The notes beneath the pieces were generated by a model. That model had not been told where the DNA came from, searched no databases, and saw only the letters and a list, made by a program, of their open reading frames with translations. Shown here piece after piece: positions 1 to 64,000 of a DNA stretch of 64,000 nt. The stretch spans positions 1 through 64,000 of the forward strand of contig JADCGQ010000004.1 in the NCBI GenBank assembly GCA_020248945.1, written 5' to 3'. The first letter of the stretch is position 1; every line of letters begins with the position of its first letter. The position numbers and the translations under genes were made by a program. The stretch comes from Rubrivivax sp. GTDB lineage: Bacteria > Pseudomonadota > Gammaproteobacteria > Burkholderiales > Burkholderiaceae_C.

Positions 1-498
<498 letters not shown>

Positions 499-572
499 GC
501 GCAGCGAGCAGATGGGCCAGGGACGTGACGACGCAGTCGTCTGCGGCCGCGCAGCGGGCGCACCGCAGCTTG

Positions 573-614
573 CGGCGCAGCCACAAGCTGCGCACCAACC
601 TCGACAAGCTGTGA
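573..614 (+). repeat. Degenerate duplicate of the rpoD 3' end
   Basis: Read from 573, the bases encode RRSHKLRTNLDKL followed by TGA. The true rpoD terminus is [13 protein letters not shown] plus TGA, so 9 of 13 residues and the stop match. The copy is in a different frame from rpoD and has no start codon. It looks like the relic of a partial tandem duplication, or of an older rpoD terminus displaced by an insertion. It probably codes for nothing. Confidence 0.6.
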
Positions 615-615
615 G

Positions 616-633
616 TCGTGACGAAAGTCACGA
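616..633 (+). terminator. Perfect 7-bp hairpin with a GAAA loop after rpoD
   Basis: Arms tcgtgac and gtcacga flank the loop gaaa, so the RNA would be a stable GNRA-capped stem. It lies between the rpoD tail copy and the promoter-like box of the cyclase gene. No T-run follows, so it could be a Rho-dependent end, a 3' stabiliser or an operator for the next gene rather than a classic intrinsic terminator. Confidence 0.4.
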
Positions 634-642
634 TCGCCTGGG

Positions 643-648
643 TACACT
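643..648 (+). promoter_or_regulatory. -10-like box TACACT for the cyclase gene, near-leaderless
   Basis: TACACT ends 6 nt before the ATG at 655, so transcription from it would begin at or next to the A of the start codon. No Shine-Dalgarno sequence precedes the gene. A GTGACG at 618-623 is a weak -35 candidate. Confidence 0.4.
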
Positions 649-654
649 GACGGC

Positions 655-1620
655 ATGACCCGGATCGCCGATCGCACCGTGCTGTTTGCCGACTTGCGCG
701 GCAGCACGGCGCTGTTCGAGACGCTGGGCAACGCCGAGGCCACCTCGGTGGTCACGCATGTGATCAACGCGCTCGGCGGGCCTGTCTCCAGCTACGAAGG
801 CTTGCTCGTCAAGACGCTCGGCGACGGCCTGATGGCCGTCTTCGACGACCCGCTGCCCGCCGTGCAGGCCGCCATGCTGATGCACGACGTGCTCGAAGGC
901 ATGGTTCATCGCGGCAACGAGCGCGGTGCGTCGTCGGGCCTGCGCGCGTTGCGCCTGCAGGTGGGCCTGGCGCGCGGCGAGGTCGTCGAGATGCGGGGCG
1001 ACTGCTTCGGCGACGCCGTCAACGTGGCGGCCCGGCTGCTCGACCACGCCGGCGACAACGAGACGCTGCTCACCGTCGAGGTGCTGCAGGGCCTGCCGCT
1101 CGATCTGCGCGGGCGCTTCCGCAGCCTCGACCGCCTGGTGCTGCGCGGCCGCGCCGAGCCGGTGCAGGTGCATGTGATGGGCGGCCGCCGCGGCGCCTTC
1201 GCCGACGTGCCGGTGACGCAGTTCAGCGGCGACATCAGCGGCGCCATCTCCGAGCCCGACGGACTGCGCCTGATGTGGGCCGGCACGAACAAGGTCTTCG
1301 CCAGCCTGCAGACGCCCGTCGTGCTGGGCCGCAGCCCGCAGGCCAGCTTCTGCGTCGACGACGGCCGCGTGTCGCGTTCGCACGCCCGGGTCGATTGGCA
1401 CAGCGGCAGCTTCCAGGTCACCGACCTGTCGTACAACGGTACCTATGTCCGCTTTGCCGACGGCGAGATCGTCAGCCTGCGTCGTGGCAGCTGCACGTTG
1501 CATGGCAACGGCACCATCGGACTGGGCGGTTCTCCCACCGACCCCGGCTCGGCCTGCGTCGCGTTCGACGTGCTCAGGTTCGCCGACACTCAACCGCAAG
1601 TGCCGCTCGAGCTGCGCTGA
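655..1620 (+). CDS. Class III adenylate cyclase with C-terminal FHA domain
   Basis: This 321-residue soluble protein has a class III nucleotidyl cyclase homology domain at about residues 5-170 and a forkhead-associated (FHA) domain at about 220-310. Visible catalytic residues are the metal-binding D13 (FADLRGST) and D57 (KTLGDGLMAVF), purine-selecting K53 and D120, and the transition-state pair N123/R127 (VNVAARL). The K/D pair predicts ATP rather than GTP as substrate. The FHA part shows VVLGRSP, SRSHARVDW and DLSYNGTYV, the usual phosphothreonine-binding fingerprint, so output may be tuned by a phosphorylated partner. A lone receiver protein follows 17 bp downstream on the same strand and could share its transcript. 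The start is the ATG right after a TACACT box. Confidence 0.85.
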   Translation: MTRIADRTVLFADLRGSTALFETLGNAEATSVVTHVINALGGPVSSYEGLLVKTLGDGLMAVFDDPLPAVQAAMLMHDVLEGMVHRGNERGASSGLRALRLQVGLARGEVVEMRGDCFGDAVNVAARLLDHAGDNETLLTVEVLQGLPLDLRGRFRSLDRLVLRGRAEPVQVHVMGGRRGAFADVPVTQFSGDISGAISEPDGLRLMWAGTNKVFASLQTPVVLGRSPQASFCVDDGRVSRSHARVDWHSGSFQVTDLSYNGTYVRFADGEIVSLRRGSCTLHGNGTIGLGGSPTDPGSACVAFDVLRFADTQPQVPLELR

Positions 1621-1637
1621 AGCCCCGGAACCCTGTC

Positions 1638-2015
1638 ATGCGCGTGCTCTACGTCGACGACGATCGCATCAATGCCCTGCTCTTCGAGGAGACGGTGCGC
1701 TTCGCCCCCGGTGTCGAGATCGAGACCGCCGGCACCGGCGCCGAAGCCCTCGATCTCGCCCAGCGCTGGCAGCCTGACCTGCTGGTCGTCGATCTGCACC
1801 TGCCCGATGCGAACGGCCTGGAACTGCTGTCGCGGCTGCGCGCAGCCGCCGGCCGGCCGGGCTTGCCGGCCTATCTGTGCACCGCCGACGATGCGCCCGA
1901 GCGGGTGCGCGAAGCCGCCGCCGTCGGCTATGTGGCCGTCTGGCCCAAGCCGGTGGAACTGGCGATGGTGATCGGGGAGCTCAAGCGCCGCAGCAGCGGG
2001 ACAGCAGGCTCATGA
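1638..2015 (+). CDS. Single-domain response regulator (CheY-like receiver)
   Basis: The 125-residue protein is a receiver domain alone: acidic pocket D7-D9 (VLYVDDD), phospho-acceptor D52 (LLVVDLHLP), the Thr of LCTADD and the conserved Lys of WPKPVE. No output domain follows. ATG 1638 is chosen because it gives the canonical receiver N-terminus; the frame is open much further upstream only as a shadow of the cyclase. With no histidine kinase beside it, it may act by protein contact, possibly on the cyclase-FHA protein encoded 17 bp upstream. That partnership is inferred from position only. Confidence 0.85.
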   Translation: MRVLYVDDDRINALLFEETVRFAPGVEIETAGTGAEALDLAQRWQPDLLVVDLHLPDANGLELLSRLRAAAGRPGLPAYLCTADDAPERVREAAAVGYVAVWPKPVELAMVIGELKRRSSGTAGS

Positions 2016-2086
2016 GCGCGGTGCTGCCACACAAGGCCCGCTTCGGTCGGGCCCTGGCCGCCAACGCCTCGCAGGGGCCGGCATGA
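2012..2086 (+). CDS. Possible 24-codon coupling ORF between the receiver and hemH
   Basis: An ATG overlaps the receiver stop (ATGA at 2012-2015) and opens a 24-codon frame starting MSAVLPHKARFGRA. Its own TGA overlaps the hemH ATG (ATGA at 2083-2086). It therefore links two genes by termination-reinitiation overlaps. No homology is recognised. It may be a translational relay or chance. Confidence 0.25.
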   Translation: MSAVLPHKARFGRALAANASQGPA

Positions 2087-3174
2087 GCTTCAAGCCCGAA
2101 CCCGCCTTCCGGCATGGCCAGCCGCCGCGCACCGCGGTGCTGTACGTCAACCTCGGCACCCCCGACGAACCCACGGCACCGGCGCTGCGCCGCTACCTGG
2201 CCGAGTTCCTGAGCGATCCGCGCGTCGTCGAGATCCCACGGCTGGTGTGGTGGCCGATCCTGCATGGCGTCATCCTGCGCACGCGGCCCAAGCAGTCGGC
2301 GGCCAAGTACGCCAGCGTGTGGATGCCCGAGGGCTCGCCACTGGCGGTGTGGACGGCTCGCCAGGCGGCTGCGCTGGGTCAGGCTCTCGCCGCGCGCGGC
2401 CACCACGTGCGGGTCCGCCACGCCATGCGCTACGGCAACCCGTCCATTGCCTCGGTGATGGACGAGCTGCGTGCCGAAGGCGCCACCCGCGTGCTGCTGA
2501 TCCCGGCCTACCCGCAGTACGCCGCCGCCACCACCGCCAGCATCTCCGACAAGGTGCTGCAGTGGGCGACGCAGGCGCGCCGGATGCCCGAACTGCGCTT
2601 CGTGGGCGAGTACCACGACGACCCCGGCTACATCGCCGCGCTGGCCGCGCGCCTGCGCGCCCACTGGGCCGAACACGGCCGCGGCGACAAGCTCGTGCTC
2701 AGCTTCCACGGCGTGCCCGAACGCAGCCTGCATCTGGGCGATCCGTACCACTGCCAGTGCCACAAGACGGCCCGTCTGCTGGCCGAGGCGCTGGGTCTGT
2801 CGCGCGATCAGCTCGTCGTCACCTTCCAGAGCCGCTTCGGCAAGGCCAAGTGGCTGGAGCCCTACACCGAGCCCACGTTGGAGAAGCTCGCGTCCGATGG
2901 CGTCAAGCGCGTCGACGTGATGTGCCCGGGCTTCGTCGCCGACTGCCTGGAAACGCTGGAAGAGATCGCGCAAGAGGCGCGCGAGGCCTTCCTGGCCGCC
3001 GACGGCGAGCGCTTCGACTACGTGTCCTGCCTCAACGCCGAGCCAGTGTGGATCGACGCACTGGCCGCCCTGGCCGGGCGCCACCTGGGCGGGTGGGACA
3101 CGAAGCAGGCGCCCGACGCGGCCGCGCTCGAAGTCCAGCGCGGCCACGCACTCGCCCTCGGCGCCAAGGACTGA
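2083..3174 (+). CDS. hemH: Ferrochelatase
   Basis: HemH inserts Fe2+ into protoporphyrin IX, the last step of protoheme synthesis, at the cytoplasmic face of the membrane. At 363 residues it has normal bacterial length. Family motifs are VLYVNLGTPDEPT at the N-terminus, LIPAYPQYAAATTAS, LSFHGVPERS with the catalytic histidine near residue 209, the C/H-rich DPYHCQCHKTARLL, TFQSRFGKAKWLEPYT and CPGFVADCLETLEEI. It follows the cyclase and receiver genes on the same strand. A double hairpin after it probably ends transcription from both sides. Confidence 0.97.
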   Translation: MSFKPEPAFRHGQPPRTAVLYVNLGTPDEPTAPALRRYLAEFLSDPRVVEIPRLVWWPILHGVILRTRPKQSAAKYASVWMPEGSPLAVWTARQAAALGQALAARGHHVRVRHAMRYGNPSIASVMDELRAEGATRVLLIPAYPQYAAATTASISDKVLQWATQARRMPELRFVGEYHDDPGYIAALAARLRAHWAEHGRGDKLVLSFHGVPERSLHLGDPYHCQCHKTARLLAEALGLSRDQLVVTFQSRFGKAKWLEPYTEPTLEKLASDGVKRVDVMCPGFVADCLETLEEIAQEAREAFLAADGERFDYVSCLNAEPVWIDALAALAGRHLGGWDTKQAPDAAALEVQRGHALALGAKD

Positions 3175-3185
3175 ACCGCCGCATC

Positions 3186-3217
3186 CGCCCGCCCTGGCGG
3201 GCGCCGCCAAGGGCGGC
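3186..3217. terminator. Two adjacent GC hairpins between convergent hemH and tctA
   Basis: Arms cgcccgcc and ggcgggcg (3186-3203) are followed immediately by gccgcc and ggcggc (3203-3217), ending at the tctA stop codon. Both genes converge here, so the pair can serve as a bidirectional terminator. There is no T-run, as is common in such GC-rich genomes. Confidence 0.5.
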
Positions 3218-4708
3218 TCAGGCGTGGCGCTTTTTCAGCAGCTTCCATACCCGAGGCAGCACCAGCACGGCCAGCACCACGGCCAGCAGCGAGGCCGACA
3301 TCGGCCGCTCGATGAACACGCCCCAGTGCCCCTCGCCGATGGACAGCGTGTTGCGCATCTGCGCCTCGGCCAGCGGCCCGAGGATCATGCCGACGATCAC
3401 CGGCGCGGTCGGGAAGTCGTAACGCCGCATCAACACGCCCAAGAGGCCCACGCCGAGCATCAGCCACAGGTCGAACGCGCTCTGGCGCATGCCGTACACG
3501 CCGATGGTGGCAAAGATCAGGATGCCGGCGTACAGCGGCGGGCGCGGGATCTTCAGCAGCTTCACCCACAGCCCCACCAGCGGCAGGTTCAGCACCAGCA
3601 GCATCACGTTGCCGATGTACAGGCTGGCGATCAGCGCCCACACCAGCGTGCTGCTGGTCTGGAACAGCTGCGGCCCGGCATTGATGCCGTAGCCCTGCAG
3701 TGCGCTCAGCAGAATGGCTGCCGTCACGCTGGTGGGAATGCCCAGCGTCAGCAGCGGCACCAGCGTGGCCGTGACGGCCGAGTTGTTGGCTGCCTCGGGC
3801 CCGGCCACGCCTTCGATGGCGCCGGTGGTGCCGAACTCCTCCTTGTGCTTGCTGAGCTTGCGCTCGACGCCGTAGCTCAGGAAGGTGGGGATCTCGCTGC
3901 CGCCGGCCGGGATGGTGCCGAACGGAAAGCCGATGAAGGTGCCGCGCAGCCAGGCCGGCCACGAGCGGCGCCACTCGGTGCGTGTCATGTGCACGCTGCC
4001 CATGCGGTTCATCGTCGCCTGCGAGCGGCCCTCGTAAAGCGCCGTGTACAGGCACTCGCCAACCGCGAACAGGCCCACTGCCACGAGCACCACTTCAATG
4101 CCGTCCATGAACTCGGGGATGCCGCCGGTGTAGCGCACCTGCGCGGTGATCTGGTCGATGCCCACGCAGCCCACCGCCAGCCCCACGAACAGCGCCGTCA
4201 GCCCGCGCAGCGTGCTCTTGCCCAGCACCGCGCTCACGGTGGTGAAGGCCAGCAGCATCAGCATGAAGTACTCGGGCGGCCCGAGTTTGACGGCGTACTC
4301 GGCGATGTACGGCGCAAAGATCGTCACCAGCACCGTGGCGATGGTGCCGGCCACGAAGCTGCCGATGGCGGCCGTGGCCAGCGCGGCCCCGGCGCGGCCG
4401 TTCTTGGCCATCTTGAAGCCTTCGAGCGCCGTGACCATGGTGCCGGTTTCGCCCGGCGTGTTCAGCAGGATCGAGGTCGTCGAGCCGCCGTACATCGCGC
4501 CATAGTAGATGCCGGCGAAGAAGATCATGCTCGCCGTCGGCTCCACCTGCGTGGTGATGGGCAGCAGCATCGCCACCGTCACCGCGGGCCCGAGGCCGGG
4601 CAGCACGCCGATGGCCGTGCCGAGCACGCAGCCGACAAAGGCCCACAGCAGGTTGACGGGCGTGCCGGCAGTGGCGAAGCCGCCGAGCAGCTGGTTCCAG
4701 ATGTCCAC
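3218..4708 (-). CDS. tctA: Tripartite tricarboxylate transporter, large permease subunit TctA
   Basis: A 496-residue polytopic inner-membrane protein of the TctA family, typical length about 500. Recognisable segments are [37 protein letters not shown] and [21 protein letters not shown], all family hallmarks. With the small permease TctB and the periplasmic binding protein TctC it imports citrate-like carboxylates by secondary transport. The start is a GTG directly after the tctB TAG with no spacer, so translation is coupled. It is the last gene of a tctC-tctB-tctA operon. The real substrate cannot be read from sequence. Confidence 0.95.
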
Positions 4709-5221
4709 CTACAGCCACCCGGTGGTGGTGAGCCCGGGCAGCGAGATGCCCAGCAACTTGGTGAACAGCCAGTAGGCCGGCGCGGCGATCAGCATGCCCG
4801 TGACGGCATCGATGGCCAGGCCGCGCGAGCCGCCATGCGGCTTGCCCTCGCTGCTGCGCAGGCCGCGCACCGCCAGCATGAAGCAAGTGGTGCAGGCGAT
4901 GATGAAGCCCACGCGCTCGAGCAGCAGTGCGTTGGCGGCCAGGCCGCCCACCACCCAGGCGAGCGCGCGCCAGTCACCCTGCGCAGCGCCCGAGGGCTCT
5001 TCGAGCTCGCGCCAGCCGCCGCTGGCGGCCTCCCAGATCAACATCGCGCCACAGGCCAGCAGCGACAGCGCCACGACCCAGGGCACGAAGTTGGGCCCGA
5101 CGCCGGCATAGCCGGCCACGGACGAAATGCCGGTGGCGCCCCAGGCCATCAGCGCGCCCAGCAGCAGCGCGCCCGCGCCGATCAGCGCCTGGCGGCGCTG
5201 CGCTGCAGTGTCGAAGGCCAT
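4709..5221 (-). CDS. tctB: Tripartite tricarboxylate transporter, small permease subunit TctB
   Basis: A 170-residue membrane protein with about four hydrophobic helices (for example ALIGAGALLLGALMAWGATG and FVPWVVALSLLACGAMLIW), the size and layout of TctB. TctB is poorly conserved, and the assignment rests on hydropathy plus position between tctC and tctA. It lies 7 bp after tctC and touches tctA. Confidence 0.9.
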   Translation of the reverse strand: MAFDTAAQRRQALIGAGALLLGALMAWGATGISSVAGYAGVGPNFVPWVVALSLLACGAMLIWEAASGGWRELEEPSGAAQGDWRALAWVVGGLAANALLLERVGFIIACTTCFMLAVRGLRSSEGKPHGGSRGLAIDAVTGMLIAAPAYWLFTKLLGISLPGLTTTGWL

Positions 5222-5228
5222 GGCGGCC

Positions 5229-6197
5229 TCAGATCATGCCGGCCTTGACCATGGTGACGCGCAGGCTGGCGAACTCGCGCTCGACGAAGTCCTCGAACTC
5301 CTTGCCCGTGAGCAGGGCCGAGGTCCACTGGTTCTTCTCCAACGCCTCCGTCCAGGACTTGCTCTTGGTGGCCTTGACGACCATGTCGACCAGCGCCTTG
5401 CGCTGCGCCGGCGTGATGCCGGGCGCGCCGTAGACGCCACGCCAGTTGCCGATCTCGACGTTGAAGCCCTGCTCCTTCATCGTCGGCACGTCGATGCCCT
5501 TCAGGCGCGTCGGCGAGGTCACGGCGATGGCGCGCATCTTTCCGCTCTCGATGTACTGCTGGAACTCGCTCCAGCCACTGCCGCCGACACTGACGTTGTT
5601 GCCCAGGATGGCGGCCACGGCCTCGCCACCGCCGCGGAACGGCACATAGTTGATCTTGGTGGCGTCGACACCGGTCTCGCGCGCCAGCATGGCCGCGGCG
5701 ATGTGCTCGGTGGAGCCCCGCGAACCGCCGCCCCACTTGACGCTGCCAGGGTCCTTCTTGAGCGCCTCCACGACGTCCTTCATCGTCTTGAAGGGGCTGG
5801 CGGCGGGCACGACGAAGACGTTGTACTCGCTCGTCAGGCGCGCAATCGGGGTGGCCTGCGTCACGCTGACCGGCGGCTTGCCGGTGATGATGCCGCCCAG
5901 CATGACGGCGCCCATCACCATCAGCGCGTTGCCGTCGCCCTTGCTGGCGTTGACGAACTGCGCCAGGCCGATGGCGCCGGCGGCGCCTCCCTTGTTCTCG
6001 AAGCTCACGGCGCTGGCCACGCCGGCGTCTTGCAGGGCCTTGCCGAGGGCGCGGCCGGTGGTGTCCCAGCCGCCACCCGGGTTGGCCGGGATCATCATCT
6101 TCACGTTGGTCGAGGCCTGCGCCTGCAGCGAGAAGGCGCCCAGACCGGCGCCCGCGGTGGTGGCGAGCAGGGACTTCAGGAAAGTGTCGCGACGCAT
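5229..6197 (-). CDS. tctC: Tripartite tricarboxylate transporter substrate-binding protein TctC (BUG family)
   Basis: A 322-residue periplasmic solute-binding protein. Its N-terminus MRRDTFLKSLLATTAGAG ends in a small-residue cleavage region near AQA; it is reminiscent of a twin-arginine signal but has one extra residue after the RR. The mature part has the BUG signatures MMIPANPGGGWDTTGR, FENKGGAAGAIG and NYVPFRGGGEAVAAILG. It delivers carboxylates to TctAB. A ggag Shine-Dalgarno lies just upstream. Divergent transcription from tctDE suggests that this regulator controls it, as in Salmonella and Comamonas. BUG proteins vary widely in ligand, so the substrate is open. Confidence 0.95.
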   Translation of the reverse strand: MRRDTFLKSLLATTAGAGLGAFSLQAQASTNVKMMIPANPGGGWDTTGRALGKALQDAGVASAVSFENKGGAAGAIGLAQFVNASKGDGNALMVMGAVMLGGIITGKPPVSVTQATPIARLTSEYNVFVVPAASPFKTMKDVVEALKKDPGSVKWGGGSRGSTEHIAAAMLARETGVDATKINYVPFRGGGEAVAAILGNNVSVGGSGWSEFQQYIESGKMRAIAVTSPTRLKGIDVPTMKEQGFNVEIGNWRGVYGAPGITPAQRKALVDMVVKATKSKSWTEALEKNQWTSALLTGKEFEDFVEREFASLRVTMVKAGMI

Positions 6198-6309
6198 CGT
6201 TGTCTCCAGTGCGGTTGTGAATGCGGTTGTTGTGGGCCGATGATGTCGGCGGGCGCTGTCAAACGGCTGTCGTGCGGCCTGGGGAAAGCCCGAGGTCGGA
6301 GCACCTGCC

Positions 6310-6315
6310 GATAAT
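6310..6315 (+). promoter_or_regulatory. -10-like box GATAAT for tctD
   Basis: GATAAT sits in the small palindrome ccgataatcgg and ends 10 nt before the tctD ATG, with no Shine-Dalgarno between. No good -35 is visible, so an activator or autoregulation is possible. Confidence 0.4.
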
Positions 6316-6325
6316 CGGTGCGCCC

Positions 6326-7033
6326 ATGAAGCTGCTGCTCGTCGAGGACAACACCGCCATGCAGACGACGCTGGTGCGCAGCTTCGAGCGCCGCGGTGTG
6401 CAGGTCGTGGTGTGCGGCGACGGCGCCCGCGCGCTCGACCGCTGGCGCGCGGCCGTGCCCGACGTGGTGCTGCTCGACCTCACGCTGCCCGGCCTCGACG
6501 GCCTGCAGGTGCTGGCCGCCGCGCGCGCCGAGGGGCTGGACACGCCGGTTCTCATCGTCACCGCGCGCGGCACTGTCGGCGACCGCGTGCTCGGCCTGAA
6601 CACCGGTGCCGATGACTACCTCGCCAAGCCCTTCGACCTCGATGAACTCGAGGCCCGCGTGCGCGCCCTGGCGCGCCGCCGCGGCCCCGTGCGCGGGCCC
6701 GAGGCACCGGCCTACGGCGGCCTGCGCATCGACCCCGACAGCGGCGCCGTGATGCACGAGCAGCAGCCGATGGAGCTGACGGTGCGCGAGACCGCGCTGA
6801 TGCGCGCGCTGCTCGCCCGGCCTGGCCAGGCCGTCACCCGCGAGCGGCTCACCGAGACGGTGTTCGCCGGCGAAGGCGCGGTGCAGGCCGACGCCATCGA
6901 GGTGGTGGTGTACCGGCTGCGCAAGAAGCTGGCTGGCAGCGCGGTGGAACTGGTCACGCTGCGCGGCCTGGGCTATCTGCTGCGGCTGGTGGAGCCGGCC
7001 GCCGATGGGCCTGGCCCCGCGGGGCCGGCTTGA
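6326..7033 (+). CDS. tctD: OmpR-family response regulator TctD
   Basis: A 235-residue regulator with an N-terminal receiver (E7/D8, phospho-acceptor D51 in VVLLDLTLPG, VTARG, K in LAKPFDLDEL) and a C-terminal winged helix (LTVRETALMRALL through DAIEVVVYRLRKKL and VTLRGLGYLL). It is expected to activate the divergent tctCBA genes when carboxylates are sensed. ATG 6326 is used because the receiver starts there; the open frame extends upstream without homology. Its stop overlaps the tctE start. Confidence 0.92.
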   Translation: MKLLLVEDNTAMQTTLVRSFERRGVQVVVCGDGARALDRWRAAVPDVVLLDLTLPGLDGLQVLAAARAEGLDTPVLIVTARGTVGDRVLGLNTGADDYLAKPFDLDELEARVRALARRRGPVRGPEAPAYGGLRIDPDSGAVMHEQQPMELTVRETALMRALLARPGQAVTRERLTETVFAGEGAVQADAIEVVVYRLRKKLAGSAVELVTLRGLGYLLRLVEPAADGPGPAGPA

Positions 7034-8454
7034 TCACCGCGCGCGCGCCGGCCTCGCTGCGCCGCCAGCTGCTGCTGGGCATCCTTCTGCCGGTGCTGGC
7101 GGTGGTGATGCTGAACGCGGCACTGCTGTACCGGCAGGCCCTCACCAGCGCCGACACGGCCTACGACCGCACCTTGCTGGCCAGCGCCAAGGCCATCGGC
7201 GAGCAATTGCAGCTCGATGCAGACGGCGAGCGCCCGCGCGTGATCGCCGAACTGCCCTACGCGGCGCTCGAGGCCTTCGAGGCCGACAACCGCAGCCGCA
7301 TGGTCTACCGCGTCAGCGGCTTCGACGGCGAGGTGGTCTCGGGCTTCGACGACCTGCCGCCGCCGCGCGCGGCCGACCCCCGGCGCGATGCCCCACCGGT
7401 CTACGCCGCGCTGGTGCGCTTCTACGACGACCGCTACCGCGACGAACCGGTGCGCATGGCCGTGCTGCTGCAGCCGGTAGCCGGCGCGGGCGGCCAGGGC
7501 ATGGCCGTCATCCAGGTGGCCGAGACGCTGGAGCTGCGGCACGCGCTGGCGCGCCAGCTGCTGCTGCAGACGCTGTGGCAGCAGGGGCTGCTGCTGGTGC
7601 TGATCGCCGGCGTGGTGCTGTGGGTGGTGCAGCGCGTCACGCGGCCGGTGCGGCGGCTGTCGCAGGCGCTGGTGGCACGCGACGAGGCCGATCTCTCGCC
7701 GCTGCCGGCCACCGACGCCCCGCACGAGCTGCGCCCCGTGGTCGACGCCACCAACGCCGTGATGGCGCGGTTGGCCCACCTGCTGGCGCACCAGAAGCGC
7801 TTCGTGCGCGACGCCTCGCACCAGTTGCGCACGCCGCTGGCGGTGCTGAAGGCGCAGGTGCAGTCGGCCCGCCGCGGCGATGTCGAGCCAATGCAGGCGC
7901 TGGCCGAGATCGATGCCACCGTGCAAGGCGCCACCGAGCTGGCCAACCAGATGCTGGCGCTGGCCAAGGTGGAGCAGTTGCGCCAGCAGGGGCTGCAGGG
8001 TGATTCACCACAAGAAGACTGGGAACCGATCGTGCGCGGCGTGGCGCTCGACCTGGCACCGCTGATCGCCGCCGGCCGCATCGACTTCGAGCTCGTCACC
8101 ACCCCGGCCACGGTGCCGGCGCACGCCTGGGCACTGCGCGAGCTGACGCGCAACCTGCTGCACAACGCCATCAAGCACACGCCCGCGGGTGGCAGCCTGG
8201 TGCTGCGGCTGGCGCACGAAGGCCCTGAGGCGCTGCTCGAGGTGATCGACAGCGGCCCCGGCCTCGAGGCGACGCAGCGCGAGCGCCTGTTCCAGCCCTT
8301 CTCGGCGGCCGGGCCGCAGGCCGGCTCCGGCCTCGGGCTGGCCATCTGCCGCGAGATCGTGGCCACAGCGGGCGGGCGCATCCGACTCGACGAGCGCAGC
8401 GGCGGCCCGGGCCTGGCCGCGCGCGTGTTCCTGCCCTGCGCCGAACCGGCATGA
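7030..8454 (+). CDS. tctE: Sensor histidine kinase TctE
   Basis: A 474-residue membrane kinase. An N-terminal transmembrane helix (LLLGILLPVLAVVMLNAALL) is followed by a periplasmic domain of the TctE type, a second helix (GLLLVLIAGVVLWVVQRVT), a HAMP-like linker, a HisKA box (RDASHQLRTPL, His about 264), an N box (LTRNLLHNAIKHTP) and G boxes (DSGPGLE, GSGLGLAICRE). It should phosphorylate TctD in response to external tricarboxylates. The start is a TTG overlapping the tctD stop (TTGA), and the 3' end overlaps the following MFS gene by 4 bp. Confidence 0.92.
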   Translation: MITARAPASLRRQLLLGILLPVLAVVMLNAALLYRQALTSADTAYDRTLLASAKAIGEQLQLDADGERPRVIAELPYAALEAFEADNRSRMVYRVSGFDGEVVSGFDDLPPPRAADPRRDAPPVYAALVRFYDDRYRDEPVRMAVLLQPVAGAGGQGMAVIQVAETLELRHALARQLLLQTLWQQGLLLVLIAGVVLWVVQRVTRPVRRLSQALVARDEADLSPLPATDAPHELRPVVDATNAVMARLAHLLAHQKRFVRDASHQLRTPLAVLKAQVQSARRGDVEPMQALAEIDATVQGATELANQMLALAKVEQLRQQGLQGDSPQEDWEPIVRGVALDLAPLIAAGRIDFELVTTPATVPAHAWALRELTRNLLHNAIKHTPAGGSLVLRLAHEGPEALLEVIDSGPGLEATQRERLFQPFSAAGPQAGSGLGLAICREIVATAGGRIRLDERSGGPGLAARVFLPCAEPA

Positions 8455-9692
8455 CCGAATCCGACGACGAGCAGCGGCCGCTGACGCAGTACCGCGCCTT
8501 CATGCAGCTGTGGCTGGCGCGCATCGCCTCGGTGTCGGCGAGCCAGATGCTGCTGGTGGCCCTGGGCTGGCAGATGTACGAGCTCACCGGCTCGGCCTGG
8601 GACCTGGGCCTCGTGGGCCTGGCGCAGTTCGTGCCGGCGCTGGTGCTCACGCTGCCGGCCGGCCAGTGGATCGACCGCCACCACCGCGGCCGCATCCTCG
8701 CCGGCTGTCTGGCGGTGCAGGTGGCCGCCGCCGCCGCGCTGGCCTGGGGCAGCGCCGCGGGCTGGATGAGCCGCGAGGCGCTGCTGGCCGTGAGCGTGGT
8801 GCTGGGCGCGCTGCGTGCGCTGCAGATGCCGACGCAGCAGGCACTGACGCCGCTGCTGGTGCCGGCCGTGGTGCTGCCACGCGCGCTGGCCTTCAGCTCG
8901 GCGGGGCTGCAGGGCGCGATCATCGCGGGCCCGGCGCTGGGCGGCTTCGTCTACGTGGCCGGAGCGGCGGCCACGTACGCCTGCTGCGCAGCGCTCTTCG
9001 TGGTGGCTACCGCGCTGGTGGCACGGCTGCGCTACGCGCACCGGCCGCCGCCCGTCGAAGCGGCCAGCTGGGCCACGCTCACCGCCGGCCTGCGATTCGT
9101 GCGCGCGCAGCCGGTCGTGCTGGGCGCGCTGATGCTGGACATGGTGGCGGTGCTGCTGGGTGGCGTGGTGGCGCTGCTGCCGATCTACGCCAAGGACATC
9201 CTGCAAGTCGGGCCCTGGGGCCTCGGCCTGCTGCGCGCTGCGCCTGCGTTGGGCGCGTTGGCGATGTCACTGTGGCTGACGCGCTGGCCGCTGCGGCAGC
9301 GTGTGGGCTCGCGACTGCTGCAAGCAGTGGCGGTGTACGGGGCAGCGATGGCGGTATTCGGACTGTCGAGCCACTTCGGGCTGTCGCTGGTGGCGCTGGC
9401 CATCACCGGCGCGGCCGACATGGTCAGCGTCGTCATCCGCCAGACACTGGTGCAGCTGGAGACGCCCGACACCATGCGCGGCCGCGTCAGCGCGGTCAAC
9501 TCGCTGTTCATCGGCGCGTCCAATCAGCTCGGCGAGTTCCGCGCTGGCGCCATGGCGGCCGTGGTCGGACCGGTCGCGTCGGCGGTGGTCGGCAGCCTGG
9601 GGGTGCTCGCTGTGGTGGCGATGTGGCCCCGCTGGTTCCCGGCACTGGCGCGGCGCGACAGACTGCTGCCCGACGGCACGCCCGGGCGCTGA
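8451..9692 (+). CDS. MFS exporter, EntS/transmembrane secretion effector type
   Basis: A 413-residue major facilitator with about 12 helices. The loop after helix 2, AGQWIDRHHRGRILAG, is the MFS motif A variant of the EntS-like MFS_3 family, and ETPDTMRGRVSAVNSLFIG is characteristic of that family's second half. Members export siderophores or drugs. The ATG overlaps the tctE stop (ATGA), so it is co-translated with the two-component system. This placement is unusual and may mean that it handles the same carboxylate or a metabolite of it. The substrate is unknown. Confidence 0.85.
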   Translation: MTESDDEQRPLTQYRAFMQLWLARIASVSASQMLLVALGWQMYELTGSAWDLGLVGLAQFVPALVLTLPAGQWIDRHHRGRILAGCLAVQVAAAAALAWGSAAGWMSREALLAVSVVLGALRALQMPTQQALTPLLVPAVVLPRALAFSSAGLQGAIIAGPALGGFVYVAGAAATYACCAALFVVATALVARLRYAHRPPPVEAASWATLTAGLRFVRAQPVVLGALMLDMVAVLLGGVVALLPIYAKDILQVGPWGLGLLRAAPALGALAMSLWLTRWPLRQRVGSRLLQAVAVYGAAMAVFGLSSHFGLSLVALAITGAADMVSVVIRQTLVQLETPDTMRGRVSAVNSLFIGASNQLGEFRAGAMAAVVGPVASAVVGSLGVLAVVAMWPRWFPALARRDRLLPDGTPGR

Positions 9693-9761
9693 ACGGCGCC
9701 GGGGGCACGGGTCGGGTCGGGCAGCTGCGCACGGGCGCGGCACCGGGGCGGAAGCTCATCG

Positions 9762-10844
9762 TCAGGTTCTCTTCGCATTCGTCCGCATGCGGGCGTTTCG
9801 CGCCCGGGACTTCCACTGCGCCACCTCGGCCTTGCGCTCGAGCGCCGTGACCTGGTCGCGTCGGGCCTCGCGCTGCAGCTTGTTGAAGTTCTTCAGCCGC
9901 GCCGCCGGCACGGCATCACGCACCGCGCAGCCGGGCTCGGCCTCGTGGTGGCAGTCGCGGAAGCGGCACTGCAGCGCCAGCGTGGCGATGTCGTCGAACA
10001 CGGCATCCAGCGCTGCCGCGTCGCCATCGAGGCGCAGCGTGCGCAAGCCCGGGGTGTCGATGAGGCAGGCGCCCTGCGGCGTGCCGTGCAGCGTGCGCAC
10101 GGTGGTCGTGTGGCGGCCACGGCCGTCGCCCTGGCGCTGGGCGCCGGTGTCGGCCACCACCTGGCCCGACAGCGTGTTGGTGAGCGTGCTCTTTCCGGCG
10201 CCACTGCTGCCCACCAGCACCAGCGTCTGGCCCTCCAGCAGCCAGGGCGCCAGCGCCGTGGCGGCGGTGGCATCGCGCGCATCGAGCGCGAGAACGGGCA
10301 CGCCGGGGCCCACCTGCTCGGCCACCTGCTGCTGGCGGGCCTGGGCGTCGCTGCGCAGGTCGGCCTTGGTCAGCACCACCACGGGCTCGACGCCGGCCAG
10401 GCGCGCCAGCGCGACGAAGCGCTCGAGCCGGCGCGGGCTGAAGTCGCCGTCGAGGCCCATCACCAGCAGCGCCGCGTCGACGTTGCTGACGATGACCACG
10501 CGCTCCACCTTGTCGCGGCCGTCGTGCAGGCGGCGCGCCAGCTGCGTGATCGGCGGCAGGCGCTCGAAGGCCCACCAGGTGCCATGGCCGTCGTCGCGGG
10601 CCAGCACCCAGTCGCCGCAGGCGATGGCGTCGGCCTGCGCCTCGAGCGTGTGGCGCAGCGCCGGCAACAGCCGCGCCGGGCGTTCGCCCAGGCCGTCGTG
10701 CACGACGAGGCCTTCGCGCTGCACCTGCGTCACGCGCAGCAGCTGGGCTTGGGGTTCGGCGGCCATCGGGGCCGCGGCGGCCTGCAGCTGCATGGGCTTC
10801 AGGCCCCAGCGGCGCAAGCGGGAAAACGTGTCGGAGTCGATCAT
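9762..10844 (-). CDS. rsgA: Ribosome small-subunit-dependent GTPase A-type protein (RsgA/YjeQ family)
   Basis: A circularly permuted GTPase (about 360 residues from the chosen start) with G4 VLTKAD preceding G1 GSSGAGKST, then the DTPG of G3, an N-terminal OB-like part and a C-terminal zinc-binding segment with CRFRDCHHEAEPGC. RsgA checks 30S subunits during maturation and releases RbfA. Start ATG 10844 (MIDSDTFSRL) is preferred; in-frame starts also exist at 10853, 10859 and 10907. The sequence resembles the longer paralogue found beside canonical RsgA in many proteobacteria, so a second copy elsewhere is possible. The basic C-terminal tail (residues KSRARNAR and beyond) fits RNA binding. 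Confidence 0.88.
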   Translation of the reverse strand: MIDSDTFSRLRRWGLKPMQLQAAAAPMAAEPQAQLLRVTQVQREGLVVHDGLGERPARLLPALRHTLEAQADAIACGDWVLARDDGHGTWWAFERLPPITQLARRLHDGRDKVERVVIVSNVDAALLVMGLDGDFSPRRLERFVALARLAGVEPVVVLTKADLRSDAQARQQQVAEQVGPGVPVLALDARDATAATALAPWLLEGQTLVLVGSSGAGKSTLTNTLSGQVVADTGAQRQGDGRGRHTTTVRTLHGTPQGACLIDTPGLRTLRLDGDAAALDAVFDDIATLALQCRFRDCHHEAEPGCAVRDAVPAARLKNFNKLQREARRDQVTALERKAEVAQWKSRARNARMRTNAKRT

Positions 10845-10993
10845 GTCGAGCGTCATGTCCATGCAGGGCCCTGCCCGCTTCGCCAACGGCAAAGCAGGCG
10901 CGGCCACGAAGGCAGATGACGGCCGCGGCGTGCGGCTGGCGGATCAGCGCACGCGGCGCAGGCCGCAGGCTTGGGGGGAGATGGGCTGTCGGT

Positions 10994-11013
10994 CGTGACC
11001 CGGACGGGTCACG
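10994..11013. repeat. Perfect 9-bp inverted repeat upstream of the rsgA-type gene
   Basis: cgtgacccg and cgggtcacg are separated by two bases. This is a near-perfect 20-bp palindrome in the otherwise empty stretch between a small ORF and the GTPase gene. It could be an operator or a stem ending the small transcript. No T-run follows on either strand. Confidence 0.45.
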
Positions 11014-11036
11014 CCGTGGTCAGGAAGACCGGGCGA

Positions 11037-11120
11037 TCAGCAGCGGAAGGCTTCGAAAGAAGAACGTCCGGTGGTCGCGACCGACAGGCGGCGGGCATCC
11101 AGCGTGGCGATGGTGGTCAT
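11037..11120 (-). CDS. Candidate 27-residue small protein or leader peptide
   Basis: The minus strand has tcaggaggcccgc directly before an ATG at 11120, one of the best Shine-Dalgarno matches in the window, opening a 27-codon frame that begins MTTIATLDARRLS and ends SSFEAFRC. It lies in the 404-bp space between the divergent GTPase and RluA-like genes (10908-11311) and is upstream of, and codirectional with, the GTPase gene. A TTGACG about 90 bp upstream is a possible -35 without a convincing -10. No family is recognised. The strong ribosome-binding site is the main reason to take it seriously; otherwise this stretch holds only the 10994-11013 palindrome. Confidence 0.4.
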   Translation of the reverse strand: MTTIATLDARRLSVATTGRSSFEAFRC

Positions 11121-11296
11121 GCGGGCCTCCTGAAGGTGATGGCGCGGGAGCACGGGGTGTGCAGGTGCGCCAAAGGTGGCGAACTGTGCGCCGTGCGCGT
11201 CGGCTTCGTCAAGACCCACGTCGCGTGACATCCACACGGCACACGATGCCAGGCCCGCGGTCTCGTCGCGCCACACGCCGCGCCGCGCCACTGCGC

Positions 11297-11302
11297 TAGC
11301 CT
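11297..11302 (+). promoter_or_regulatory. -10-like box TAGCCT before the RluA-like gene
   Basis: The TAnnnT box ends 9 nt before ATG 11312, and no Shine-Dalgarno is present. It is part of the near-leaderless pattern seen across the window. Confidence 0.3.
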
Positions 11303-11311
11303 GCGCGCCCG

Positions 11312-11968
11312 ATGAACGCACCGCACCCCACCCTGCTCGACGGCATCGGCCTCGTGCACGCCGACGACACGCTGCTGGTCGTGGACAAGCCCGCCGGCAT
11401 GCTCTCGGTGCCGGGCCGTGGCGACGGCGTCACCGACAACCTCACGACGCGCGTGATGCATGCGTGGCCCGACGCCCTGGTGGTGCACCGGCTCGACCAG
11501 GCGACATCGGGCCTGATGCTGTTTGCACGCGGCATCGAGATGCAGCGCGCGCTGTCGCTGGGCTTCGAGAAGCGGCGCATGCACAAGCGCTACGAGGCCA
11601 TCGTGGCGGGAACGCCCGAGGGCGCGGCCGGTGAAGTCGACATGGCGATGCGCCTGGACTGGCCGAACCGCCCGCGCCAGGTGACCGACGTGTTCGCCGG
11701 CAAGCCCGCGCTCACGCGCTGGCGCGCCCTGGGCGCCGAGCCCCGCGACGACGGCCCGGCCACGCGCATGGCTCTGGAGCCCGTGACGGGCCGCTCGCAC
11801 CAGCTGCGCGTGCACATGGCCTTCATCGGCCACGCCATCCTGGGCGACGATCTGTACGCACCGCTGCCGCTGCGCGCCCCGCGGCTGCTGCTGCACGCGG
11901 CCGAGCTGGCCTTCGTGCACCCGCTGCACGGCAGCGCGCTGCGCTTCGTGAGCCCGGCGCCGTTCTAG
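11312..11968 (+). CDS. RluA-family RNA pseudouridine synthase
   Basis: A 218-residue protein without an S4 domain, the short form of the RluA family. It has DTLLVVDKPAGMLSVPG (motif I), the catalytic motif HRLDQATSGLMLFA with the nucleophilic aspartate, KRYEAIV, and GRSHQLRVHMAFIGHAILGDDLY. It isomerises uridine to pseudouridine in 23S rRNA and/or tRNA. The size and sequence fit RluA itself (23S 746 and tRNA 32) but the target is not certain. A flavin reductase-like gene follows 18 bp downstream. Confidence 0.88.
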   Translation: MNAPHPTLLDGIGLVHADDTLLVVDKPAGMLSVPGRGDGVTDNLTTRVMHAWPDALVVHRLDQATSGLMLFARGIEMQRALSLGFEKRRMHKRYEAIVAGTPEGAAGEVDMAMRLDWPNRPRQVTDVFAGKPALTRWRALGAEPRDDGPATRMALEPVTGRSHQLRVHMAFIGHAILGDDLYAPLPLRAPRLLLHAAELAFVHPLHGSALRFVSPAPF

Positions 11969-11973
11969 CCGGC

Positions 11974-11979
11974 TACAGT
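11974..11979 (+). promoter_or_regulatory. -10-like box TACAGT before the flavin reductase gene
   Basis: TACAGT ends 7 nt before ATG 11987 and no Shine-Dalgarno intervenes, so a leaderless start is predicted. Confidence 0.35.
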
Positions 11980-11986
11980 GCCGGGC

Positions 11987-12571
11987 ATGCTTGAACACCG
12001 TCACGCCGTGGAACTGCGGCACGCCTACCGGCTGATGAACCACGGTCCCACCGTGCTGGTGAGCGCCGCCCACGCCGGCGTGCGCAACCTGATGGCGGCG
12101 GCCTGGGCGATGCCGCTGGACTTTGCGCCGCCCAAGGTGGCCGTGGTCATCGACAAGAGCACCTTCACCCGCGGCCTGGTCGAGGCCAGCGGCCGCTTTG
12201 CGCTGAACCTGCCTTGCGCCGACCAGGCCGACATGGCCTATGCAGTGGGCAACGTGCACGGCGGCCCCGAGGGCCTGGCCGACAAGTTCGGCCACTTCGG
12301 CATCGGCTCGTTCGAGGGCCAGACACCCGGCCTGCCGCTGGTGGCCGGTTGCGTGGGCTGGCTCGAGTGCAGGCTGCTGCCCGAGCCGCAGGTGCAGGAG
12401 ACCTACGACCTGTTCCTCGGCGAAGTGGTGGCCGCGCAGGCCGATGCGCGCGTGTTCTCGGCCGGCCACTGGCACTTCGACGGCCACCCCGGGCTGCGCA
12501 CGCTGCACCACGTGGCCGGCGGGCAGTTCCTGCTGCCTGCTGACGCCGTGCAGGCACGCCTGCCCGCCTGA
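11987..12571 (+). CDS. Flavin reductase-like, FMN-binding split-barrel protein
   Basis: A 194-residue protein of the flavin reductase/DIM6-NTAB family. It shows the opening TVLVSAAHAGVRNLMAAAWAMPLDFAPPKVAV, a flavin-binding STFTRGLVEASGRFALNLP, and HFDGHPGLRTLHHVAGGQF near the end. Such proteins reduce FMN with NAD(P)H for a partner monooxygenase or bind FMN as stand-alone oxidoreductases. The ATG at 11987 is preferred over a GTG 9 bp upstream because of the -10-like box. It precedes an SDR and a cupin gene on the same strand; a joint role is not evident. Confidence 0.85.
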   Translation: MLEHRHAVELRHAYRLMNHGPTVLVSAAHAGVRNLMAAAWAMPLDFAPPKVAVVIDKSTFTRGLVEASGRFALNLPCADQADMAYAVGNVHGGPEGLADKFGHFGIGSFEGQTPGLPLVAGCVGWLECRLLPEPQVQETYDLFLGEVVAAQADARVFSAGHWHFDGHPGLRTLHHVAGGQFLLPADAVQARLPA

Positions 12572-12608
12572 GAGCCCCCACCGACCTGCTCACCACAAGG
12601 AGAACAAG

Positions 12609-13343
12609 ATGCACCTGAGCATCGTCACCGGCTCATCCCGTGGCCTCGGCCTCGCACTCACCGAGCAGCTGCTGCAGCGCGGCCACCGCGTGCTGGCCAT
12701 CGCGCGCAGCACGACCTCGCCACCCGGACCCGAGAACGACGCGCTGGAGGCCTGGCGCGCCGACCTCGCCGATGCCGCGCCCGTGGCGGCGCAGCTGCAG
12801 CAGTGGCTGGCCGGGCAAGGCGCGGCGAGCTCGGTGACGCTGATCAACAACGCCGGGGTCGTGAGCACCCCCGGGCCGCTGGGCGACAGCGACCTGGCCG
12901 AGCTCTCGACCGCCATCCGCGTGGGCCTCGAGTCGGCCGTTCTGCTGAGTGCCGCGTTCCTGCACGCCACGGCCGCCTGGACGGTGCCGCGCAAGATCGT
13001 GCTCGTGTCCTCGGGCCTGGGCCGCCGCGCGATGGCCGGCAGCGCCAGCTACTGCGCCGCCAAGGCCGGCATGGACCATCTGGCCCGCGCCGTGGCGCTC
13101 GAAGAAGCCGCGCGGCCGCACGGCGCGCGCATCGTCTCGCTGGCGCCGGGCATCATCGACACCGACATGCAGGTGCAGTTGCGCACCGCCGACCGCACGC
13201 GCTTCCCTGAGCGCGACCGCTTCCTCGGCTTCAAGACCGCCGGGCAGCTCGACAGCCCGACGGTGGCCGCCACGAAGCTGCTGCGCTACCTGGACCGCGA
13301 CGACTTCGGCAGCAACCCCGTCGGTGATGTGCGCGATGAGTGA
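12609..13343 (+). CDS. Short-chain dehydrogenase/reductase (SDR)
   Basis: A 244-residue classical SDR with the NAD(P)-binding TGSSRGLG (residues 8-15), the NNAG motif, the catalytic S-Y-K in SGSASYCAAK-like SASYCAAKAGMDH, and PGIIDTDMQ after the active site. The arginine after TGSS favours NADPH. It resembles the sepiapterin/benzil reductase-like group, but the substrate is unknown. ATG 12609 follows an aggag ribosome-binding site; the longer open frame upstream shadows the flavin reductase. It overlaps the cupin gene by 8 bp. Confidence 0.9.
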   Translation: MHLSIVTGSSRGLGLALTEQLLQRGHRVLAIARSTTSPPGPENDALEAWRADLADAAPVAAQLQQWLAGQGAASSVTLINNAGVVSTPGPLGDSDLAELSTAIRVGLESAVLLSAAFLHATAAWTVPRKIVLVSSGLGRRAMAGSASYCAAKAGMDHLARAVALEEAARPHGARIVSLAPGIIDTDMQVQLRTADRTRFPERDRFLGFKTAGQLDSPTVAATKLLRYLDRDDFGSNPVGDVRDE

Positions 13344-13827
13344 GGGAACCCGCTCGCAAGCGCTGATCCGCGAGCTCGGTCTGCAACCTCACCCGGAGGG
13401 CGGGTGGTACGCCGAGGTCTTCCGCTCGAGCCGCCCGGTCGATGCGCAGGACGGCCGCGAAGGCCGCGTCGCGCTCACGACCATCGACTTTCTGCTTAGA
13501 CGCGGCCAGGCCAGCGCCTGGCACCGCGTGCGCTCCGACGAGGTCTGGCACCTGCTCGAAGGCGACGGCCTCGTGCTGTGGCTGCTGCCGCCGGATCTGT
13601 CGCGCGTGGAGCGCGTCGTACTGGGTGCCGTGGCCGCAGGCTGCCGCCCGCGCCACGTGGTGCCCGCCGACTGGTGGCAGGCCGCCGAACCGATGGGCGA
13701 TTTCGCCTACGTCGGCGCCACCGTCGGCCCGGGCTTCGACTTCGCCGACTTCGCCTTCGGCCGCGACGACGCAGCCTTGTGTGCGGCCCTGCCCGGCCTC
13801 GCGCCCGAGCTCACGCGGCTGCTGTAG
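13336..13827 (+). CDS. Cupin domain protein (DUF985/cupin_5)
   Basis: A 163-residue cupin_5 protein. Family residues include LQPHPEGGWYAEVFRSS, TIDFLLRRGQASAWHRV, DEVWHLLEGDGLVLWLL and PMGDFAYVGATVGPGFDFADF. The bicupin-type barrel of this family carries metal- or sugar-binding histidines (here in AWHRV and VWHLLEGD). Some relatives bind hexuronates or act as epimerases, but no reaction is established. ATG 13336 lies inside the end of the SDR gene, so the two are co-translated. The 3' end converges on pfkA. Confidence 0.88.
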   Translation: MSEGTRSQALIRELGLQPHPEGGWYAEVFRSSRPVDAQDGREGRVALTTIDFLLRRGQASAWHRVRSDEVWHLLEGDGLVLWLLPPDLSRVERVVLGAVAAGCRPRHVVPADWWQAAEPMGDFAYVGATVGPGFDFADFAFGRDDAALCAALPGLAPELTRLL

Positions 13828-13840
13828 CGCCTGTCCTGCC

Positions 13841-14899
13841 TCAGCCCAGGCACAGCCCCAGCGCATCGGCCGCGCGCAGCAGCTCGTGGCCCTCGGGCAC
13901 GACGCGGTTGCGGCCCGCGACGTCGGCCAGCGCCACGCTGCCGCAGGCGTTGCCCTGCAGCGCCACCATGCGGCCGAACTCGCCGCGGCTCACGAGCCCG
14001 GCCGCGGCGACGCCAAAGCGCGTGGCCAGCACACGGTCGTACGCCGTGGGCGTGCCGCCGCGTTGCGTGTGGCCGAGCACCACGCTGCGCACCTCGCAAT
14101 TCAGCCGCGGCTGCAGCGCGTTCTGCAGCCGCTCGGCGGCGCCGCCCAGGCGCAGCGGGTCGGGGCTGCCGGGCAGGTGGGCGCGCACCGCCAGGCCCTC
14201 GCCGGCGGCGTGCGCGCCCTCGGCGATGCAGATCAGCGTCGACAGGCCTTGCGCCTCGCGCGCGGCGCAGAAGGCCGCCACGGCATCCACGCTGTAGGGC
14301 CGCTCGGGCAGCAGGATGACGTCGGCCGCACCCGCCAGCCCACCTTCGAGCGCGATCCAGCCGGCGTAGCGGCCCATGGTCTCGCACAGCATCACGCGGC
14401 GGTGGCTGCGCGCGGTGGTGGCCAGCCGGTCCAGCGCCTCGGCCACCACGGCCACGGCGCTGTCGAAGCCGAAGGTGCGGTCGGTGTGGGCGAGGTCGTT
14501 GTCGATGGTCTTGGGCACGCCCACCACCGGCAGCCCGGCTTCGTGGAAGCGGTGCGCGATGGCCATGCTGCCGTCGCCGCCGATGGCCACCAGCGCGTCG
14601 AGTCCCCAGCCCCGCGCATGGGCCAGCGCCTCGGCCGAGCGGTCGCGCGGCGGCTGCGTGGCACGGTCGGCAAACGGGTCGCAGGTGTTGTCGGTGCCGA
14701 GGATGGTACCGCCCTCGGCCAGGATGCCGCTCACATCGGCCGGCAGCAACTCGCGCGCGCGGCCTTCGAGCAGGCCGCGGAAGCCCTGCTCGATGCCCAG
14801 CACCGTGGCGCCCCGCTGCTGCAGTGCCAGCGTCACGGCACGGATCACGGCATTCAGGCCGGGGCAGTCGCCACCGCCGGTGAGCACGCCGACCTTCAT
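13841..14899 (-). CDS. pfkA: 6-phosphofructokinase, ATP-type by its G104-equivalent
   Basis: A 352-residue PFK-A family protein that phosphorylates fructose 6-phosphate in glycolysis. MKVGVLTGGGDCPGLNAVIR opens it; the phosphoryl donor site reads AIGGDGSMAIA and the catalytic loop PKTIDNDL, then FGFDSAV, CETMGRYAGWIAL and LGHTQRGGTPT. A glycine after GGD (GGDGS) is the ATP-dependent state, while PPi-dependent enzymes have GGDD. The lysine in PKTIDND is, however, the residue typical of the PPi/group III clade, as in actinobacterial ATP-PFKs. The protein therefore belongs to group III and most likely uses ATP. A ggaggg Shine-Dalgarno precedes the ATG. Confidence 0.93.
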   Translation of the reverse strand: MKVGVLTGGGDCPGLNAVIRAVTLALQQRGATVLGIEQGFRGLLEGRARELLPADVSGILAEGGTILGTDNTCDPFADRATQPPRDRSAEALAHARGWGLDALVAIGGDGSMAIAHRFHEAGLPVVGVPKTIDNDLAHTDRTFGFDSAVAVVAEALDRLATTARSHRRVMLCETMGRYAGWIALEGGLAGAADVILLPERPYSVDAVAAFCAAREAQGLSTLICIAEGAHAAGEGLAVRAHLPGSPDPLRLGGAAERLQNALQPRLNCEVRSVVLGHTQRGGTPTAYDRVLATRFGVAAAGLVSRGEFGRMVALQGNACGSVALADVAGRNRVVPEGHELLRAADALGLCLG

Positions 14900-14930
14900 C
14901 GCCCGCCCTCCATCGCCAGGCCAGCGCGGG

Positions 14931-16451
14931 TCAGGATGCCACCCAGGCCGCGACGTCGGCCTTGAGCTGCACCAGGTCGGCCTGCCTCGTGTACATCATG
15001 TGGCCGGCGTCGTAGTAGCGGTGCGTCACGCGCTGCAGCACCTCGGCCGGGGCGTCGAGCTGCGCCAGGCTCCAGTCGCTGGCGCTGTAGGGCGTGCCCA
15101 GGTCGTAGCGGCCGCTGGCGGCCAGCACCTTGAAGTGCGGGTTGCGGCGCAGCGCCTGGGCCAGGTCGGTGCTGGTGCAGGTGTAGCCCATGCGCCGGGC
15201 CTCGCTCTCGCCGCCGCGGATCCAGTTCCAGCCGCGGTTGACGTCGCCGTTGATGACCATGTAGCGCTGCTCGAACGACAGGCCCAGGGCCTCGCTGAAG
15301 TAGCGCATGGCGGCCATGGCGTACGGGGCGGCGATGGCCTCGATGCCGGGGTCGAACTCCCAGTCGCGCGTGCGGCTGGCGGCCATGGGGCCGGTGCTGC
15401 GGGCCTCGAGCCGGCCGACGATCAGGCCGCGGTGGCGCAGCGCCTCGAAGAAGTAGGTGTGGTCGCTGATGCGCAGGTTCTTCTCTTCGACCAGCGTGCG
15501 CGACAGGCCCGTCAGCTCGGCCATCCGGCGGGCCAGGCGCGAGCGCGTCTTCTCGGTCAGGCGCGCGCCGGCCAGCAAGGCCGCTGCGTAGTCTTCCTGC
15601 ACGAAGGCCTCGGCCGCGGCACGCGCGGCCTCGGGCGACACCGCCTGCGGGCCCTGCAGCAGCCCGTGGTACTGCGACACGTTGGCAAACGCCGGCAGGA
15701 ACAGCGCGTAGGGCAGATCGTTGCCGGGCGCGAAGACGATGCTCTGCAGGTCCATCGCCAGCGAGACGAGGATGGCGCCGTTGACCACCACGCCCAGCTC
15801 GTGCAGCTGGTTGGCGATGCCGGCGCCGCGCGTGGTGCCGTAACTTTCGCCGCACAGGTACACCGGCGAGCCGAAGCGGCGGTGCCGCGTCAGCCACAGG
15901 CGGATGACCTCGCTGAAGCAGGCGATGTCGCCATCGGTGCCCAGCAGCTTCTTGCGTGCGGCCTCGTCGGCGTTGAGCGACCAGCCGGTGTGCGGCGGAT
16001 CGATGAACACCAGATCGAAGTGCTCCAGCCAGGTGTGCGGGTTGTCCTGCACGCCGTAGGGGGCCGGCGGCATCGAGCCGTCGTCGGGCACGACCACGCG
16101 CTTGGGGCCGAGCGCGCCCAGATGCAACCAGATTGAGGCCGAGCCCGGGCCGCCGTTGAAGGCAAAGCACACCGGCCGCGAGGCGTGGCCGGCCACGGTG
16201 TAGGCCGTCGTCATCACGGCCGCCTTGGGCTCCTGCGCATCGGGCTCGCTGCCGCCCAGCACCACGGGCAGGAACTCCGCCGTCACCGCGTAGTCGAGCG
16301 TGCTGCCGCTGGCCAGCGCCACCTGCCCGGTGCTGCGCACGGCAGCGGTGCCGAGCAGTTGCTCGAAGCGGGCCTTCTGGCGCTTGGCGGCTTCATCCGG
16401 CAAGGACGCGGGCGGTGCAGCGGCGGGGGCGGGGGTGGGCGTGTCGGCCAT
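14931..16451 (-). CDS. Serine carboxypeptidase-like peptidase, family S10
   Basis: A 506-residue alpha/beta-hydrolase. The oxyanion region PVCFAFNGGPGSASIWLHLG, the nucleophile in YLCGESYGTTRG, the acid in ASGRYDLGTPY and the base in YYDAGHMMY give a complete S10 Ser-Asp-His triad. The N-terminus is alanine/proline-rich without a convincing signal peptide, so the location is unclear. Bacterial S10 enzymes are widespread but mostly unstudied. It lies between pfkA and the dehydratase/dioxygenase pair on the same strand, 31 bp from pfkA and 65 bp from the dehydratase gene, so a longer operon is possible. Confidence 0.9.
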   Translation of the reverse strand: MADTPTPAPAAAPPASLPDEAAKRQKARFEQLLGTAAVRSTGQVALASGSTLDYAVTAEFLPVVLGGSEPDAQEPKAAVMTTAYTVAGHASRPVCFAFNGGPGSASIWLHLGALGPKRVVVPDDGSMPPAPYGVQDNPHTWLEHFDLVFIDPPHTGWSLNADEAARKKLLGTDGDIACFSEVIRLWLTRHRRFGSPVYLCGESYGTTRGAGIANQLHELGVVVNGAILVSLAMDLQSIVFAPGNDLPYALFLPAFANVSQYHGLLQGPQAVSPEAARAAAEAFVQEDYAAALLAGARLTEKTRSRLARRMAELTGLSRTLVEEKNLRISDHTYFFEALRHRGLIVGRLEARSTGPMAASRTRDWEFDPGIEAIAAPYAMAAMRYFSEALGLSFEQRYMVINGDVNRGWNWIRGGESEARRMGYTCTSTDLAQALRRNPHFKVLAASGRYDLGTPYSASDWSLAQLDAPAEVLQRVTHRYYDAGHMMYTRQADLVQLKADVAAWVAS

Positions 16452-16516
16452 GTCAGGACTTCTCAGGTCGGGTTGGGAACAGTGACGTTACCGCAGCCCC
16501 CGACCGGGCCGCCACC

Positions 16517-17521
16517 TCAGCCGGCCGCCGGGCCACCCAAGAAAGCCGCGTAGCGCGCCAGGTCGACGTTGCCCCCGCTGACGATGACGCCCACGCGCTG
16601 CCCGCGCGCCGGCACCACGCCTTCGAGCAGGGCCGCCGCGGCCAGGCAACCGGTGGGCTCGACGACCATCTTCATGCGCTCGGCAAAGAAGCGCATCGTG
16701 CGCACGAGCTGCTCGTCGCTGACGGTGACGATACCCTGCACCAGGCGCTGGATGACGGGGAAGGTGAGCGTGCCGCTGTGCTGCGTCTGCGCGCCATCGG
16801 CAATCGTCTTGGGCGTGTCGATGTGCACGATGCGCCCGGCCGCCAGGCTTTGCTGCGTGTCGTTGCCGGCCTCGGGTTCGACGCCGATGACCACCGCGCC
16901 CGGGCTCGCCGCCTGCGCCGCCACGGCGCAGCCCGAGATGAGGCCACCGCCGCCCACGCACACCAGCAGCAGGTCCAGCGGACCGGTCTCCTGCAGCAGC
17001 TCGGCGGCGGCCGTGCCCTGCCCGGCCATCACGTGCGGGTGGTCGTAGGGCGGGATCAGCGTCATGCCGCGCTGCTCGGCCAGCTGGCGGCCGATGGCCT
17101 CGCGGTCTTCGGTGTAGCGGTCGTAGAGCACGACCTCGCTGCCCGCTTGCCCTGCTTGATAGCCCCGCGTGGCGGCCAGCTTGGCGGCGGGCGAATCCTG
17201 CGGCATCACGATGACCGATGGCATGCCCAGCATGCGCGCCGACAGCGCGATGGCCTGCGCGTGGTTGCCCGACGAAAACGCGATCACGCCGCGCTGGCGC
17301 TGCTCGGGCGTGAACTGCGCCAGCGCGTTGTAGGCGCCGCGGAACTTGAACGCGCCCATGCGCTGGAAGTTTTCGCACTTGAAGAACAGCTGCGCGCCGG
17401 TGCGTTCGTCAGCCGTGCGGCTGGTGAGCACCGGCGTGCGCAGCGCGTGGCCTTCGAGCCGGCGCGCGGCCGCGGCCACGTCGTCGGCGGTGATGGCGAG
17501 TGGGGAAGCGCTCAGGTTCAT
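16517..17521 (-). CDS. PLP-dependent threonine/hydroxyamino-acid dehydratase
   Basis: A 334-residue fold-type II PLP enzyme of the serine racemase / threo-3-hydroxyaspartate ammonia-lyase / catabolic threonine dehydratase group. The Schiff-base lysine lies in GAFKFRGAYNAL. The substrate loop is SSGNHAQAIA, the phosphate-binding tetraglycine is VCVGGGGLISG, and SGGNVD is near the end. There is no C-terminal ACT domain, so it is not the isoleucine-inhibited biosynthetic IlvA. It removes water and ammonia from beta-hydroxy amino acids to give 2-oxo acids. Its ATG overlaps the dioxygenase stop by 4 bp, which suggests it acts on a hydroxylated product of that enzyme (inference). Confidence 0.9.
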   Translation of the reverse strand: MNLSASPLAITADDVAAAARRLEGHALRTPVLTSRTADERTGAQLFFKCENFQRMGAFKFRGAYNALAQFTPEQRQRGVIAFSSGNHAQAIALSARMLGMPSVIVMPQDSPAAKLAATRGYQAGQAGSEVVLYDRYTEDREAIGRQLAEQRGMTLIPPYDHPHVMAGQGTAAAELLQETGPLDLLLVCVGGGGLISGCAVAAQAASPGAVVIGVEPEAGNDTQQSLAAGRIVHIDTPKTIADGAQTQHSGTLTFPVIQRLVQGIVTVSDEQLVRTMRFFAERMKMVVEPTGCLAAAALLEGVVPARGQRVGVIVSGGNVDLARYAAFLGGPAAG

Positions 17522-18279
17522 GGCGTGGATATCGCTGCGGGCGCCTGCGGGCCCTGGAAGCCGCCGCGGCGGAAGGTCAGCACCAGCGTGTCGCGGTGGC
17601 TCGGCCGGCCGGCCTCCACGGGCTGGATGGGAGTGGATTCGTGGATCACGCGCTCGTCGTCGAGCAGCAGCACGCTCCAGGGCTCGGCCAGCTGGAAACG
17701 CACGCCCTGCGGGCCGCGCGCGTCGAACACCCGGGTCTCGCCGCCGCGCACGTTGTGGCGGCCCACCAGCACCACGGCCACGAGATCGACGCCGTCGCGG
17801 TGCGCCCCCTCGGGCGTGGGGCGGCCGATGCCTTCGTCGGCGTCGATGCGGAAGGGGTGTGCTTCCACGAACCAGGGCCGGCGGCCGCGCAGGCCGTCGG
17901 CCACGCCGGCCAAGGCGGCAAGCAGGCGTTGCCAGTCGGCGTCGGCCGCCCAGGCCGGGGGCAGCGGCTCGAAGTGGCGCTCGATGCCCCCGTGCAAGGC
18001 GTTGTAGTCCAGCGGCTGCCAGTGCGGCCGGTGCGGCGCGGCCTCGACGCGGTTGCCGTCGACGACAAAGCAGCCGTGGCGGCGACGCCGGTAGCGGCCG
18101 CCGTCGCGCAGGTAGTGGTCAGGGGGCAGGCTGTCCCAGGCACGGGTCCAGCGCGCCTCGGCCTCGGGCCCGATGCCGGCCAGCTGCTGCAGCGAGCTCC
18201 CGTCAAGCACGGCCCAGCCGCTGCGGACGAGTTGGGCACCGAGCTCGGGCAAGGCGGTCAGCGGCGGCGGCGGGTACAT
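17518..18279 (-). CDS. 2-oxoglutarate/Fe(II) dioxygenase of the PF10014 (IDO-like) family
   Basis: A 253-residue protein resembling the 2OG-Fe dioxygenase family that includes bacterial free L-amino-acid hydroxylases such as isoleucine 4-hydroxylase. Metal ligands are visible as HxD in PEGAHRDGVDLVAVV and the distal His in DERVIHESTPI. RDTLVLTFR supplies the Arg expected to bind 2-oxoglutarate. RYRRRRHGCFVVDG and PHWQPLDYNALHGG are further family-like segments. It hydroxylates an unknown small substrate, releasing CO2 and succinate. It is the first gene of a two-gene unit with the overlapping dehydratase. Confidence 0.82.
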   Translation of the reverse strand: MYPPPPLTALPELGAQLVRSGWAVLDGSSLQQLAGIGPEAEARWTRAWDSLPPDHYLRDGGRYRRRRHGCFVVDGNRVEAAPHRPHWQPLDYNALHGGIERHFEPLPPAWAADADWQRLLAALAGVADGLRGRRPWFVEAHPFRIDADEGIGRPTPEGAHRDGVDLVAVVLVGRHNVRGGETRVFDARGPQGVRFQLAEPWSVLLLDDERVIHESTPIQPVEAGRPSHRDTLVLTFRRGGFQGPQAPAAISTP

Positions 18280-18367
18280 GGTCGGGGTCGGGCGTGCGGG
18301 TTTGGCAAGCCGGCATTCTGGGGGAGGCTCCCCAGTCCGCTGTCAGCGGATTGCGGGGTAGGCGGGC

Positions 18368-18373
18368 TAGCGT
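18368..18373 (+). promoter_or_regulatory. -10-like box TAGCGT before the 85-residue ORF
   Basis: The TAnnnT box ends 7 nt before ATG 18381. No Shine-Dalgarno is present. Confidence 0.3.
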
Positions 18374-18380
18374 CCCGCCC

Positions 18381-18638
18381 ATGGCTCCGTTCCCACCGCC
18401 GCCGCTCGCCCCGTCGCCCGACACGGACGAGGCCGAACTGCTGCCCCTGGTGGCCGTGATCGAGCTGAAGTGGCTGGCGGCCGGCATCGGCCAGCACCTG
18501 CACGTCGAGCGCATGCAGCACGACGCGGCGTACGCCCGCGCCGTGCTCGATGCCGCGGAGTCGGGCTCCAGCGTGCCGCTGCGGCGCGCAGCCGCTCGCC
18601 TGAAGGTGACGCTGGCGCGGGCCCTCGACGAGGCGTAA
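18381..18638 (+). CDS. Hypothetical 85-residue protein
   Basis: No family is recognised. The protein begins with a proline-rich stretch (MAPFPPPPLAPSPDTDEAE) and then forms what looks like two or three amphipathic helices (LLPLVAVIELKWLAAGIG, ARAVLDAAESG, LRRAAARLKVTLARALDEA). The start follows a -10-like box at the same spacing seen for recognised genes, which supports it as a real gene. It is divergent from the dioxygenase operon by 101 bp and precedes the TPR lipoprotein. Confidence 0.55.
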   Translation: MAPFPPPPLAPSPDTDEAELLPLVAVIELKWLAAGIGQHLHVERMQHDAAYARAVLDAAESGSSVPLRRAAARLKVTLARALDEA

Positions 18639-18709
18639 GGCCCCGGTCGCTGCGGCGTAGCATGCCGGCTGCGCCTGGCCGATGGCCCGCAGGCGCAAGG
18701 AGGCCACCG

Positions 18710-19978
18710 ATGCGCTACTGCCCAGTTGCTTGCGCCAGCGCCGTTCAGCGCGGACGCGCCGGCCGCGGGCGGCTGGGCCCGCTTCTGCGGTCCCTGGTGT
18801 GGCCCCTGCTGCTGGCGCTGGTGGGGCCGCTGCTCGCCGGCTGCGCCACGGCGCCGGCCGCCATCGCCCCCAGCCCGCTGCTGCGCGATCACCTCTACCG
18901 CGCGCCGGCCGCCGCGCTGCCGAGCGCCCAGCAGTTGCTGTCGCTGAGCCCCGCCATGCGCGACTTCCTGGCGGGCGAAGGACAGGCGCTGTCGCCGCTG
19001 CGCGACCCCCGCCGGGCCCTCATCGACGCCCTGTACCGCTCGCAGGCCCCGGGCGTGGCCGGCTTGCGGCTCGAATACGAGTCCACACGCACGCGCACGG
19101 CCGCCGAGGCCTTCGAGGCCCGCGCCGGCAACTGCCTGTCGCTGGTGATGATGACGGCGGCGTTCGCCCGGCATCTGGAACTCACCGTGTCCTACCAGTC
19201 CGTGCGCGTCGAGGAGTACTACACGCGGGCCGGCACCCTGACGCTGGCCAGCGGCCACGTGAACCTGGTGCTCGGCCCGCGCACCGCCCGCGGCACGCTG
19301 GACCGCAGCGACCCCGACCTGCTGGTCGTGGACTTCCTGTCGCCGCGCGACACGCGCCAGCAACGCAGCCTGCCGCTGCAGGAAGCCACCATCGTGGCGA
19401 TGTACTTCAACAACCGGGCCGCCGAGTTGATGGCCGCCGGCCACCTGGACGACGCCTACTGGCACGCCCGCGAAGCGCTTCGCCATGACCCCGGGTTCCT
19501 GCACGCGGTCAACACGCTGGGCGTGGTGCACCAACGCGCGGGCCATCTCGATGCCGCCGAGGCGGCGTTCCGCCAGGTGCTGGCCCGAGACGACCGCGCG
19601 GTGGCGGCCCTGGGCAACCTCGCCGCGCTGCTGCACAGCCGGGGCCGGGGCGCCGAGTCCGCGGTGCTGGCCCGGCGGCTGGCCGAACTGCAGCCCGAGC
19701 CGCCCTTCCACTGGCTGCGCCTGGGCCGCGCCGCGCTGGCCGCAGGCGACGCGACTCGCGCCGTCGAGCTGCTGCAGCGAGAGCTGCGCCGCCAACCCGA
19801 ACAGGACGAGGTGCACTTCGCGCTCGCCGAGGCCCTGCTGCGCCAGGGCGAGTTCTCCCGGGCGCAGCATCACCTGGCAAGGGCCGCCTCGTTCAGCACG
19901 CGCCAGGCCGATCAGCGCCGCTACGAGTCCAAGCTGGCGCACCTGCGCGCCGCGCTGCGGCCCGCCGCTCTGCCGTAG
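18710..19978 (+). CDS. Lipoprotein with transglutaminase-like domain and TPR repeats
   Basis: A 422-residue protein. The N-terminus has an extended signal segment ending in the lipobox LAGC (Cys about 45), so it should be lipid-anchored. Next comes a region with RAGNCLSLVMMTAAFA, SGHVNLVLG and DLLVVDFLSP, which reads as the Cys-His-Asp order of transglutaminase-like peptidases. Tetratricopeptide repeats fill the second half (AELMAAGHLDDAYWHAREALR, VHQRAGHLDAAEAAFRQVLA). Start ATG 18710 follows aggaggcc. It may be a peptidoglycan- or envelope-linked scaffold. Catalysis is likely but unproven. Confidence 0.75.
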   Translation: MRYCPVACASAVQRGRAGRGRLGPLLRSLVWPLLLALVGPLLAGCATAPAAIAPSPLLRDHLYRAPAAALPSAQQLLSLSPAMRDFLAGEGQALSPLRDPRRALIDALYRSQAPGVAGLRLEYESTRTRTAAEAFEARAGNCLSLVMMTAAFARHLELTVSYQSVRVEEYYTRAGTLTLASGHVNLVLGPRTARGTLDRSDPDLLVVDFLSPRDTRQQRSLPLQEATIVAMYFNNRAAELMAAGHLDDAYWHAREALRHDPGFLHAVNTLGVVHQRAGHLDAAEAAFRQVLARDDRAVAALGNLAALLHSRGRGAESAVLARRLAELQPEPPFHWLRLGRAALAAGDATRAVELLQRELRRQPEQDEVHFALAEALLRQGEFSRAQHHLARAASFSTRQADQRRYESKLAHLRAALRPAALP

Positions 19979-20062
19979 CCGCGCGCATGGCGGGCCAGCC
20001 CGGCCAGCCGGTGTCATGACACCGGGCCACAATGCGCGCTGTCTGAACCGCCCCGCGAGACC

Positions 20063-20758
20063 GTGTCCCAAGCCCCCGCTGCCAAGCCCAATCCGCTGCT
20101 CGAGATCGGCATCACCATCCTGCTGCCAGCCCTCGTGCTGATGCAGCTCAGCAGTGCCGAGCGCCTGGGGCCCTTGCGGGCGCTGCTGCTGGCGCTGGCG
20201 TTTCCGCTCGCCTGGGGCCTGTGGGACGCCGTCAAGCGCCGCAAGCTCAACTGGATGGCGGTGCTGGGCGTGGTCAGCACGCTGCTGACCGGCGGCATCG
20301 GCCTGCTGGCACTCGACGCGCGCTGGCTCGCCGTCAAGGAGGCCGCGGTGCCGGGCTTCATCGGCCTCGTGATCCTCGGCTCCATCTGGGCGCGGCGCCC
20401 GCTGATCCACCTGCTGGTGTTCAATGCGTCGCTGTTCGATGTCGAGCGCGTGAACGCGGCGCTGCAGTCCAAGGGCAACCAGGCCGCGTTCAACACGCGC
20501 CTGCGACAGGGTACCGCCCTGCTGGCCATGACCTTCTTCTTCTCGTCCGTGGCCAACTACGTGCTGGCCCGCGCGGTCGTCACCAGCCCGGCCGGCACCG
20601 AGGCCTTCAACCAGGAGCTCGGCCGGCTGACGCTGCTGAGCTACCCCGTCATCGCCATCCCGTCGACGGTGATGATGATGGCCCTGCTGTGGTGGCTGGC
20701 GCGGCAGGCCAAGCAGCTCACCGGCCTCGACATGGGCGACATGCTGCACCAGGGTTGA
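20063..20758 (+). CDS. VC0807-like integral membrane protein
   Basis: A 231-residue protein with about five or six hydrophobic helices (LLEIGITILLPALVLMQL, ALLLALAFPLAWGLWDAV, WMAVLGVVSTLLTGGIGLL, AVPGFIGLVILGSIWA, LLAMTFFFSSVANYVLARAVV, VIAIPSTVMMMALLWWLA). Length and the loop NLALFDVERVN-like FNASLFDVERVNAAL fit the VC0807 family of unknown function. The start is GTG 20063. It precedes the hybrid kinase by 57 bp on the same strand. Confidence 0.75.
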   Translation: MSQAPAAKPNPLLEIGITILLPALVLMQLSSAERLGPLRALLLALAFPLAWGLWDAVKRRKLNWMAVLGVVSTLLTGGIGLLALDARWLAVKEAAVPGFIGLVILGSIWARRPLIHLLVFNASLFDVERVNAALQSKGNQAAFNTRLRQGTALLAMTFFFSSVANYVLARAVVTSPAGTEAFNQELGRLTLLSYPVIAIPSTVMMMALLWWLARQAKQLTGLDMGDMLHQG

Positions 20759-20815
20759 CGAGCCTCGGGCACGCCGGGGCGGCGCGTAAACTGCCGCCGC
20801 TCTGGAGAGCCCGAG

Positions 20816-23150
<2,335 letters not shown>

Positions 23151-23158
<8 letters not shown>

Positions 23159-24200
23159 TGATCGGCTCGGGCTCGAGGCGGATGCCGAAGCGGCCGTAGA
23201 CCGATTCCTGGATGGCGCGCGCCAGCGTCACCACCTCGGCGCCGATGGCGCCGCCGCGGTTGACGAGCACCAGCGCCTGCTTGTCGTACACGCCGGCGCG
23301 GCCGATGCTCTTGCCCTTCCAGCCGCAGGCGTCGATCAGCCAGCCGGCGGCCAGCTTGCAACTGCCGTCGGGCAGCGGGTAGTGCACGATCTCCGGGTCA
23401 CGGCCGATGATGTCGCGGCACTGCTCGGCGCTGACCACCGGGTTCTTGAAGAAGCTGCCGGCGTTGCCGATGACCGCCGGGTCGGGCAGCTTGGCGCGGC
23501 GGATCGCGCAGACCCAGTCCGCCACCGTCTGCGCATCGGGCTCGGCGATGCCCGACTCGGCGCGCTTGCGTTCGAGGTCGAGGTAGCCGAGCACCGGCTG
23601 CCAGGGCTTCGGGCAGCGGAATCGCACCCGCGTGATGACCGACTTGCCCGCCAGGCCACCGAAGCCGTCGTGCTTGAAGACGCTGTCGCGGTAGCCGAAG
23701 CGGCAGGCCGCGGCGTCGAGCGTGACGCTGCGGCCGGTGACGAGGTCGACGGCGTCGAGCGAGTCGAAGCGGTCCTTCAGCTCCACGCCATAGGCACCGA
23801 TGTTCTGCACCGGCGCGGCGCCCACGGTGCCCGGGATGAGCGACAGGTTCTCCAGGCCCGGCCAGCCCTGCGCCAGCGTCCAGGCCACCGTGTCGTGCCA
23901 GTTCTCGCCGGCGCCAGCCTCGATGATCCAGGCCTCGTCCGTCTCGGCCACGAGGCGGCGGCCGCGCACCTCGACTTTCAGCACCACGGCGTCGAGATCC
24001 TTCGTCAGCACGAGGTTGCTGCCGCCGCCCAGCACGAACTGCCGGTCGCGACCCCACTCGGGGTGGTCGACGACGCGGCGCACGTCGGCGTCGGACGTGA
24101 TGCGCACCAGCGTGCGTGCCACCGCGGGCAGACCGAAGCTGTTGTGGTGGCGCAGGTTGGCGCGGTGTTGCACCTGCAAGGTGCCGGAGGGGTCGGTCAT
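23151..24200 (-). CDS. murB: UDP-N-acetylenolpyruvoylglucosamine reductase
   Basis: MurB reduces UDP-GlcNAc-enolpyruvate to UDP-MurNAc using NADPH and FAD, a committed step of peptidoglycan precursor synthesis in the cytoplasm. At 349 residues it matches type I (E. coli-like) MurB. Motifs: [40 protein letters not shown] (FAD site), GYRDSVFK, and the catalytic serine of [10 protein letters not shown]. The start is ATG 24200; a much longer open frame upstream is only a shadow of the neighbouring genes. It is divergent from yajQ with 42 bp between. Confidence 0.97.
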
Positions 24201-24242
24201 GCGAGAATTTTCGCGCATCCCCTTGCCGCTTCCGAGCCACTC

Positions 24243-24746
24243 ATGCCCAGTTTCGACACCGTCATCGAGCCCGATCTGGTCGAACTGAAGAACGCCGTCG
24301 ACCAGGCGAACAAGGAAATCGGCACCCGCTTCGACTTCAAGGGCTCGAGCGCCAAGGTCGAGTTTGCCGAGAAGAGCGCCAAGGAGCGCGAGATCACCCT
24401 CTTCGGCGACAGCGACTTCCAGCTCGAGCAGGTGCGCGACGTGCTGCTGGCGCGGCTGGCCAAGCGCGGCGTCGACATCCGCTTTCTCGACCTCTCGGCC
24501 AAGCCCGTCAAGCTCGGCGGCGACAAGCTCAAGCAGCCGGTGGCGGTGAAGAGCGGCATCGACGCCGAATCGTCCAAGAAGGTGCAGCAGGCGCTGAAGG
24601 CCAGCAAGCTGAAGGTGCAAGGCGCGATCCAGGGCGACAGCGTGCGCGTGACGGGGGCGAAGAAGGACGATCTGCAGGCCGCGATGGCACTGTTGCGCAA
24701 GGAACTGGCGGACCTTCCTTTGTCCTTCAACAACTTCCGGGCCTGA
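24243..24746 (+). CDS. yajQ: YajQ-family nucleotide-binding protein
   Basis: A 167-residue protein of the UPF0234/YajQ family: [68 protein letters not shown] and LPLSFNNFR are near-invariant. YajQ orthologues in Xanthomonas and Pseudomonas bind cyclic di-GMP and interact with LysR-type regulators, which makes this a possible c-di-GMP effector. A GGDEF-EAL protein occurs 18 kb away in the same window. The stop is 1 bp from the first possible start of the next ORF. Confidence 0.95.
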
Positions 24747-24748
24747 TG

Positions 24749-24824
24749 TGAGCCCCCAAGCTCGCTCGCGCTCGCTACCCCCCGAGGGGGCCGCCCGCCA
24801 GCGGCCCGGCGGAGCCGGTTCCGC
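24749..24824. repeat. REP-like GC palindromic element after yajQ
   Basis: The run from agcccccaagctcgctcgcg through a ccccccgaggggg stem (24778-24790) to a cggcccggcggagccgg stretch looks like an intergenic palindromic repeat family common in Comamonadaceae-type genomes (from memory, not searched). It happens to be open in the frame of the following protease, which makes the upstream start of that gene suspect. The stem may also end yajQ transcription. Confidence 0.55.
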
Positions 24825-24828
24825 GGCG

Positions 24829-25470
24829 GTGGGCTTGGCCATTGCCGTGCTTGCGGGGCATCTCCTGCTCCTTGGGGGCGCGGCATCGGCCCACGGCGTG
24901 GTGCTCTCGGGCCGCATGGGTGAGCGGGCGCTGCTGGTGGTCGATGGCCAGCCGGTCACGCTGCAGCCCGGCGCCAGCGGCGCGGGCGTGACGCTGCTGC
25001 GCTGGCAGGGCGACGAGGCCGAGGTGCAGATCGGCGGCCAGCGGGCTCGCCTGCGCCTGGGCGGCACGCCCACGATGGTGGGCGGCGCGGTGCCGCGGCC
25101 GGCGGCGCGCGAGATCGTCGTCAGTGCCAGCTCGGGCGGCCACTTCTTGCCCGCCGGCGCCATCAACGGCCGCACGGTGCGCTTCATGGTCGACACCGGC
25201 GCCACGCTGGTGGCGCTGGGCCGCGACGAGGCACAGCGCCTGGGCCTGGACCTGGCCAGCGCCCGCACCGGCATCAGCCAGACGGCCAATGGCCCGGTGC
25301 CGGTGCAGATCGTCGTGCTCGACCGCGTACGGGTGGGCGAGGTCGAGATCACGCAGGTCGGCGCGGTGGTGCTGCCGCAGCCCATGCCCTACGTGCTGCT
25401 GGGCAACAGCTTCCTGACGCGCTTCCAGATGCGCCGCGACAACGACATCCTCCGCCTCGAACTTCGCTGA
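24829..25470 (+). CDS. Retropepsin-like aspartic protease, TIGR02281-type, exported
   Basis: A single-lobe aspartic protease (clan AA) with the active-site motif VRFMVDTGATLVALGRDEA and a second family motif in PYVLLGNSFLTRFQM. One copy of the Asp motif means it must dimerise, as retroviral proteases do. The N-terminus from GTG 24829 (GLAIAVLAGHLLLLGGAASA) is a good signal peptide, pointing to the periplasm. The frame is open to GTG 24748, but those codons lie in a repeat element, so the later start is favoured. Relatives are widespread in alpha- and betaproteobacteria with no known substrate. Confidence 0.82.
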   Translation: MGLAIAVLAGHLLLLGGAASAHGVVLSGRMGERALLVVDGQPVTLQPGASGAGVTLLRWQGDEAEVQIGGQRARLRLGGTPTMVGGAVPRPAAREIVVSASSGGHFLPAGAINGRTVRFMVDTGATLVALGRDEAQRLGLDLASARTGISQTANGPVPVQIVVLDRVRVGEVEITQVGAVVLPQPMPYVLLGNSFLTRFQMRRDNDILRLELR

Positions 25471-25551
25471 GCCACAGGCTGCCCTTGTCGCGGACGGAAC
25501 AGCCGCGAATCGAACGATCGTGCTAAAACGCGGCGCATCGATGGAGACGAC

Positions 25552-26733
25552 ATGGACCTGAACTTCACCCCCGAGGAACTGGCGTTCCGCCACGACGTGC
25601 GCGACTGGGTGGCGCAGCACCTGCCCGAGGACATCGCCCACAAGGTGCGCCATGCGCTGCGCCTGTCGCGCGAGGACCACCAGCGCTGGGCCCGCATCCT
25701 CGGCGCCAAGGGCTGGCTCGGCTGGGGCTGGCCCCAGCAGTTCGGCGGCCCGGGCTGGAACGGCGTGCAGAAGCACCTGTTCGAAGAAGAACTGGCGCTG
25801 GCCTGCGCGCCGCGGGTCATTCCGTTCGGCCCGGTGATGGTGGCGCCGGTGATCATGGCCTTCGGCAACGCCGAACAGCAGCAGCGCTTCCTGCCCGGCA
25901 TCGCCAGCGGCGAGGTGTGGTGGAGCCAGGGCTACAGCGAGCCGGGCTCGGGCTCGGACCTGGCCAGCCTGAAGTGCCGCGCCGAAAGGCAGGGCAACAG
26001 CTACGTCGTCAACGGCCAGAAGACCTGGACGACTCTCGGCCAGTACGGCGACTGGATCTTCTGCCTCGTGCGCACCAGCACCGAGGGCAAGCCGCAGACC
26101 GGCATCAGCTTCCTGCTCATCGACATGAAGTCACCCGGCATCACCGTGCGGCCGATCATCCTGATGGACGGCGAGCACGAAGTGAACGAGGTCTGGTTCG
26201 ACAACGTCGTCGTGCCCGCACAGAACCTGATCGGCGAAGAAAACAAGGGCTGGACCTACGCCAAGCACCTGCTCGCCCACGAGCGCACCAACATCGCCGA
26301 CGTCAACCGCGCCAAGCGCGAGCTCGAGCGCCTGAAGCGCATCGCCAAGGCCGAGGGCGTGTATGACGACCTTCGCTTCCGCGACCAGATCGCGCTGCTC
26401 GAGGTCGACATCGTGGCGCTGGAGATGCTGGTGCTGCGCGTGCTGTCGGCCGAGAAGAGCGGCAAGCAGACGCTCGACATCGCCGGGCTCCTGAAGATCC
26501 GCGGCAGCGAGATCCAGCAGCGCTATGCCGAGCTGATGATGCAGGCCGCCGGCCCGCTGGCCCGCGCCCACATCTTCGAGGCCATGGAAGCCGGCTGGCA
26601 GGGCGATGTCGCCTTCCCGAGCTCGCTGCTGCCGCTGGCCGGCACCTACTTCAACATGCGCAAGACCACCATCTACGGCGGCAGCAACGAGGTCCAGCGC
26701 AACATCGTCGCGCAGACCGTGCTGGGCAGCTGA
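25552..26733 (+). CDS. Acyl-CoA dehydrogenase, PimC-like large subunit
   Basis: A 393-residue flavoprotein of the acyl-CoA dehydrogenase family. It has MDLNFTPEELAFRHDVRDWV, the FAD/substrate signature WWSQGYSEPGSGSDLASL, VVNGQKTWTT and C-terminal KTTIYGGSNEVQRNIVAQTVLG. It oxidises an acyl-CoA to the 2,3-enoyl-CoA and passes electrons to ETF. A second, smaller acyl-CoA dehydrogenase follows 20 bp downstream, the arrangement of the pimeloyl-CoA dehydrogenase PimC/PimD. The substrate here is not known. The small palindrome acgatcgt at 25514-25521 upstream may be an operator. Confidence 0.9.
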   Translation: MDLNFTPEELAFRHDVRDWVAQHLPEDIAHKVRHALRLSREDHQRWARILGAKGWLGWGWPQQFGGPGWNGVQKHLFEEELALACAPRVIPFGPVMVAPVIMAFGNAEQQQRFLPGIASGEVWWSQGYSEPGSGSDLASLKCRAERQGNSYVVNGQKTWTTLGQYGDWIFCLVRTSTEGKPQTGISFLLIDMKSPGITVRPIILMDGEHEVNEVWFDNVVVPAQNLIGEENKGWTYAKHLLAHERTNIADVNRAKRELERLKRIAKAEGVYDDLRFRDQIALLEVDIVALEMLVLRVLSAEKSGKQTLDIAGLLKIRGSEIQQRYAELMMQAAGPLARAHIFEAMEAGWQGDVAFPSSLLPLAGTYFNMRKTTIYGGSNEVQRNIVAQTVLGS

Positions 26734-26753
26734 GCCGGCACACAGGAGCACAC

Positions 26754-27881
26754 ATGGACTTCGATTTCACCGACGACCAGGAATCCCTGCGCGACGCCGT
26801 GCGGCGCTGGGTCGACAAGGGCTTCCCCTTCGAGCGCCGGCATGCGCTGGCCAAGGCCGGTGGCGCCACGCGCGCGGTCTGGGGCGAGCTGTCCGAGCTG
26901 GGCCTCGTGGGCCTGGTGGTGCCCGAGGCACACGGCGGCATGGCCTTCGGCGCCATCGAAGCCATGGTCGTGCAAGAGGAACTCGGCCGCGGCATCGTCA
27001 ACGCACCCTATGCCGCCGCGGCGCTGATGGCCCCGGCCTTGCTGGCAGGCGCGCCTGCCGCCGTGCAGGCCGAGTGGCTGCCGGCGATGGCCAGCGGCGA
27101 GGCACTGGTCGTGCCCGCGCTGCACGAGCGCGCCAGCCGGCACCGCTGGCAACGCGTGGCGGTTCGCGCCGCCGCGGCCGGCGGCGGCCACCGGCTCGCG
27201 GGCATCAAGTGCCTGGTGCCGGCGGGTGACGAGGCGGATGCCTTTGTCGTCTCGGCGCGCCTGGCGGGCGCGGACGACGATGCCGCTGGCATCGGCGTGT
27301 TCCTGGTGAAGCGCGCCGACGTCCGCGTCGTGGGCTACCCTACGCAGGACGGCGCCCGCGCAGCCGACGTTCACCTGGTCGACACCCCGGCCACGCTGCT
27401 GCAGGCCGAGGGCGCCGAAGCCCTGGCGCGCGCCGTCGACATCGGCAGCGCCGCCGTCTGCGCCGAGGCCGTGGGGCTGATGGACCGCCTGGTGGCGATC
27501 ACCGTCGATTACATGAATACCCGCAAACAGTTTGGTGCCACTCTGGCCAGTTTTCAGGCGCTGCGACACCGCATCGCCGACGTGAAGATGCACTTGGAAC
27601 TGGGGCGCTCGATGAGCTATTACGCCAGCCTCAAGCTCGGCGAGACTGCAGCCCAGCGCCAGCGCGCGGTGGCGCAGGCGCGCGTGCAACTGGGCCAGAG
27701 CATGCGCCACGTGGGCCAGCAGTGCATTCAGCTGCACGGCGGCATCGCCTGCACCGACGAGTACATCGCCAGCCACTGCTTCAAGCGCCTGACCATGCTC
27801 GAGCTGACACTTGGCGACACGCTGCACCACCTGGGCGAGGTGTCGGCGCGCATGCAGGACACGGCCGGCGTCTTCGCCTGA
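26754..27881 (+). CDS. Acyl-CoA dehydrogenase, PimD-like small subunit
   Basis: A 375-residue acyl-CoA dehydrogenase paralogue that likely pairs with the preceding protein. It begins MDFDFTDDQESLRDAVRRWV, has FGAIEAMVVQEELGRGIVN, and ends with YMNTRKQFGATLASFQALRHRIADV and QLHGGIACTDEYIASHCFKRL. The middle (residues 110-200) lacks the usual EP(G/E)SGSD loop and instead has alanine-rich sequence (RVAVRAAAAGGGHRLAG), so this subunit may be structural with the larger one catalytic. A cacaggagcacac ribosome-binding site precedes the ATG. Confidence 0.87.
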   Translation: MDFDFTDDQESLRDAVRRWVDKGFPFERRHALAKAGGATRAVWGELSELGLVGLVVPEAHGGMAFGAIEAMVVQEELGRGIVNAPYAAAALMAPALLAGAPAAVQAEWLPAMASGEALVVPALHERASRHRWQRVAVRAAAAGGGHRLAGIKCLVPAGDEADAFVVSARLAGADDDAAGIGVFLVKRADVRVVGYPTQDGARAADVHLVDTPATLLQAEGAEALARAVDIGSAAVCAEAVGLMDRLVAITVDYMNTRKQFGATLASFQALRHRIADVKMHLELGRSMSYYASLKLGETAAQRQRAVAQARVQLGQSMRHVGQQCIQLHGGIACTDEYIASHCFKRLTMLELTLGDTLHHLGEVSARMQDTAGVFA

Positions 27882-27907
27882 CCGAAACGGAGGGCCCCGT
27901 TCGCGGG

Positions 27908-27931
27908 GGGGTGCCCGTCGCGCAGCACCCC
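27908..27931 (+). terminator. Hairpin after the acyl-CoA dehydrogenase pair
   Basis: Arms ggggtgc and gcacccc enclose a 10-nt loop 26 bp after the stop codon. There is no T-run. It could end the two-gene operon or stabilise its 3' end. Confidence 0.35.
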
Positions 27932-28031
27932 ACGGCGAGCAAATCAGGGTTCACCCGGATCCGGTCGCCGCAGGCTGACCATGACGATATCGGGCGAGAG
28001 TCAGTCCCATTGCAGGGCAGGCCCGCCCCGC

Positions 28032-29882
28032 ATGATCACCGCCCCCACCTCCCAACGATCCGACTGGTCGACGCCGGCGCGCAGCGACTGGGTCATCCGC
28101 GAACGCATCGCCTACGAGTGCGTGGCAACGATGGTCCGCGCCACGCCGTTTCCGCTGCTCGTGGGGCTGGCCTTCGCGGCCACCTCCACGGTGGTGCTGC
28201 TTCGCGAGACCAGCGCGGGGGCCGTGGCGCTGTGGTTTGCGGTACTGACGGTGTTGACCGGGCTGCGGGTGCTGCACACCCGCCGATTCGAAGCCGACCC
28301 TCAGCGGCAGGCCCGCGCCGACTACTGGGAACGCAGCTACCTGTTGCTGCTGCTGCCGTATGGCCTGGCCTGGACGGCCATGCTGGCCCTGGCCGGCCCA
28401 CGCATCAGCGGCTTCACCTTCAGCTACGTCGTCGTCGGGCTGCTGGGGGTGGCCAGCGTCGGCGTGTACACCACGCACAGCGTGTTCCGCGCCAGCGCCG
28501 CGTGGTTGCTGTCGATCACCTTGCCGGTGGCAGCCTGGAGCATGTGGCGCGGCGGCATCGATGGCGTCGTGCTGGCAATGGGGACGTCGCTGTTCACGGG
28601 CGTGATGCTGCACGAAAGCCTGCGCAGCAGCCGCCTGCAGACCGAGACGATGCACCTGCGCCTGGAGAACGCCGCCATCGCCGACGACCGCGCCCGTGCC
28701 CTGGCGCTGGCCGAGCAGAGCAGCCGCGCCAAGACGCGCTTCCTGGCCACCATCAGCCACGAGATGCGCACGCCGCTGAACGGCATCATGGGCATCAGCG
28801 AGCTGATGCGCGATGAAGCCCGCGACGCCCAGTTGCGCCAGCGGGCCGAGATCGTGCTGCGCTCCTCCAAACAGCTGCACCGCGTGATCGGCGACCTGCT
28901 CGACCTGTCGCGGCTGGAGTTCGGTCGACTCGCGCTCGAGCCAGCGCCCTTCGATCCGGCGCAGGCGCTGCGCGACGTGCTGGCGCTCGCCGCGCCGGTG
29001 GCGGCCGAGCGGGGCCTGGTGCTCGATCTCGAGGTGGTGCCGGCCGTGCCCCGCTACGTATCAGGCGACGTCGCCCGCGTGAAGCAGGTGCTGCACAACC
29101 TGCTGTCCAACGCGCTGCGCTTCACCAGCGCCGGCCGCATCGGCGTGACGCTGGCGCCCTCGCCTCAGGGGCTGCTCTACACGGTCAGCGACACCGGGCC
29201 GGGGATCGAACCCGAGCGCCTGGCCGGCGTCTTCGAGCCCTTCGACCACGGTGGCGCCGAGCTCGAGCGCCCGCACCAGGGTGTCGGGCTGGGCCTGAGC
29301 ATCTCGCGCCGACTCGCGCGCGAGATGAACGGCGACCTCACCTGCGAATCCGAACCCGGGCGCGGCAGCCGCTTCTTCTTCACGCTGCAGGCCCCAGTGG
29401 TGGGCGAGCCCGCGGCTCGCGACGACGACGAGCAGCCGACACCGCGATTCGCGGGCCGCGTGCTGGTGGTCGACGACAACGAGGTCAATGCGCTGGTCGC
29501 CCAGGCCATGCTGGCGCGCCTGGGCCTGCCCAGCGACATCGCCATCGACGGCGAACAAGCCCTCGAGAAGATGTCCTTGGCACAGCACGACGTGGTGCTG
29601 ATGGACTGCCGCATGCCCAAGCTCGACGGCTGGTCGGCCACCTCGCGCTGGCGCGACCGCGAGTTCCTGCAGGGCGGCACGCAGCGCCTGCCGATCATCG
29701 GCGTCACGGCCAACGTCAGCGACGCCGATCGCCTGCATTGCCTGCAAAGCGGGATGGACGGCTTCCTGCCCAAGCCCTTCCGCATCCAGGAGCTGGCCGA
29801 CGTGGTGGCGCCCCATCTGAAGGCCGCCACCACCACGAGCGGCACGTCGGTGCCAGCGGCGAACGGCCAGTCCGCCGCATGA
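28032..29882 (+). CDS. Hybrid sensor histidine kinase with C-terminal receiver
   Basis: About 616 residues from ATG 28032 (another in-frame ATG lies at 27981). The N-terminal third is membrane-embedded, with six or more hydrophobic helices from LLVGLAFAATSTVVLL to VVLAMGTSLFTGVML and no large periplasmic loop, so it probably senses something in or near the membrane. HisKA: TISHEMRTPL (His 243). N box: VLHNLLSNALRFT. G boxes: DTGPGIE and GVGLGLSISR. The receiver has VVDDNEVNA, D525 in LMDCRMPKLDG and PKPFRI. It overlaps the P1 peptidase gene by 4 bp. No response regulator with an output domain is adjacent. Confidence 0.9.
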   Translation: MITAPTSQRSDWSTPARSDWVIRERIAYECVATMVRATPFPLLVGLAFAATSTVVLLRETSAGAVALWFAVLTVLTGLRVLHTRRFEADPQRQARADYWERSYLLLLLPYGLAWTAMLALAGPRISGFTFSYVVVGLLGVASVGVYTTHSVFRASAAWLLSITLPVAAWSMWRGGIDGVVLAMGTSLFTGVMLHESLRSSRLQTETMHLRLENAAIADDRARALALAEQSSRAKTRFLATISHEMRTPLNGIMGISELMRDEARDAQLRQRAEIVLRSSKQLHRVIGDLLDLSRLEFGRLALEPAPFDPAQALRDVLALAAPVAAERGLVLDLEVVPAVPRYVSGDVARVKQVLHNLLSNALRFTSAGRIGVTLAPSPQGLLYTVSDTGPGIEPERLAGVFEPFDHGGAELERPHQGVGLGLSISRRLAREMNGDLTCESEPGRGSRFFFTLQAPVVGEPAARDDDEQPTPRFAGRVLVVDDNEVNALVAQAMLARLGLPSDIAIDGEQALEKMSLAQHDVVLMDCRMPKLDGWSATSRWRDREFLQGGTQRLPIIGVTANVSDADRLHCLQSGMDGFLPKPFRIQELADVVAPHLKAATTTSGTSVPAANGQSAA

Positions 29883-30889
29883 CGGCCACCGCGCCCTACC
29901 CGGGCTGCGTGACACAGGTCGCCGGCATCGCCGTCGGCCATGCCGCGATGGCCGGCAGGCCCACCGGCTGCACGGTGCTCTTGTGCCCGGAGGGCGCGGC
30001 CGCCGGCGTGGCCCAGCGCGGTGGTGCGCCCGGCACGCGCGAGACCGATCTGCTGCGCCCCGAGAACGCCGTGCCCGTGGTGCACGCGTTGCTGCTCACG
30101 GGCGGCAGCGCCTTCGGCCTGGCCGCCGCCGACGGCGTGATGCGCTGGCTGGCCGCGCGCGGCCACGGCCTGGCGGTGGGGCCGGCGCGGGTGCCCATCG
30201 TGCCGGCGGCGGTGCTGTTCGACCTGTGGCTCGGCAACCCCGCCATCCACCCCGATGCCGCCTGTGGCGAGGCCGCCTGCCAGGCCGCCGCCGCAACCCC
30301 TGCAGGCGTGCCGCTGGCGCAGGGCAGCCAAGGCGCCGGCCTGGGCGCGAGCGTCGGCAAGCTCTTCGGCATCGGCCGCGCCATGAAGGGCGGCATCGGC
30401 TGCGCGTCGCTGCAGGTGGGCGGCATCACGGTGGCGGCGCTGATGGCCGTCAACGCCATCGGCGACGTGATCGGCGCCGACGGCACGGTGCTCGCCGGCG
30501 CCCGCACACCCGACGGCCGCCAGCGCCTGGGCACGGCGGCGGCGCTGCGCGCCGGTGCTCGGGCCGGCGCGCCGGTGGTGCCACCGGCGGGATCGGCCAC
30601 GACCATCGGCGTCGTCGTCACCGACGCCGCGCTCGACAAGCTGCAGGCGCACCAACTGGCCGCGCTGGCCTACCACGGCCTGCCACGCGCCATCGATCCG
30701 CTCGGCCTGCACGACGGCGACACCTTGTTCGCGCTGGCCACCGGCCGCGCGGGTGCGCAGGCCGTCGACCTGTCGACGCTGGGCGCGCTCGGCGCCGAGG
30801 TGGTGGCGCGCGCGATCCGCAACGCGGTGTGGCACGCCGAGGCCCTGCCGGGACACGACCTGCCCACGATGCGCGACCTGCCGGCATGA
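29879..30889 (+). CDS. P1 family (DmpA/S58) peptidase
   Basis: A 336-residue protein of the DmpA aminopeptidase family, which self-cleaves to an alpha/beta form with an N-terminal Ser or Thr nucleophile. VAGIAVGHAAMAGRPTGCTV, ALLLTGGSAFGLAAADGVMRWL, GQGAGLGASVGK-like QGAGLGASVGKLFG, and GGIGCASLQVGGITVAALMAVNAIGD are all family segments. The candidate cleavage point lies before the S of GCASLQ or in the following GGITVAAL; which residue is the nucleophile needs alignment. Relatives cleave beta-peptides or D-amino-acid peptides. It is translationally coupled to genes on both sides. Confidence 0.88.
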   Translation: MTATAPYPGCVTQVAGIAVGHAAMAGRPTGCTVLLCPEGAAAGVAQRGGAPGTRETDLLRPENAVPVVHALLLTGGSAFGLAAADGVMRWLAARGHGLAVGPARVPIVPAAVLFDLWLGNPAIHPDAACGEAACQAAAATPAGVPLAQGSQGAGLGASVGKLFGIGRAMKGGIGCASLQVGGITVAALMAVNAIGDVIGADGTVLAGARTPDGRQRLGTAAALRAGARAGAPVVPPAGSATTIGVVVTDAALDKLQAHQLAALAYHGLPRAIDPLGLHDGDTLFALATGRAGAQAVDLSTLGALGAEVVARAIRNAVWHAEALPGHDLPTMRDLPA

Positions 30890-31593
30890 GCACCCCGCGA
30901 CGCGCCACGCGGCGCTGGGGCGACGTCCTCTTTCAGCAGGGCTTCGGCACGCGCCACGAGTGCCTGGGGCTCATCGCGGCCGGCCAGTTGCGCCACGCCG
31001 GTGCGGTGGTCGACGACCCCGCCGCCGAAGTGGCCACCGAAGGCCTGGTGTTCGAGGTGAGCGGCACGCCCTGGCCCTGGCGCGAACAGGCGCTGATCCT
31101 GCTGCACAAGCCCGCCGGCTACGAGTGCTCGCGCAAGCCGCGCGACCACCCGGGCGTGATGTCGCTGCTGCCCGCGCCGCTGCAACGCCGCGGCGTGCAG
31201 CCCATCGGCCGGCTCGACGCCGACACCACGGGCCTGCTGATGCTCACCGACGACGGCGCGCTGATCCACCGGCTCACGCACCCGAAGCGGCATGTCGCCA
31301 AGGTCTACATCGCGACGACGCGCCACACCGTGAACGCCGACGCAGCCGCAGCCCTGTGCGCCGGGGTGGTGCTGCACGACGATCCAGCGCCGGTGCGCGC
31401 CACGGCCTGCGAGGTGCTCGATGCGCACACGCTGCGGCTCACACTCACCGACGGCCGCTACCACCAGGTCAAGCGCATGGTGGCCGCGGTGGCCAATCGC
31501 TGCGAGACGCTTCACCGCGAGTCCTTCGGGCCCTGGGTGCTGCCGGCCGATCTGCCGCCGGGGCATTGGCGCTGGGCGGATGAGGCGGGCTGA
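30886..31593 (+). CDS. rsuA: 16S rRNA pseudouridine synthase, RsuA type
   Basis: A 235-residue protein: an S4 RNA-binding domain (DVLFQQGFGTRHECLGLIA) then a RsuA-family catalytic domain with LILLHKPAGYECSRKP, the active-site aspartate in PIGRLDADTTGLLMLTDDG, KVYIAT and DGRYHQVKRMVAAVANRCE. RsuA makes pseudouridine 516 in 16S rRNA; the RluB/E/F paralogues resemble it, so the exact site is a family-level prediction. Its ATG overlaps the P1 peptidase stop. A large inverted repeat follows 6 bp after the stop. Confidence 0.9.
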   Translation: MSTPRRATRRWGDVLFQQGFGTRHECLGLIAAGQLRHAGAVVDDPAAEVATEGLVFEVSGTPWPWREQALILLHKPAGYECSRKPRDHPGVMSLLPAPLQRRGVQPIGRLDADTTGLLMLTDDGALIHRLTHPKRHVAKVYIATTRHTVNADAAAALCAGVVLHDDPAPVRATACEVLDAHTLRLTLTDGRYHQVKRMVAAVANRCETLHRESFGPWVLPADLPPGHWRWADEAG

Positions 31594-31599
31594 CAAAGG

Positions 31600-31686
31600 G
31601 CTTCGACAGGCTCAGCCCGAACGGGTGGGGGCGGCGCCGCCGGTCGTTCGCGCAGCCCGCTCCGTTCGCGCTGAGCCTGTCGAAGC
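31600..31686. repeat. Long inverted repeat (REP-like) between convergent genes
   Basis: The 25-bp arm starting gcttcgacaggctcagc (31600-31624) is repeated inverted at 31662-31686 with one mismatch, around a 37-bp centre that holds a smaller gcggcgccgc palindrome. The cttcgacaggctcag core is a widespread proteobacterial intergenic repeat (general knowledge, not searched). It lies between the stops of rsuA (+) and the glycosyltransferase gene (-), fitting a bidirectional transcription end. Confidence 0.85.
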
Positions 31687-31703
31687 GCCCGCGCCGCGCC
31701 GCA

Positions 31704-32516
31704 TCACCCCCAGCGCACACGCGCCCAGGTGCCGATCTGGCGCCACGCCTCGCGCCAGCGCCCACGCCGGCGCAGCGCATCGGCCTGCCGCATCAGGTGG
31801 CGCGCCAGCGGCTTGAGCGCCGGGTCGCCCACGCGCGCTGCGAACTCGCGGCGGATGAGCTCCGGCATCTCCGCCTGCAGCACCGCATCGCTCTGGCGCG
31901 CGCTCATGCCGGTGGCGGCGTAGTCGGCCACGATCAGATCGATCCACTGCGGCGGCGCCTCGAAGGCCGCGCGCAAATTGAAGGCCCAGTCGGCCCAGAG
32001 CCGGTAGCGCGGCTCGAAGCCGCCCAGGCGCTGCCACAGCGAGCGGCGGTAGAAGATGGCCTGCTGGCAGACGTTGGCCTTGAGCAGCCGCGCCAGCGGC
32101 ATCGGTCCGGCGTAGCGGCCGCCGGCGGGCACGCCGTCGGGGCTGTCGGCCATCATGCGCACGTCGCCGTGCACGAGCTCGGCGGTGCTGGCGCGCAGGG
32201 CCTCGGCGGCACGGGCCAGTGTGTCGGGCGCGTGCAGCCGGTCGTCGCTGCCCAGCACCAGCACCCATTCACCGCGGGCGAGCGCGATGCCGCGGTTGAT
32301 GGCGTCGTACACGCCGCTGTCGGGCCGCGAGTCCACCTGCAGCGCCGGCAGCTCGGCCGCGCGGCCGCGGGCGAGGTCGGACGTGCCGTCGTCGGAAGCG
32401 CCGTCGCTGACGATGAGCTCGAAGTCGCGCCAGGTCTGCGCCGCGATCGAGTCGATGGCGCCCGGCAGCAGCGCGGCGCTGCGGAAGGTGGGGATGACGA
32501 TGCTGATCAGCGGCAC
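31704..32516 (-). CDS. Glycosyltransferase, family 2
   Basis: A 270-residue GT-A glycosyltransferase: VPLISIVIPTFRSAALLPGAIDSI at the start, VSDGASDDGT, the DxD-like metal motif in LVLGSDDRLHAP, and DSGVYDAINRGIALARGEW. This is the WcaA/PGL-type lineage in which a D-S-G-(V/I)-Y-D-A motif follows the nucleotide site. The start is a GTG at 32516, placing the beta-strand at the N-terminus; the open frame upstream is a shadow of the FkbM gene. It should add a sugar to a surface polysaccharide. It lies 43 bp after the FkbM gene on the same strand. Confidence 0.87.
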   Translation of the reverse strand: MPLISIVIPTFRSAALLPGAIDSIAAQTWRDFELIVSDGASDDGTSDLARGRAAELPALQVDSRPDSGVYDAINRGIALARGEWVLVLGSDDRLHAPDTLARAAEALRASTAELVHGDVRMMADSPDGVPAGGRYAGPMPLARLLKANVCQQAIFYRRSLWQRLGGFEPRYRLWADWAFNLRAAFEAPPQWIDLIVADYAATGMSARQSDAVLQAEMPELIRREFAARVGDPALKPLARHLMRQADALRRRGRWREAWRQIGTWARVRWG

Positions 32517-32559
32517 GGCAGCGTCCCGGGCGGTTGGCCAGCGTGGCCGCGGCGTTTGC

Positions 32560-33333
32560 TCAAGCCGCCGCCCGGCGCGCCCGCCGCGCCAGCCGCCAGC
32601 GGTGCCAGGCCGCGCGCAGCCGGCCGGCCGTGGTGTAGGCCAGCGCCAGCGGCACGTCTTCGCGCGCCACGAACACGGCGTTGCCATGCATCGGCACGCC
32701 GGGCGCCAGCGGCGCGAAGCCGAGGTTGTCGAAGCGCCAGGCCAGCAGCTCTTCCACCTGCGGCAGCAGGCCGCCGCCGGCGTACACCGACTCGGTGCTG
32801 ACCTCGGTGTAGATCAGCCGCACCTGCTGCAGCAGCGCGCGCGGCAGGGCCGACAGCACCTGGAACTCGGCGCCCTGCACGTCGACCAGCAGCACGTCGG
32901 GCAGCGGCAGGCCGGCCTCGGCCAGCGCGGCGTCGAGCCGGCGCGTGGGCACGAGAATCGTGCGCTGCACCTGCACTTGCGGGAAGAGCTCGCCGTGCGA
33001 GCCGAAGCGCAGCAAGGAGCTCGACTCGCCGTCGTTGCTGGTGACGTGGAACTCGGCCTCGCCGTCGCGGTCGGACACCGCCACCGGAAACACCTTCAGC
33101 CGGGTGTCGCGCGCCGCGCGCTCGCGCAGCACGGCCAGCGGGCCTTCGAGCGGCTCGAACAGCGCGATGTGCGTGAGCCCCGGGAACAGCCGGTCGATCA
33201 GCGGCAGCTCGTCGAAGCGGTGGGCACCGATCACCGCCAACGTGCGCAGCTGCAGCGAGAGCTGGCGGCCGCGCAACTGCTTGAGCAGCTCGATGTCGTG
33301 GATGGGGCGGTCGGGGTCGAGCAGCGTCGGCAT
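32560..33333 (-). CDS. FkbM family methyltransferase
   Basis: A 257-residue SAM-dependent methyltransferase of the FkbM type: LAVIGAHRFDELPLI, ALFEPLEGPLAVLRERAA as the SAM-binding acidic turn, PVAVSDRDGEAEFHVTSNDGESSSLL, and the second motif VDVQGAEFQVL. FkbM proteins in polysaccharide clusters O-methylate sugars. The glycine-rich motif I (usually DVGAN.G) is altered to VIGAHRFDE, so activity should be checked. A GATAAT box sits 7 nt before the ATG on the minus strand. Confidence 0.85.
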   Translation of the reverse strand: MPTLLDPDRPIHDIELLKQLRGRQLSLQLRTLAVIGAHRFDELPLIDRLFPGLTHIALFEPLEGPLAVLRERAARDTRLKVFPVAVSDRDGEAEFHVTSNDGESSSLLRFGSHGELFPQVQVQRTILVPTRRLDAALAEAGLPLPDVLLVDVQGAEFQVLSALPRALLQQVRLIYTEVSTESVYAGGGLLPQVEELLAWRFDNLGFAPLAPGVPMHGNAVFVAREDVPLALAYTTAGRLRAAWHRWRLARRARRAAA

Positions 33334-33340
33334 CGCGCGG

Positions 33341-33346
33341 ATTATC
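33341..33346 (-). promoter_or_regulatory. GATAAT box for the FkbM gene
   Basis: On the minus strand GATAAT ends 7 nt before the ATG at 33333. With the opposing TAGAGT box it makes a divergent pair in a 40-bp space. Confidence 0.4.
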
Positions 33347-33358
33347 CGGCCCGGCTGC

Positions 33359-33364
33359 TAGAGT
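33359..33364 (+). promoter_or_regulatory. TAGAGT box for the large glycosyltransferase gene
   Basis: TAGAGT ends 9 nt before ATG 33374 and no Shine-Dalgarno precedes the gene. Confidence 0.35.
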
Positions 33365-33373
33365 CCCGCGCCG

Positions 33374-35149
33374 ATGCCGAAGCCCACCCCCGCCTGGATA
33401 CAAGCCCTGCAACGCCGCCTGGCGCTGTGGAACCGGCGCCGGCTGCGCCGCCGGCATCTGGCGCGCCAGCGGCCGTACGCCGCGTGGTGTGCGGAACACG
33501 ATCAGCCGCTGCCCAGTTTGCAGGCCGCGTGGCGCGCCGCCGTGCAGGCGCTGGGCGACGAGGCGCAGGCCGAACTGCTGCTGGTGGCCGATGCGCCCGA
33601 TGCCGCCGGCCTACTGCCCACGCTGCAAGCCCAGAGCCACAGCCGCTGGCGGCTGCGGGTGGCCATCACGGCAAGAGCGCCGGGTGAGCGCGCCCGCTGG
33701 CAGGCCCTGGTCGCCACCGAGCCAAGGGTGCTGCTAAGCGCCGCTGACGCACCCGATCGCACCACCGCCCTCAGCGCCTTGCTGCGCGACACCACCGCGC
33801 CCTGGTGCGCGCTGCTCGATCGCAGCGAGCGCTGGCGAGAGCGCACGCTGCTCGCGCTGCTGGGCAGCCTCACGCCGGAGGCCCTGCTGGTCTATGGCGA
33901 CGAAGACCGGCAAGACGGCGCCGGCCCCCGCCACGACCCCTGGTTCAAGCCACGCTTCGACCCCGATGCGCTGCTGGCGATGGACAGCCTCGGCGCCCCG
34001 GCGCTGTGGCGCACCGAGGCCTTGCGCGCCCGCCTCGGCCCCACGCCGCTGCAAGCCGGCGCCGAGCGCCACGACCTCGCCTTGCGCGGCGCCTGGGGCT
34101 TGCACGCCGGCCAAGTGGTGCACGTGCCCGGCGTGCTCGCCCACCGCGGCAGCGCGGCGTGCACCGATGCCGCCGCCGCCGCACGCGCCGTGCAGGCCGC
34201 GCTCGACCGCAGCGCCACCCCCGCCCGCGCCGAGCCCGACGCCGACCCGGCCGCCGCCCGCGCCGGCCTGGTGCGCGTGCGCTTCGCCGTGCCGCAGCCG
34301 CCGCCGCACGTGAGCATCGTGATCCCCACGCGCAATGGGCTGGCGCTGCTGCGGCACGCCGCCGGCAGCCTGCTGGCACGCACCACCTGGCCGGCCTTCG
34401 ACATCGTCATCGTCGACAACGGCTCCGACGACCCGGCCTGCCTGCGCTGGCTGGCCGAGGTGGTGCGCGACCCGCGCATCCGCGTGCGCCGCGACGAGCG
34501 GGCGTTCAACTTCGCGGCGCTGAACAACGCGGCGGTGGCCGAGGCCCGGGGCGAGGTGATCGCGCTCGTCAACAACGACGTCGAGCTGCTCACGCCGGGC
34601 TGGCTGGAAGAGATGGCGACGCTGGCGCTGCGCCCCGGCATCGGCGCCGTCGGCGCGCGCCTGTGGTACGAAGACGGCACCCTGCAGCACGGCGGCGTGC
34701 TGCTGGGCATCGGCGAGGTCGCGGCGCACACGCTGAAGGGCCTGCCTCGCGGCGAAGGCGGGCCGGCAGCGCGCGCGCTGCGGCTGCAGTCCTACCTGGC
34801 CGTCACGGCCGCCTGCCTGGTGGTGAGCCGCGCCAACTGGCAGCGCGTGGGCGGCATGGACGAAGGCCTGGCGGTGGCCTTCAACGACGTCGACTTCTGC
34901 CTGAAGCTGGCGGCCGCCGGGCTGCGCAACCTGTGGACGCCGCACGCCGAGATGCTGCACTTCGAGTCAGTGAGCCGCGGCCGCGACCATGACCCGGCCA
35001 AGAAGGCGCGCTACCTCGCCGAGGCCGCGGTGATGCTGCAGCGCTGGGGGCCTTGGATCGCCGACGACCCGTTCTACAACCCGAATCTTTCAGCAGCGCA
35101 CGACGACTTCTCGCTGGCCGAGCCGCCACGCTCAGCCAAGACGGGCTGA
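33374..35149 (+). CDS. Large two-part family 2 glycosyltransferase (rhamnosyltransferase-like)
   Basis: A 591-residue protein with two GT2-derived regions. Residues about 60-230 contain LLVYGDEDRQDGAGPRHDPWFKP, the DED-type motif of dual-domain polysaccharide glycosyltransferases, but this half lacks a clear N-terminal nucleotide-binding strand. Residues about 310-560 form a complete domain: VSIVIPTRNGLALLRHAAGSLL, VDNGSDDPACL, FNFAALNNAAV, ALVNNDVELL (DxD-like) and FNDVDFCLKLAAAGLRN. It probably elongates an O-antigen or exopolysaccharide. The C-terminal domain is the likely catalyst. Confidence 0.87.
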   Translation: MPKPTPAWIQALQRRLALWNRRRLRRRHLARQRPYAAWCAEHDQPLPSLQAAWRAAVQALGDEAQAELLLVADAPDAAGLLPTLQAQSHSRWRLRVAITARAPGERARWQALVATEPRVLLSAADAPDRTTALSALLRDTTAPWCALLDRSERWRERTLLALLGSLTPEALLVYGDEDRQDGAGPRHDPWFKPRFDPDALLAMDSLGAPALWRTEALRARLGPTPLQAGAERHDLALRGAWGLHAGQVVHVPGVLAHRGSAACTDAAAAARAVQAALDRSATPARAEPDADPAAARAGLVRVRFAVPQPPPHVSIVIPTRNGLALLRHAAGSLLARTTWPAFDIVIVDNGSDDPACLRWLAEVVRDPRIRVRRDERAFNFAALNNAAVAEARGEVIALVNNDVELLTPGWLEEMATLALRPGIGAVGARLWYEDGTLQHGGVLLGIGEVAAHTLKGLPRGEGGPAARALRLQSYLAVTAACLVVSRANWQRVGGMDEGLAVAFNDVDFCLKLAAAGLRNLWTPHAEMLHFESVSRGRDHDPAKKARYLAEAAVMLQRWGPWIADDPFYNPNLSAAHDDFSLAEPPRSAKTG

Positions 35150-35158
35150 GCCGCGGCC

Positions 35159-35989
35159 TCAGCCACCCGGCATGAGCTTGCCCAGCACGCTGGCCGCGGC
35201 GCTGAGCAGGCGGCTGTCGAGCTCGTCGGTGCTACCGGCCTGCTGCCGCCGCGTCAACAGCGACTGCGCCACCGCCGGCATGCCGCGCATCAGCAGCGCC
35301 TTGGCCAGCCGCGAAGCGGGCTCGCCGAGCAGCCACTCGCGTGGCAGGCGCGCCACGACCTCGGACATGTCGTCTTCGTCGTACAGGCCCGGCAGGTGCT
35401 GCGCGCCCAGGCAGCCGAAGTGCCAGGGCTCGACCGGGTCGTCGTCGGCCACGAAGCGCCGCGCCAGCGCCGCCGGGGCGTAGCTGATGCCGTGGACGTC
35501 TTGCATCCAGTCGCGCCGGCGTTCGCACAGCACCTCGTCTTCGGGGTGCTCCTCCGTGAGGCGCGGATCGGCGCCGGCGCGCAGGAAGCGGCGCGAGCGC
35601 AGCGAAAACGCACCCTGGCCCACTTCGCGGCCTTCCGGACGATCGGGCCAGGGCGCGCCGACGAAGTCGTGTACCAGGAACTCGTCGGTCCAGGCGCCCG
35701 GGTTCACGACGCCGGCATCCCAGCGCGTGAGCAGCACGTGCGAGCTGCGGATGTAGGCCGCGAGCCGGCGCATCACGAACTGCGAATGCTCGGCCGGCGT
35801 GCGGATAGGCTCGATGTCGATGACCTCGATGCCGGGGATCACCACCGCGGGCAGCCAGTCGTAGGTGAACAGCACCACGCGGCCGAAGTTCACCTGCCGC
35901 ATGGCATGCAGGAGCGAGAGCACCGACAGCGCCGGCGTCTGGCAATCCACGGCGCAGAGCGTCAGCTGTGCGAGCGGCAGGCGGTTCAT
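35159..35989 (-). CDS. DUF5672-like protein in the polysaccharide cluster
   Basis: A 276-residue protein. LTLCAVDCQTPALSVLSLLHAM, VVLFTYDWLPAV, IRSSHVLLTRWDAGVVNPGAW and FLVHDFVGAPW resemble the DUF5672 family, which is thought to have a glycosyltransferase-like fold. GQGAFSLRSRRFL is the family's nucleotide- or metal-site-like motif. Start ATG 35989 is preferred to a GTG at 36025 because a CACAAT box ends 8 nt upstream. It is convergent with the large glycosyltransferase gene (9 bp apart) and divergent from the next. Confidence 0.72.
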   Translation of the reverse strand: MNRLPLAQLTLCAVDCQTPALSVLSLLHAMRQVNFGRVVLFTYDWLPAVVIPGIEVIDIEPIRTPAEHSQFVMRRLAAYIRSSHVLLTRWDAGVVNPGAWTDEFLVHDFVGAPWPDRPEGREVGQGAFSLRSRRFLRAGADPRLTEEHPEDEVLCERRRDWMQDVHGISYAPAALARRFVADDDPVEPWHFGCLGAQHLPGLYDEDDMSEVVARLPREWLLGEPASRLAKALLMRGMPAVAQSLLTRRQQAGSTDELDSRLLSAAASVLGKLMPGG

Positions 35990-36040
35990 CCGCGGGGATT
36001 GTGCCAGTCCGCTCGGCGCGGGCACCCCCCACGAGCGCCC

Positions 36041-36046
36041 TACACT
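36041..36046 (+). promoter_or_regulatory. TACACT box for the GT1 gene
   Basis: TACACT, the same hexamer as before the cyclase gene, ends 8 nt before ATG 36055. No Shine-Dalgarno is present. Confidence 0.4.
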
Positions 36047-36054
36047 GCGCGCCG

Positions 36055-37158
36055 ATGGAGGAACGCCACATCGGCATCAGCCTGGGCAACATCGGTGCAC
36101 TGCACGATGGGCTCGGGGAGTTTTCCTGGCAGATCGGCCAGCGCCTCGTGGCCCGCGCGCCGCAGTGGCGGCAGCAGCACGGCCTCGTGCTGCACGTGCA
36201 CCGGCGCGAGCGGTTGGGCTCCTTGTTCGGCGACACGGTGCGCTACATCGACGTCAACCGCTGGCAGCGCCTGCACCACGCGCAAGCGCAGCGCTTTGCG
36301 CTCTGGCACAGCCTGCACCAGTTGAACAAGACGCTGCCGCCCGCCGGCACCGGCGTGCGCGTGGTGACGGTGCACGACCTGAACTACCTCTACGGCCGCA
36401 ACGCCTTCAGCACCTGGCGCCACCACCGGCGCACACGCGCTTTGCTGGCGCGCACCGATGCGCTCACCGCCATCAGCCACCACACGGCCGCCGACGTGCG
36501 CAAGCACCTGGGCTGGGCCGGCGACATCACCGTCATCCACAACGGTGCGCGCAGCTTCGCCGCCGCGCCGCAGGAGCCCCTGGCGGGCTGGGCGCTGCAG
36601 CCAGAGCGGCCGTTCCTCTTCCACCTGAGCCGCATGTCGCCGTCGAAGAACCCGCAGGCCATCCTCGGCCTGGCCGCGGCCTGGCCGGAGATGGTGTTCG
36701 TGATGGCCGGCCCGCCGAGCGACGACGCCAAGGCGCTGCGCGCCGCGAACCGGCTGCCCAACGTGCAATACCACCTGGGCGTGAGCGACGCGCAGAAGGC
36801 CTGGGCCTACGGTGCTTGCGCCGGCTTCCTGTTCCCGAGCCTGACCGAAGGCTTCGGCCTGCCGCCGATCGAGGCCATGCACTTCGGCAAGCCGGTGTTC
36901 CTGAGCGCGCTGACCTGCCTGCCCGAGATCGGCGGCGAGGCGGCCGACTACTTCGAGGGGCCCCAGGCTTTCGAGCCGGCCGCCATGCGCGCGGTGGTCG
37001 AACGCGGCCTGGTGCGCCACGCCGCCGACCCCGGCCGCAGCGCCGCCGTGCGCGCCCACGCCGCGCAGTTCAGCTGGGACCGCGCGGCCGATGCCTACGC
37101 GGCGCTGTACCTGCGGCTGCTCGGGCTGCCCGCCGAAGCACCGGCCGCCGCCCGATGA
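36055..37158 (+). CDS. Glycosyltransferase, GT-B fold, family 4/1
   Basis: A 367-residue GT-B enzyme. VRVVTVHDLNYLYG and TAISHHTAADVRKHLGW belong to the acceptor domain. FLFHLSRMSPSKNPQAILGLAAAW starts the donor domain, and FLFPSLTEGFGLPPIEAMHFGKPVFLS carries the E-x7-E nucleotide-sugar motif (retaining GT4). It transfers a sugar such as mannose or galactose during polysaccharide assembly. The longer open frame upstream has no homology and the TACACT box supports ATG 36055. It overlaps the next gene by 4 bp. Confidence 0.9.
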   Translation: MEERHIGISLGNIGALHDGLGEFSWQIGQRLVARAPQWRQQHGLVLHVHRRERLGSLFGDTVRYIDVNRWQRLHHAQAQRFALWHSLHQLNKTLPPAGTGVRVVTVHDLNYLYGRNAFSTWRHHRRTRALLARTDALTAISHHTAADVRKHLGWAGDITVIHNGARSFAAAPQEPLAGWALQPERPFLFHLSRMSPSKNPQAILGLAAAWPEMVFVMAGPPSDDAKALRAANRLPNVQYHLGVSDAQKAWAYGACAGFLFPSLTEGFGLPPIEAMHFGKPVFLSALTCLPEIGGEAADYFEGPQAFEPAAMRAVVERGLVRHAADPGRSAAVRAHAAQFSWDRAADAYAALYLRLLGLPAEAPAAAR

Positions 37159-38201
37159 CGCTGTACACCGTCATCGCGCCCGACCGCAGCGACCCGCGCG
37201 TGCCCGACGAGGCGCCGCTGCTGCGCTTTCTCGAGGCCTACGAGCCCGGCCGCACGCGTGTGCTGCAGGCCGCCGAACTCGATGCCGGGCCGGTGGTCGA
37301 CACCGAGACGCTGCTGATCGCGCTGCCGAGCACGCTCACGCCGGCGCGGCTGGCGCGGGTGCGGGCGCGCCACATTGCTCTCTTCGACTTCTTCGACGCC
37401 CCGCCGCCGGCCTGGCTGAACTCCGACCAGGCGCTGCTGCGCGCGGCCACGCCGCTGCTGCTGAAGACCACGGTCGTGAACGGGCAGGACTTCGGCCTGC
37501 GCACCGGCGTGTTGCCGATGCCCTTGTCGCCCAAGCTGGGCCAGACGCTGCGCGCCCGCCGCGCGCTGGCGCCCTGGTTCGGCGCGGCGCGGCTGCTGCG
37601 CGGCGGGCGGCGCTGGGACGTCTCGCTGCAGGGCTCGGCCACCTTTGAGGACGGCATCGGCGCCGACGGCCAGCCGCGCCGCTACCACCAGCGCATCGAT
37701 TGGCTGCGCGAGGTGCGCTCGCGTCCCGACTGGCGCTTCTGGGGCGGGCTCTACGCCCTGCCCTACTGCCCGGTGGAGGCCATCGAGGCCGACTGCGGCC
37801 CGGTGCGGGCGCTGCTGGGCGAGACCCAGCGCCTGCGCTTCCACCAGTTCTTCGATCGCATGGCCGACACCCGCGTGGCGCTGGCGCCCATGGGCCACAC
37901 GCGCTGGACCTACCGCCACATCGAGGCCGTCTACGCCGGCTGCGAGGTGGTCAGCGGCAGCCTGCACGGTGTGCAGACCCTGCCCACGCTGCCGACGGCG
38001 CAGATGGCCATGGTGGCCGACCACGCGCCCATCGCTGCGGCAGTGGACGAGGCGCTGGCGCAGTGGCACGAGCGTGCCGACCGCCGCGCCGCCGCGCGCG
38101 AGCGGCTCGAGCAGCAGTTGCACCTGGGCCGCTGGTCGCGCCGCCGGCCCGAGCCCTACGAGCGCTTCTGCGCGCAACTGGCGCTGGGCCAGGTGGGCTG
38201 A
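37155..38201 (+). CDS. Uncharacterised protein with an exostosin/GT-like C-terminal motif
   Basis: A 348-residue protein with no confident family. It starts MTLYTVIAPDRSDPRVPDE. Near residue 235 comes RMADTRVALAPMGHTRWTYRHIEAVYAGCEVVSGSL, which follows the pattern of exostosin-like and GT-B enzymes: a short hydrophobic strand, R/Y-R, a Glu, and A-G-C before a new strand. The middle has many arginines and tryptophans (RSRPDWRFWGGLYALPY). The 4-bp overlap with the GT4 gene implies co-translation and a role in the same polysaccharide pathway. A glycosyltransferase function is inferred. Confidence 0.65.
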   Translation: MTLYTVIAPDRSDPRVPDEAPLLRFLEAYEPGRTRVLQAAELDAGPVVDTETLLIALPSTLTPARLARVRARHIALFDFFDAPPPAWLNSDQALLRAATPLLLKTTVVNGQDFGLRTGVLPMPLSPKLGQTLRARRALAPWFGAARLLRGGRRWDVSLQGSATFEDGIGADGQPRRYHQRIDWLREVRSRPDWRFWGGLYALPYCPVEAIEADCGPVRALLGETQRLRFHQFFDRMADTRVALAPMGHTRWTYRHIEAVYAGCEVVSGSLHGVQTLPTLPTAQMAMVADHAPIAAAVDEALAQWHERADRRAAARERLEQQLHLGRWSRRRPEPYERFCAQLALGQVG

Positions 38202-38219
38202 ACGGCGCGAGCCGACCGG

Positions 38220-38225
38220 GATAAT
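38220..38225 (+). promoter_or_regulatory. GATAAT box for ribF
   Basis: GATAAT ends 9 nt before the ribF ATG. GCTGAA 17 bp upstream is a poor -35. No Shine-Dalgarno is present. Confidence 0.4.
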
Positions 38226-38234
38226 CCGTCGCCC

Positions 38235-39236
38235 ATGCGCATCCACCGCCGCTTCTCGCTCGGCCCTTCGGTGCCGGGCTGTGCACTGACCATTGGCAAC
38301 TTCGACGGCGTGCACCGCGGCCACCAGGCCATGCTGGCGTTGCTGGTCAACGAGGCGCGGCACCGCGGCGTGCCATCCTGCGTGCTGAGCTTCGAGCCGC
38401 ACCCGCGCGACTTCTTCGCGGCACGTGCCGGCCGGCCCGAAGCCGCGCCGGCGCGCATCGCCACGCTGCGCGACAAGCTGGCCGAGCTCGAGCGTTGCGG
38501 CGTCGAGCACGTGGTGGTGGCGCGCTTCAACGAGCAGCTGGCCGCGATGCCGGCCGAACGCTTCATTGCCGAGGTGCTGCAGCAGGGCCTGCGCGCGCGC
38601 TACGTGCTCGTCGGCGACGACTTCAGCTTCGGCGCGCGCCGCCAGGGCAACTACGCGATGCTCGACGCCGCCGGCGCGGCCCACGGCTTCGACGTGGCGC
38701 GCATGATGAGCTACGAGGTCCACGGCCTGCGCGTCAGCAGCTCGGCCGTGCGCGAGGCGCTGGCCGCCGGCGACATGGCGCGCGCCGAGGCGCTGCTGGG
38801 CCGGCCGTACGCCATCAGCGGGCGTGTGCAGCACGGGCGCAAGCTCGGGCGCGAGCTGGGCTTTCGCACGCTGAACATCCGCTTTGCACACGCCCGTCCG
38901 GCGGCCATGGGCATCTTCGTCGTCCGCGTGCACGGCCTGGCAGCCGGGCCGCTGGCCGGCGTCGCCAGCCTGGGCGTGCGGCCCACGGTCGAGGACGCCG
39001 GACGCGTGCTGCTTGAAGTGCACTGCCTCGACTGGCCGGCCGCGCTGGGCCCCGACGGCGGCTACGGCCGACCGCTGCGTGTGGACCTGCTGCACAAGCT
39101 GCACGACGAGCTCAAGTACGACTCGCTCGAGGCGCTGCGCGAGGGCATCGCGCGCGACACCGAGGCGGCGCGGGCCTGGCATGCGGCGGCGGACGCTGCC
39201 GTCCGGGATACCTCGGCGCAGCAGGCCGCCCCGTAG
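38235..39236 (+). CDS. ribF: Bifunctional riboflavin kinase / FMN adenylyltransferase
   Basis: RibF phosphorylates riboflavin to FMN and adenylates FMN to FAD. The 333-residue protein has the adenylyltransferase domain first (LTIGNFDGVHRGHQAML with the HxGH-like motif, LSFEPHPRDFF, LVGDDFSFGARRQGN, RVSSSAVREAL) and the flavokinase domain second (GRPYAISGRVQHGRKLGRELGFRTLNI, GVASLGVRPTV, LEVHCLDW, DLLHKLHDELKYDSLE). Order ribF-ileS-lspA is the standard proteobacterial arrangement. Confidence 0.97.
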   Translation: MRIHRRFSLGPSVPGCALTIGNFDGVHRGHQAMLALLVNEARHRGVPSCVLSFEPHPRDFFAARAGRPEAAPARIATLRDKLAELERCGVEHVVVARFNEQLAAMPAERFIAEVLQQGLRARYVLVGDDFSFGARRQGNYAMLDAAGAAHGFDVARMMSYEVHGLRVSSSAVREALAAGDMARAEALLGRPYAISGRVQHGRKLGRELGFRTLNIRFAHARPAAMGIFVVRVHGLAAGPLAGVASLGVRPTVEDAGRVLLEVHCLDWPAALGPDGGYGRPLRVDLLHKLHDELKYDSLEALREGIARDTEAARAWHAAADAAVRDTSAQQAAP

Positions 39237-39248
39237 AATCGCCACCCA

Positions 39249-39347
39249 TGCATTCGCTGCCGCTCACCCACCTCCGCAGGCAGGCCGCCACCCGCCGCCA
39301 GGGCGTCCCTCAAGGCATACGCGACCGAATTCGGCGCTCTCGCTGAG
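39249..39347 (+). CDS. Possible 32-codon leader ORF upstream of ileS
   Basis: In the 198-bp space between ribF and ileS, an ATG lies 9 nt after a TAGAAT box (39234-39239) and opens a 32-codon, arginine-rich frame starting MHSLPLTHLRRQAATRRQ. The spacing from the box equals that of recognised genes nearby. No isoleucine codon cluster typical of attenuation is seen (two Ile codons). It may be a leader peptide or chance. The rest of the gap shows nothing recognisable, and there is no T-box. Confidence 0.3.
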
Positions 39348-39434
39348 CCTGCAGCCGGCGCGGCCCTGCCGCCGCGCCCACCCGTGTACCCACGGCCGGC
39401 CCCCTGATGGCTGCGCCGACAGCGCCCCAAGCCC

Positions 39435-42317
39435 ATGAGCACCGACACCTCCTCCACCGGCGCCAGCGCCGCCCCTGCGGACTACCGCAAGACGCTGAAC
39501 CTGCCCGACACGCCCTTCCCGATGCGCGGCGATCTCGCCAAGCGCGAGCCGGGCTGGGTGAAGGCCTGGCAAGACGAGGGCCTGTACCAGCGCCTGCGCG
39601 ATGCCCGCCACGGCGCGCCGCTCTTCGTGCTGCACGACGGCCCGCCCTACGCCAACGGCGCCATCCACATGGGCCACGCCGTCAACAAGGTGCTGAAGGA
39701 CATGATCGTCAAGGCGCGGCAGCTCGCCGGCTTCGACGCGCACTACGTGCCGGGCTGGGACTGCCACGGCCTGCCGATCGAAAACGCGATCGAGAAAAAG
39801 CACGGCCGCAGCCTGAGCCGCGACGAGATGCAGGCCAGGAGCCGCGCCTACGCCACCGAGCAGATCGCGCAGCAGATGGTCGACTTCAAGCGCCTGGGCA
39901 TCCTCGGCGACTGGGAACACCGCTACGCGACGATGGACCCGGCCAACGAGGCTGGCGAGATCCGCGCCTTCAAGCGCGTCATCGAGCGCGGCTTCGTCTA
40001 CCGAGGCCTCAAGCCCGTGTACTGGTGCTTTGACTGCGGCAGCTCGCTCGCGGAGTTCGAGATCGAATACGCCGACAAGAAGAGCCAGACGCTGGACGTC
40101 GGCTTCCTGTGCGCCGAGCCCGACAAGCTGGCCGCCGCCTTCGGCCTGCCCGAGATCGTCGGTGAAGCGTTTGCGGTGATCTGGACGACGACCGCCTGGA
40201 CCATCCCTGCCAACCAGGCACTCAACCTGAACCCCGCGCTCGAGTACGCGCTGGTGCACACCGAGCGTGGCCAGCTGGTGCTGGCGGCCAGCCTGGTGGA
40301 GAAGTGCCTCACGCGCTACGGCCTGCAAGGCCACGTGGTGGCCACGGCGCTGGGCGACAAGCTCGGCGGCATCGCCTTCCGCCACCCGCTGGCCCATGTG
40401 GACGCCGGCTACGACCGCCTGAGCCCGGTCTTCCTGGCCGACTACGCCACCGCCGACGACGGCACCGGCCTCGTGCACAGCAGCCCGGCCTATGGCGTGG
40501 ACGACTTCAACTCGTGCGTCGCGCACGGCATGAAGACCGATGAGATCCTGAACCCCGTGCAGGGCAACGGCAGCTACGCGGCCGACTTCCCGCTCTTCGG
40601 CGGCCAGAACATCTGGAAGGCCGTGCCGGTGATCATCGAGGCGCTGCGCGACGCGGGCCGCCTGTTCGCCACCGAGACCATCACCCACAGCTACCCGCAC
40701 TGCTGGCGCCACAAGACGCCGGTGATCTACCGCGCCGCGGCGCAGTGGTTCGTGCGCATGGACGAAGAGAACTCGTCGACAAAGGGCGTCTTCACCAAGG
40801 ACAAGGCGCCGAAGACGCTGCGCCAGCTGGCACTGGACGCCATCGACCAGACCGGCTTCTACCCCGAGAACGGCCGCGCCCGGCTGCGCGACATGATCGC
40901 CAACCGGCCCGACTGGTGCATCAGCCGCCAGCGCAGCTGGGGCGTGCCGCTGCCCTTCTTCCTGCACAAGGACTCGGGCGAGCTGCACCCGCGCACGATG
41001 GAGATCCTCGACCAGGCGGCCGAGGTGGTGGAGCGCGGCGGCATCGAGGCCTGGAGCCGGCTCACGGCCACCGACGTGCTGGGTGCCGAGGACGGCGCGG
41101 CCTACACCAAGAGCAGCGACATCCTCGAGGTCTGGTTCGACAGCGGCAGCACCTTCTGGCACGTGCTGCGCAACCAGCACCCGGGCGGCTTCCATGCCAG
41201 CGGCCCCGAGGCCGACCTGTACCTCGAAGGCCACGACCAGCACCGCGGCTGGTTCCACAGCTCGCTGCTGCTGGCCTGCGCGCTGTTCGACCGCGCGCCC
41301 TACCGCGGCCTGCTGACGCACGGCTTCACGGTCGACAGCCAGGGCCGCAAGATGAGCAAGAGCCTCGGCAACGGCATCGAGCCGCAGAAGGTGAGCTCAT
41401 CGCTGGGCGCCGAGATCATCCGCCTGTGGGTGGCGGCATCGGACTACTCGGGCGACATCGCTGGCGACGACAAGATCCTCGCCCGCGTGGTGGACGCCTA
41501 CCGCCGCATCCGCAACACGCTGCGCTTCCTGCTCGCCAACACGGCCGACTTCGACCCGGCACGCGATGCCGTGCCGCTGGCCGACATGCTGGAGATCGAC
41601 CGCCACGCCCTGGCGCGCGCGGCCGAGCTGCAGGCGCAGATCCTGGCGCACTACGAGGTCTACGAGTTCCACCCCGTAGTCTCCAAGCTGCAGGTGTATT
41701 GCTCCGAAGACCTGGGCGCGTTCTACCTCGACGTGCTGAAGGACCGCCTCTACACCACCGCGCCCAAGAGCCTGGCGCGGCGCAGCGCGCAGACGGCGCT
41801 GTGGCAGATCACGCAGGCCATGCTGCGCTGGATGGCGCCCTTCCTCAGCTTCACGGCCGAAGAGGCCTGGGGCATGATCCACAAAGACGGTGGCGCAACG
41901 AAGTCGATCTTCACCGAGACCTACTGGCAGTTCGACGCGCCCGATCCCGCCCTGCTGGCCAAGTGGGCCACCGTGCAGCGCGTGCGCGAGCTGGTGAACA
42001 AGGAGATCGAGGCCGTGCGCGGCACCGGGGCCGTGGGCTCGTCGCTGCAGGCCACCGTGCGCATCAGCGCGCCGGCGGCCGAGCATGCGGTGCTGGCCAG
42101 CCTGGGCGAGGACCTGAAGTTCGTCTTCATCACCTCCGAGGCCGAGCTGGTGGCGGGTGAAGTGCTGCAAGCCCAGGTGCGCCCCTCCACCGCCACCAAG
42201 TGCGAGCGCTGCTGGCACTGGCGCGACGACGTCGGTCACGACGCGGCGCACCCGGGCCTGTGCGGCCGCTGCACCAGCAACCTCTACGGCGCGGGCGAAG
42301 CGCGCACGGTGGCCTGA
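39435..42317 (+). CDS. ileS: Isoleucyl-tRNA synthetase
   Basis: A 960-residue class I synthetase charging tRNA-Ile, with pre- and post-transfer editing of valine. The HIGH equivalent is in [30 protein letters not shown] and the editing-domain [13 protein letters not shown] follow; [12 protein letters not shown] is the ATP-binding KMSKS loop. The C-terminus has a zinc-binding domain with [12 protein letters not shown] and CGRC. The 30-residue N-terminal extension of low complexity ([14 protein letters not shown]) is common in betaproteobacteria. lspA follows 4 bp downstream. Confidence 0.98.
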
Positions 42318-42321
42318 AGCC

Positions 42322-42879
42322 ATGGCCGCCTCTTCCAAAGCCGCCGCCAAACCCCGCCCGGCCGGCCGATCAGGCGACACGAAGGGCCTCGCGTTCTGGC
42401 TGGTGCTGGCGGCCATCGTCGTGCTCGCCGACCAGATCACGAAAACACTCATCGTCGGCGCCTTCCAACTGGGCGACATCCGCCCCGTCACCGACTTCTT
42501 CAACCTCGTGCGCGCGCACAACCCCGGCGCGGCGTTTTCGTTCCTGGCCGATGCCGGCGGCTGGCAGCGCTGGTTCTTCGTCGGCCTCGGCATCGTGGCC
42601 TCGGCGTTCATCGTCTGGATGATCCGCAGCCACCCCGCCGAGCGCCTGTTCTGCTTCTCGGTGACGATGATCCTGGGCGGCGCAGTGGGCAACGTGATCG
42701 ACCGGCTGATCCACGGCTACGTCGTCGACTTCCTGCAGTTCCGCTTCGCCTTCCTGGAGCCCGTGTTCCGCGGCGGCTACTTCCCCAGCTTCAACGTCGC
42801 CGACAGCGCCATCACGCTGGGCGCGATCTGCCTCATCCTCGACGAGATCCTGCGCGTGTGGCGTTCACGCCGCGGCTGA
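42322..42879 (+). CDS. lspA: Lipoprotein signal peptidase (signal peptidase II)
   Basis: LspA removes signal peptides from diacylglyceryl-prolipoproteins in the inner membrane. The 185-residue protein has four transmembrane helices. [52 protein letters not shown] (first catalytic Asp) and [16 protein letters not shown] (second catalytic Asp) are the conserved boxes. The N-terminal 20 residues are a basic cytoplasmic extension. ATG 42322 is just after the ileS stop, and the upstream frame is a shadow of ileS. Confidence 0.97.
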
Positions 42880-42888
42880 GGCCCGCCT

Positions 42889-44898
42889 TCAGGCGACGGT
42901 GGTCTCGGGCTCTCGGGCGCTGCACATGAAGCGCGCCGCGTCGACGGCCGGCTGCGGCCGGCTCACCAGGTAGCCCTGGATCAGCTCGCAGCCGATGCCG
43001 CACAGGAAGGCGCGCTGCCCCTCGGTCTCGACACCTTCGGCCACGACGCGGATGCCCAGCGAGTGCGCCAGGCTCACGATGGCCTGCACGATGACGCGGT
43101 CGTCGGGGTCGTCCTCGATGTCGCGCACGAAGCTGCGGTCGATCTTCAGCTTCGACGGCCTCAGGTTCTTCAGGTAGGCCAGCGACGAATAGCCGGTGCC
43201 GAAGTCGTCCACGGCCAGCGGCATCTGCATCTCGCGCAGGCGCGAGAGGATGCGCTGGGCGCTGTCGGTGTCGGTCATCAGCACGCTCTCGGTGATCTCG
43301 AGCTCCAGCTCGTGGGCCTGCACCGCATGCTCGGCCATGGCCGAGGCCAGCGTGTCGAGCAGCCGGCGCCCGCGGAACTCCAGCGCCGACACGTTGACGG
43401 CCACGCTGCCGAAGGGCACGCCGGCGGCCCGCCACTCGGCGATCTGGCGGCAGGCGGTGCGCAGCGTCCAGGCACCGATGTCGGCGATCAGCCCGCACTG
43501 CTCGGCGGTGCTGATGAACGAGCCCGGCGGCACCAGGCCGCGCTCGGGGTAGCGCCAGCGGATCAGCGCCTCGCAGCCCGCCGTGACGCCGTCGGCCGTG
43601 CCGACCTGCGGCTGGTAGTGCAGCTCGAACTGGTCCTGCGCCAGTGCCACCTCGAGCTCGCGCTCCAGCGCCTGCGTGGCCTTGAGCTGCTCGTCGAACT
43701 CCTCGCGGAAGAAGCTGTGGCGGTCTCGCCCCAGGCGCTTGGCCACGTACATGGCCGTGTCGGCATGCCGCACCAGCGTCTCGTGGTCGGCGGCGTCGTC
43801 CGGGAAGAGGGAGATGCCGATGCTGGCGGTGATGGCGGCCTCGCGGCCGTCGATGTCGAAGGGCGCCTCCAGTTCCCGCAGCAGCCGGTCGGCTGTCGCA
43901 GCCACGAACTCGCGCTCGCGCACGTCGTGCAGCAGCACGAGGAACTCGTCGCCGCTGTGGCGGCAGACGACGTCGGCCTCGCGCAGCGCCGCCCGCAAGC
44001 GCGCGGACAGGTCGCGCAGCAGATGGTCGCCGCCAGGGTGGCCGAAGGCGTCGTTGACCGCCTTGAAGCGGTCGAGGTCGACGAACAGCAGGGCCAGCCG
44101 GCTGCCGTCGCGCCTCGCCCCGGCCACGGCGCTGCGGGCGAGCTCGCTGAACAGCGTGCGGTTGGGCAGGCCGGTGAGCACATCGTGCAGGGCCACCTCT
44201 TCGATTTCGGTCTTCTGGATCTGCAACTGCTCGAACAGCGCATCGATCTGGTCGTGCACGGCGTTGAGGTGGTTGCCGAGCTCGCCGAGCTCGTCCTGCC
44301 GGCCCCAGGCGACGCGCCCGCCCTGCCCACGCGTCGCCAGGCCGCTGGCCTGCTTCATCAGCTTGTCGATCGGGGCGGCGAGCCGGCGGTACAGCACCAA
44401 GGTCAGCACGATCAGCCCCAGCAGCGTCTGCACGGCGGCCAGCACCAGACTGGACTGGATTCGCTCGCTGAGCAGCCGGTCGACCTGCAGCGGATCGAAG
44501 TGCAGCTCGAGCTCGCCCAGGCGCTCGCCCTCGCGGAACAGCTCGGTGCGCATGACGATCGCCCCCTCGAGATCGGCACCTTGGCGAATGAACCCGAGCG
44601 GCCGGGCATTCGGCCGGTTCTCGACAAGCCGAAGCCCCAGCACGGCCGGATCCTCCAGGGCCTTGCTCGCCATCAGCGCCGTGGCGGCCGCGTCGATGGA
44701 CCACAGCGGCCCGACCAGCGAGGCTGCCGTCAGCGCCAGGCTGGCGCGCCGGCTGTGCTCGACTATGGGCTCCTGGGCCTGGCGCGTGATCGCCTGGTCC
44801 AGCGGCCACAACACCAGCAGCGGGCCGATCACGGCTGTCGCCACCGCCAGCATCACGGCCTGCCGAATCGACAGCTGAAGCCTGCGGAAGACCGACAT
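42889..44898 (-). CDS. Membrane GGDEF-EAL protein (cyclic di-GMP metabolism)
   Basis: A 669-residue protein from ATG 44898. The N-terminus has a transmembrane helix (QAVMLAVATAVIGPLLVLWPL), a periplasmic segment, a second helix (SLVLAAVQTLLGLIVLTLVLY) and a HAMP-like linker. The GGDEF domain reads HSGDEFLVLL (SGDEF, an active variant), with an RxxD inhibitory site (READ) at the correct spacing. The EAL domain has CEALIRWRYP, VNVSALEF, LEITESVLM, AVDDFGTGYSS and AEGVETEGQ, so all phosphodiesterase residues appear present. Both activities are possible. It lies convergent to lspA with 9 bp between; upstream is a 241-bp gap to the divergent DUF2189 gene. Confidence 0.93.
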   Translation of the reverse strand: MSVFRRLQLSIRQAVMLAVATAVIGPLLVLWPLDQAITRQAQEPIVEHSRRASLALTAASLVGPLWSIDAAATALMASKALEDPAVLGLRLVENRPNARPLGFIRQGADLEGAIVMRTELFREGERLGELELHFDPLQVDRLLSERIQSSLVLAAVQTLLGLIVLTLVLYRRLAAPIDKLMKQASGLATRGQGGRVAWGRQDELGELGNHLNAVHDQIDALFEQLQIQKTEIEEVALHDVLTGLPNRTLFSELARSAVAGARRDGSRLALLFVDLDRFKAVNDAFGHPGGDHLLRDLSARLRAALREADVVCRHSGDEFLVLLHDVREREFVAATADRLLRELEAPFDIDGREAAITASIGISLFPDDAADHETLVRHADTAMYVAKRLGRDRHSFFREEFDEQLKATQALERELEVALAQDQFELHYQPQVGTADGVTAGCEALIRWRYPERGLVPPGSFISTAEQCGLIADIGAWTLRTACRQIAEWRAAGVPFGSVAVNVSALEFRGRRLLDTLASAMAEHAVQAHELELEITESVLMTDTDSAQRILSRLREMQMPLAVDDFGTGYSSLAYLKNLRPSKLKIDRSFVRDIEDDPDDRVIVQAIVSLAHSLGIRVVAEGVETEGQRAFLCGIGCELIQGYLVSRPQPAVDAARFMCSAREPETTVA

Positions 44899-45127
44899 GA
44901 CCGCACGACACCCGCACGGCCCCCCGGCCCCGCACCCGTGCTGTATCGGAGCGGCGGCGGCTGCGCTGGAGTCGGCAGGCGTCGTCTTTTTCACCCAACG
45001 CCGTTCGCCGGCCCTCATGACGTGAACTGAGACACGGTCCACACGCCACGCGGCCAGCGACAGCCCCGCGCTGACGAACCGACGCACCCCTCGGGCAAGC
45101 CCGCATCCAGCCGGCCCGTCGGGCGCG

Positions 45128-45133
45128 TAGGCT
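45128..45133 (+). promoter_or_regulatory. TAGGCT box for the DUF2189 gene
   Basis: The TAnnnT box ends 6 nt before ATG 45140. No Shine-Dalgarno is present. The remainder of the 44899-45139 gap shows no clear signal. Confidence 0.25.
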
Positions 45134-45139
45134 GGCGCC

Positions 45140-45919
45140 ATGGTGGAATCCGCCCCCGAGCCCGCCCCGGTCGCACCCGGCGCACTCGCCATCGTGCTGC
45201 GCCCACTGGGTTGGGGCGCGCCGCTGCGCTGGCTGCGCGCGGGCTGGCGCGATTTCCAGCGTGCCCCGCTGATCGGCCTGTTCTACGGCGCCTGCTTCAT
45301 GGTCATGGGCTGGGCGCTGATGAAGGTGTTCGAGCACGCCCCGGCCTACACGCTGGCGCTGTCGGCCGGCTTCCTGCTGATGGGCCCGTTCCTGTGTCTG
45401 GGCCTGTACCGCACGAGCCAGCGGCTCGAACGCGGCGAGACACCCGACTTCGGCGACTCGCTGCTGGCCTGGGACACCCGCACCGACCAGCTCGCCATCT
45501 TCGGTTTCGTGCTGCTGGTGCTCGAGATGCTCTGGGGCCGCGCCACGCTGGTGGTGTTCGCCGTCAGCTTCGACGGCATGCCCGACTTCAAGGGCTCGCT
45601 GCTCGCGCTGCTCGAGCCTGAGAACATCGGCTTCATCACCGCCTGGGCCGGCGTGGGCGCGGTGTTCGCCGGGCTCATCTATGCCATCAGCGTGGTGTCG
45701 ATCCCGATGATCCTGCACCGCCAGACCGACGCCATCACCGCCGGCCTCACGAGCCTGCGGCTCGTGCTCACGCAGACCGCCGTGATGCTGTGGTGGGGCG
45801 CGCTGATCGCCGTGCTGGTGCTGCTGGCGATGCTGCCGTGGTTCGCGGGGCTGCTGGTGGTGGGGCCGGTGCTCGGGCATGCCTCGTGGCACGCCTACCG
45901 GGACGCGGTCGCCGACTAG
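45140..45919 (+). CDS. DUF2189 family integral membrane protein
   Basis: A 259-residue protein with six hydrophobic helices (LIGLFYGACFMVMGWALM, YTLALSAGFLLMGPFLCLGLY, LAIFGFVLLVLEMLW, AWAGVGAVFAGLIYAISVVSIPM, AVMLWWGALIAVLVLLAML, WFAGLLVVGPVLGHASWHAY). The loop GLYRTSQRLERGETPDFGDSLLAW and the end GPVLGHASWHAYRD are DUF2189 signatures. Some members are labelled cytochrome c oxidase subunit I-like without evidence. Function is unknown. It converges with the hydrolase gene, overlapping by 4 bp. Confidence 0.85.
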   Translation: MVESAPEPAPVAPGALAIVLRPLGWGAPLRWLRAGWRDFQRAPLIGLFYGACFMVMGWALMKVFEHAPAYTLALSAGFLLMGPFLCLGLYRTSQRLERGETPDFGDSLLAWDTRTDQLAIFGFVLLVLEMLWGRATLVVFAVSFDGMPDFKGSLLALLEPENIGFITAWAGVGAVFAGLIYAISVVSIPMILHRQTDAITAGLTSLRLVLTQTAVMLWWGALIAVLVLLAMLPWFAGLLVVGPVLGHASWHAYRDAVAD

Positions 45920-47193
45920 GGCGTCGCCGCCGCTGACGCCGGCGCCGCCAGCCACGCCAGCAACTGCGCGTGCACCGCCGGGTGCGTGATCAGGGCCAGG
46001 TGGCCGATGCCGGCGCCGACCCAGGTGTGCCCGGGCTCGAAGTGCAGCGCTCGGGCCGGATCGGCATGCTGGCCCAGGGCGCTGGGCAGCGGCACGAGCC
46101 CGTCGCCCAGCACGCGCTGGCGCATCGCGCCATCGGTCTCGCCCAGGGTGCCCGCCAGGGCCAGGCAGCGCACGCCAGCGGGCAGCGGCGCCAGCGCCGA
46201 GCGGTCGTCGAGCAAGCGGCCGTGGCGCAGATCGGTGATGCCGGCGCTGCGCAGGCGCGCCAGGCGGGCAAACGGCTTCGCGTAGGGCGTGGCGCCGAGC
46301 ACGGCCGTGACGGCGTGCCCGAGCTGCTCGAGCGGCGCGCCCTGGTGCGGCGTGCCCACGCAGGCCAGATCGCTCAGCAGCGACGGCCAGCGCTGCCCCT
46401 GTTGCCGGGCCTGGTGCTGCGCACTGCGCGCCACCAGGCCGCCCATGCTGTGGCCGACGAGCACGAGGCGCCGCAACGGCACGGGCCAGGCGGCCACGAG
46501 CGCCTCGAGTTGCTGCGCGAAGTCGGCCCCGTTGCGGGCGATCGACCGGCCGCTGTTGTAGTGCAGCGCCAGCGTCGTGTAGCCGGCGGCGGCCAGCTTC
46601 GTGGCCAGGCCGGTGGGCGCGGCGTCGGCGCCGCCGTCGCCGTCCGGCCCGGGCAAGGTGCCGCGGGCCCACGACAGGTCGTTCATGCACAGCCCATGCA
46701 CCAGCACGGCAACGGCCGGGCCCGCCTGCGGCAGGCGCAGGCGCAGCGCCTCGGCTTGCAGCGCGAGGGGCTGGCCGTCGACCCGCAACTGCAGGGCGAT
46801 CGCCAGCGGGTTGCCGCTGGCCTCGAGGTGGTCGCCGAGCACGCCATTGAGCGCCGCGACCAGGGCCTCCCGCGCCGGCGAGGCGGGTTGCGTGTCGGGT
46901 GCCGGTGCGGCATCGCTCGGCACCAGATCGGTCGCGAGCAGGCCCAGCAGCGCGTCGACACCCCCGCCCACCAGGCGCGTGGCGCCCCGCACCGTGCGGT
47001 ACACGAGGCCCGTGATGCCCCGCGTGCGCCCGTCGGCCGGCGCCGGCAGGCCCGGGGCGCGGGCGATGCCGGCGTGCACGGCCTCGACCAGGTCGACCAG
47101 GCCCGCGGTGGCGTCCACGGCCAGCTGCGCCGCGCCCCGCACGTCGGCGGCCGCGGGCAGGCGCCGCCGGGGGGTGGCGGCCGGGTTGCTCAT
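45916..47193 (-). CDS. Alpha/beta hydrolase, PGAP1/lipase-like
   Basis: A 425-residue hydrolase. After an N-terminal helical extension (residues 1-130, ending near LAIALQLRVDGQPL), the alpha/beta core begins at VAVLVHGLCMNDLSWARG. The nucleophile elbow is LVLVGHSMGGLVARSA, followed by CVGTPHQGAPLEQLGHAV, the PGAP1-like GTPHxG motif. A late histidine in ALITHPAVHAQLL or GHTWVGAGIGHLAL could complete the triad. No signal peptide is seen. Its ATG overlaps the stop of the trypsin-like protease gene upstream, so the two are one translational unit. Confidence 0.85.
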   Translation of the reverse strand: MSNPAATPRRRLPAAADVRGAAQLAVDATAGLVDLVEAVHAGIARAPGLPAPADGRTRGITGLVYRTVRGATRLVGGGVDALLGLLATDLVPSDAAPAPDTQPASPAREALVAALNGVLGDHLEASGNPLAIALQLRVDGQPLALQAEALRLRLPQAGPAVAVLVHGLCMNDLSWARGTLPGPDGDGGADAAPTGLATKLAAAGYTTLALHYNSGRSIARNGADFAQQLEALVAAWPVPLRRLVLVGHSMGGLVARSAQHQARQQGQRWPSLLSDLACVGTPHQGAPLEQLGHAVTAVLGATPYAKPFARLARLRSAGITDLRHGRLLDDRSALAPLPAGVRCLALAGTLGETDGAMRQRVLGDGLVPLPSALGQHADPARALHFEPGHTWVGAGIGHLALITHPAVHAQLLAWLAAPASAAATP

Positions 47194-47972
47194 GGCGGGG
47201 CGGGCACCGCCGGTTCAGCGACGGCCGCCACCACCGGTGGCCGCTCGCCCGTCAGGGCCAGCAGCACGTCGGCATACCAGGTGCAGTTCAGGCCGAGCAC
47301 CTCGTCGTGCTTCTCGTCGCGCGGCATCATGTCCATGCGGCCGGCGTGCACGCCCAGCAGCTTCCAGGGCAGCCCGCTGGCCACCAGGGCCTCGTCGCTG
47401 CTGCGCATGACGACCGCAGCGCCGCTGGTGCCGCGGTGCGTGCGTGCGTCGGTGAGGAAGTAGCCCTGGCCCTGGAAGCGCACGCCGAAGGCCGAGGCCA
47501 CCGCGGCCTGGCGCACCACCGGCAGGTGGTGCAGCGTGTCGTGAAAGCCCAGCGGAAAGCCCACCACGAGCAGCGCGCTGCCCACCGGCACTTCGTCATA
47601 GGCCGCCTGCAGGTGCGCCGGCGTGAAGGCCCGCATCTGCACCTCGGGGGGCAGCGCCTCGGCGTCGAGCTCCAGCACCGCCACGTCGACGTCACCGCCG
47701 GAGTCGCGGGCCTGGCGCCAGACGGCCCGGCCGTCGCGGAACAGCGGCATCGACCAGCACAGCGAGCGCGTCAGGTTCTCGGCGTCGACATGCAGCTCGA
47801 GCTCGATGCGATCAGGATGGTGGTCGGAGGCCTCGTCGAACAGCACGTGGCGGCTCGTCACCAGCCACAGCCGCCCGTTGCGCTCGAAGAAGAAGCCGCT
47901 GGCCCGCGTGAGCACACGCGAGCCGGCATGGGTGACCACCGACACGGCGGCAAGCAGGAGAGGTTCGATCAC
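47190..47972 (-). CDS. Trypsin-like serine protease (chymotrypsin fold)
   Basis: A 260-residue protein with a complete S1-like triad in order: His in WLVTSRHVLFDEASD, Asp in GGDVDVAVLELDAE and Ser in THRGTSGAAVVMR. It resembles the trypsin_2-type bacterial peptidases that lack PDZ domains. There is no signal peptide; the GTG start at 47972 gives MIEPLLLAAVSVVTHAGSRVL, so it may be cytoplasmic, which is unusual for an S1 protease. The longer frame upstream is a shadow of recR. It overlaps the hydrolase gene by 4 bp. Confidence 0.8.
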   Translation of the reverse strand: MIEPLLLAAVSVVTHAGSRVLTRASGFFFERNGRLWLVTSRHVLFDEASDHHPDRIELELHVDAENLTRSLCWSMPLFRDGRAVWRQARDSGGDVDVAVLELDAEALPPEVQMRAFTPAHLQAAYDEVPVGSALLVVGFPLGFHDTLHHLPVVRQAAVASAFGVRFQGQGYFLTDARTHRGTSGAAVVMRSSDEALVASGLPWKLLGVHAGRMDMMPRDEKHDEVLGLNCTWYADVLLALTGERPPVVAAVAEPAVPAPP

Positions 47973-48007
47973 CGTGCATTGTGCGCCGGCCGCGGGCGCA
48001 GGACGTG

Positions 48008-48595
48008 TCAGCGCCGGTCGCCCATCGCGTGGGCGATGGTGGAGAGGTCCACGTACTCTAGCTCGCTGCCTGCCGGCACGCCGCGCGCGAGCCGGGTGAC
48101 CTTGAGGCCCCGCGCCACCAGCGCCGCCTGCAGCGCCTGTGCCGTGACCTCGCCCTCGGCCGTGAAGCCGGTGGCGAGGATGACCTCTTCCACCACGCCG
48201 TCGCCCGCACGCGCCAGCAAAGCCTCGGCGCCGATGTCGGCCACGCCCACGCCGCGCAGCGGGTCGAGCCGGCCCATCAACACGAAGTACAGGCCCTTGA
48301 AGCTGCCGCTGCGCTCCAGCGCGGCCTGGTCGGCGGGTGTCTCGACCACGCACAGGAGCCGCGCGTCGCGCCGGCTGTCGGTGCAGGTGGTGCAGACCTC
48401 GTGCTCGCTGAAGGTGTGGCAGCGGGTGCAGTGCCGCATCGCCGACATCGCATGGGTGATCGCGGCCGAGAGCCGGCGCGCGCCGTCACGGTCGTGCTGC
48501 AGCAGGTGGAAGGCCATGCGCTGCGCCGACTTCTGGCCGACGCCGGGCAGGCGCTGCAGCGCCTCGATCAGGCCGTCGAGTGCGGCTTCTGACAT
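48008..48595 (-). CDS. recR: Recombination mediator protein RecR
   Basis: RecR works with RecO and RecF to load RecA at gapped DNA. The 195-residue protein has an N-terminal helix-hairpin-helix ([24 protein letters not shown]), a C4 zinc finger ([16 protein letters not shown]) and a Toprim domain ([18 protein letters not shown] with its acidic residues, [14 protein letters not shown]). It is the last gene of dnaX-ybaB-recR, the usual order in proteobacteria. Confidence 0.97.
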
Positions 48596-48602
48596 GCGGC
48601 GG

Positions 48603-48929
48603 TCAGAAGGGGAACTTCATCCCGGGCGGAAGGGGCATGCCCGCGGTGAGCTTGCCCATCTTCTCGGTGCTCACCTCTTCGGCGCGGCGCACGGCGTCGT
48701 TGAAGGCGGCGGCCACCAGGTCCTCGAGCATGTCCTTGTCGTCGGCCAGCAGGCTGGGGTCGATGACGACGCGCTTGACATCGTGCTTGCAGGTCATCGT
48801 CACCTTCACGAGGCCGGCGCCGCTGGCACCCTCGACCTCCAGCAGCGCCAGCTCGTCCTGGGCGCGCTTCATGTTCTCCTGCATCTGCTGCGCCTGCTTC
48901 ATCAAGCCGGCGAGTTGGCCCTTCATCAT
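48603..48929 (-). CDS. ybaB: YbaB/EbfC nucleoid-associated protein
   Basis: A 108-residue protein that begins [24 protein letters not shown] and ends [11 protein letters not shown], the standard YbaB ends. [27 protein letters not shown] is the central beta-sheet. YbaB dimers bind DNA without strong sequence preference. It has a ggagg-type Shine-Dalgarno and lies 7 bp before recR. A very large palindrome separates it from dnaX. Confidence 0.96.
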
Positions 48930-48956
48930 GGGGAGGTCTCCTGGGGTAGTGGGTTC

Positions 48957-49117
48957 AGAGCGTGAGAGTTTGTCGGTCGTGCCCGAGCGACGCGTCCAAA
49001 GGCGTCCGATCTAGGCGCAAAGCACAGCCGTAGCTCGGGCTACGGCGAGCATTTGCAACGACGAGCGGGCGTCTTTGGGCGTGGCGAGCGGGCATGAACG
49101 AAAGACTCTCACGCTCT
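48957..49117. repeat. About 160-bp near-symmetric palindrome between dnaX and ybaB
   Basis: The outer arms agagcgtgagagt (48957-48969) and actctcacgctct (49105-49117) match perfectly, and the inner arms gccgtagc (49027-49034) and gctacggc (49039-49046) match perfectly around tcgg. The sequence between them is also an imperfect inverted repeat with left and right halves of 78 and 79 nt (for example cgtccaaaggcg against the complement of cgtctttgggcg). It fills the whole spacer and its end overlaps the dnaX stop codon. The core resembles a dispersed repeat I associate with Burkholderiales genomes; this was not searched. Confidence 0.9.
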
Positions 49118-50850
49118 CAGACGGGCCGGATCGAGCCCGGCACGAGGCGTGCGGTCTTGAACTGGCCGAGCAGTTCGCGCACCACGGGGTCGGCTTCGAT
49201 CAGCGCCTCGGCAGCAGCCTGACGCCAGGCGCGGTCGGCGGCGTCGCGCTGGGCGGGGGTGTCGTCGGGCTGGCCCGGCTGCAGCGCCAGCTGCACCGGC
49301 TCGCCCAATTGGGCGGCCAGCGCCAGCGCCAGCTTGTCGGCCAGCGCCGGGTTGCGCAAAGGCTCGCGGGCCACGGCCAGGCGCCAGGTGGGCGGCGTGG
49401 TGGCCGCGTCGATGGCCACGAGGCCGGCCTGCCAGGCGAGCTCGCGCACCAGCGCAGCCACGGTGCCCGACTCGATGAGCGCCTGGACGGTGGCCTGCCA
49501 GCGGTCGGCCAGCGCGGTGCTGGGCGCAGCGGCTGCAAAGGCAGGCACAGCGGCTTCGACGACGCGCGGTGGGGCCGGCTCAAATGGCGGTGCAACGGGT
49601 TCAGCTGCGACAGCGACAGCCGCCACGACGGCTGTCTCAGGCCGTGGAACAGCCACCCGCGCCGGCACCACAGCCAGGGCCGGGGGCGCCGGGGCGCGCA
49701 AGGGCGCGGCCGCGCGCTGGGCCTGCGGCGGCGGCGCCGGCACGCTGCCCGCCGGCGGAAAGGCCAGAAAGCGCAGCAGCACCATCGTCAGCGCGCCGTG
49801 CTCGTCGGACATCAGCGCCAACTCGGCGCGGCCGTGCACCACCATGCCGTACAGCAGCTGCGTCTCGTCGGGCGCGAGCAGCGGCGCCAGCGCGCGCGCC
49901 ACTTCGGTTTCGGGCTCGGCGTCGTCCAGCGCACCGGGCACGGCCTGCTCGATGGCCATCTGCTGCAGCAGCTGCGCCAGCTCTTCGAGCGTGGCCTCGG
50001 CACTCAGGCCGGCGGCACGCAAGGCATCGACCGTGGCCAGCACGGCCACCGCATCGCGCCGCGCCAGCGCCTCCACCAGCGCGGCGGCATGGCTGCGGTC
50101 GACGCTGCCGAGCATGGTGCGCACCACGTCCTCGGCCAGCCGGCCGCCGCCGTAGGCGATGGCCTGGTCGGTGAGCGACAGGCCGTCGCGCATGGAGCCG
50201 CGTGCCGCGCGCGACAACAGGCGCAGCGCCCCTGTCTCGGCCGGGATCTGCTCGGCCTCGAGCACACGCGCCAGGTGCTCGCGCACGGTGGCCGGCGCCA
50301 TCGGCCGCAGGTTGAACTGCAGGCAGCGGCTCAGCACCGTGGGCAGCACCTTGTCGGGGTCGGTCGTGGCCAGCACGAACTTCAGGTACTCGGGCGGCTC
50401 CTCGAGCGTCTTCAGCAGCGCGTTGAAGGCGTCCTTCGAGAGCTGGTGCGCCTCGTCGATCATGAAGACCTTGAAGCGGCCGACGCCGGGCTTGTAGGCG
50501 GCACGCTCGATGAGATCGCGGATCTCGTCCTTGCCGCCGTTGCTGGCGGCGTCCATCTCGACGTAGTCGATGTAGCGGTCGGCGTCGATCTCGGTGCAGG
50601 CCTGGCACACGCCACAGGGCTCGGCGGTGATGCCGCCGGTGCCGTCGGGGCCGGTGCAGTTCAGGCTCTTGGCGAGGATGCGGCTGACGGTGGTCTTGCC
50701 GATGCCCCGCGTGCCCGTGAACAGGTAGGCGTGGTGCAGCCGCCCCTGCGTGAGCGCGTTCGTGAGGGCCTGCACCACATGCTCCTGGCCGACCATCTCC
50801 GCGAAGCGGCGCGGGCGGTACTTGCGGGCCAGGACGACGTAAGACGACAT
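49117..50850 (-). CDS. dnaX: DNA polymerase III subunits tau/gamma
   Basis: DnaX is the clamp-loader ATPase of the replicase. From ATG 50850 the protein has 577 residues and starts MSSYVVLARKYRPRRFAEMVGQ. It has Walker A TGTRGIGKTTVSR, a zinc-binding C-rich segment ending CGVCQAC, Walker B MIDEAHQLSKDAFNALLKTLEEPP (DEAH) and the sensor LSRCLQF. An alanine/proline-rich linker (residues 375-455) precedes the tau C-terminal domain. An in-frame ATG three codons upstream (50859) overlaps a TAGAAT box, which argues for 50850. No A-rich slippery heptamer is visible, so programmed frameshifting to gamma is not evident. Confidence 0.96.
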   Translation of the reverse strand: MSSYVVLARKYRPRRFAEMVGQEHVVQALTNALTQGRLHHAYLFTGTRGIGKTTVSRILAKSLNCTGPDGTGGITAEPCGVCQACTEIDADRYIDYVEMDAASNGGKDEIRDLIERAAYKPGVGRFKVFMIDEAHQLSKDAFNALLKTLEEPPEYLKFVLATTDPDKVLPTVLSRCLQFNLRPMAPATVREHLARVLEAEQIPAETGALRLLSRAARGSMRDGLSLTDQAIAYGGGRLAEDVVRTMLGSVDRSHAAALVEALARRDAVAVLATVDALRAAGLSAEATLEELAQLLQQMAIEQAVPGALDDAEPETEVARALAPLLAPDETQLLYGMVVHGRAELALMSDEHGALTMVLLRFLAFPPAGSVPAPPPQAQRAAAPLRAPAPPALAVVPARVAVPRPETAVVAAVAVAAEPVAPPFEPAPPRVVEAAVPAFAAAAPSTALADRWQATVQALIESGTVAALVRELAWQAGLVAIDAATTPPTWRLAVAREPLRNPALADKLALALAAQLGEPVQLALQPGQPDDTPAQRDAADRAWRQAAAEALIEADPVVRELLGQFKTARLVPGSIRPV

Positions 50851-50857
50851 GCGGCTC

Positions 50858-50863
50858 ATTCTA
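50858..50863 (-). promoter_or_regulatory. TAGAAT box for dnaX
   Basis: On the minus strand TAGAAT ends 7 nt before ATG 50850 and overlaps the alternative ATG at 50859, which decides the start. Confidence 0.4.
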
Positions 50864-50866
50864 GGC

Positions 50867-50888
50867 GGCCGGGGATAATGCCCCGGCC
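50867..50888 (+). promoter_or_regulatory. GATAAT box inside a perfect 8-bp inverted repeat between dnaX and the PurM-like gene
   Basis: ggccgggg (50867-50874) and ccccggcc (50881-50888) flank ataatg, and the second arm touches the ATG at 50889. The GATAAT at 50874-50879 is a -10 candidate for the plus-strand gene. The palindrome could be a repressor site for one or both divergent genes, or a start-blocking RNA hairpin. Confidence 0.5.
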
Positions 50889-52013
50889 ATGAACACCCCC
50901 TCCCCGACCCCCGTGAGCACGCCCTTGAGCTATGAGCAAGCCGGGGTCAAGTACGAGCTCATCGATCCCCTGAAGGTGGCCGCCCAGCGCGCGGCGGCCA
51001 GCACCGCCGGCCACCTGGCGCGACACGCCTTCGAGGAGGTGACGGCCTCGCGGGGCGAGTCGGCCTATGTCGTGGACCTGGGCCACTTCTACCTGGCCAG
51101 CATCGTCGAGTGTCTGGGCACCAAGACGCTGGTGGCCGACGCGATGTGGCGCGAAGGCGAGAACTTCTTCGCTGCCATCGCGCAGGACACCATCGCGATG
51201 GCCGTCAACGACCTCGTCACCGTCGGCGCCACGCCGCTGGTGGTGCAGGCCTACTGGGCCGCCGGCGGCAGCGACTGGTTCGCCGACGGCGCGCGCGCCC
51301 AGGCCCTGGTGCAGGGCTGGAAGGCGGCCTGCGATGCCATCGGTGCCAGTTGGGGCGGCGGCGAAACCCCGGCGCTGGCCGGCATCGTCGAAGAGGGCCG
51401 CATCGACCTGGCCGCCAGCTGCACCGGCCTCGTCAATCCCAAGCCGCGGCTCACGCTGGGCGAACACCTCGGCCCGGGCGACGCCATCGTGCTGCTGCAG
51501 AGCAGCGGCATCCACGCCAACGGCCTGAGCCTGGCGCGCAAGCTCGCCGAGCGGCTGCCGCAGGGCTACCAAACCGAGATCGAGCCGGGCCTTCGCTACG
51601 GCCCCGCCCTGCTGGCGCCGACGCTGCTGTACAGCCCCGTCACCGAGGCCCTCTGGGCCGACGGCGTGCGCGTGCACTACGCCGCCAACATCACCGGCCA
51701 CGGCTGGCGCAAGCTGCTGCGCCACCCGAAGGCGCTCACCTACCGCGTGCACACGCTGCCGCCGGTGCCCCCGGTGCTGCGCTTCATGCAGCAACAGGCC
51801 GCGATGGACGACGCCGAGGCCTACGGCACGCTGAACATGGGCGCCGGCTTCGCCCTGTTCGTGCACGGCGACGACGCCGAGCGCGCAGTGGCCACGGCGC
51901 GGGCGCAGGGCATCGAGGCCTGGGTCGCGGGGCGCGTGGAAGCGGGCGCGAAGCAGCTGTTCATCGAGCCCATCGGCGTGCACTGGGGCGCCGAAGAGCT
52001 GCAATTGCGATAA
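50889..52013 (+). CDS. PurM-like protein (AIR synthase-related), diverged
   Basis: A 374-residue homologue of phosphoribosylformylglycinamidine cyclo-ligase. The fold-level matches are SYEQAGVKYELIDP, AMAVNDLVTVGATPLVVQAYW, WGGGETPALAGIVEEGRIDLAASCTGLV, LLQSSGIHANGLSLARKL and HYAANITGHGWRKLL. The nucleotide/metal motif of true PurM, SGTDGVGTK, is replaced by SIVECLGTK, so the key aspartate is gone. It is probably not the housekeeping PurM but a paralogue with a changed or unknown reaction. Its position next to dnaX and ffs looks like conserved gene order, from memory. Confidence 0.8.
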   Translation: MNTPSPTPVSTPLSYEQAGVKYELIDPLKVAAQRAAASTAGHLARHAFEEVTASRGESAYVVDLGHFYLASIVECLGTKTLVADAMWREGENFFAAIAQDTIAMAVNDLVTVGATPLVVQAYWAAGGSDWFADGARAQALVQGWKAACDAIGASWGGGETPALAGIVEEGRIDLAASCTGLVNPKPRLTLGEHLGPGDAIVLLQSSGIHANGLSLARKLAERLPQGYQTEIEPGLRYGPALLAPTLLYSPVTEALWADGVRVHYAANITGHGWRKLLRHPKALTYRVHTLPPVPPVLRFMQQQAAMDDAEAYGTLNMGAGFALFVHGDDAERAVATARAQGIEAWVAGRVEAGAKQLFIEPIGVHWGAEELQLR

Positions 52014-52028
52014 GCCATAATCCTCCCC

Positions 52029-52122
52029 GCCGGGCCTCCCCGCATGGAAGCGCGCCCAACCGGGTCAGGTGGGGAACCAAGCAGCCCTTAGCGTTGCAAC
52101 CAGTGCCGGGGTCAGGCTCGGC
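52029..52122 (+). ncRNA. ffs: Signal recognition particle 4.5S RNA
   Basis: The conserved Ffh-binding apical motif is present at 52062-52087: GGTCAGGT, then GG, the GGAA loop, CC, and AAGCAGCC. Compared with E. coli (CC-GGAA-GG) the two base pairs under the loop are swapped (GG-GGAA-CC), a compensatory change. The ends pair: gccgggcct (52029-52037) with aggctcggc (52114-52122), and ccccg (52038-52042) with cgggg (52107-52111). A CATAAT at 52016-52021 is the likely -10. SRP RNA with Ffh targets nascent inner-membrane proteins to FtsY. The ends are approximate. Confidence 0.9.
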
Positions 52123-52141
52123 ACCTTGTCCGACGGCAGCC

Positions 52142-54565
52142 TCAGGCCCGCGACAAGGCCGTCACCGCCTGATCGCGCATGCCGCGCACAAGCACCAGCT
52201 CGGTTTCGCCCAGCACCAGAGAGTTGGCCTGCGCGCGGTCGGCGTAGATCAGGCCCACGGGCGAGCCCTTCAGCATCAGCGGCAGCAACAGGAAGGTGGG
52301 CGCCGCCACCTGCTCGCGGAACCACGCCGGCAGACGCGGGGCCACGGTGCGGCTGTCGGCAATCAGCAAGTCCGCGCCGCGCGCGCACACGGCCGAGAAC
52401 AGATCGGGCTGCCCCTTCGCGCGCAGCGCCACGCGGAACAGCGCAGGCAATTCCGCCGCCCCCTCGCCGATACCCACGCGCCCCACCAAGTGCTCGCCCT
52501 TCGCGTCGCGCAGGCAGAACACCAGGGTGCGCAGGTCGAGCGAGCGCTGCAGCGTTTCGAGCACCAGGTTGAGCACCTCGTTGGCGCGCATCTCGCGGCC
52601 GTTGACAGCCGTGCGCACGGTCTCCAGGCCACTGGACAGCCGCACCAGCGCGCTGCCCTCAAGCGGCACGGGCGGCGCGGCGATGGCCACGGTCGGCGCA
52701 TCGGCGGCCGCCTGCGCCTGCTGCAGCGCAGCCGGACTAGGGGGCGCCTGCAGCAGCCGGCGCGCCGCGGCACCCGGCGCCACGCTCAGGCCCATGGCCT
52801 GGGCCAGGTGCGACAGCCGCGTGCGCGCGCCGCTGGCCACCTGCAGCACGTCACGGGTCTCCAGGCCCAGCGCGGGCGCGTAGTGGTCGGCCACGCGGGT
52901 CAGTGCCTCGGTCTGCGCGTCGCCTTCGTGCAGCAGCATGGCATCGGTGAACTCGTTGGCGCCGCGCGCCAGCCAGCGCATGCGCTCCACGCCGCCGTCG
53001 GCGCGCGGATCGATGCGCCGCGAGGGCACCTCGCCGCCGGGTATCCGCATGGCCTTCTGCAGCGTCTCGGGCAGGCCCCAGGCGCGCGCCACGCCCACGC
53101 CCAGATCGTCGAGCGACAGGCCGAGCAGCTTCTTGGCCGCGACGTCGCGCGTCACCGCCTTCGGGCCGACCACGAGCTGCCGGATGCGCTGCGCCTCTTC
53201 GGGGAAGTAGTACTCGGTGAGCAGCCGGCCGAGGTTCTGGAACATCGCGCCGAGAAACGCTTCTTCGCCCTGGCGCGCCTGCGGCGTGAGATCGCTGGCC
53301 ATCGTGGCGGCCATCAGCGCGCGCAGGAACTCTTCCTTCAGCAGCGCCGCGTGGTCCTTGTCGTGCATGTGCTCGAGCAGGATGACCGACAGCGCCATGT
53401 TTCGGATGCTGGCCATGCCCACCAGCGCCACGGCACGCGACACGGTGCTGATCTGCTCGCCAGTGACGGCCGTGAAGTGAACGGTGTTCACCATGCGCAG
53501 CAGCTTGTTGGTGAGCGAGACGTCCTTCAGGATCTCATCGCTCAGCGTGCGCAGGCTCTCGGTGTCCGAGCCCGCCAGGCGCTGGATGCGCACCACTGAT
53601 GACGACAGCGCCGGAAAGTCCGACTTGTGGCGCATGCGCCGCAGCAGGAACTCCAGCGTCGCGTGGCTGGTGTCCAGCGTCTGGTGATCGGGGTTGAGCC
53701 AGTGCTCCAGCGCCTCGTGCAGCGCACGGGCGGTGTCGAAGCGCTGCGCGGCGTCGCGGCACAGCGCGCGCTGCACGATGGCGCGCAAGGCCTCGTCGAC
53801 ATCGCCACCGGCGGCGAACTTCAGGTCTTCGGTCTGCACGCGCTGGATGGCGCGCCAGGGGTCGCGTTCCTTCAGCAACGGGCCGCCGGAGAGCATCTCG
53901 CCGAGCATCACGCCGGCGGCGAAGACGTCCATCGCCGGCTGCGGGGCTTCGCCGCGCGCGGCTTCGGGCGAGATGTAGCCGGGCGTGCCGACGATGCGGC
54001 CGTCGTGCGGCTCGGCGCGGTCGTTGCCGCGCTGCACGCGGGCGGCGATGCCGAAGTCCATGACCCGCGGCCGGCCATCTCCTCCGAGCAGGATGTTGCT
54101 GGGCTTGAGATCGCAGTGCACGATGCCCTTGTCGTGCGCGGCGGCCAACGCATCGAGCACGCCGAGCATCAGGCCGACCGCCTGGCGCGCGGGCAGCCGC
54201 GGCCGCGTCTTCAGCATCGCCGACAGCGTGCCGCCCTCGACGTACTCGAACACCAGGTAGGGCTGGCCCGCGTCTTCGTCGGCCTCGAACACGGGCACCA
54301 CGTTCGGGTGCTTCAGCGTGCTGCAGGCTCGCGCTTCGTTCAGCCACTCGTCACGCGTCGCGGCATCGGCATGGGCACTCAGCAGCTTCAGGGCGACATC
54401 GCGCTGCAGGCGCGGATCGTGGGCCAGCCACACCACGGCCTGGGCGCCGCGACCAAGCTCGCGACGGAGTTCGTAGCGGCCGATCTGGCGCCCGCCGGCC
54501 ACGGCGCTGCCACCCGCGCCTGCGGCCGAACGGGGGCTTCCGCCGGCGACGACGGGCAGGCTCAT
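52142..54565 (-). CDS. Serine/threonine protein kinase fused to HDOD and GAF-like domains
   Basis: An 807-residue protein. Residues about 28-290 are a complete Hanks-type kinase: GRGAQAVVWLAHD (glycine loop), DVALKLLSAH (catalytic Lys), IVHCDLKPSNILLGG (catalytic loop, HCD rather than HRD), VMDFGIAARV (DFG) and GTPGYISPEAA. About 305-500 is an HDOD domain (LPTL-like DFPALSSSVVRIQRL, ILKDVSLTNKLLRMVNTVHF, VALVGMASIRNMALSVILLEH). About 640-807 reads as a GAF domain (VLNLVLETLQRSLDLRTLVFCLRD, LLLPLMLKGSPVGLIYAD). No transmembrane segment is seen. Its ATG overlaps the pseudokinase stop (ATGA), so the pair is coupled. Confidence 0.9.
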   Translation of the reverse strand: MSLPVVAGGSPRSAAGAGGSAVAGGRQIGRYELRRELGRGAQAVVWLAHDPRLQRDVALKLLSAHADAATRDEWLNEARACSTLKHPNVVPVFEADEDAGQPYLVFEYVEGGTLSAMLKTRPRLPARQAVGLMLGVLDALAAAHDKGIVHCDLKPSNILLGGDGRPRVMDFGIAARVQRGNDRAEPHDGRIVGTPGYISPEAARGEAPQPAMDVFAAGVMLGEMLSGGPLLKERDPWRAIQRVQTEDLKFAAGGDVDEALRAIVQRALCRDAAQRFDTARALHEALEHWLNPDHQTLDTSHATLEFLLRRMRHKSDFPALSSSVVRIQRLAGSDTESLRTLSDEILKDVSLTNKLLRMVNTVHFTAVTGEQISTVSRAVALVGMASIRNMALSVILLEHMHDKDHAALLKEEFLRALMAATMASDLTPQARQGEEAFLGAMFQNLGRLLTEYYFPEEAQRIRQLVVGPKAVTRDVAAKKLLGLSLDDLGVGVARAWGLPETLQKAMRIPGGEVPSRRIDPRADGGVERMRWLARGANEFTDAMLLHEGDAQTEALTRVADHYAPALGLETRDVLQVASGARTRLSHLAQAMGLSVAPGAAARRLLQAPPSPAALQQAQAAADAPTVAIAAPPVPLEGSALVRLSSGLETVRTAVNGREMRANEVLNLVLETLQRSLDLRTLVFCLRDAKGEHLVGRVGIGEGAAELPALFRVALRAKGQPDLFSAVCARGADLLIADSRTVAPRLPAWFREQVAAPTFLLLPLMLKGSPVGLIYADRAQANSLVLGETELVLVRGMRDQAVTALSRA

Positions 54566-56385
54566 CGCGTCAGCCCTGCGCGCAAGCCCGAACTCCGTCG
54601 CGCCGCACCGGGCGAAGCGGCTGGTTCGTCCAGCGGCGCCGGCTGTGTGAGCGGCATCGGCTCGGTCAGGCGAGCCTCCCCTCGCAAGGCGTCCTGCAAG
54701 TCGCGCAGATCGATGCCCAGCACACGGCCGTAGCGCTGAGCCACTCGCTGCAGGGCGGGCAGCGCCTTGGGCGCCGGCAAGGCCAGCGCGTCGACGGCCT
54801 CGTTGGCGCAACTGGCGCTGGCGCGCAGCAGGTCGTCGTCGCTGTCGGGGATGCGCACGGGCGTGTCCAGCGGCAGGCGTTGCATCAGCTTGAGTAAGAC
54901 CTGATCGAAGCCCCAGTGCCGGGCCACCGCCTGGCCAATGGCGTCGATGTCGGCGCCGAGCACCGCTAAGGATGCGGCCTCTTCGCTCATGCCGGATTCC
55001 TCGGGCTCGCCCTTTCTTGGCGAAGGCGCGCTCTGCATCAGGCGGGCGATTTGCTGCGTTTCGTCGCTGAAGTGGTAGTGCACCACAAGCCGGCCGAGGT
55101 TCTGCAGCAGCGTCAGCAGATAGACGACCTCGCCGTCGTAGCCGGCGGGCCGCAGCGCCAGCGCCGTACGCGCAGCGCGTCGGATGCGGTCGATCAGGGC
55201 GTCCAGGCGCGCGGCGCCGGTGTCGTCGAGCGGCCCCGGCCAGTCGCGCAGCGCCAAGGCCGAGCGCCGCACGCCGTCCAGCCCCAGCATCGCGATGGCC
55301 CGCCGCACCGTCAGCACCGGGGCGCCGCCGGTGCTCGCCTGCGAGCCGTTGGCCAGGCGCAGCATCTCGAAGCTGAGCGCGAAGTCCTCCAGCACCACCT
55401 CGGCGAGTTCGAAGGTGCGCTGGCTCTCCATCATCGTGAGCCGGGCCACCCGCGCCGCCGCTCCCGGGCCCGAGGGCAGCACCCCGGCGGTGCGCAGCCG
55501 GTCGGCCAGCAGGGCCAGCGGCCCGGCGCCCGAGGCGCCTTCGGACTGCAGCCAGCCCTCCAGCGCGCGCAGCAGCGTGCGTGCGTTGCGGTAGCGCTGG
55601 CGCTCCTGGCGGTCGGTGGCGCGGTTGACGATGGCGCGCAGCGGCTCGGCAATGCGGTGCGCCGTCTGCCAGGGCAGGCGGACGATGTCGCGGCCCAGCG
55701 GCGGCACGCGGTCGACGATGCGGCCGATGTCGGGCTCGTCGAGGGCGGGCGCGCCGACGAGCAAGCCGTGCAGCAGCACGCCCGCGGCGAGCACATCCCG
55801 TTCGGCGGCGGCCCGTTCGGCATGACGGCCGCTGTGGCTGGGCGTGTCTGCTGGCGCGGCGGCGGCGGCCTGGCGCGCCGCCAGCTCCGCCGCAATGGCC
55901 AGGCCGGCCACGCGCAGCTGGCCGCTGTCGCTGACCAGCAGCAGGAAGGGCTGCAAATCGTGGTGCGCCAGGCCGGCCTCGTGAGCGAAGGCCAGGCCTT
56001 GAAGGGCCTGCTGCACCAGCGCAGCGGCCTCGGGGCCTGGCATGCCGTTGGCGGGCTGGCGCTCGGTCAGCGTGGCGTCGGCCCGCGGGTCGTAGGCCAC
56101 GTAAGGCCAGCCGTCCTGCACGCCCGTGTCGACCACCGCGGCCAGCTGCGGGTGCGACAGCCGCGCCGCCTGACGCTGCACCTGCTTCCACTGCTCCAGC
56201 CCCAGGGCGTCGGCCGGCTGCACACGCGGCAGCACGAGCATCAATTCCTGGCCGCTGCGCGGATCGGCGATGCGCCAGGCCATCGTGCGCTCGCTCTTGC
56301 CGAGCAGGCGCAGCAGCTGCCAGCGGCCGAACCCACGCACGGCGGCGCTGCGAGGGGCGGCAGGGGCAGGCTGGGCGACGGGCAT
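54562..56385 (-). CDS. Pseudokinase-HDOD protein
   Basis: A 607-residue protein from ATG 56385 with the same kinase-HDOD layout as its neighbour but a degenerate kinase half. The beta-3 Lys position reads ELMLVLPRV (no Lys), the catalytic loop is LAHHDLQPFLLLVSD (HxD kept, Lys and Asn lost), and DFG is replaced by LRVAGLAIAAEL. The HDOD part has VARLTMMESQRTFELAEVVLED, SFEMLRLANGSQ and RRAIAMLGLDGVRRSALALRDW. It probably binds or regulates the active kinase. The start is uncertain: the frame is open to 56487. It is divergent from trxA by 194 bp. Confidence 0.85.
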   Translation of the reverse strand: MPVAQPAPAAPRSAAVRGFGRWQLLRLLGKSERTMAWRIADPRSGQELMLVLPRVQPADALGLEQWKQVQRQAARLSHPQLAAVVDTGVQDGWPYVAYDPRADATLTERQPANGMPGPEAAALVQQALQGLAFAHEAGLAHHDLQPFLLLVSDSGQLRVAGLAIAAELAARQAAAAAPADTPSHSGRHAERAAAERDVLAAGVLLHGLLVGAPALDEPDIGRIVDRVPPLGRDIVRLPWQTAHRIAEPLRAIVNRATDRQERQRYRNARTLLRALEGWLQSEGASGAGPLALLADRLRTAGVLPSGPGAAARVARLTMMESQRTFELAEVVLEDFALSFEMLRLANGSQASTGGAPVLTVRRAIAMLGLDGVRRSALALRDWPGPLDDTGAARLDALIDRIRRAARTALALRPAGYDGEVVYLLTLLQNLGRLVVHYHFSDETQQIARLMQSAPSPRKGEPEESGMSEEAASLAVLGADIDAIGQAVARHWGFDQVLLKLMQRLPLDTPVRIPDSDDDLLRASASCANEAVDALALPAPKALPALQRVAQRYGRVLGIDLRDLQDALRGEARLTEPMPLTQPAPLDEPAASPGAARRSSGLRAGLTR

Positions 56386-56579
56386 GGTGTGCCCATTGAA
56401 ACGCGGCGTCACCGGGCCCGATGCCTCGAACAACCGGGCCTTGGCCCGACTGTTCAGTCTGAAATGACGTGCGGCAGCCGGCTGCACTGCCCGTTCGGGC
56501 GCAACGTGCCAAAATCCCGCCGCTCCCGCTGCGCCCCGTTTTCCGTGCGCGCGCCGCGGGCATGCGGAGCCAACAAGCC

Positions 56580-56909
56580 ATGAGCAGCGACCTGATCAAG
56601 CATGTCACCGACGACTCCTTCAGCAGCGACGTGCTGCAGTCGGACAAGCCGGTCCTGGTGGACTACTGGGCCGAGTGGTGCGGCCCCTGCAAGGCGATCG
56701 CGCCGATCCTCGACGAGGTCTCCAAGGCCTACGAGGGCCGCCTGCAGATCGCCAAGCTCAACGTCGACGAGAACCGCGTCGTACCGGGCCAGCACGGCAT
56801 CCGCGGCATCCCGACGCTGATGCTCTTCAAGGACGGCAAGGTCGCCGCCACCAAGGTGGGCTCGCTGTCGAAAGCGCAGCTGACTGCTTTTCTCGACGGC
56901 CATCTATAA
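56580..56909 (+). CDS. trxA: Thioredoxin
   Basis: A 109-residue thioredoxin 1: [20 protein letters not shown] with the redox [32 protein letters not shown] with the cis-proline, and [18 protein letters not shown] at the end. It reduces cytoplasmic protein disulfides with electrons from thioredoxin reductase. ATG 56580 follows a gcggagcc ribosome-binding site, and a CAAAAT at 56510-56515 is a -10 candidate. rho follows after a 223-bp leader, as in many proteobacteria. Confidence 0.98.
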
Positions 56910-57132
56910 TCTGCGTCACGCGGTGGGTGCCTGAGGTGCCCGCCGCCTGATCCGCCTCCCTGCGCCGCTGGGGCCGAACACTCGGTCCGTAGCGCCTACC
57001 GGACCCCGGCCCACGCCGGTCCGGCCCCGTGCAGGGTCACGGCCTCACTCCACGAACTGCCCTTCAACGCCAGCTGCGGCGTGCGCCCCACAGCGCTCGA
57101 TACCGCGGCCCGGCCGGGCCTCAGGGTGCCTC
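56910..57132 (+). promoter_or_regulatory. rho leader with two mutually exclusive hairpins
   Basis: In the 223-bp gap between trxA and rho, ccggacc (56999-57005) can pair with ggtccgg downstream (57018-57024). Its overlapping part cggacc (57000-57005) can instead pair with ggtccg upstream (56984-56989). The same middle strand therefore chooses between two stems, the architecture of an attenuator. The leader is also rich in C and poor in G between 57030 and 57100, which suits Rho loading and autoregulation as known in E. coli. No open reading frame stands out. Confidence 0.5.
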
Positions 57133-58395
57133 ATGCATCTGTCCGAACTCAAGCTCATGCACGTCGCCAAGCTCATCGAGATGGGCGAAGCGCTGGAAAT
57201 CGAGAACGTGCAGCGCCTGCGCAAGCAGGAGCTGATGTTCGCGATCATGAAGAAGCGCGCCAAGGCCGGCGAGCAGGTCTTCGGCGACGGCGTGCTCGAG
57301 GTGCTGCCCGACGGCTTCGGCTTCCTGCGCAGCATCGAGGCCAGCTACATGGCCAGCACGGACGACATCTACCTGTCGCCGAGCCAGATCCGCCGCTTCA
57401 ACCTGCACACCGGCGACATGGTCGAAGGCGAAGTGCGGGTGCCCAAGGACGGCGAGCGCTACTTCGCGCTCGTGAAGGTCGACCGTGTGAACGGCCTCAC
57501 GCCCGAGGAGAGCAAGCACAAGATCATGTTCGAGAACCTGACGCCGCTGTTCCCGACGCAGGCGTTCCGGCTCGAGCGTGACATCAAGATCGAAGAGAAC
57601 ATCACCAGCCGCATCATCGACCTGGTGGCGCCCATCGGCAAAGGCCAGCGCGCCCTGCTCGTGGCCCAGCCCAAGACCGGCAAGACGGTGATGATGAAGC
57701 ACATCGCCCACGCGCTGGTGGCCAACCACCCCGAGATCCACCTCATCGTGCTGCTCGTCGACGAGCGCCCCGAGGAAGTGACCGAGATGGTGCGCGGCGT
57801 GCGCGGCGAGGTCATCAGCTCCACCTTCGACGAGCCCGCCGCGCGCCACGTGCAGGTGGCCGAGATGGTGATCGAGCGCGCCAAGCGCCTGGTCGAGCTG
57901 AAGAAGGACGTGGTCATCCTGCTCGACAGCATCACGCGCCTGGCCCGTGCCTACAACAACGTGCTGCCCAGCAGCGGCAAGGTGCTCACCGGCGGCGTCG
58001 ACGCCAATGCGCTGCAGCGCCCCAAGCGCTTCTTCGGCGCGGCGCGCAACGTCGAGGAAGGCGGCTCGCTCACCATCATCGGCACTGCGCTCATCGACAC
58101 CGGCTCGAAGATGGACGAGGTCATCTACGAAGAGTTCAAGGGCACCGGCAACTGCGAGATCCACCTCGACCGCCGCATGGCCGAGAAGCGCGTCTACCCG
58201 TCCATCCTGATCAACAAGAGCGGCACGCGGCGCGAAGAGCTGCTGTTGAAGCCCGAAATCCTCCAGAAGACCTGGATCCTTCGCAAGCTGCTCTACAACA
58301 TGGACGAGATCGAGGCGATGGAGTTCGTGCTCGACAAGATGAAGCAGAGCAAGAACAACCTCGACTTCTTCGACATGATGCGGCGCGGCGGATGA
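57133..58395 (+). CDS. rho: Transcription termination factor Rho
   Basis: A 420-residue hexameric RNA-dependent ATPase/helicase. The N-terminus [25 protein letters not shown] is the Rho N domain; the OB-fold RNA-binding domain has [12 protein letters not shown]; Walker A is [12 protein letters not shown], followed by [16 protein letters not shown], Walker [17 protein letters not shown], the Q loop around [14 protein letters not shown], and the R loop in [16 protein letters not shown]. It has no insertion, as in E. coli-type Rho. It is probably autoregulated through the upstream leader. Confidence 0.98.
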
Positions 58396-58409
58396 GCCCG
58401 TTTCCCGTC

Positions 58410-58415
58410 TAGAAT
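58410..58415 (+). promoter_or_regulatory. -10-like TAGAAT between rho and rpmE2
   Basis: TAGAAT lies 15 bp after the rho stop. It would give a leader of about 105 nt before rpmE2. No convincing -35 is seen. Confidence 0.3.
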
Positions 58416-58526
58416 TCGCAGTTTTCCGCTCGCAACACGCGCAACTCGCGCACGTCGATTTCGCAAACCACGGAAAGTGCGCCCACCCTGAGGTTCGGCG
58501 TGGCTCCCGGCAAACAAGGCTCGATC

Positions 58527-58787
58527 ATGAAAGACGGCATCCACCCGAACTACCGCCAGGTCTGCTTCCAGGACCTCTCCAACGGCTTCACCTTCGTCAC
58601 GCGCTCGTGCGCGCCCACGAAGGAAATGATCAAGCTCGACGACGGCCGTGAGCTGCCGCTGATCAAGCTCGAAACGACGAGCGAGACGCACCCGTTCTAC
58701 ACGGGCACGCAGAAGAGCATCGACAACCTCGGCGGCCGCGTCGAGAAGTTCCGCAACAAGTTCGCCCGCGTCGGACTCAAGAAGTGA
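58527..58787 (+). CDS. rpmE2: 50S ribosomal protein L31 type B
   Basis: An 86-residue protein: [21 protein letters not shown] and [26 protein letters not shown] define type B L31, which lacks the CxxC zinc ligands of type A (only single cysteines are present). It is a large-subunit component at the inter-subunit bridge. In other bacteria the zinc-free paralogue is often made under zinc limitation, but no Zur-like site is evident here. ATG 58527 gives the conserved N-terminus. A strong terminator follows. Confidence 0.96.
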
Positions 58788-58816
58788 GGCTGGCGCCGGC
58801 CCGGCGCCCCTCCGTG

Positions 58817-58839
58817 AAGGCAGCTTCGGCTGCCTTTTT
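58817..58839 (+). terminator. Intrinsic terminator after rpmE2
   Basis: aaggcagc, loop ttcg, gctgcctt, then a T-run (ttt and ttcttt). This perfect 8-bp stem with a UUCG loop is the clearest rho-independent terminator in the window. Confidence 0.95.
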
Positions 58840-58872
58840 CTTTGGCCCTCGCTTCTTTGCCATCATCAACCC

Positions 58873-60591
58873 GTGAGCCGCTCGCTGCCGCCGTCAGGTC
58901 CCTCTTCGGCACCACCGACCCTGCCGCCGCCCCTGCCGCCGATCACGCCTGCCGTGGTCACGCAGCGCGGCGCTCGCCGCTTGCCGCGGCTGCCGCTGCT
59001 GCTGCTGTGTGCCGCCTACTTGCTGCCTGGCCTGTTCGGGCGCGACCCGTGGCGCAACGCCGACGTGGCGGCCTTCGGCGTGATGGCCGCCATCGCCGAA
59101 GGCCGCACGCCCTGGCTGGCCCCCTTGCTCGGCGGCGTGCCGCTGGAGGGCGCGCTGCTGCCGCACTGGCTGGGCGCCCTGTTCATCATGCTCGGCCAGG
59201 GCTGGCTCGATGCCTCGCTGGCCGCGCGCCTGCCTTTCGCGCTGCTGCTCGCGCTGACCCTGGCCATCACCTGGTACAGCACGCTGCTGCTGGCCCGCAC
59301 CGAGGCCGCGCAGCCCGTGGCCTTTGCCTTCGGCGGCGAGGCCGATCCGGTGGCCTATGCCCGGGCCATGGCCGATGGCGGGCTGCTGGCCCTGATGGCC
59401 ACGCTGGGCCTGCTGCAACTGGGCCACGAAACCACGCCGGAGCTCGCGCAGCTGGCCGCCGCCTCGCTGGCGCTCTACGGCATCGCGGCGGCGCCCTACC
59501 GCCTGTGGCGCGCGCGGCTGGCGATCCTGGCTGCCCTGCCGCTGCTGGCCGCCAGCGGCGCGCCGGCCATGGCCGTCGCCGTGGGCCTGGGCGGCGCGCT
59601 GGTGTGCCTGCGCAGCCGCCTGCCCGAGGTGCGGCGATTCGCGCCCTGGCTGGTGGCGGCGCTGGTGCTGAGCGCCGCGCTGGCCAGCGCCCTGGGCTGG
59701 TGGCGCTGGCGCGTCAGCAGCGAGGTGTTGGCCGACGTGCCCGGCCTTGCGCGCCAGTGGCTTTGGTTTCTGTGGCCGGCCTGGCCGCTGGCGCTGTGGA
59801 CCCTGTGGCGCTGGCGCCGCCAGCTGCTGTACCGCCATGTCTCGGTGCCGCTCGTCTTTGTGCTGGCGGCGCTGGGCGCCAATGTCACCATGGGGGGCTC
59901 CGACCGCGCCCTGCTGCTGGGCCTGCCGGCGCTGGCGGTCATGGCGGCGTTTGCGCTGCCCACGCTCAAGCGCAGCGCCACGGCGGCCATCGACTGGTTC
60001 TCGATGTTCTTCTTCACGGCCGCGGCACTGACGATCTGGGTCGTCTACGTGGCGATGCAGACCGGTGTGCCCGCCAAGACAGCCGCCAACGTGGCGCGGC
60101 AGGTGCCCGGCTTCGACTCGCCCTTCTCGGCGCTGGCGCTGGCCGTGGCGGCGGCCGGCACCCTGGCCTGGGTAGCGGTGGTGCGCTGGCGCACCGGCCG
60201 CCACCAGGAGGCCCTCTGGAAGAGTCTGGTGCTGCCTGCCGGTGGCGTGGCGCTGTGCTGGCTGCTGCTGATGACGCTGTGGCTGCCTGCGCTCGACCAT
60301 GCCCGCAGCGCGCGCCCGCTGGTGCTGCGCCTCGCGCCGCATGTGCCGGCCGACACGCCCTGCATCGCGGCACCCGGCCTGGCACCGGCCACCGTGGCGG
60401 CGCTCGAGCACTTCGGACGCTGGCGCGTGGACGCCACGCCCGCCGCCCAGCAAGGCCCCTGCCCGTTGTTGCTGCGCGTGGCCCGCGACCGCGTGCTGCC
60501 GCCGGTGCCGGAGGGCTGGAGCGTCGTCGCCGTGGTGCCGCGGCCGACGGCCCGCGACGAGCTCACGCAGCTGCTTCAGCGCGCGCGCTGA
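58873..60591 (+). CDS. GT39/ArnT-like membrane glycosyltransferase
   Basis: A 572-residue polytopic membrane protein with about 11 hydrophobic helices. FGRDPWRNADVAAFGVMAAIAEGRTPWLAPLLGG is the first-loop motif of dolichyl-phosphate-mannose/ArnT-type (GT39/GT83) transferases, carrying the catalytic acidic residue before the second helix. GGVPLEGALLPHWLGALF follows. Such enzymes move a sugar from a polyprenyl phosphate to lipid A or another acceptor on the periplasmic side. The start is GTG 58873 after a proline-rich tail. Its stop codon lies in a tandem duplication shared with the convergent phoR end. The acceptor is unknown. Confidence 0.8.
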   Translation: MSRSLPPSGPSSAPPTLPPPLPPITPAVVTQRGARRLPRLPLLLLCAAYLLPGLFGRDPWRNADVAAFGVMAAIAEGRTPWLAPLLGGVPLEGALLPHWLGALFIMLGQGWLDASLAARLPFALLLALTLAITWYSTLLLARTEAAQPVAFAFGGEADPVAYARAMADGGLLALMATLGLLQLGHETTPELAQLAAASLALYGIAAAPYRLWRARLAILAALPLLAASGAPAMAVAVGLGGALVCLRSRLPEVRRFAPWLVAALVLSAALASALGWWRWRVSSEVLADVPGLARQWLWFLWPAWPLALWTLWRWRRQLLYRHVSVPLVFVLAALGANVTMGGSDRALLLGLPALAVMAAFALPTLKRSATAAIDWFSMFFFTAAALTIWVVYVAMQTGVPAKTAANVARQVPGFDSPFSALALAVAAAGTLAWVAVVRWRTGRHQEALWKSLVLPAGGVALCWLLLMTLWLPALDHARSARPLVLRLAPHVPADTPCIAAPGLAPATVAALEHFGRWRVDATPAAQQGPCPLLLRVARDRVLPPVPEGWSVVAVVPRPTARDELTQLLQRAR

Positions 60592-61928
60592 TCGGCGGCG
60601 CCAGCGCGCGCGCTGATCGGCGGCGCCAGCGCGCGCACGCGCAGCGCCGGCAGCAGCAGCCGAAAGCTCGAGCCCTTGCCCAGCTCGCTTTCGATGTCGA
60701 TCTCGCCGCCGTGGCGTTGCACGACATGCTTGACGATCGACAGCCCGAGGCCGGTGCCGCCGGTGTCGCGCGAGCGGCTGCCGTCGACGCGATAGAAGCG
60801 CTCCGTCAGGCGCGGCAGGTGCTCGCGGGCGATGCCCAGCCCGGTGTCGGTGACCTCGATGACGCCACGGCCATCGTCGAGCCGCGTCCAGCCGAGTTCG
60901 ATGCGGCCGCCTTCGGGCGTGTAGCGCACCGCGTTGGCCAAGAGGTTGCCGACGGCGCTGAGCAGTTCGCCCTCAACGCCGGCGAGCTCGATGTCGTCGG
61001 TGCTGCGCAGCACCAGCGTGTGCCGGCCCGCCGACAGGGCCGTGGCATCGGCCAAGGCGCGCTGCAGCAGCGGCGTCAGCGGCAGCCAGCGATCGGCGCC
61101 CGGCCGCGGACTGCCCTCGAGCTGCGCGAGCATCAGCAGATCGCCCACCAGCGCCTGCATGCGGCCGGTCTGCTGCCCCATCAGCAGCAGCACGCGCTGG
61201 CGCTCGGGCTCGGTCAGCGGCAATTGCGCCAACGTCTCGACGAAGCCCGATAGCACCGTCAGCGGCGTGCGGATCTCGTGCGACACGTTGGCCACGAAGT
61301 CGCGGCGCATGGCTTCGGCACGCTCGCGCTCGGTGATGTCCTGCGACAGCAGCAGCTTCATGCCTTCGCCGTAGGGGCGCACCAGCAGGGACAGCGTGGC
61401 GCGCCCCAGCGGCCCGGGCACGGTGACGGGTTCGTCGAAGTCGCCCGACTGCAGGAAGGCCACGAAGAGCGGGGAGCGCACGAGATTGGTCACGCGCTGC
61501 AGCCGGTCGCGCACGGGATCGAGCCCGAAGTGCTGTGCCGCGACGGTGTTGCACCACTCGATCTGGTCACTCTCGTCGAGCAGCATCACGCCGTTGGGCG
61601 AGGCCTCGATGGCGGCCAGGAACTGCGCCAGTCGCTCGCGCTCCTGCGCGATGGACTGCTCCTTCTGGCGCAAGGCCCGTTCGATGCGGTAGGCGAGCTC
61701 GCCCCAGAAGCCCTGGTCGCGCGGCGCCTGCGCCTGCTGCGGGCCGCGCAACCAATCGAGCAGGCCCAGGCCGCGGCGCGTATCGACGGTGATGGACACC
61801 AGCGTGCCCACCAGTGCGCCCAGGGCCGCACCCACCAGCGGCTGCGCGAGGATGGCCCCGATGACGGCACCCACCAGCGCCCCGACCACGAGTGCAAAGC
61901 TCAGGCGCGAAAGTGAATTCGGTGTCAT
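60576..61928 (-). CDS. phoR: Phosphate regulon sensor histidine kinase PhoR
   Basis: A 450-residue kinase. Two N-terminal transmembrane helices form a hairpin (SFALVVGALVGAVIGAILAQ and VGAALGALVGTLVSITV) with no periplasmic domain, as in PhoR. A PAS domain (FLAAIEASPNGVMLLDE, EWCNTVAAQHFG) precedes the HisKA box VANVSHEIRTPLTVLSG (His about 215), N box AVGNLLANAVRYTP, and G boxes DTGLGIA and GGTGLGLSIVKHV. It senses Pi sufficiency through PhoU/PstSCAB. The last 15 or so residues (from LRVRALAPP) derive from the 25-bp tandem duplication. It overlaps phoB by 4 bp. Confidence 0.96.
   Translation of the reverse strand: MTPNSLSRLSFALVVGALVGAVIGAILAQPLVGAALGALVGTLVSITVDTRRGLGLLDWLRGPQQAQAPRDQGFWGELAYRIERALRQKEQSIAQERERLAQFLAAIEASPNGVMLLDESDQIEWCNTVAAQHFGLDPVRDRLQRVTNLVRSPLFVAFLQSGDFDEPVTVPGPLGRATLSLLVRPYGEGMKLLLSQDITERERAEAMRRDFVANVSHEIRTPLTVLSGFVETLAQLPLTEPERQRVLLLMGQQTGRMQALVGDLLMLAQLEGSPRPGADRWLPLTPLLQRALADATALSAGRHTLVLRSTDDIELAGVEGELLSAVGNLLANAVRYTPEGGRIELGWTRLDDGRGVIEVTDTGLGIAREHLPRLTERFYRVDGSRSRDTGGTGLGLSIVKHVVQRHGGEIDIESELGKGSSFRLLLPALRVRALAPPISARAGAADQRAR
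60578..60627. repeat. Perfect 25-bp tandem duplication at the phoR / GT39-like junction
   Basis: The unit beginning agcgcgcgcgctgatcgg occurs twice without mismatch at 60578-60602 and 60603-60627, and a third copy starts (agcgcgcgc). It covers the stop codon of the GT39-like gene and the last codons of phoR. Because 25 is not a multiple of three, it changes the phoR C-terminal frame. It looks recent. Confidence 0.95.
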
Positions 61929-62662
61929 GCCCCGCTCTCGCCGTCGCCGTGGTCGATGGTGCCTACCGGCTGGGCGACGAGCCGGTAGCCGGCGCCGCGG
62001 ACGGTTTCGATCATGGCCTGGGCATCGGCCGGCGCCAGCGCTTCGCGCAGGCGCTTGATGTGCACGTCGACCGTGCGCTCCTCGATGAACACATGGTCGC
62101 CCCAGACCCGGTTCAGCAGCTGAGAGCGGCTGTGCACCCGCTCGGGCTGGCTCAGCAGCACGTGCAGCAGGCGGAACTCGGTCGGCCCAATCTTCAGCTC
62201 GACCACGGCCGCCCCCTGGCCGTGGGTGACACGGCGGGAGCCTGGGTCCAGCCGCAGCGGCCCGACCTCGACCGGCAGATCGAGCGCCGTCGGCGCGCGA
62301 CGACGCAACACGGCGCGGATGCGGGCCTGCAGCTCGGCCGGCGAGAACGGCTTCGTGAGGTAGTCGTCGGCGCCGGCATCGAGGCCGGCGATCTTGTCGG
62401 ACTCGGCCGCCCGCGCGGTGAGCATGATCACGGGAACCTCGCGCGTGCGCGGGTCGCCGCGCCAGCGCCGCGCGAGCTGCACGCCCGAGGTGCCGGGCAG
62501 CATCCAGTCCAGGATCACGAGGTCGGGAAGGACCTTGTCGATGCGGGTCTGCGCCTCGTTGGCGTTTGCCGCCAGGGCCACCTCGAAACCCTGATGACGC
62601 AGGTTCAACGCGATCAGCTCGGCGATCGCGGGCTCGTCCTCGACGACCAGGACCCGGGCCAT
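61925..62662 (-). CDS. phoB: Phosphate regulon response regulator PhoB
   Basis: A 245-residue OmpR-family regulator: receiver with VVEDEPAIAELI, phospho-Asp in LVILDWMLPG, MLTARAAESDKIAGLDAGADDYLTKPF, and a winged helix with GPTEFRLLHVLLSQPERVHSRSQLL and RTVDVHIKRLREAL. It activates the pho regulon at pho boxes when Pi is low. Order pstB-phoU-phoB-phoR is typical of betaproteobacteria, where phoBR sit with the pst operon. Confidence 0.97.
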   Translation of the reverse strand: MARVLVVEDEPAIAELIALNLRHQGFEVALAANANEAQTRIDKVLPDLVILDWMLPGTSGVQLARRWRGDPRTREVPVIMLTARAAESDKIAGLDAGADDYLTKPFSPAELQARIRAVLRRRAPTALDLPVEVGPLRLDPGSRRVTHGQGAAVVELKIGPTEFRLLHVLLSQPERVHSRSQLLNRVWGDHVFIEERTVDVHIKRLREALAPADAQAMIETVRGAGYRLVAQPVGTIDHGDGESGA

Positions 62663-62686
62663 GTTGCCGTTCGAGCGCGCCGCGCC

Positions 62687-63394
62687 TCAGCGCACGGCGT
62701 TCTCGACGTTCTCCAGCGAGGTGTGGCGCACGTCGGTGCCCTTGACGACGTAGATGATGGCCTCGGCCAGGTTCTTGCCGTGATCGCCGACGCGCTCGAT
62801 GGCCTTGGCCACAAAGACGAGGTCGATGCTCGACGAGATCGTGCGCGGGTCTTCCATCATGTAGGTGATCAGCTTGCGCATCAGGCCGTCGAATTCCTGG
62901 TCGATCTGGTCGTCCTGCTTCAGCACCTCGAGCGCCCGGGCCGTGTCCAGCCGTGCAAAGGCATCCAGTGCCTTGCGCAGCTGCGCGATGGCCAGTTCGG
63001 CCTCGAAGCCCAGGTCGGCCACCGGCAGGCGCAGCCGCGACGACACACCGGTGTCGATGAGCCGCAGCACCGTGCGGGCGATGCGTGCCGCCTCGTCGCC
63101 CACGCGCTCGAGGTTGGCGATGGTCTTGCTGACGGCGATCAGCAGCCGCAGGTCGCGCGCCGTGGGCTGGCGGCGGGCGATGATGGCGGAGAGATCACGG
63201 TCGATCTCGATCTCCATCTGGTTGACCCGTTCCTCTTGCTTGAGCACCTGATTGGCGAGCTCGTCGTTGAACTCGGTCAGGGCCTTGACGGCCTGCGTGA
63301 CCTGGGATTCGACGAGGCCGCCCATCTCGAGTACGCGACCGGAGATGCCCGCGAGCTCGGCATCGAATTGGGTGGACATGTGCTTGTCGGACAT
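62687..63394 (-). CDS. phoU: Phosphate transport regulator PhoU
   Basis: A 235-residue all-helical protein made of two three-helix repeats. MSTQFDAELAGISGRVLEMGGLVESQV opens the first, and the metal-binding E/D motifs RVGDEAARIARTV and RVGDHGKNLAEAIIYVVKG end the repeats. PhoU links the Pst transporter to PhoR, keeping the kinase in phosphatase mode when Pi is ample. ATG 63394 is chosen at MSDKHMSTQF; the second ATG at 63379 is also possible. phoB lies 24 bp downstream. Confidence 0.96.
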   Translation of the reverse strand: MSDKHMSTQFDAELAGISGRVLEMGGLVESQVTQAVKALTEFNDELANQVLKQEERVNQMEIEIDRDLSAIIARRQPTARDLRLLIAVSKTIANLERVGDEAARIARTVLRLIDTGVSSRLRLPVADLGFEAELAIAQLRKALDAFARLDTARALEVLKQDDQIDQEFDGLMRKLITYMMEDPRTISSSIDLVFVAKAIERVGDHGKNLAEAIIYVVKGTDVRHTSLENVENAVR

Positions 63395-63429
63395 CAGGGC
63401 TTCCTGTGAAGTGCTCGAGCGGTGGCAGA

Positions 63430-64000
63430 TCAGCCGAACCGACCGGTAATGTAGTCCTCGGTGTCCTTCTTCTTCGGCTTCATGAACAGCTCGCTGGTGG
63501 GGCCGAACTCCACCAGGTCGCCCAGGTACATGTAGGCCGTGTAGTCGCTGCAGCGCGCCGCCTGCTGCATGTTGTGGGTGACGATCATCACCGTGTAGTC
63601 GGCCTTGAGCTCGTGGATCAGTTCCTCGATCTTGCCGGTGGAGATGGGGTCCAGCGCCGAGCAGGGCTCGTCGAGCAGCAGCACCTCGGGCTTGATGGCG
63701 ATGCCCCGCGCGATGCAAAGCCGCTGCTGCTGGCCGCCGGAGAGGCTGGCGCCCTTCTGCTGCAGCTTGTCCTTGATCTCGTTCCACAGCGCCGCCTTCT
63801 TCAGCGCCCATTCCACGCGCTCGTCCATCTCCACGCGCGGCAGCGTCTCGAACAGGCGCACGCCGAAGGCGATGTTGTCGTAGATCGACATCGGGAACGG
63901 CGTCGGCTTCTGGAACACCATGCCGATCTTGGCGCGGATCAGCGAGACATCGACCTTGGTCTTGATGATGTCCTGCCCGTCGAGCAGCACCGAGCCTTCG
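63430..64000 (-). CDS. pstB: Phosphate ABC transporter ATP-binding protein PstB (N-terminus outside window)
   Basis: The frame is open to the window edge. The visible part, about 190 residues, holds the Q loop ([20 protein letters not shown]), the ABC signature [16 protein letters not shown], Walker [14 protein letters not shown] and the H loop [16 protein letters not shown], ending YITGRFG. PstB drives PstSCA phosphate uptake. The Walker A motif lies beyond the edge. phoU follows 35 bp downstream. Confidence 0.97.

Follow-up and report, generated by a model that had tools for sequence, protein, structure and literature searches.

Two adjacent genes of Rubrivivax sp. encode paralogous proteins with a kinase-like domain in front of an HDOD domain; one of them, B, retains the motif set of a Hanks-type Ser/Thr kinase, whereas the other, A, is catalytically stripped yet conserved by purifying selection, also in genomes that lack B. 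Taken as a whole, the explanation that we consider somewhat better than even is that a B-type gene was duplicated and that A has turned into a scaffold or allosteric pseudokinase controlling its own HDOD domain.

An initial sequence-only reading of the window (the whole stretch of 64,000 nucleotides that was analysed) had described adjacent kinase plus HDOD genes overlapping by ATGA, and both open reading frames were recovered on the minus strand. By ORF, Pfam and alignment evidence, gene A (54562..56385) encodes a pseudokinase-HDOD protein of 607 amino acids and gene B (52142..54565) a Ser/Thr kinase-HDOD-GAF protein of 807 amino acids, the stop codon of A and the start codon of B sharing the four bases ATGA (54562..54565). 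The pair is flanked on the plus strand by genes at 56580..56909 and 50889..52013, which we take to be trxA and an AIR-synthase-like (PurM-like) gene respectively and which recur beside it; in loci of the family the flanks, presumably rho-trxA on one side and AIRS-dnaX-recR on the other, recur around the pair.

Both HDOD domains score above the Pfam cut-off of 22.9 bits, that of A (54883..55479; PF08668) with 66.1 bits and an E value of 4e-18 and that of B (53045..53614) with 106.5 bits and 1.6e-30. The kinase domain of B (53714..54475) matches the Pfam Pkinase model at 1.2e-45, and the kinase-like domain of A (55546..56334) does so at 1e-6, under the cut-off. However, 20 of 21 A proteins match the kinase model at E≤0.01 and a profile built from the 21 matches StkP across the domain at 1.3e-22, so that A is, as judged by sequence, a protein of the kinase fold. 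The GAF-like C-terminus that had been proposed for B (52154..52582) is better supported in the aligned set, where GAF is matched at E≤0.01 by 15 of 19 B proteins (best 1.3e-8), than in the window protein itself, whose score falls slightly below the Pfam cut-off (21.6 against 22.4 bits). AlphaFold gives this stretch a pLDDT of approximately 68–91, in a model of B that has a mean pLDDT of 68 and is poor in the N-lobe of the kinase and at the start of the HDOD domain; a PDB sequence search with the GAF region returned no match.

The catalytic motifs were compared by aligning the kinase domains of 83 A and 85 B proteins, those of the window among them, drawn from 250 family genomes; two of 85 A genes (those of G056 and G104) look frameshifted and were excluded from the motif and A-tree counts. 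These data clearly show that A has lost the β3 lysine (0/83, compared with 83/85 in B), the DFG aspartate (0/83 compared with 84/85) and, in most cases, the catalytic-loop asparagine (6/83 compared with 83/85), as had been read from the window, and that the missing residues are not to be found elsewhere in the alignment. The second glycine of the glycine loop is present in one of the 83 A proteins, and the APE-type motif is mostly gone; the A domain of the window likewise lacks the glycine loop, β3 lysine, catalytic asparagine, DFG and APE. What A does keep is the HxD aspartate (78/83, compared with 81/85 in B), and two places past it 70 of 83 A proteins have glutamine in place of lysine. B of the window has the glycine loop, β3 lysine, αC glutamate, HxD, asparagine, DFG and an APE-type motif, and lysine, HxD aspartate, asparagine and DFG aspartate occur together in all but four of the 85 B rows, in agreement with the full Hanks set initially ascribed to it; by these motifs B is a predicted Hanks-type Ser/Thr kinase. 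Its HCD, where 79 of 85 B proteins have HRD, means little, since HCD recurs in four of 39 distinct B kinases found outside the family but within the order, all 39 of which are canonical.

A and B are paralogues, 34% identical in an alignment that covers most of both proteins. In a tree of 188 HDOD rows A forms one clade, save for one very long-branched HDOD from the same genome inside it. It was found in at least 85 of 250 family genomes, a lower bound like all our A counts, as the list of matches reaches down to about 196 bits; in a sample of 200 genomes of the order, every out-of-family place listed at more than 100 bits to A matches B better. By these sequence matches, and within the samples taken, A is seen solely in this family. 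B is more widespread: at E≤1e-55 it matches in 75 of the 200 order genomes, 72 of them outside the family, with matches spanning kinase to GAF in 51 of the 72 (manual count). It also matches in 12 of 185 genomes of the class, two of which are the window's own genome and another from the family; of 200 genomes sampled from the phylum, these same two were the only ones to match. The 34% identity, the A clade and the better fit of out-of-family places to B together point to a tandem duplication of a B-type gene within the family, after which A would have lost both the GAF domain and catalysis. Named relatives of A are Rubrivivax, Leptothrix and MAGs or strains labelled betaproteobacteria, Burkholderiales or Pseudomonadota; a kinase-bearing B lies beside A in 20 of 21 (one of them cut by a contig end), and in the remaining one, L262, no B kinase was found in frame.

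Among the matches listed for the 250 family genomes, 60 have A and a kinase-bearing B, 25 A alone, 23 B alone and 142 neither. An obligate complex would have A and B always together, and this is not what these genomes show, lone genes making up 25 of 85 A genomes and 23 of 83 B genomes (24 of 84 if a B-like match in G224, left out of the counts, is included). The absence is none the less far from random, with an odds ratio of 14.8 (P = 4e-19, in a statistic that ignores relatedness). Two of the B-only genomes, G129 and G186, carry a B with broken kinase motifs, and a third, G243, has HRN. Where both genes occur their order is fixed: in 59 of 59 two-gene loci fetched, plus the window, A comes first and B next on the same strand, with a spacing of −119 to +105 bases and, under the start-site rule of this analysis, a 4-base overlap in 22 of the 59 other pairs. 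All 60 two-gene genomes have an adjacent pair, the sole separate copy being an extra B in G204.

This arrangement bears on two alternatives. The sequence-only reading had taken A to be the regulatory subunit of B, i.e. a dedicated partner that switches the kinase on or off allosterically, and the invariant order and strand, the strong co-occurrence and the fact that A is dead yet conserved would all suit such a role. As stated the claim is not supported, since 25 of 85 A genomes have no kinase-bearing B (four of them have a kinase-less HDOD-GAF protein) and 23 of 83 B genomes have no A; moreover, the A tree calls for 11 or more changes in the presence of B, eight of them forced by well-supported branches, and A is not relaxed where B is missing. 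We therefore regard this role as unlikely, while noting that the co-occurrence also counts against our favoured explanation, as an A fully independent of B would not need it. Conversely, A and B may stand together merely through their tandem birth and serve separate pathways, which would explain the adjacency and the finding of each gene alone. Such a coincidence seems rather improbable to us, given that 60 of 60 two-gene genomes have kept the adjacency over a tree with so many changes in B presence and that 22 of 59 pairs overlap by four bases.

The A-only state appears to be genuine. Of the genes searched for, AIRS is the first to follow A in 14 of the 25 A-only genomes, at a distance within 0.4 kb in ten and of 0.6–1.9 kb in four; no B match intervenes, and B is thus missing from its usual place. 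Contig ends were considered as the cause and rejected, both because AIRS follows A in these 14 genomes and because a looser search at E 1e-10 added no B: in all 25, no full-length kinase-HDOD-GAF protein was found among the matches listed. In addition, completeness is 90% or higher and contamination 5% or lower in 22 of these 25 genomes. Four A-only genomes carry elsewhere a kinase-less HDOD-GAF protein that falls in or close to the B clade, and three more (G074, G170 and G248) have a distant match to the HDOD-GAF part.

We then examined the selection acting on A. Nei–Gojobori dN/dS values, which are rough for these high-GC genes and for a set in which some genomes enter several pairs, were 0.04–0.495 for the kinase part of A in 24 pairs, much like B, and at most 0.502 for its HDOD part. 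Broken down by context, the kinase part gave 0.07–0.41 in six A-only pairs, 0.13 and 0.31 in two mixed pairs and 0.04–0.50 in 16 pairs with B; the possibility that A is a decaying pseudogene was ruled out, values being below 0.5 in 24 of 24 pairs. The rate of A relative to AIRS and DnaX was 2.77 without B (n=10) and 2.78 with B (n=26; P = 0.79), in a comparison confined to genomes with both reference genes (10 of the 25 with A alone and 26 of the 60 with A and B). This unchanged rate, together with the purifying dN/dS in A-only genomes, indicates that A has a function for which B is not required. We also correlated residual evolutionary distances, which gave 0.40–0.62 between A and B; these values fit coupling of the two proteins, and so the regulatory-subunit role as well, but they are confounded, as a background gene correlates with the B HDOD domain at 0.59 and the pairs are not independent, and we set the test aside as suggestive. 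The residual distances of the B GAF domain do not track A, as would be expected if the two proteins served separate pathways.

Conservation in A has moved from the active site to the C-lobe helices that precede the HDOD domain. This was seen from mean positional entropies in 83 A and 82 B rows, three decayed B rows being excluded. The stretch from the catalytic loop to DFG, which is the tightest part of B (0.68), has a mean entropy of 1.86 in A, whereas αH–αI is the tightest part of A (1.23, compared with 1.60 in B) and αG, the loosest part of B (1.87), is middling in A (1.55). The loosest parts of A are the activation loop (2.89), αC (2.05) and the catalytic loop (1.86), and its A-specific near-invariant residues in αG–αI include R236, N254, Y265, R269 and G277. 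The HDOD domains of A and B have 20 conserved positions in common, with paralogue-fixed differences between A and B at E340/K354, W382/L397 and H438/Y453. Such a pattern of entropy and HDOD residues would be the trace expected of a scaffold or allosteric module beside an HDOD domain. The retained HxD aspartate (78/83) and the glutamine two places on (70/83) could alternatively mean that A has exchanged phosphotransfer for some other chemistry, as SelO and SidJ did according to PMC12599244. We consider this highly improbable, since the glycine loop, β3 lysine and DFG aspartate are gone, the asparagine is retained by 6 of 83 A proteins, and conservation in A is among its lowest in the catalytic and activation loops.

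On our favoured explanation, an older kinase-HDOD-GAF gene of the B type, which is found across the order, would have been duplicated in tandem to give A and B. A, having lost its GAF sensor and all catalysis, would act as a pseudokinase, by scaffolding or allostery, and would use its preserved C-lobe helices to control the HDOD domain behind them; B would still be a Ser/Thr kinase gated by GAF and equipped with the same HDOD domain. The HDOD domain would be the common output of both, since it is retained throughout, whereas there are lineages that lack kinase activity, lineages that lack the entire kinase domain and lineages that lack GAF. Where both genes are present, A and B are probably co-expressed and mixed as heterodimers; A would also function without B.

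As to what this output might be, links to motility or c-di-GMP are reported for the HDOD proteins SadB, GsmR, CJ0248 and I2285 (PMC6543031, PMC11004494, PMC9040570), and on account of these published ties we looked for the flagellar motor gene fliG. It was present in 107 of 108 carriers of A and/or B (59/60 with both genes, 25/25 A-only and 23/23 B-only) compared with 20 of 40 genomes with neither, the 40 being the first in catalogue order of 123 genomes without an A match at E≤1e-15 and including hardly any with kinase-less HDOD-GAF proteins. The sole carrier without fliG, G104, is a genome that is 76% complete. When labels were shuffled within genome-size bins, the one fliG-less carrier observed compared with 11 expected, and none of 20000 shuffles, which ignore kinship, was as low; the contrast was significant in three of four size bins, with 47/47 compared with 3/4 (P = 0.08) among the largest genomes. 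The output of A and B probably bears on flagellar motility, although a similar contrast might be obtained with whichever signalling gene motile species carry. No flagellar genes were found near A and B of the window in the stretch read. In G204, the extra kinase-HDOD-GAF gene (L184, 234–4698) has cheZ approximately 1.5 kb away, and fliG is on the same contig.

The neighbourhoods of lone B genes were considered as a clue to function and rejected, as the neighbours are mostly unrelated and recur only among relatives. Leads, each beside or close to a single B gene, are an EAL gene, a response regulator, an HDOD-only gene and cheZ; in G061 (L163, 6129–7049) a short HDOD-only gene lies immediately upstream of the lone B. 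Downstream of the A-B pair in G193 (L087, 11311–12807) there is a third HDOD-GAF gene that has no kinase.

At its most specific, the proposal would be a dead/live heterodimer in which a ligand sensed by GAF acts via kinase B and, with the dead twin A, sets the state of HDOD domains that work as a pair in tuning flagellar motility, with A also running alone after loss of B as an undescribed family of HDOD pseudokinases; we offer this full picture as a conjecture that has some chance of being right but is more probably wrong in one part or another.

Among known systems, PknB/StkP-type bacterial Hanks kinases are the best solved relatives of the B kinase domain and share all catalytic motifs, but B is fused to HDOD and GAF and the PASTA-kinase model matches it in the kinase part alone. 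The bacterial pseudokinase families ActPs1–3, GLW, CP1, DYD and DLHK have, like A, lost catalytic motifs and kept the fold, and are described in the available parts of PMC12599244 as being of unknown function; two of them, DLHK and CP1, are there said to be without membrane parts and to occur in proteobacteria. By the same descriptions A would stand apart from them: CP1 has a link with COG3899, helicase or nuclease domains often accompany DLHK, and GLW lacks HRD (PMC12599244). EssB/YukC offers a precedent for a dead kinase fold acting as a scaffold, as is proposed for A, but it is a type VII secretion membrane protein for which those parts tell of no HDOD domain or living twin (PMC12599244). 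The word HDOD is absent from that pseudokinase review (PMC12599244). SadB, GsmR, CJ0248 and I2285 share the HDOD domain with A and B; unlike A and B, they have no kinase domain named in the portions consulted (PMC6543031, PMC11004494, PMC9040570). HDOD and kinase do both occur in 16 open-licence papers, PMC11004494 and PMC6416229 among them. The initial suggestion that no pair of this type had been characterized was borne out by a search of the open-licence literature, which by title and start of abstract gave nothing joining HDOD with pseudokinase or describing such a pair, and in which no paper had HDOD, protein kinase and pseudokinase all together. As far as these searches show, the pair is undescribed, though its make-up is not a strange one: A is the dead paralogue of a bacterial kinase and has HDOD as its partner domain. 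The locus amounts to a natural experiment, in which living and dead twins of one architecture adjoin and lineages exist without A, without B, without the kinase domain or without GAF; if the fliG link holds, a phenotype is available to assay.

Loss of the kinase is not confined to A. Kinase-less HDOD-GAF proteins make up 13 rows scattered in the HDOD tree, implying at least ten changes, two of which are forced by well-supported branches. The four non-canonical B rows are a second copy in G220 and those of G129, G186 and G243 (HRN), and one further out-of-family gene, in G369, has NFG and HGD; together these indicate that kinase decay in the kinase-HDOD-GAF architecture arose more than once. 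The gene in G369 (L277, 7079–8734) is the second copy of a tandem, with NFG for DFG and HGD for HRD, the downstream twin being here the one that diverges, whereas both copies of a tandem B-type pair in G263 are intact. G220 (L150) holds a separate, independent tandem of B-type genes, an intact kinase-HDOD-GAF gene and, behind it, a copy in which the kinase motifs are ruined but HDOD and GAF remain, and in the HDOD tree this ruined copy groups with the B-type protein of G129, which likewise lacks key motifs. Finally, the kinase-less protein of G039 (L176) and the HRN kinase of its sister G243 (L170) have the same neighbours on both sides, as if the change of the catalytic aspartate had preceded loss of the kinase domain.
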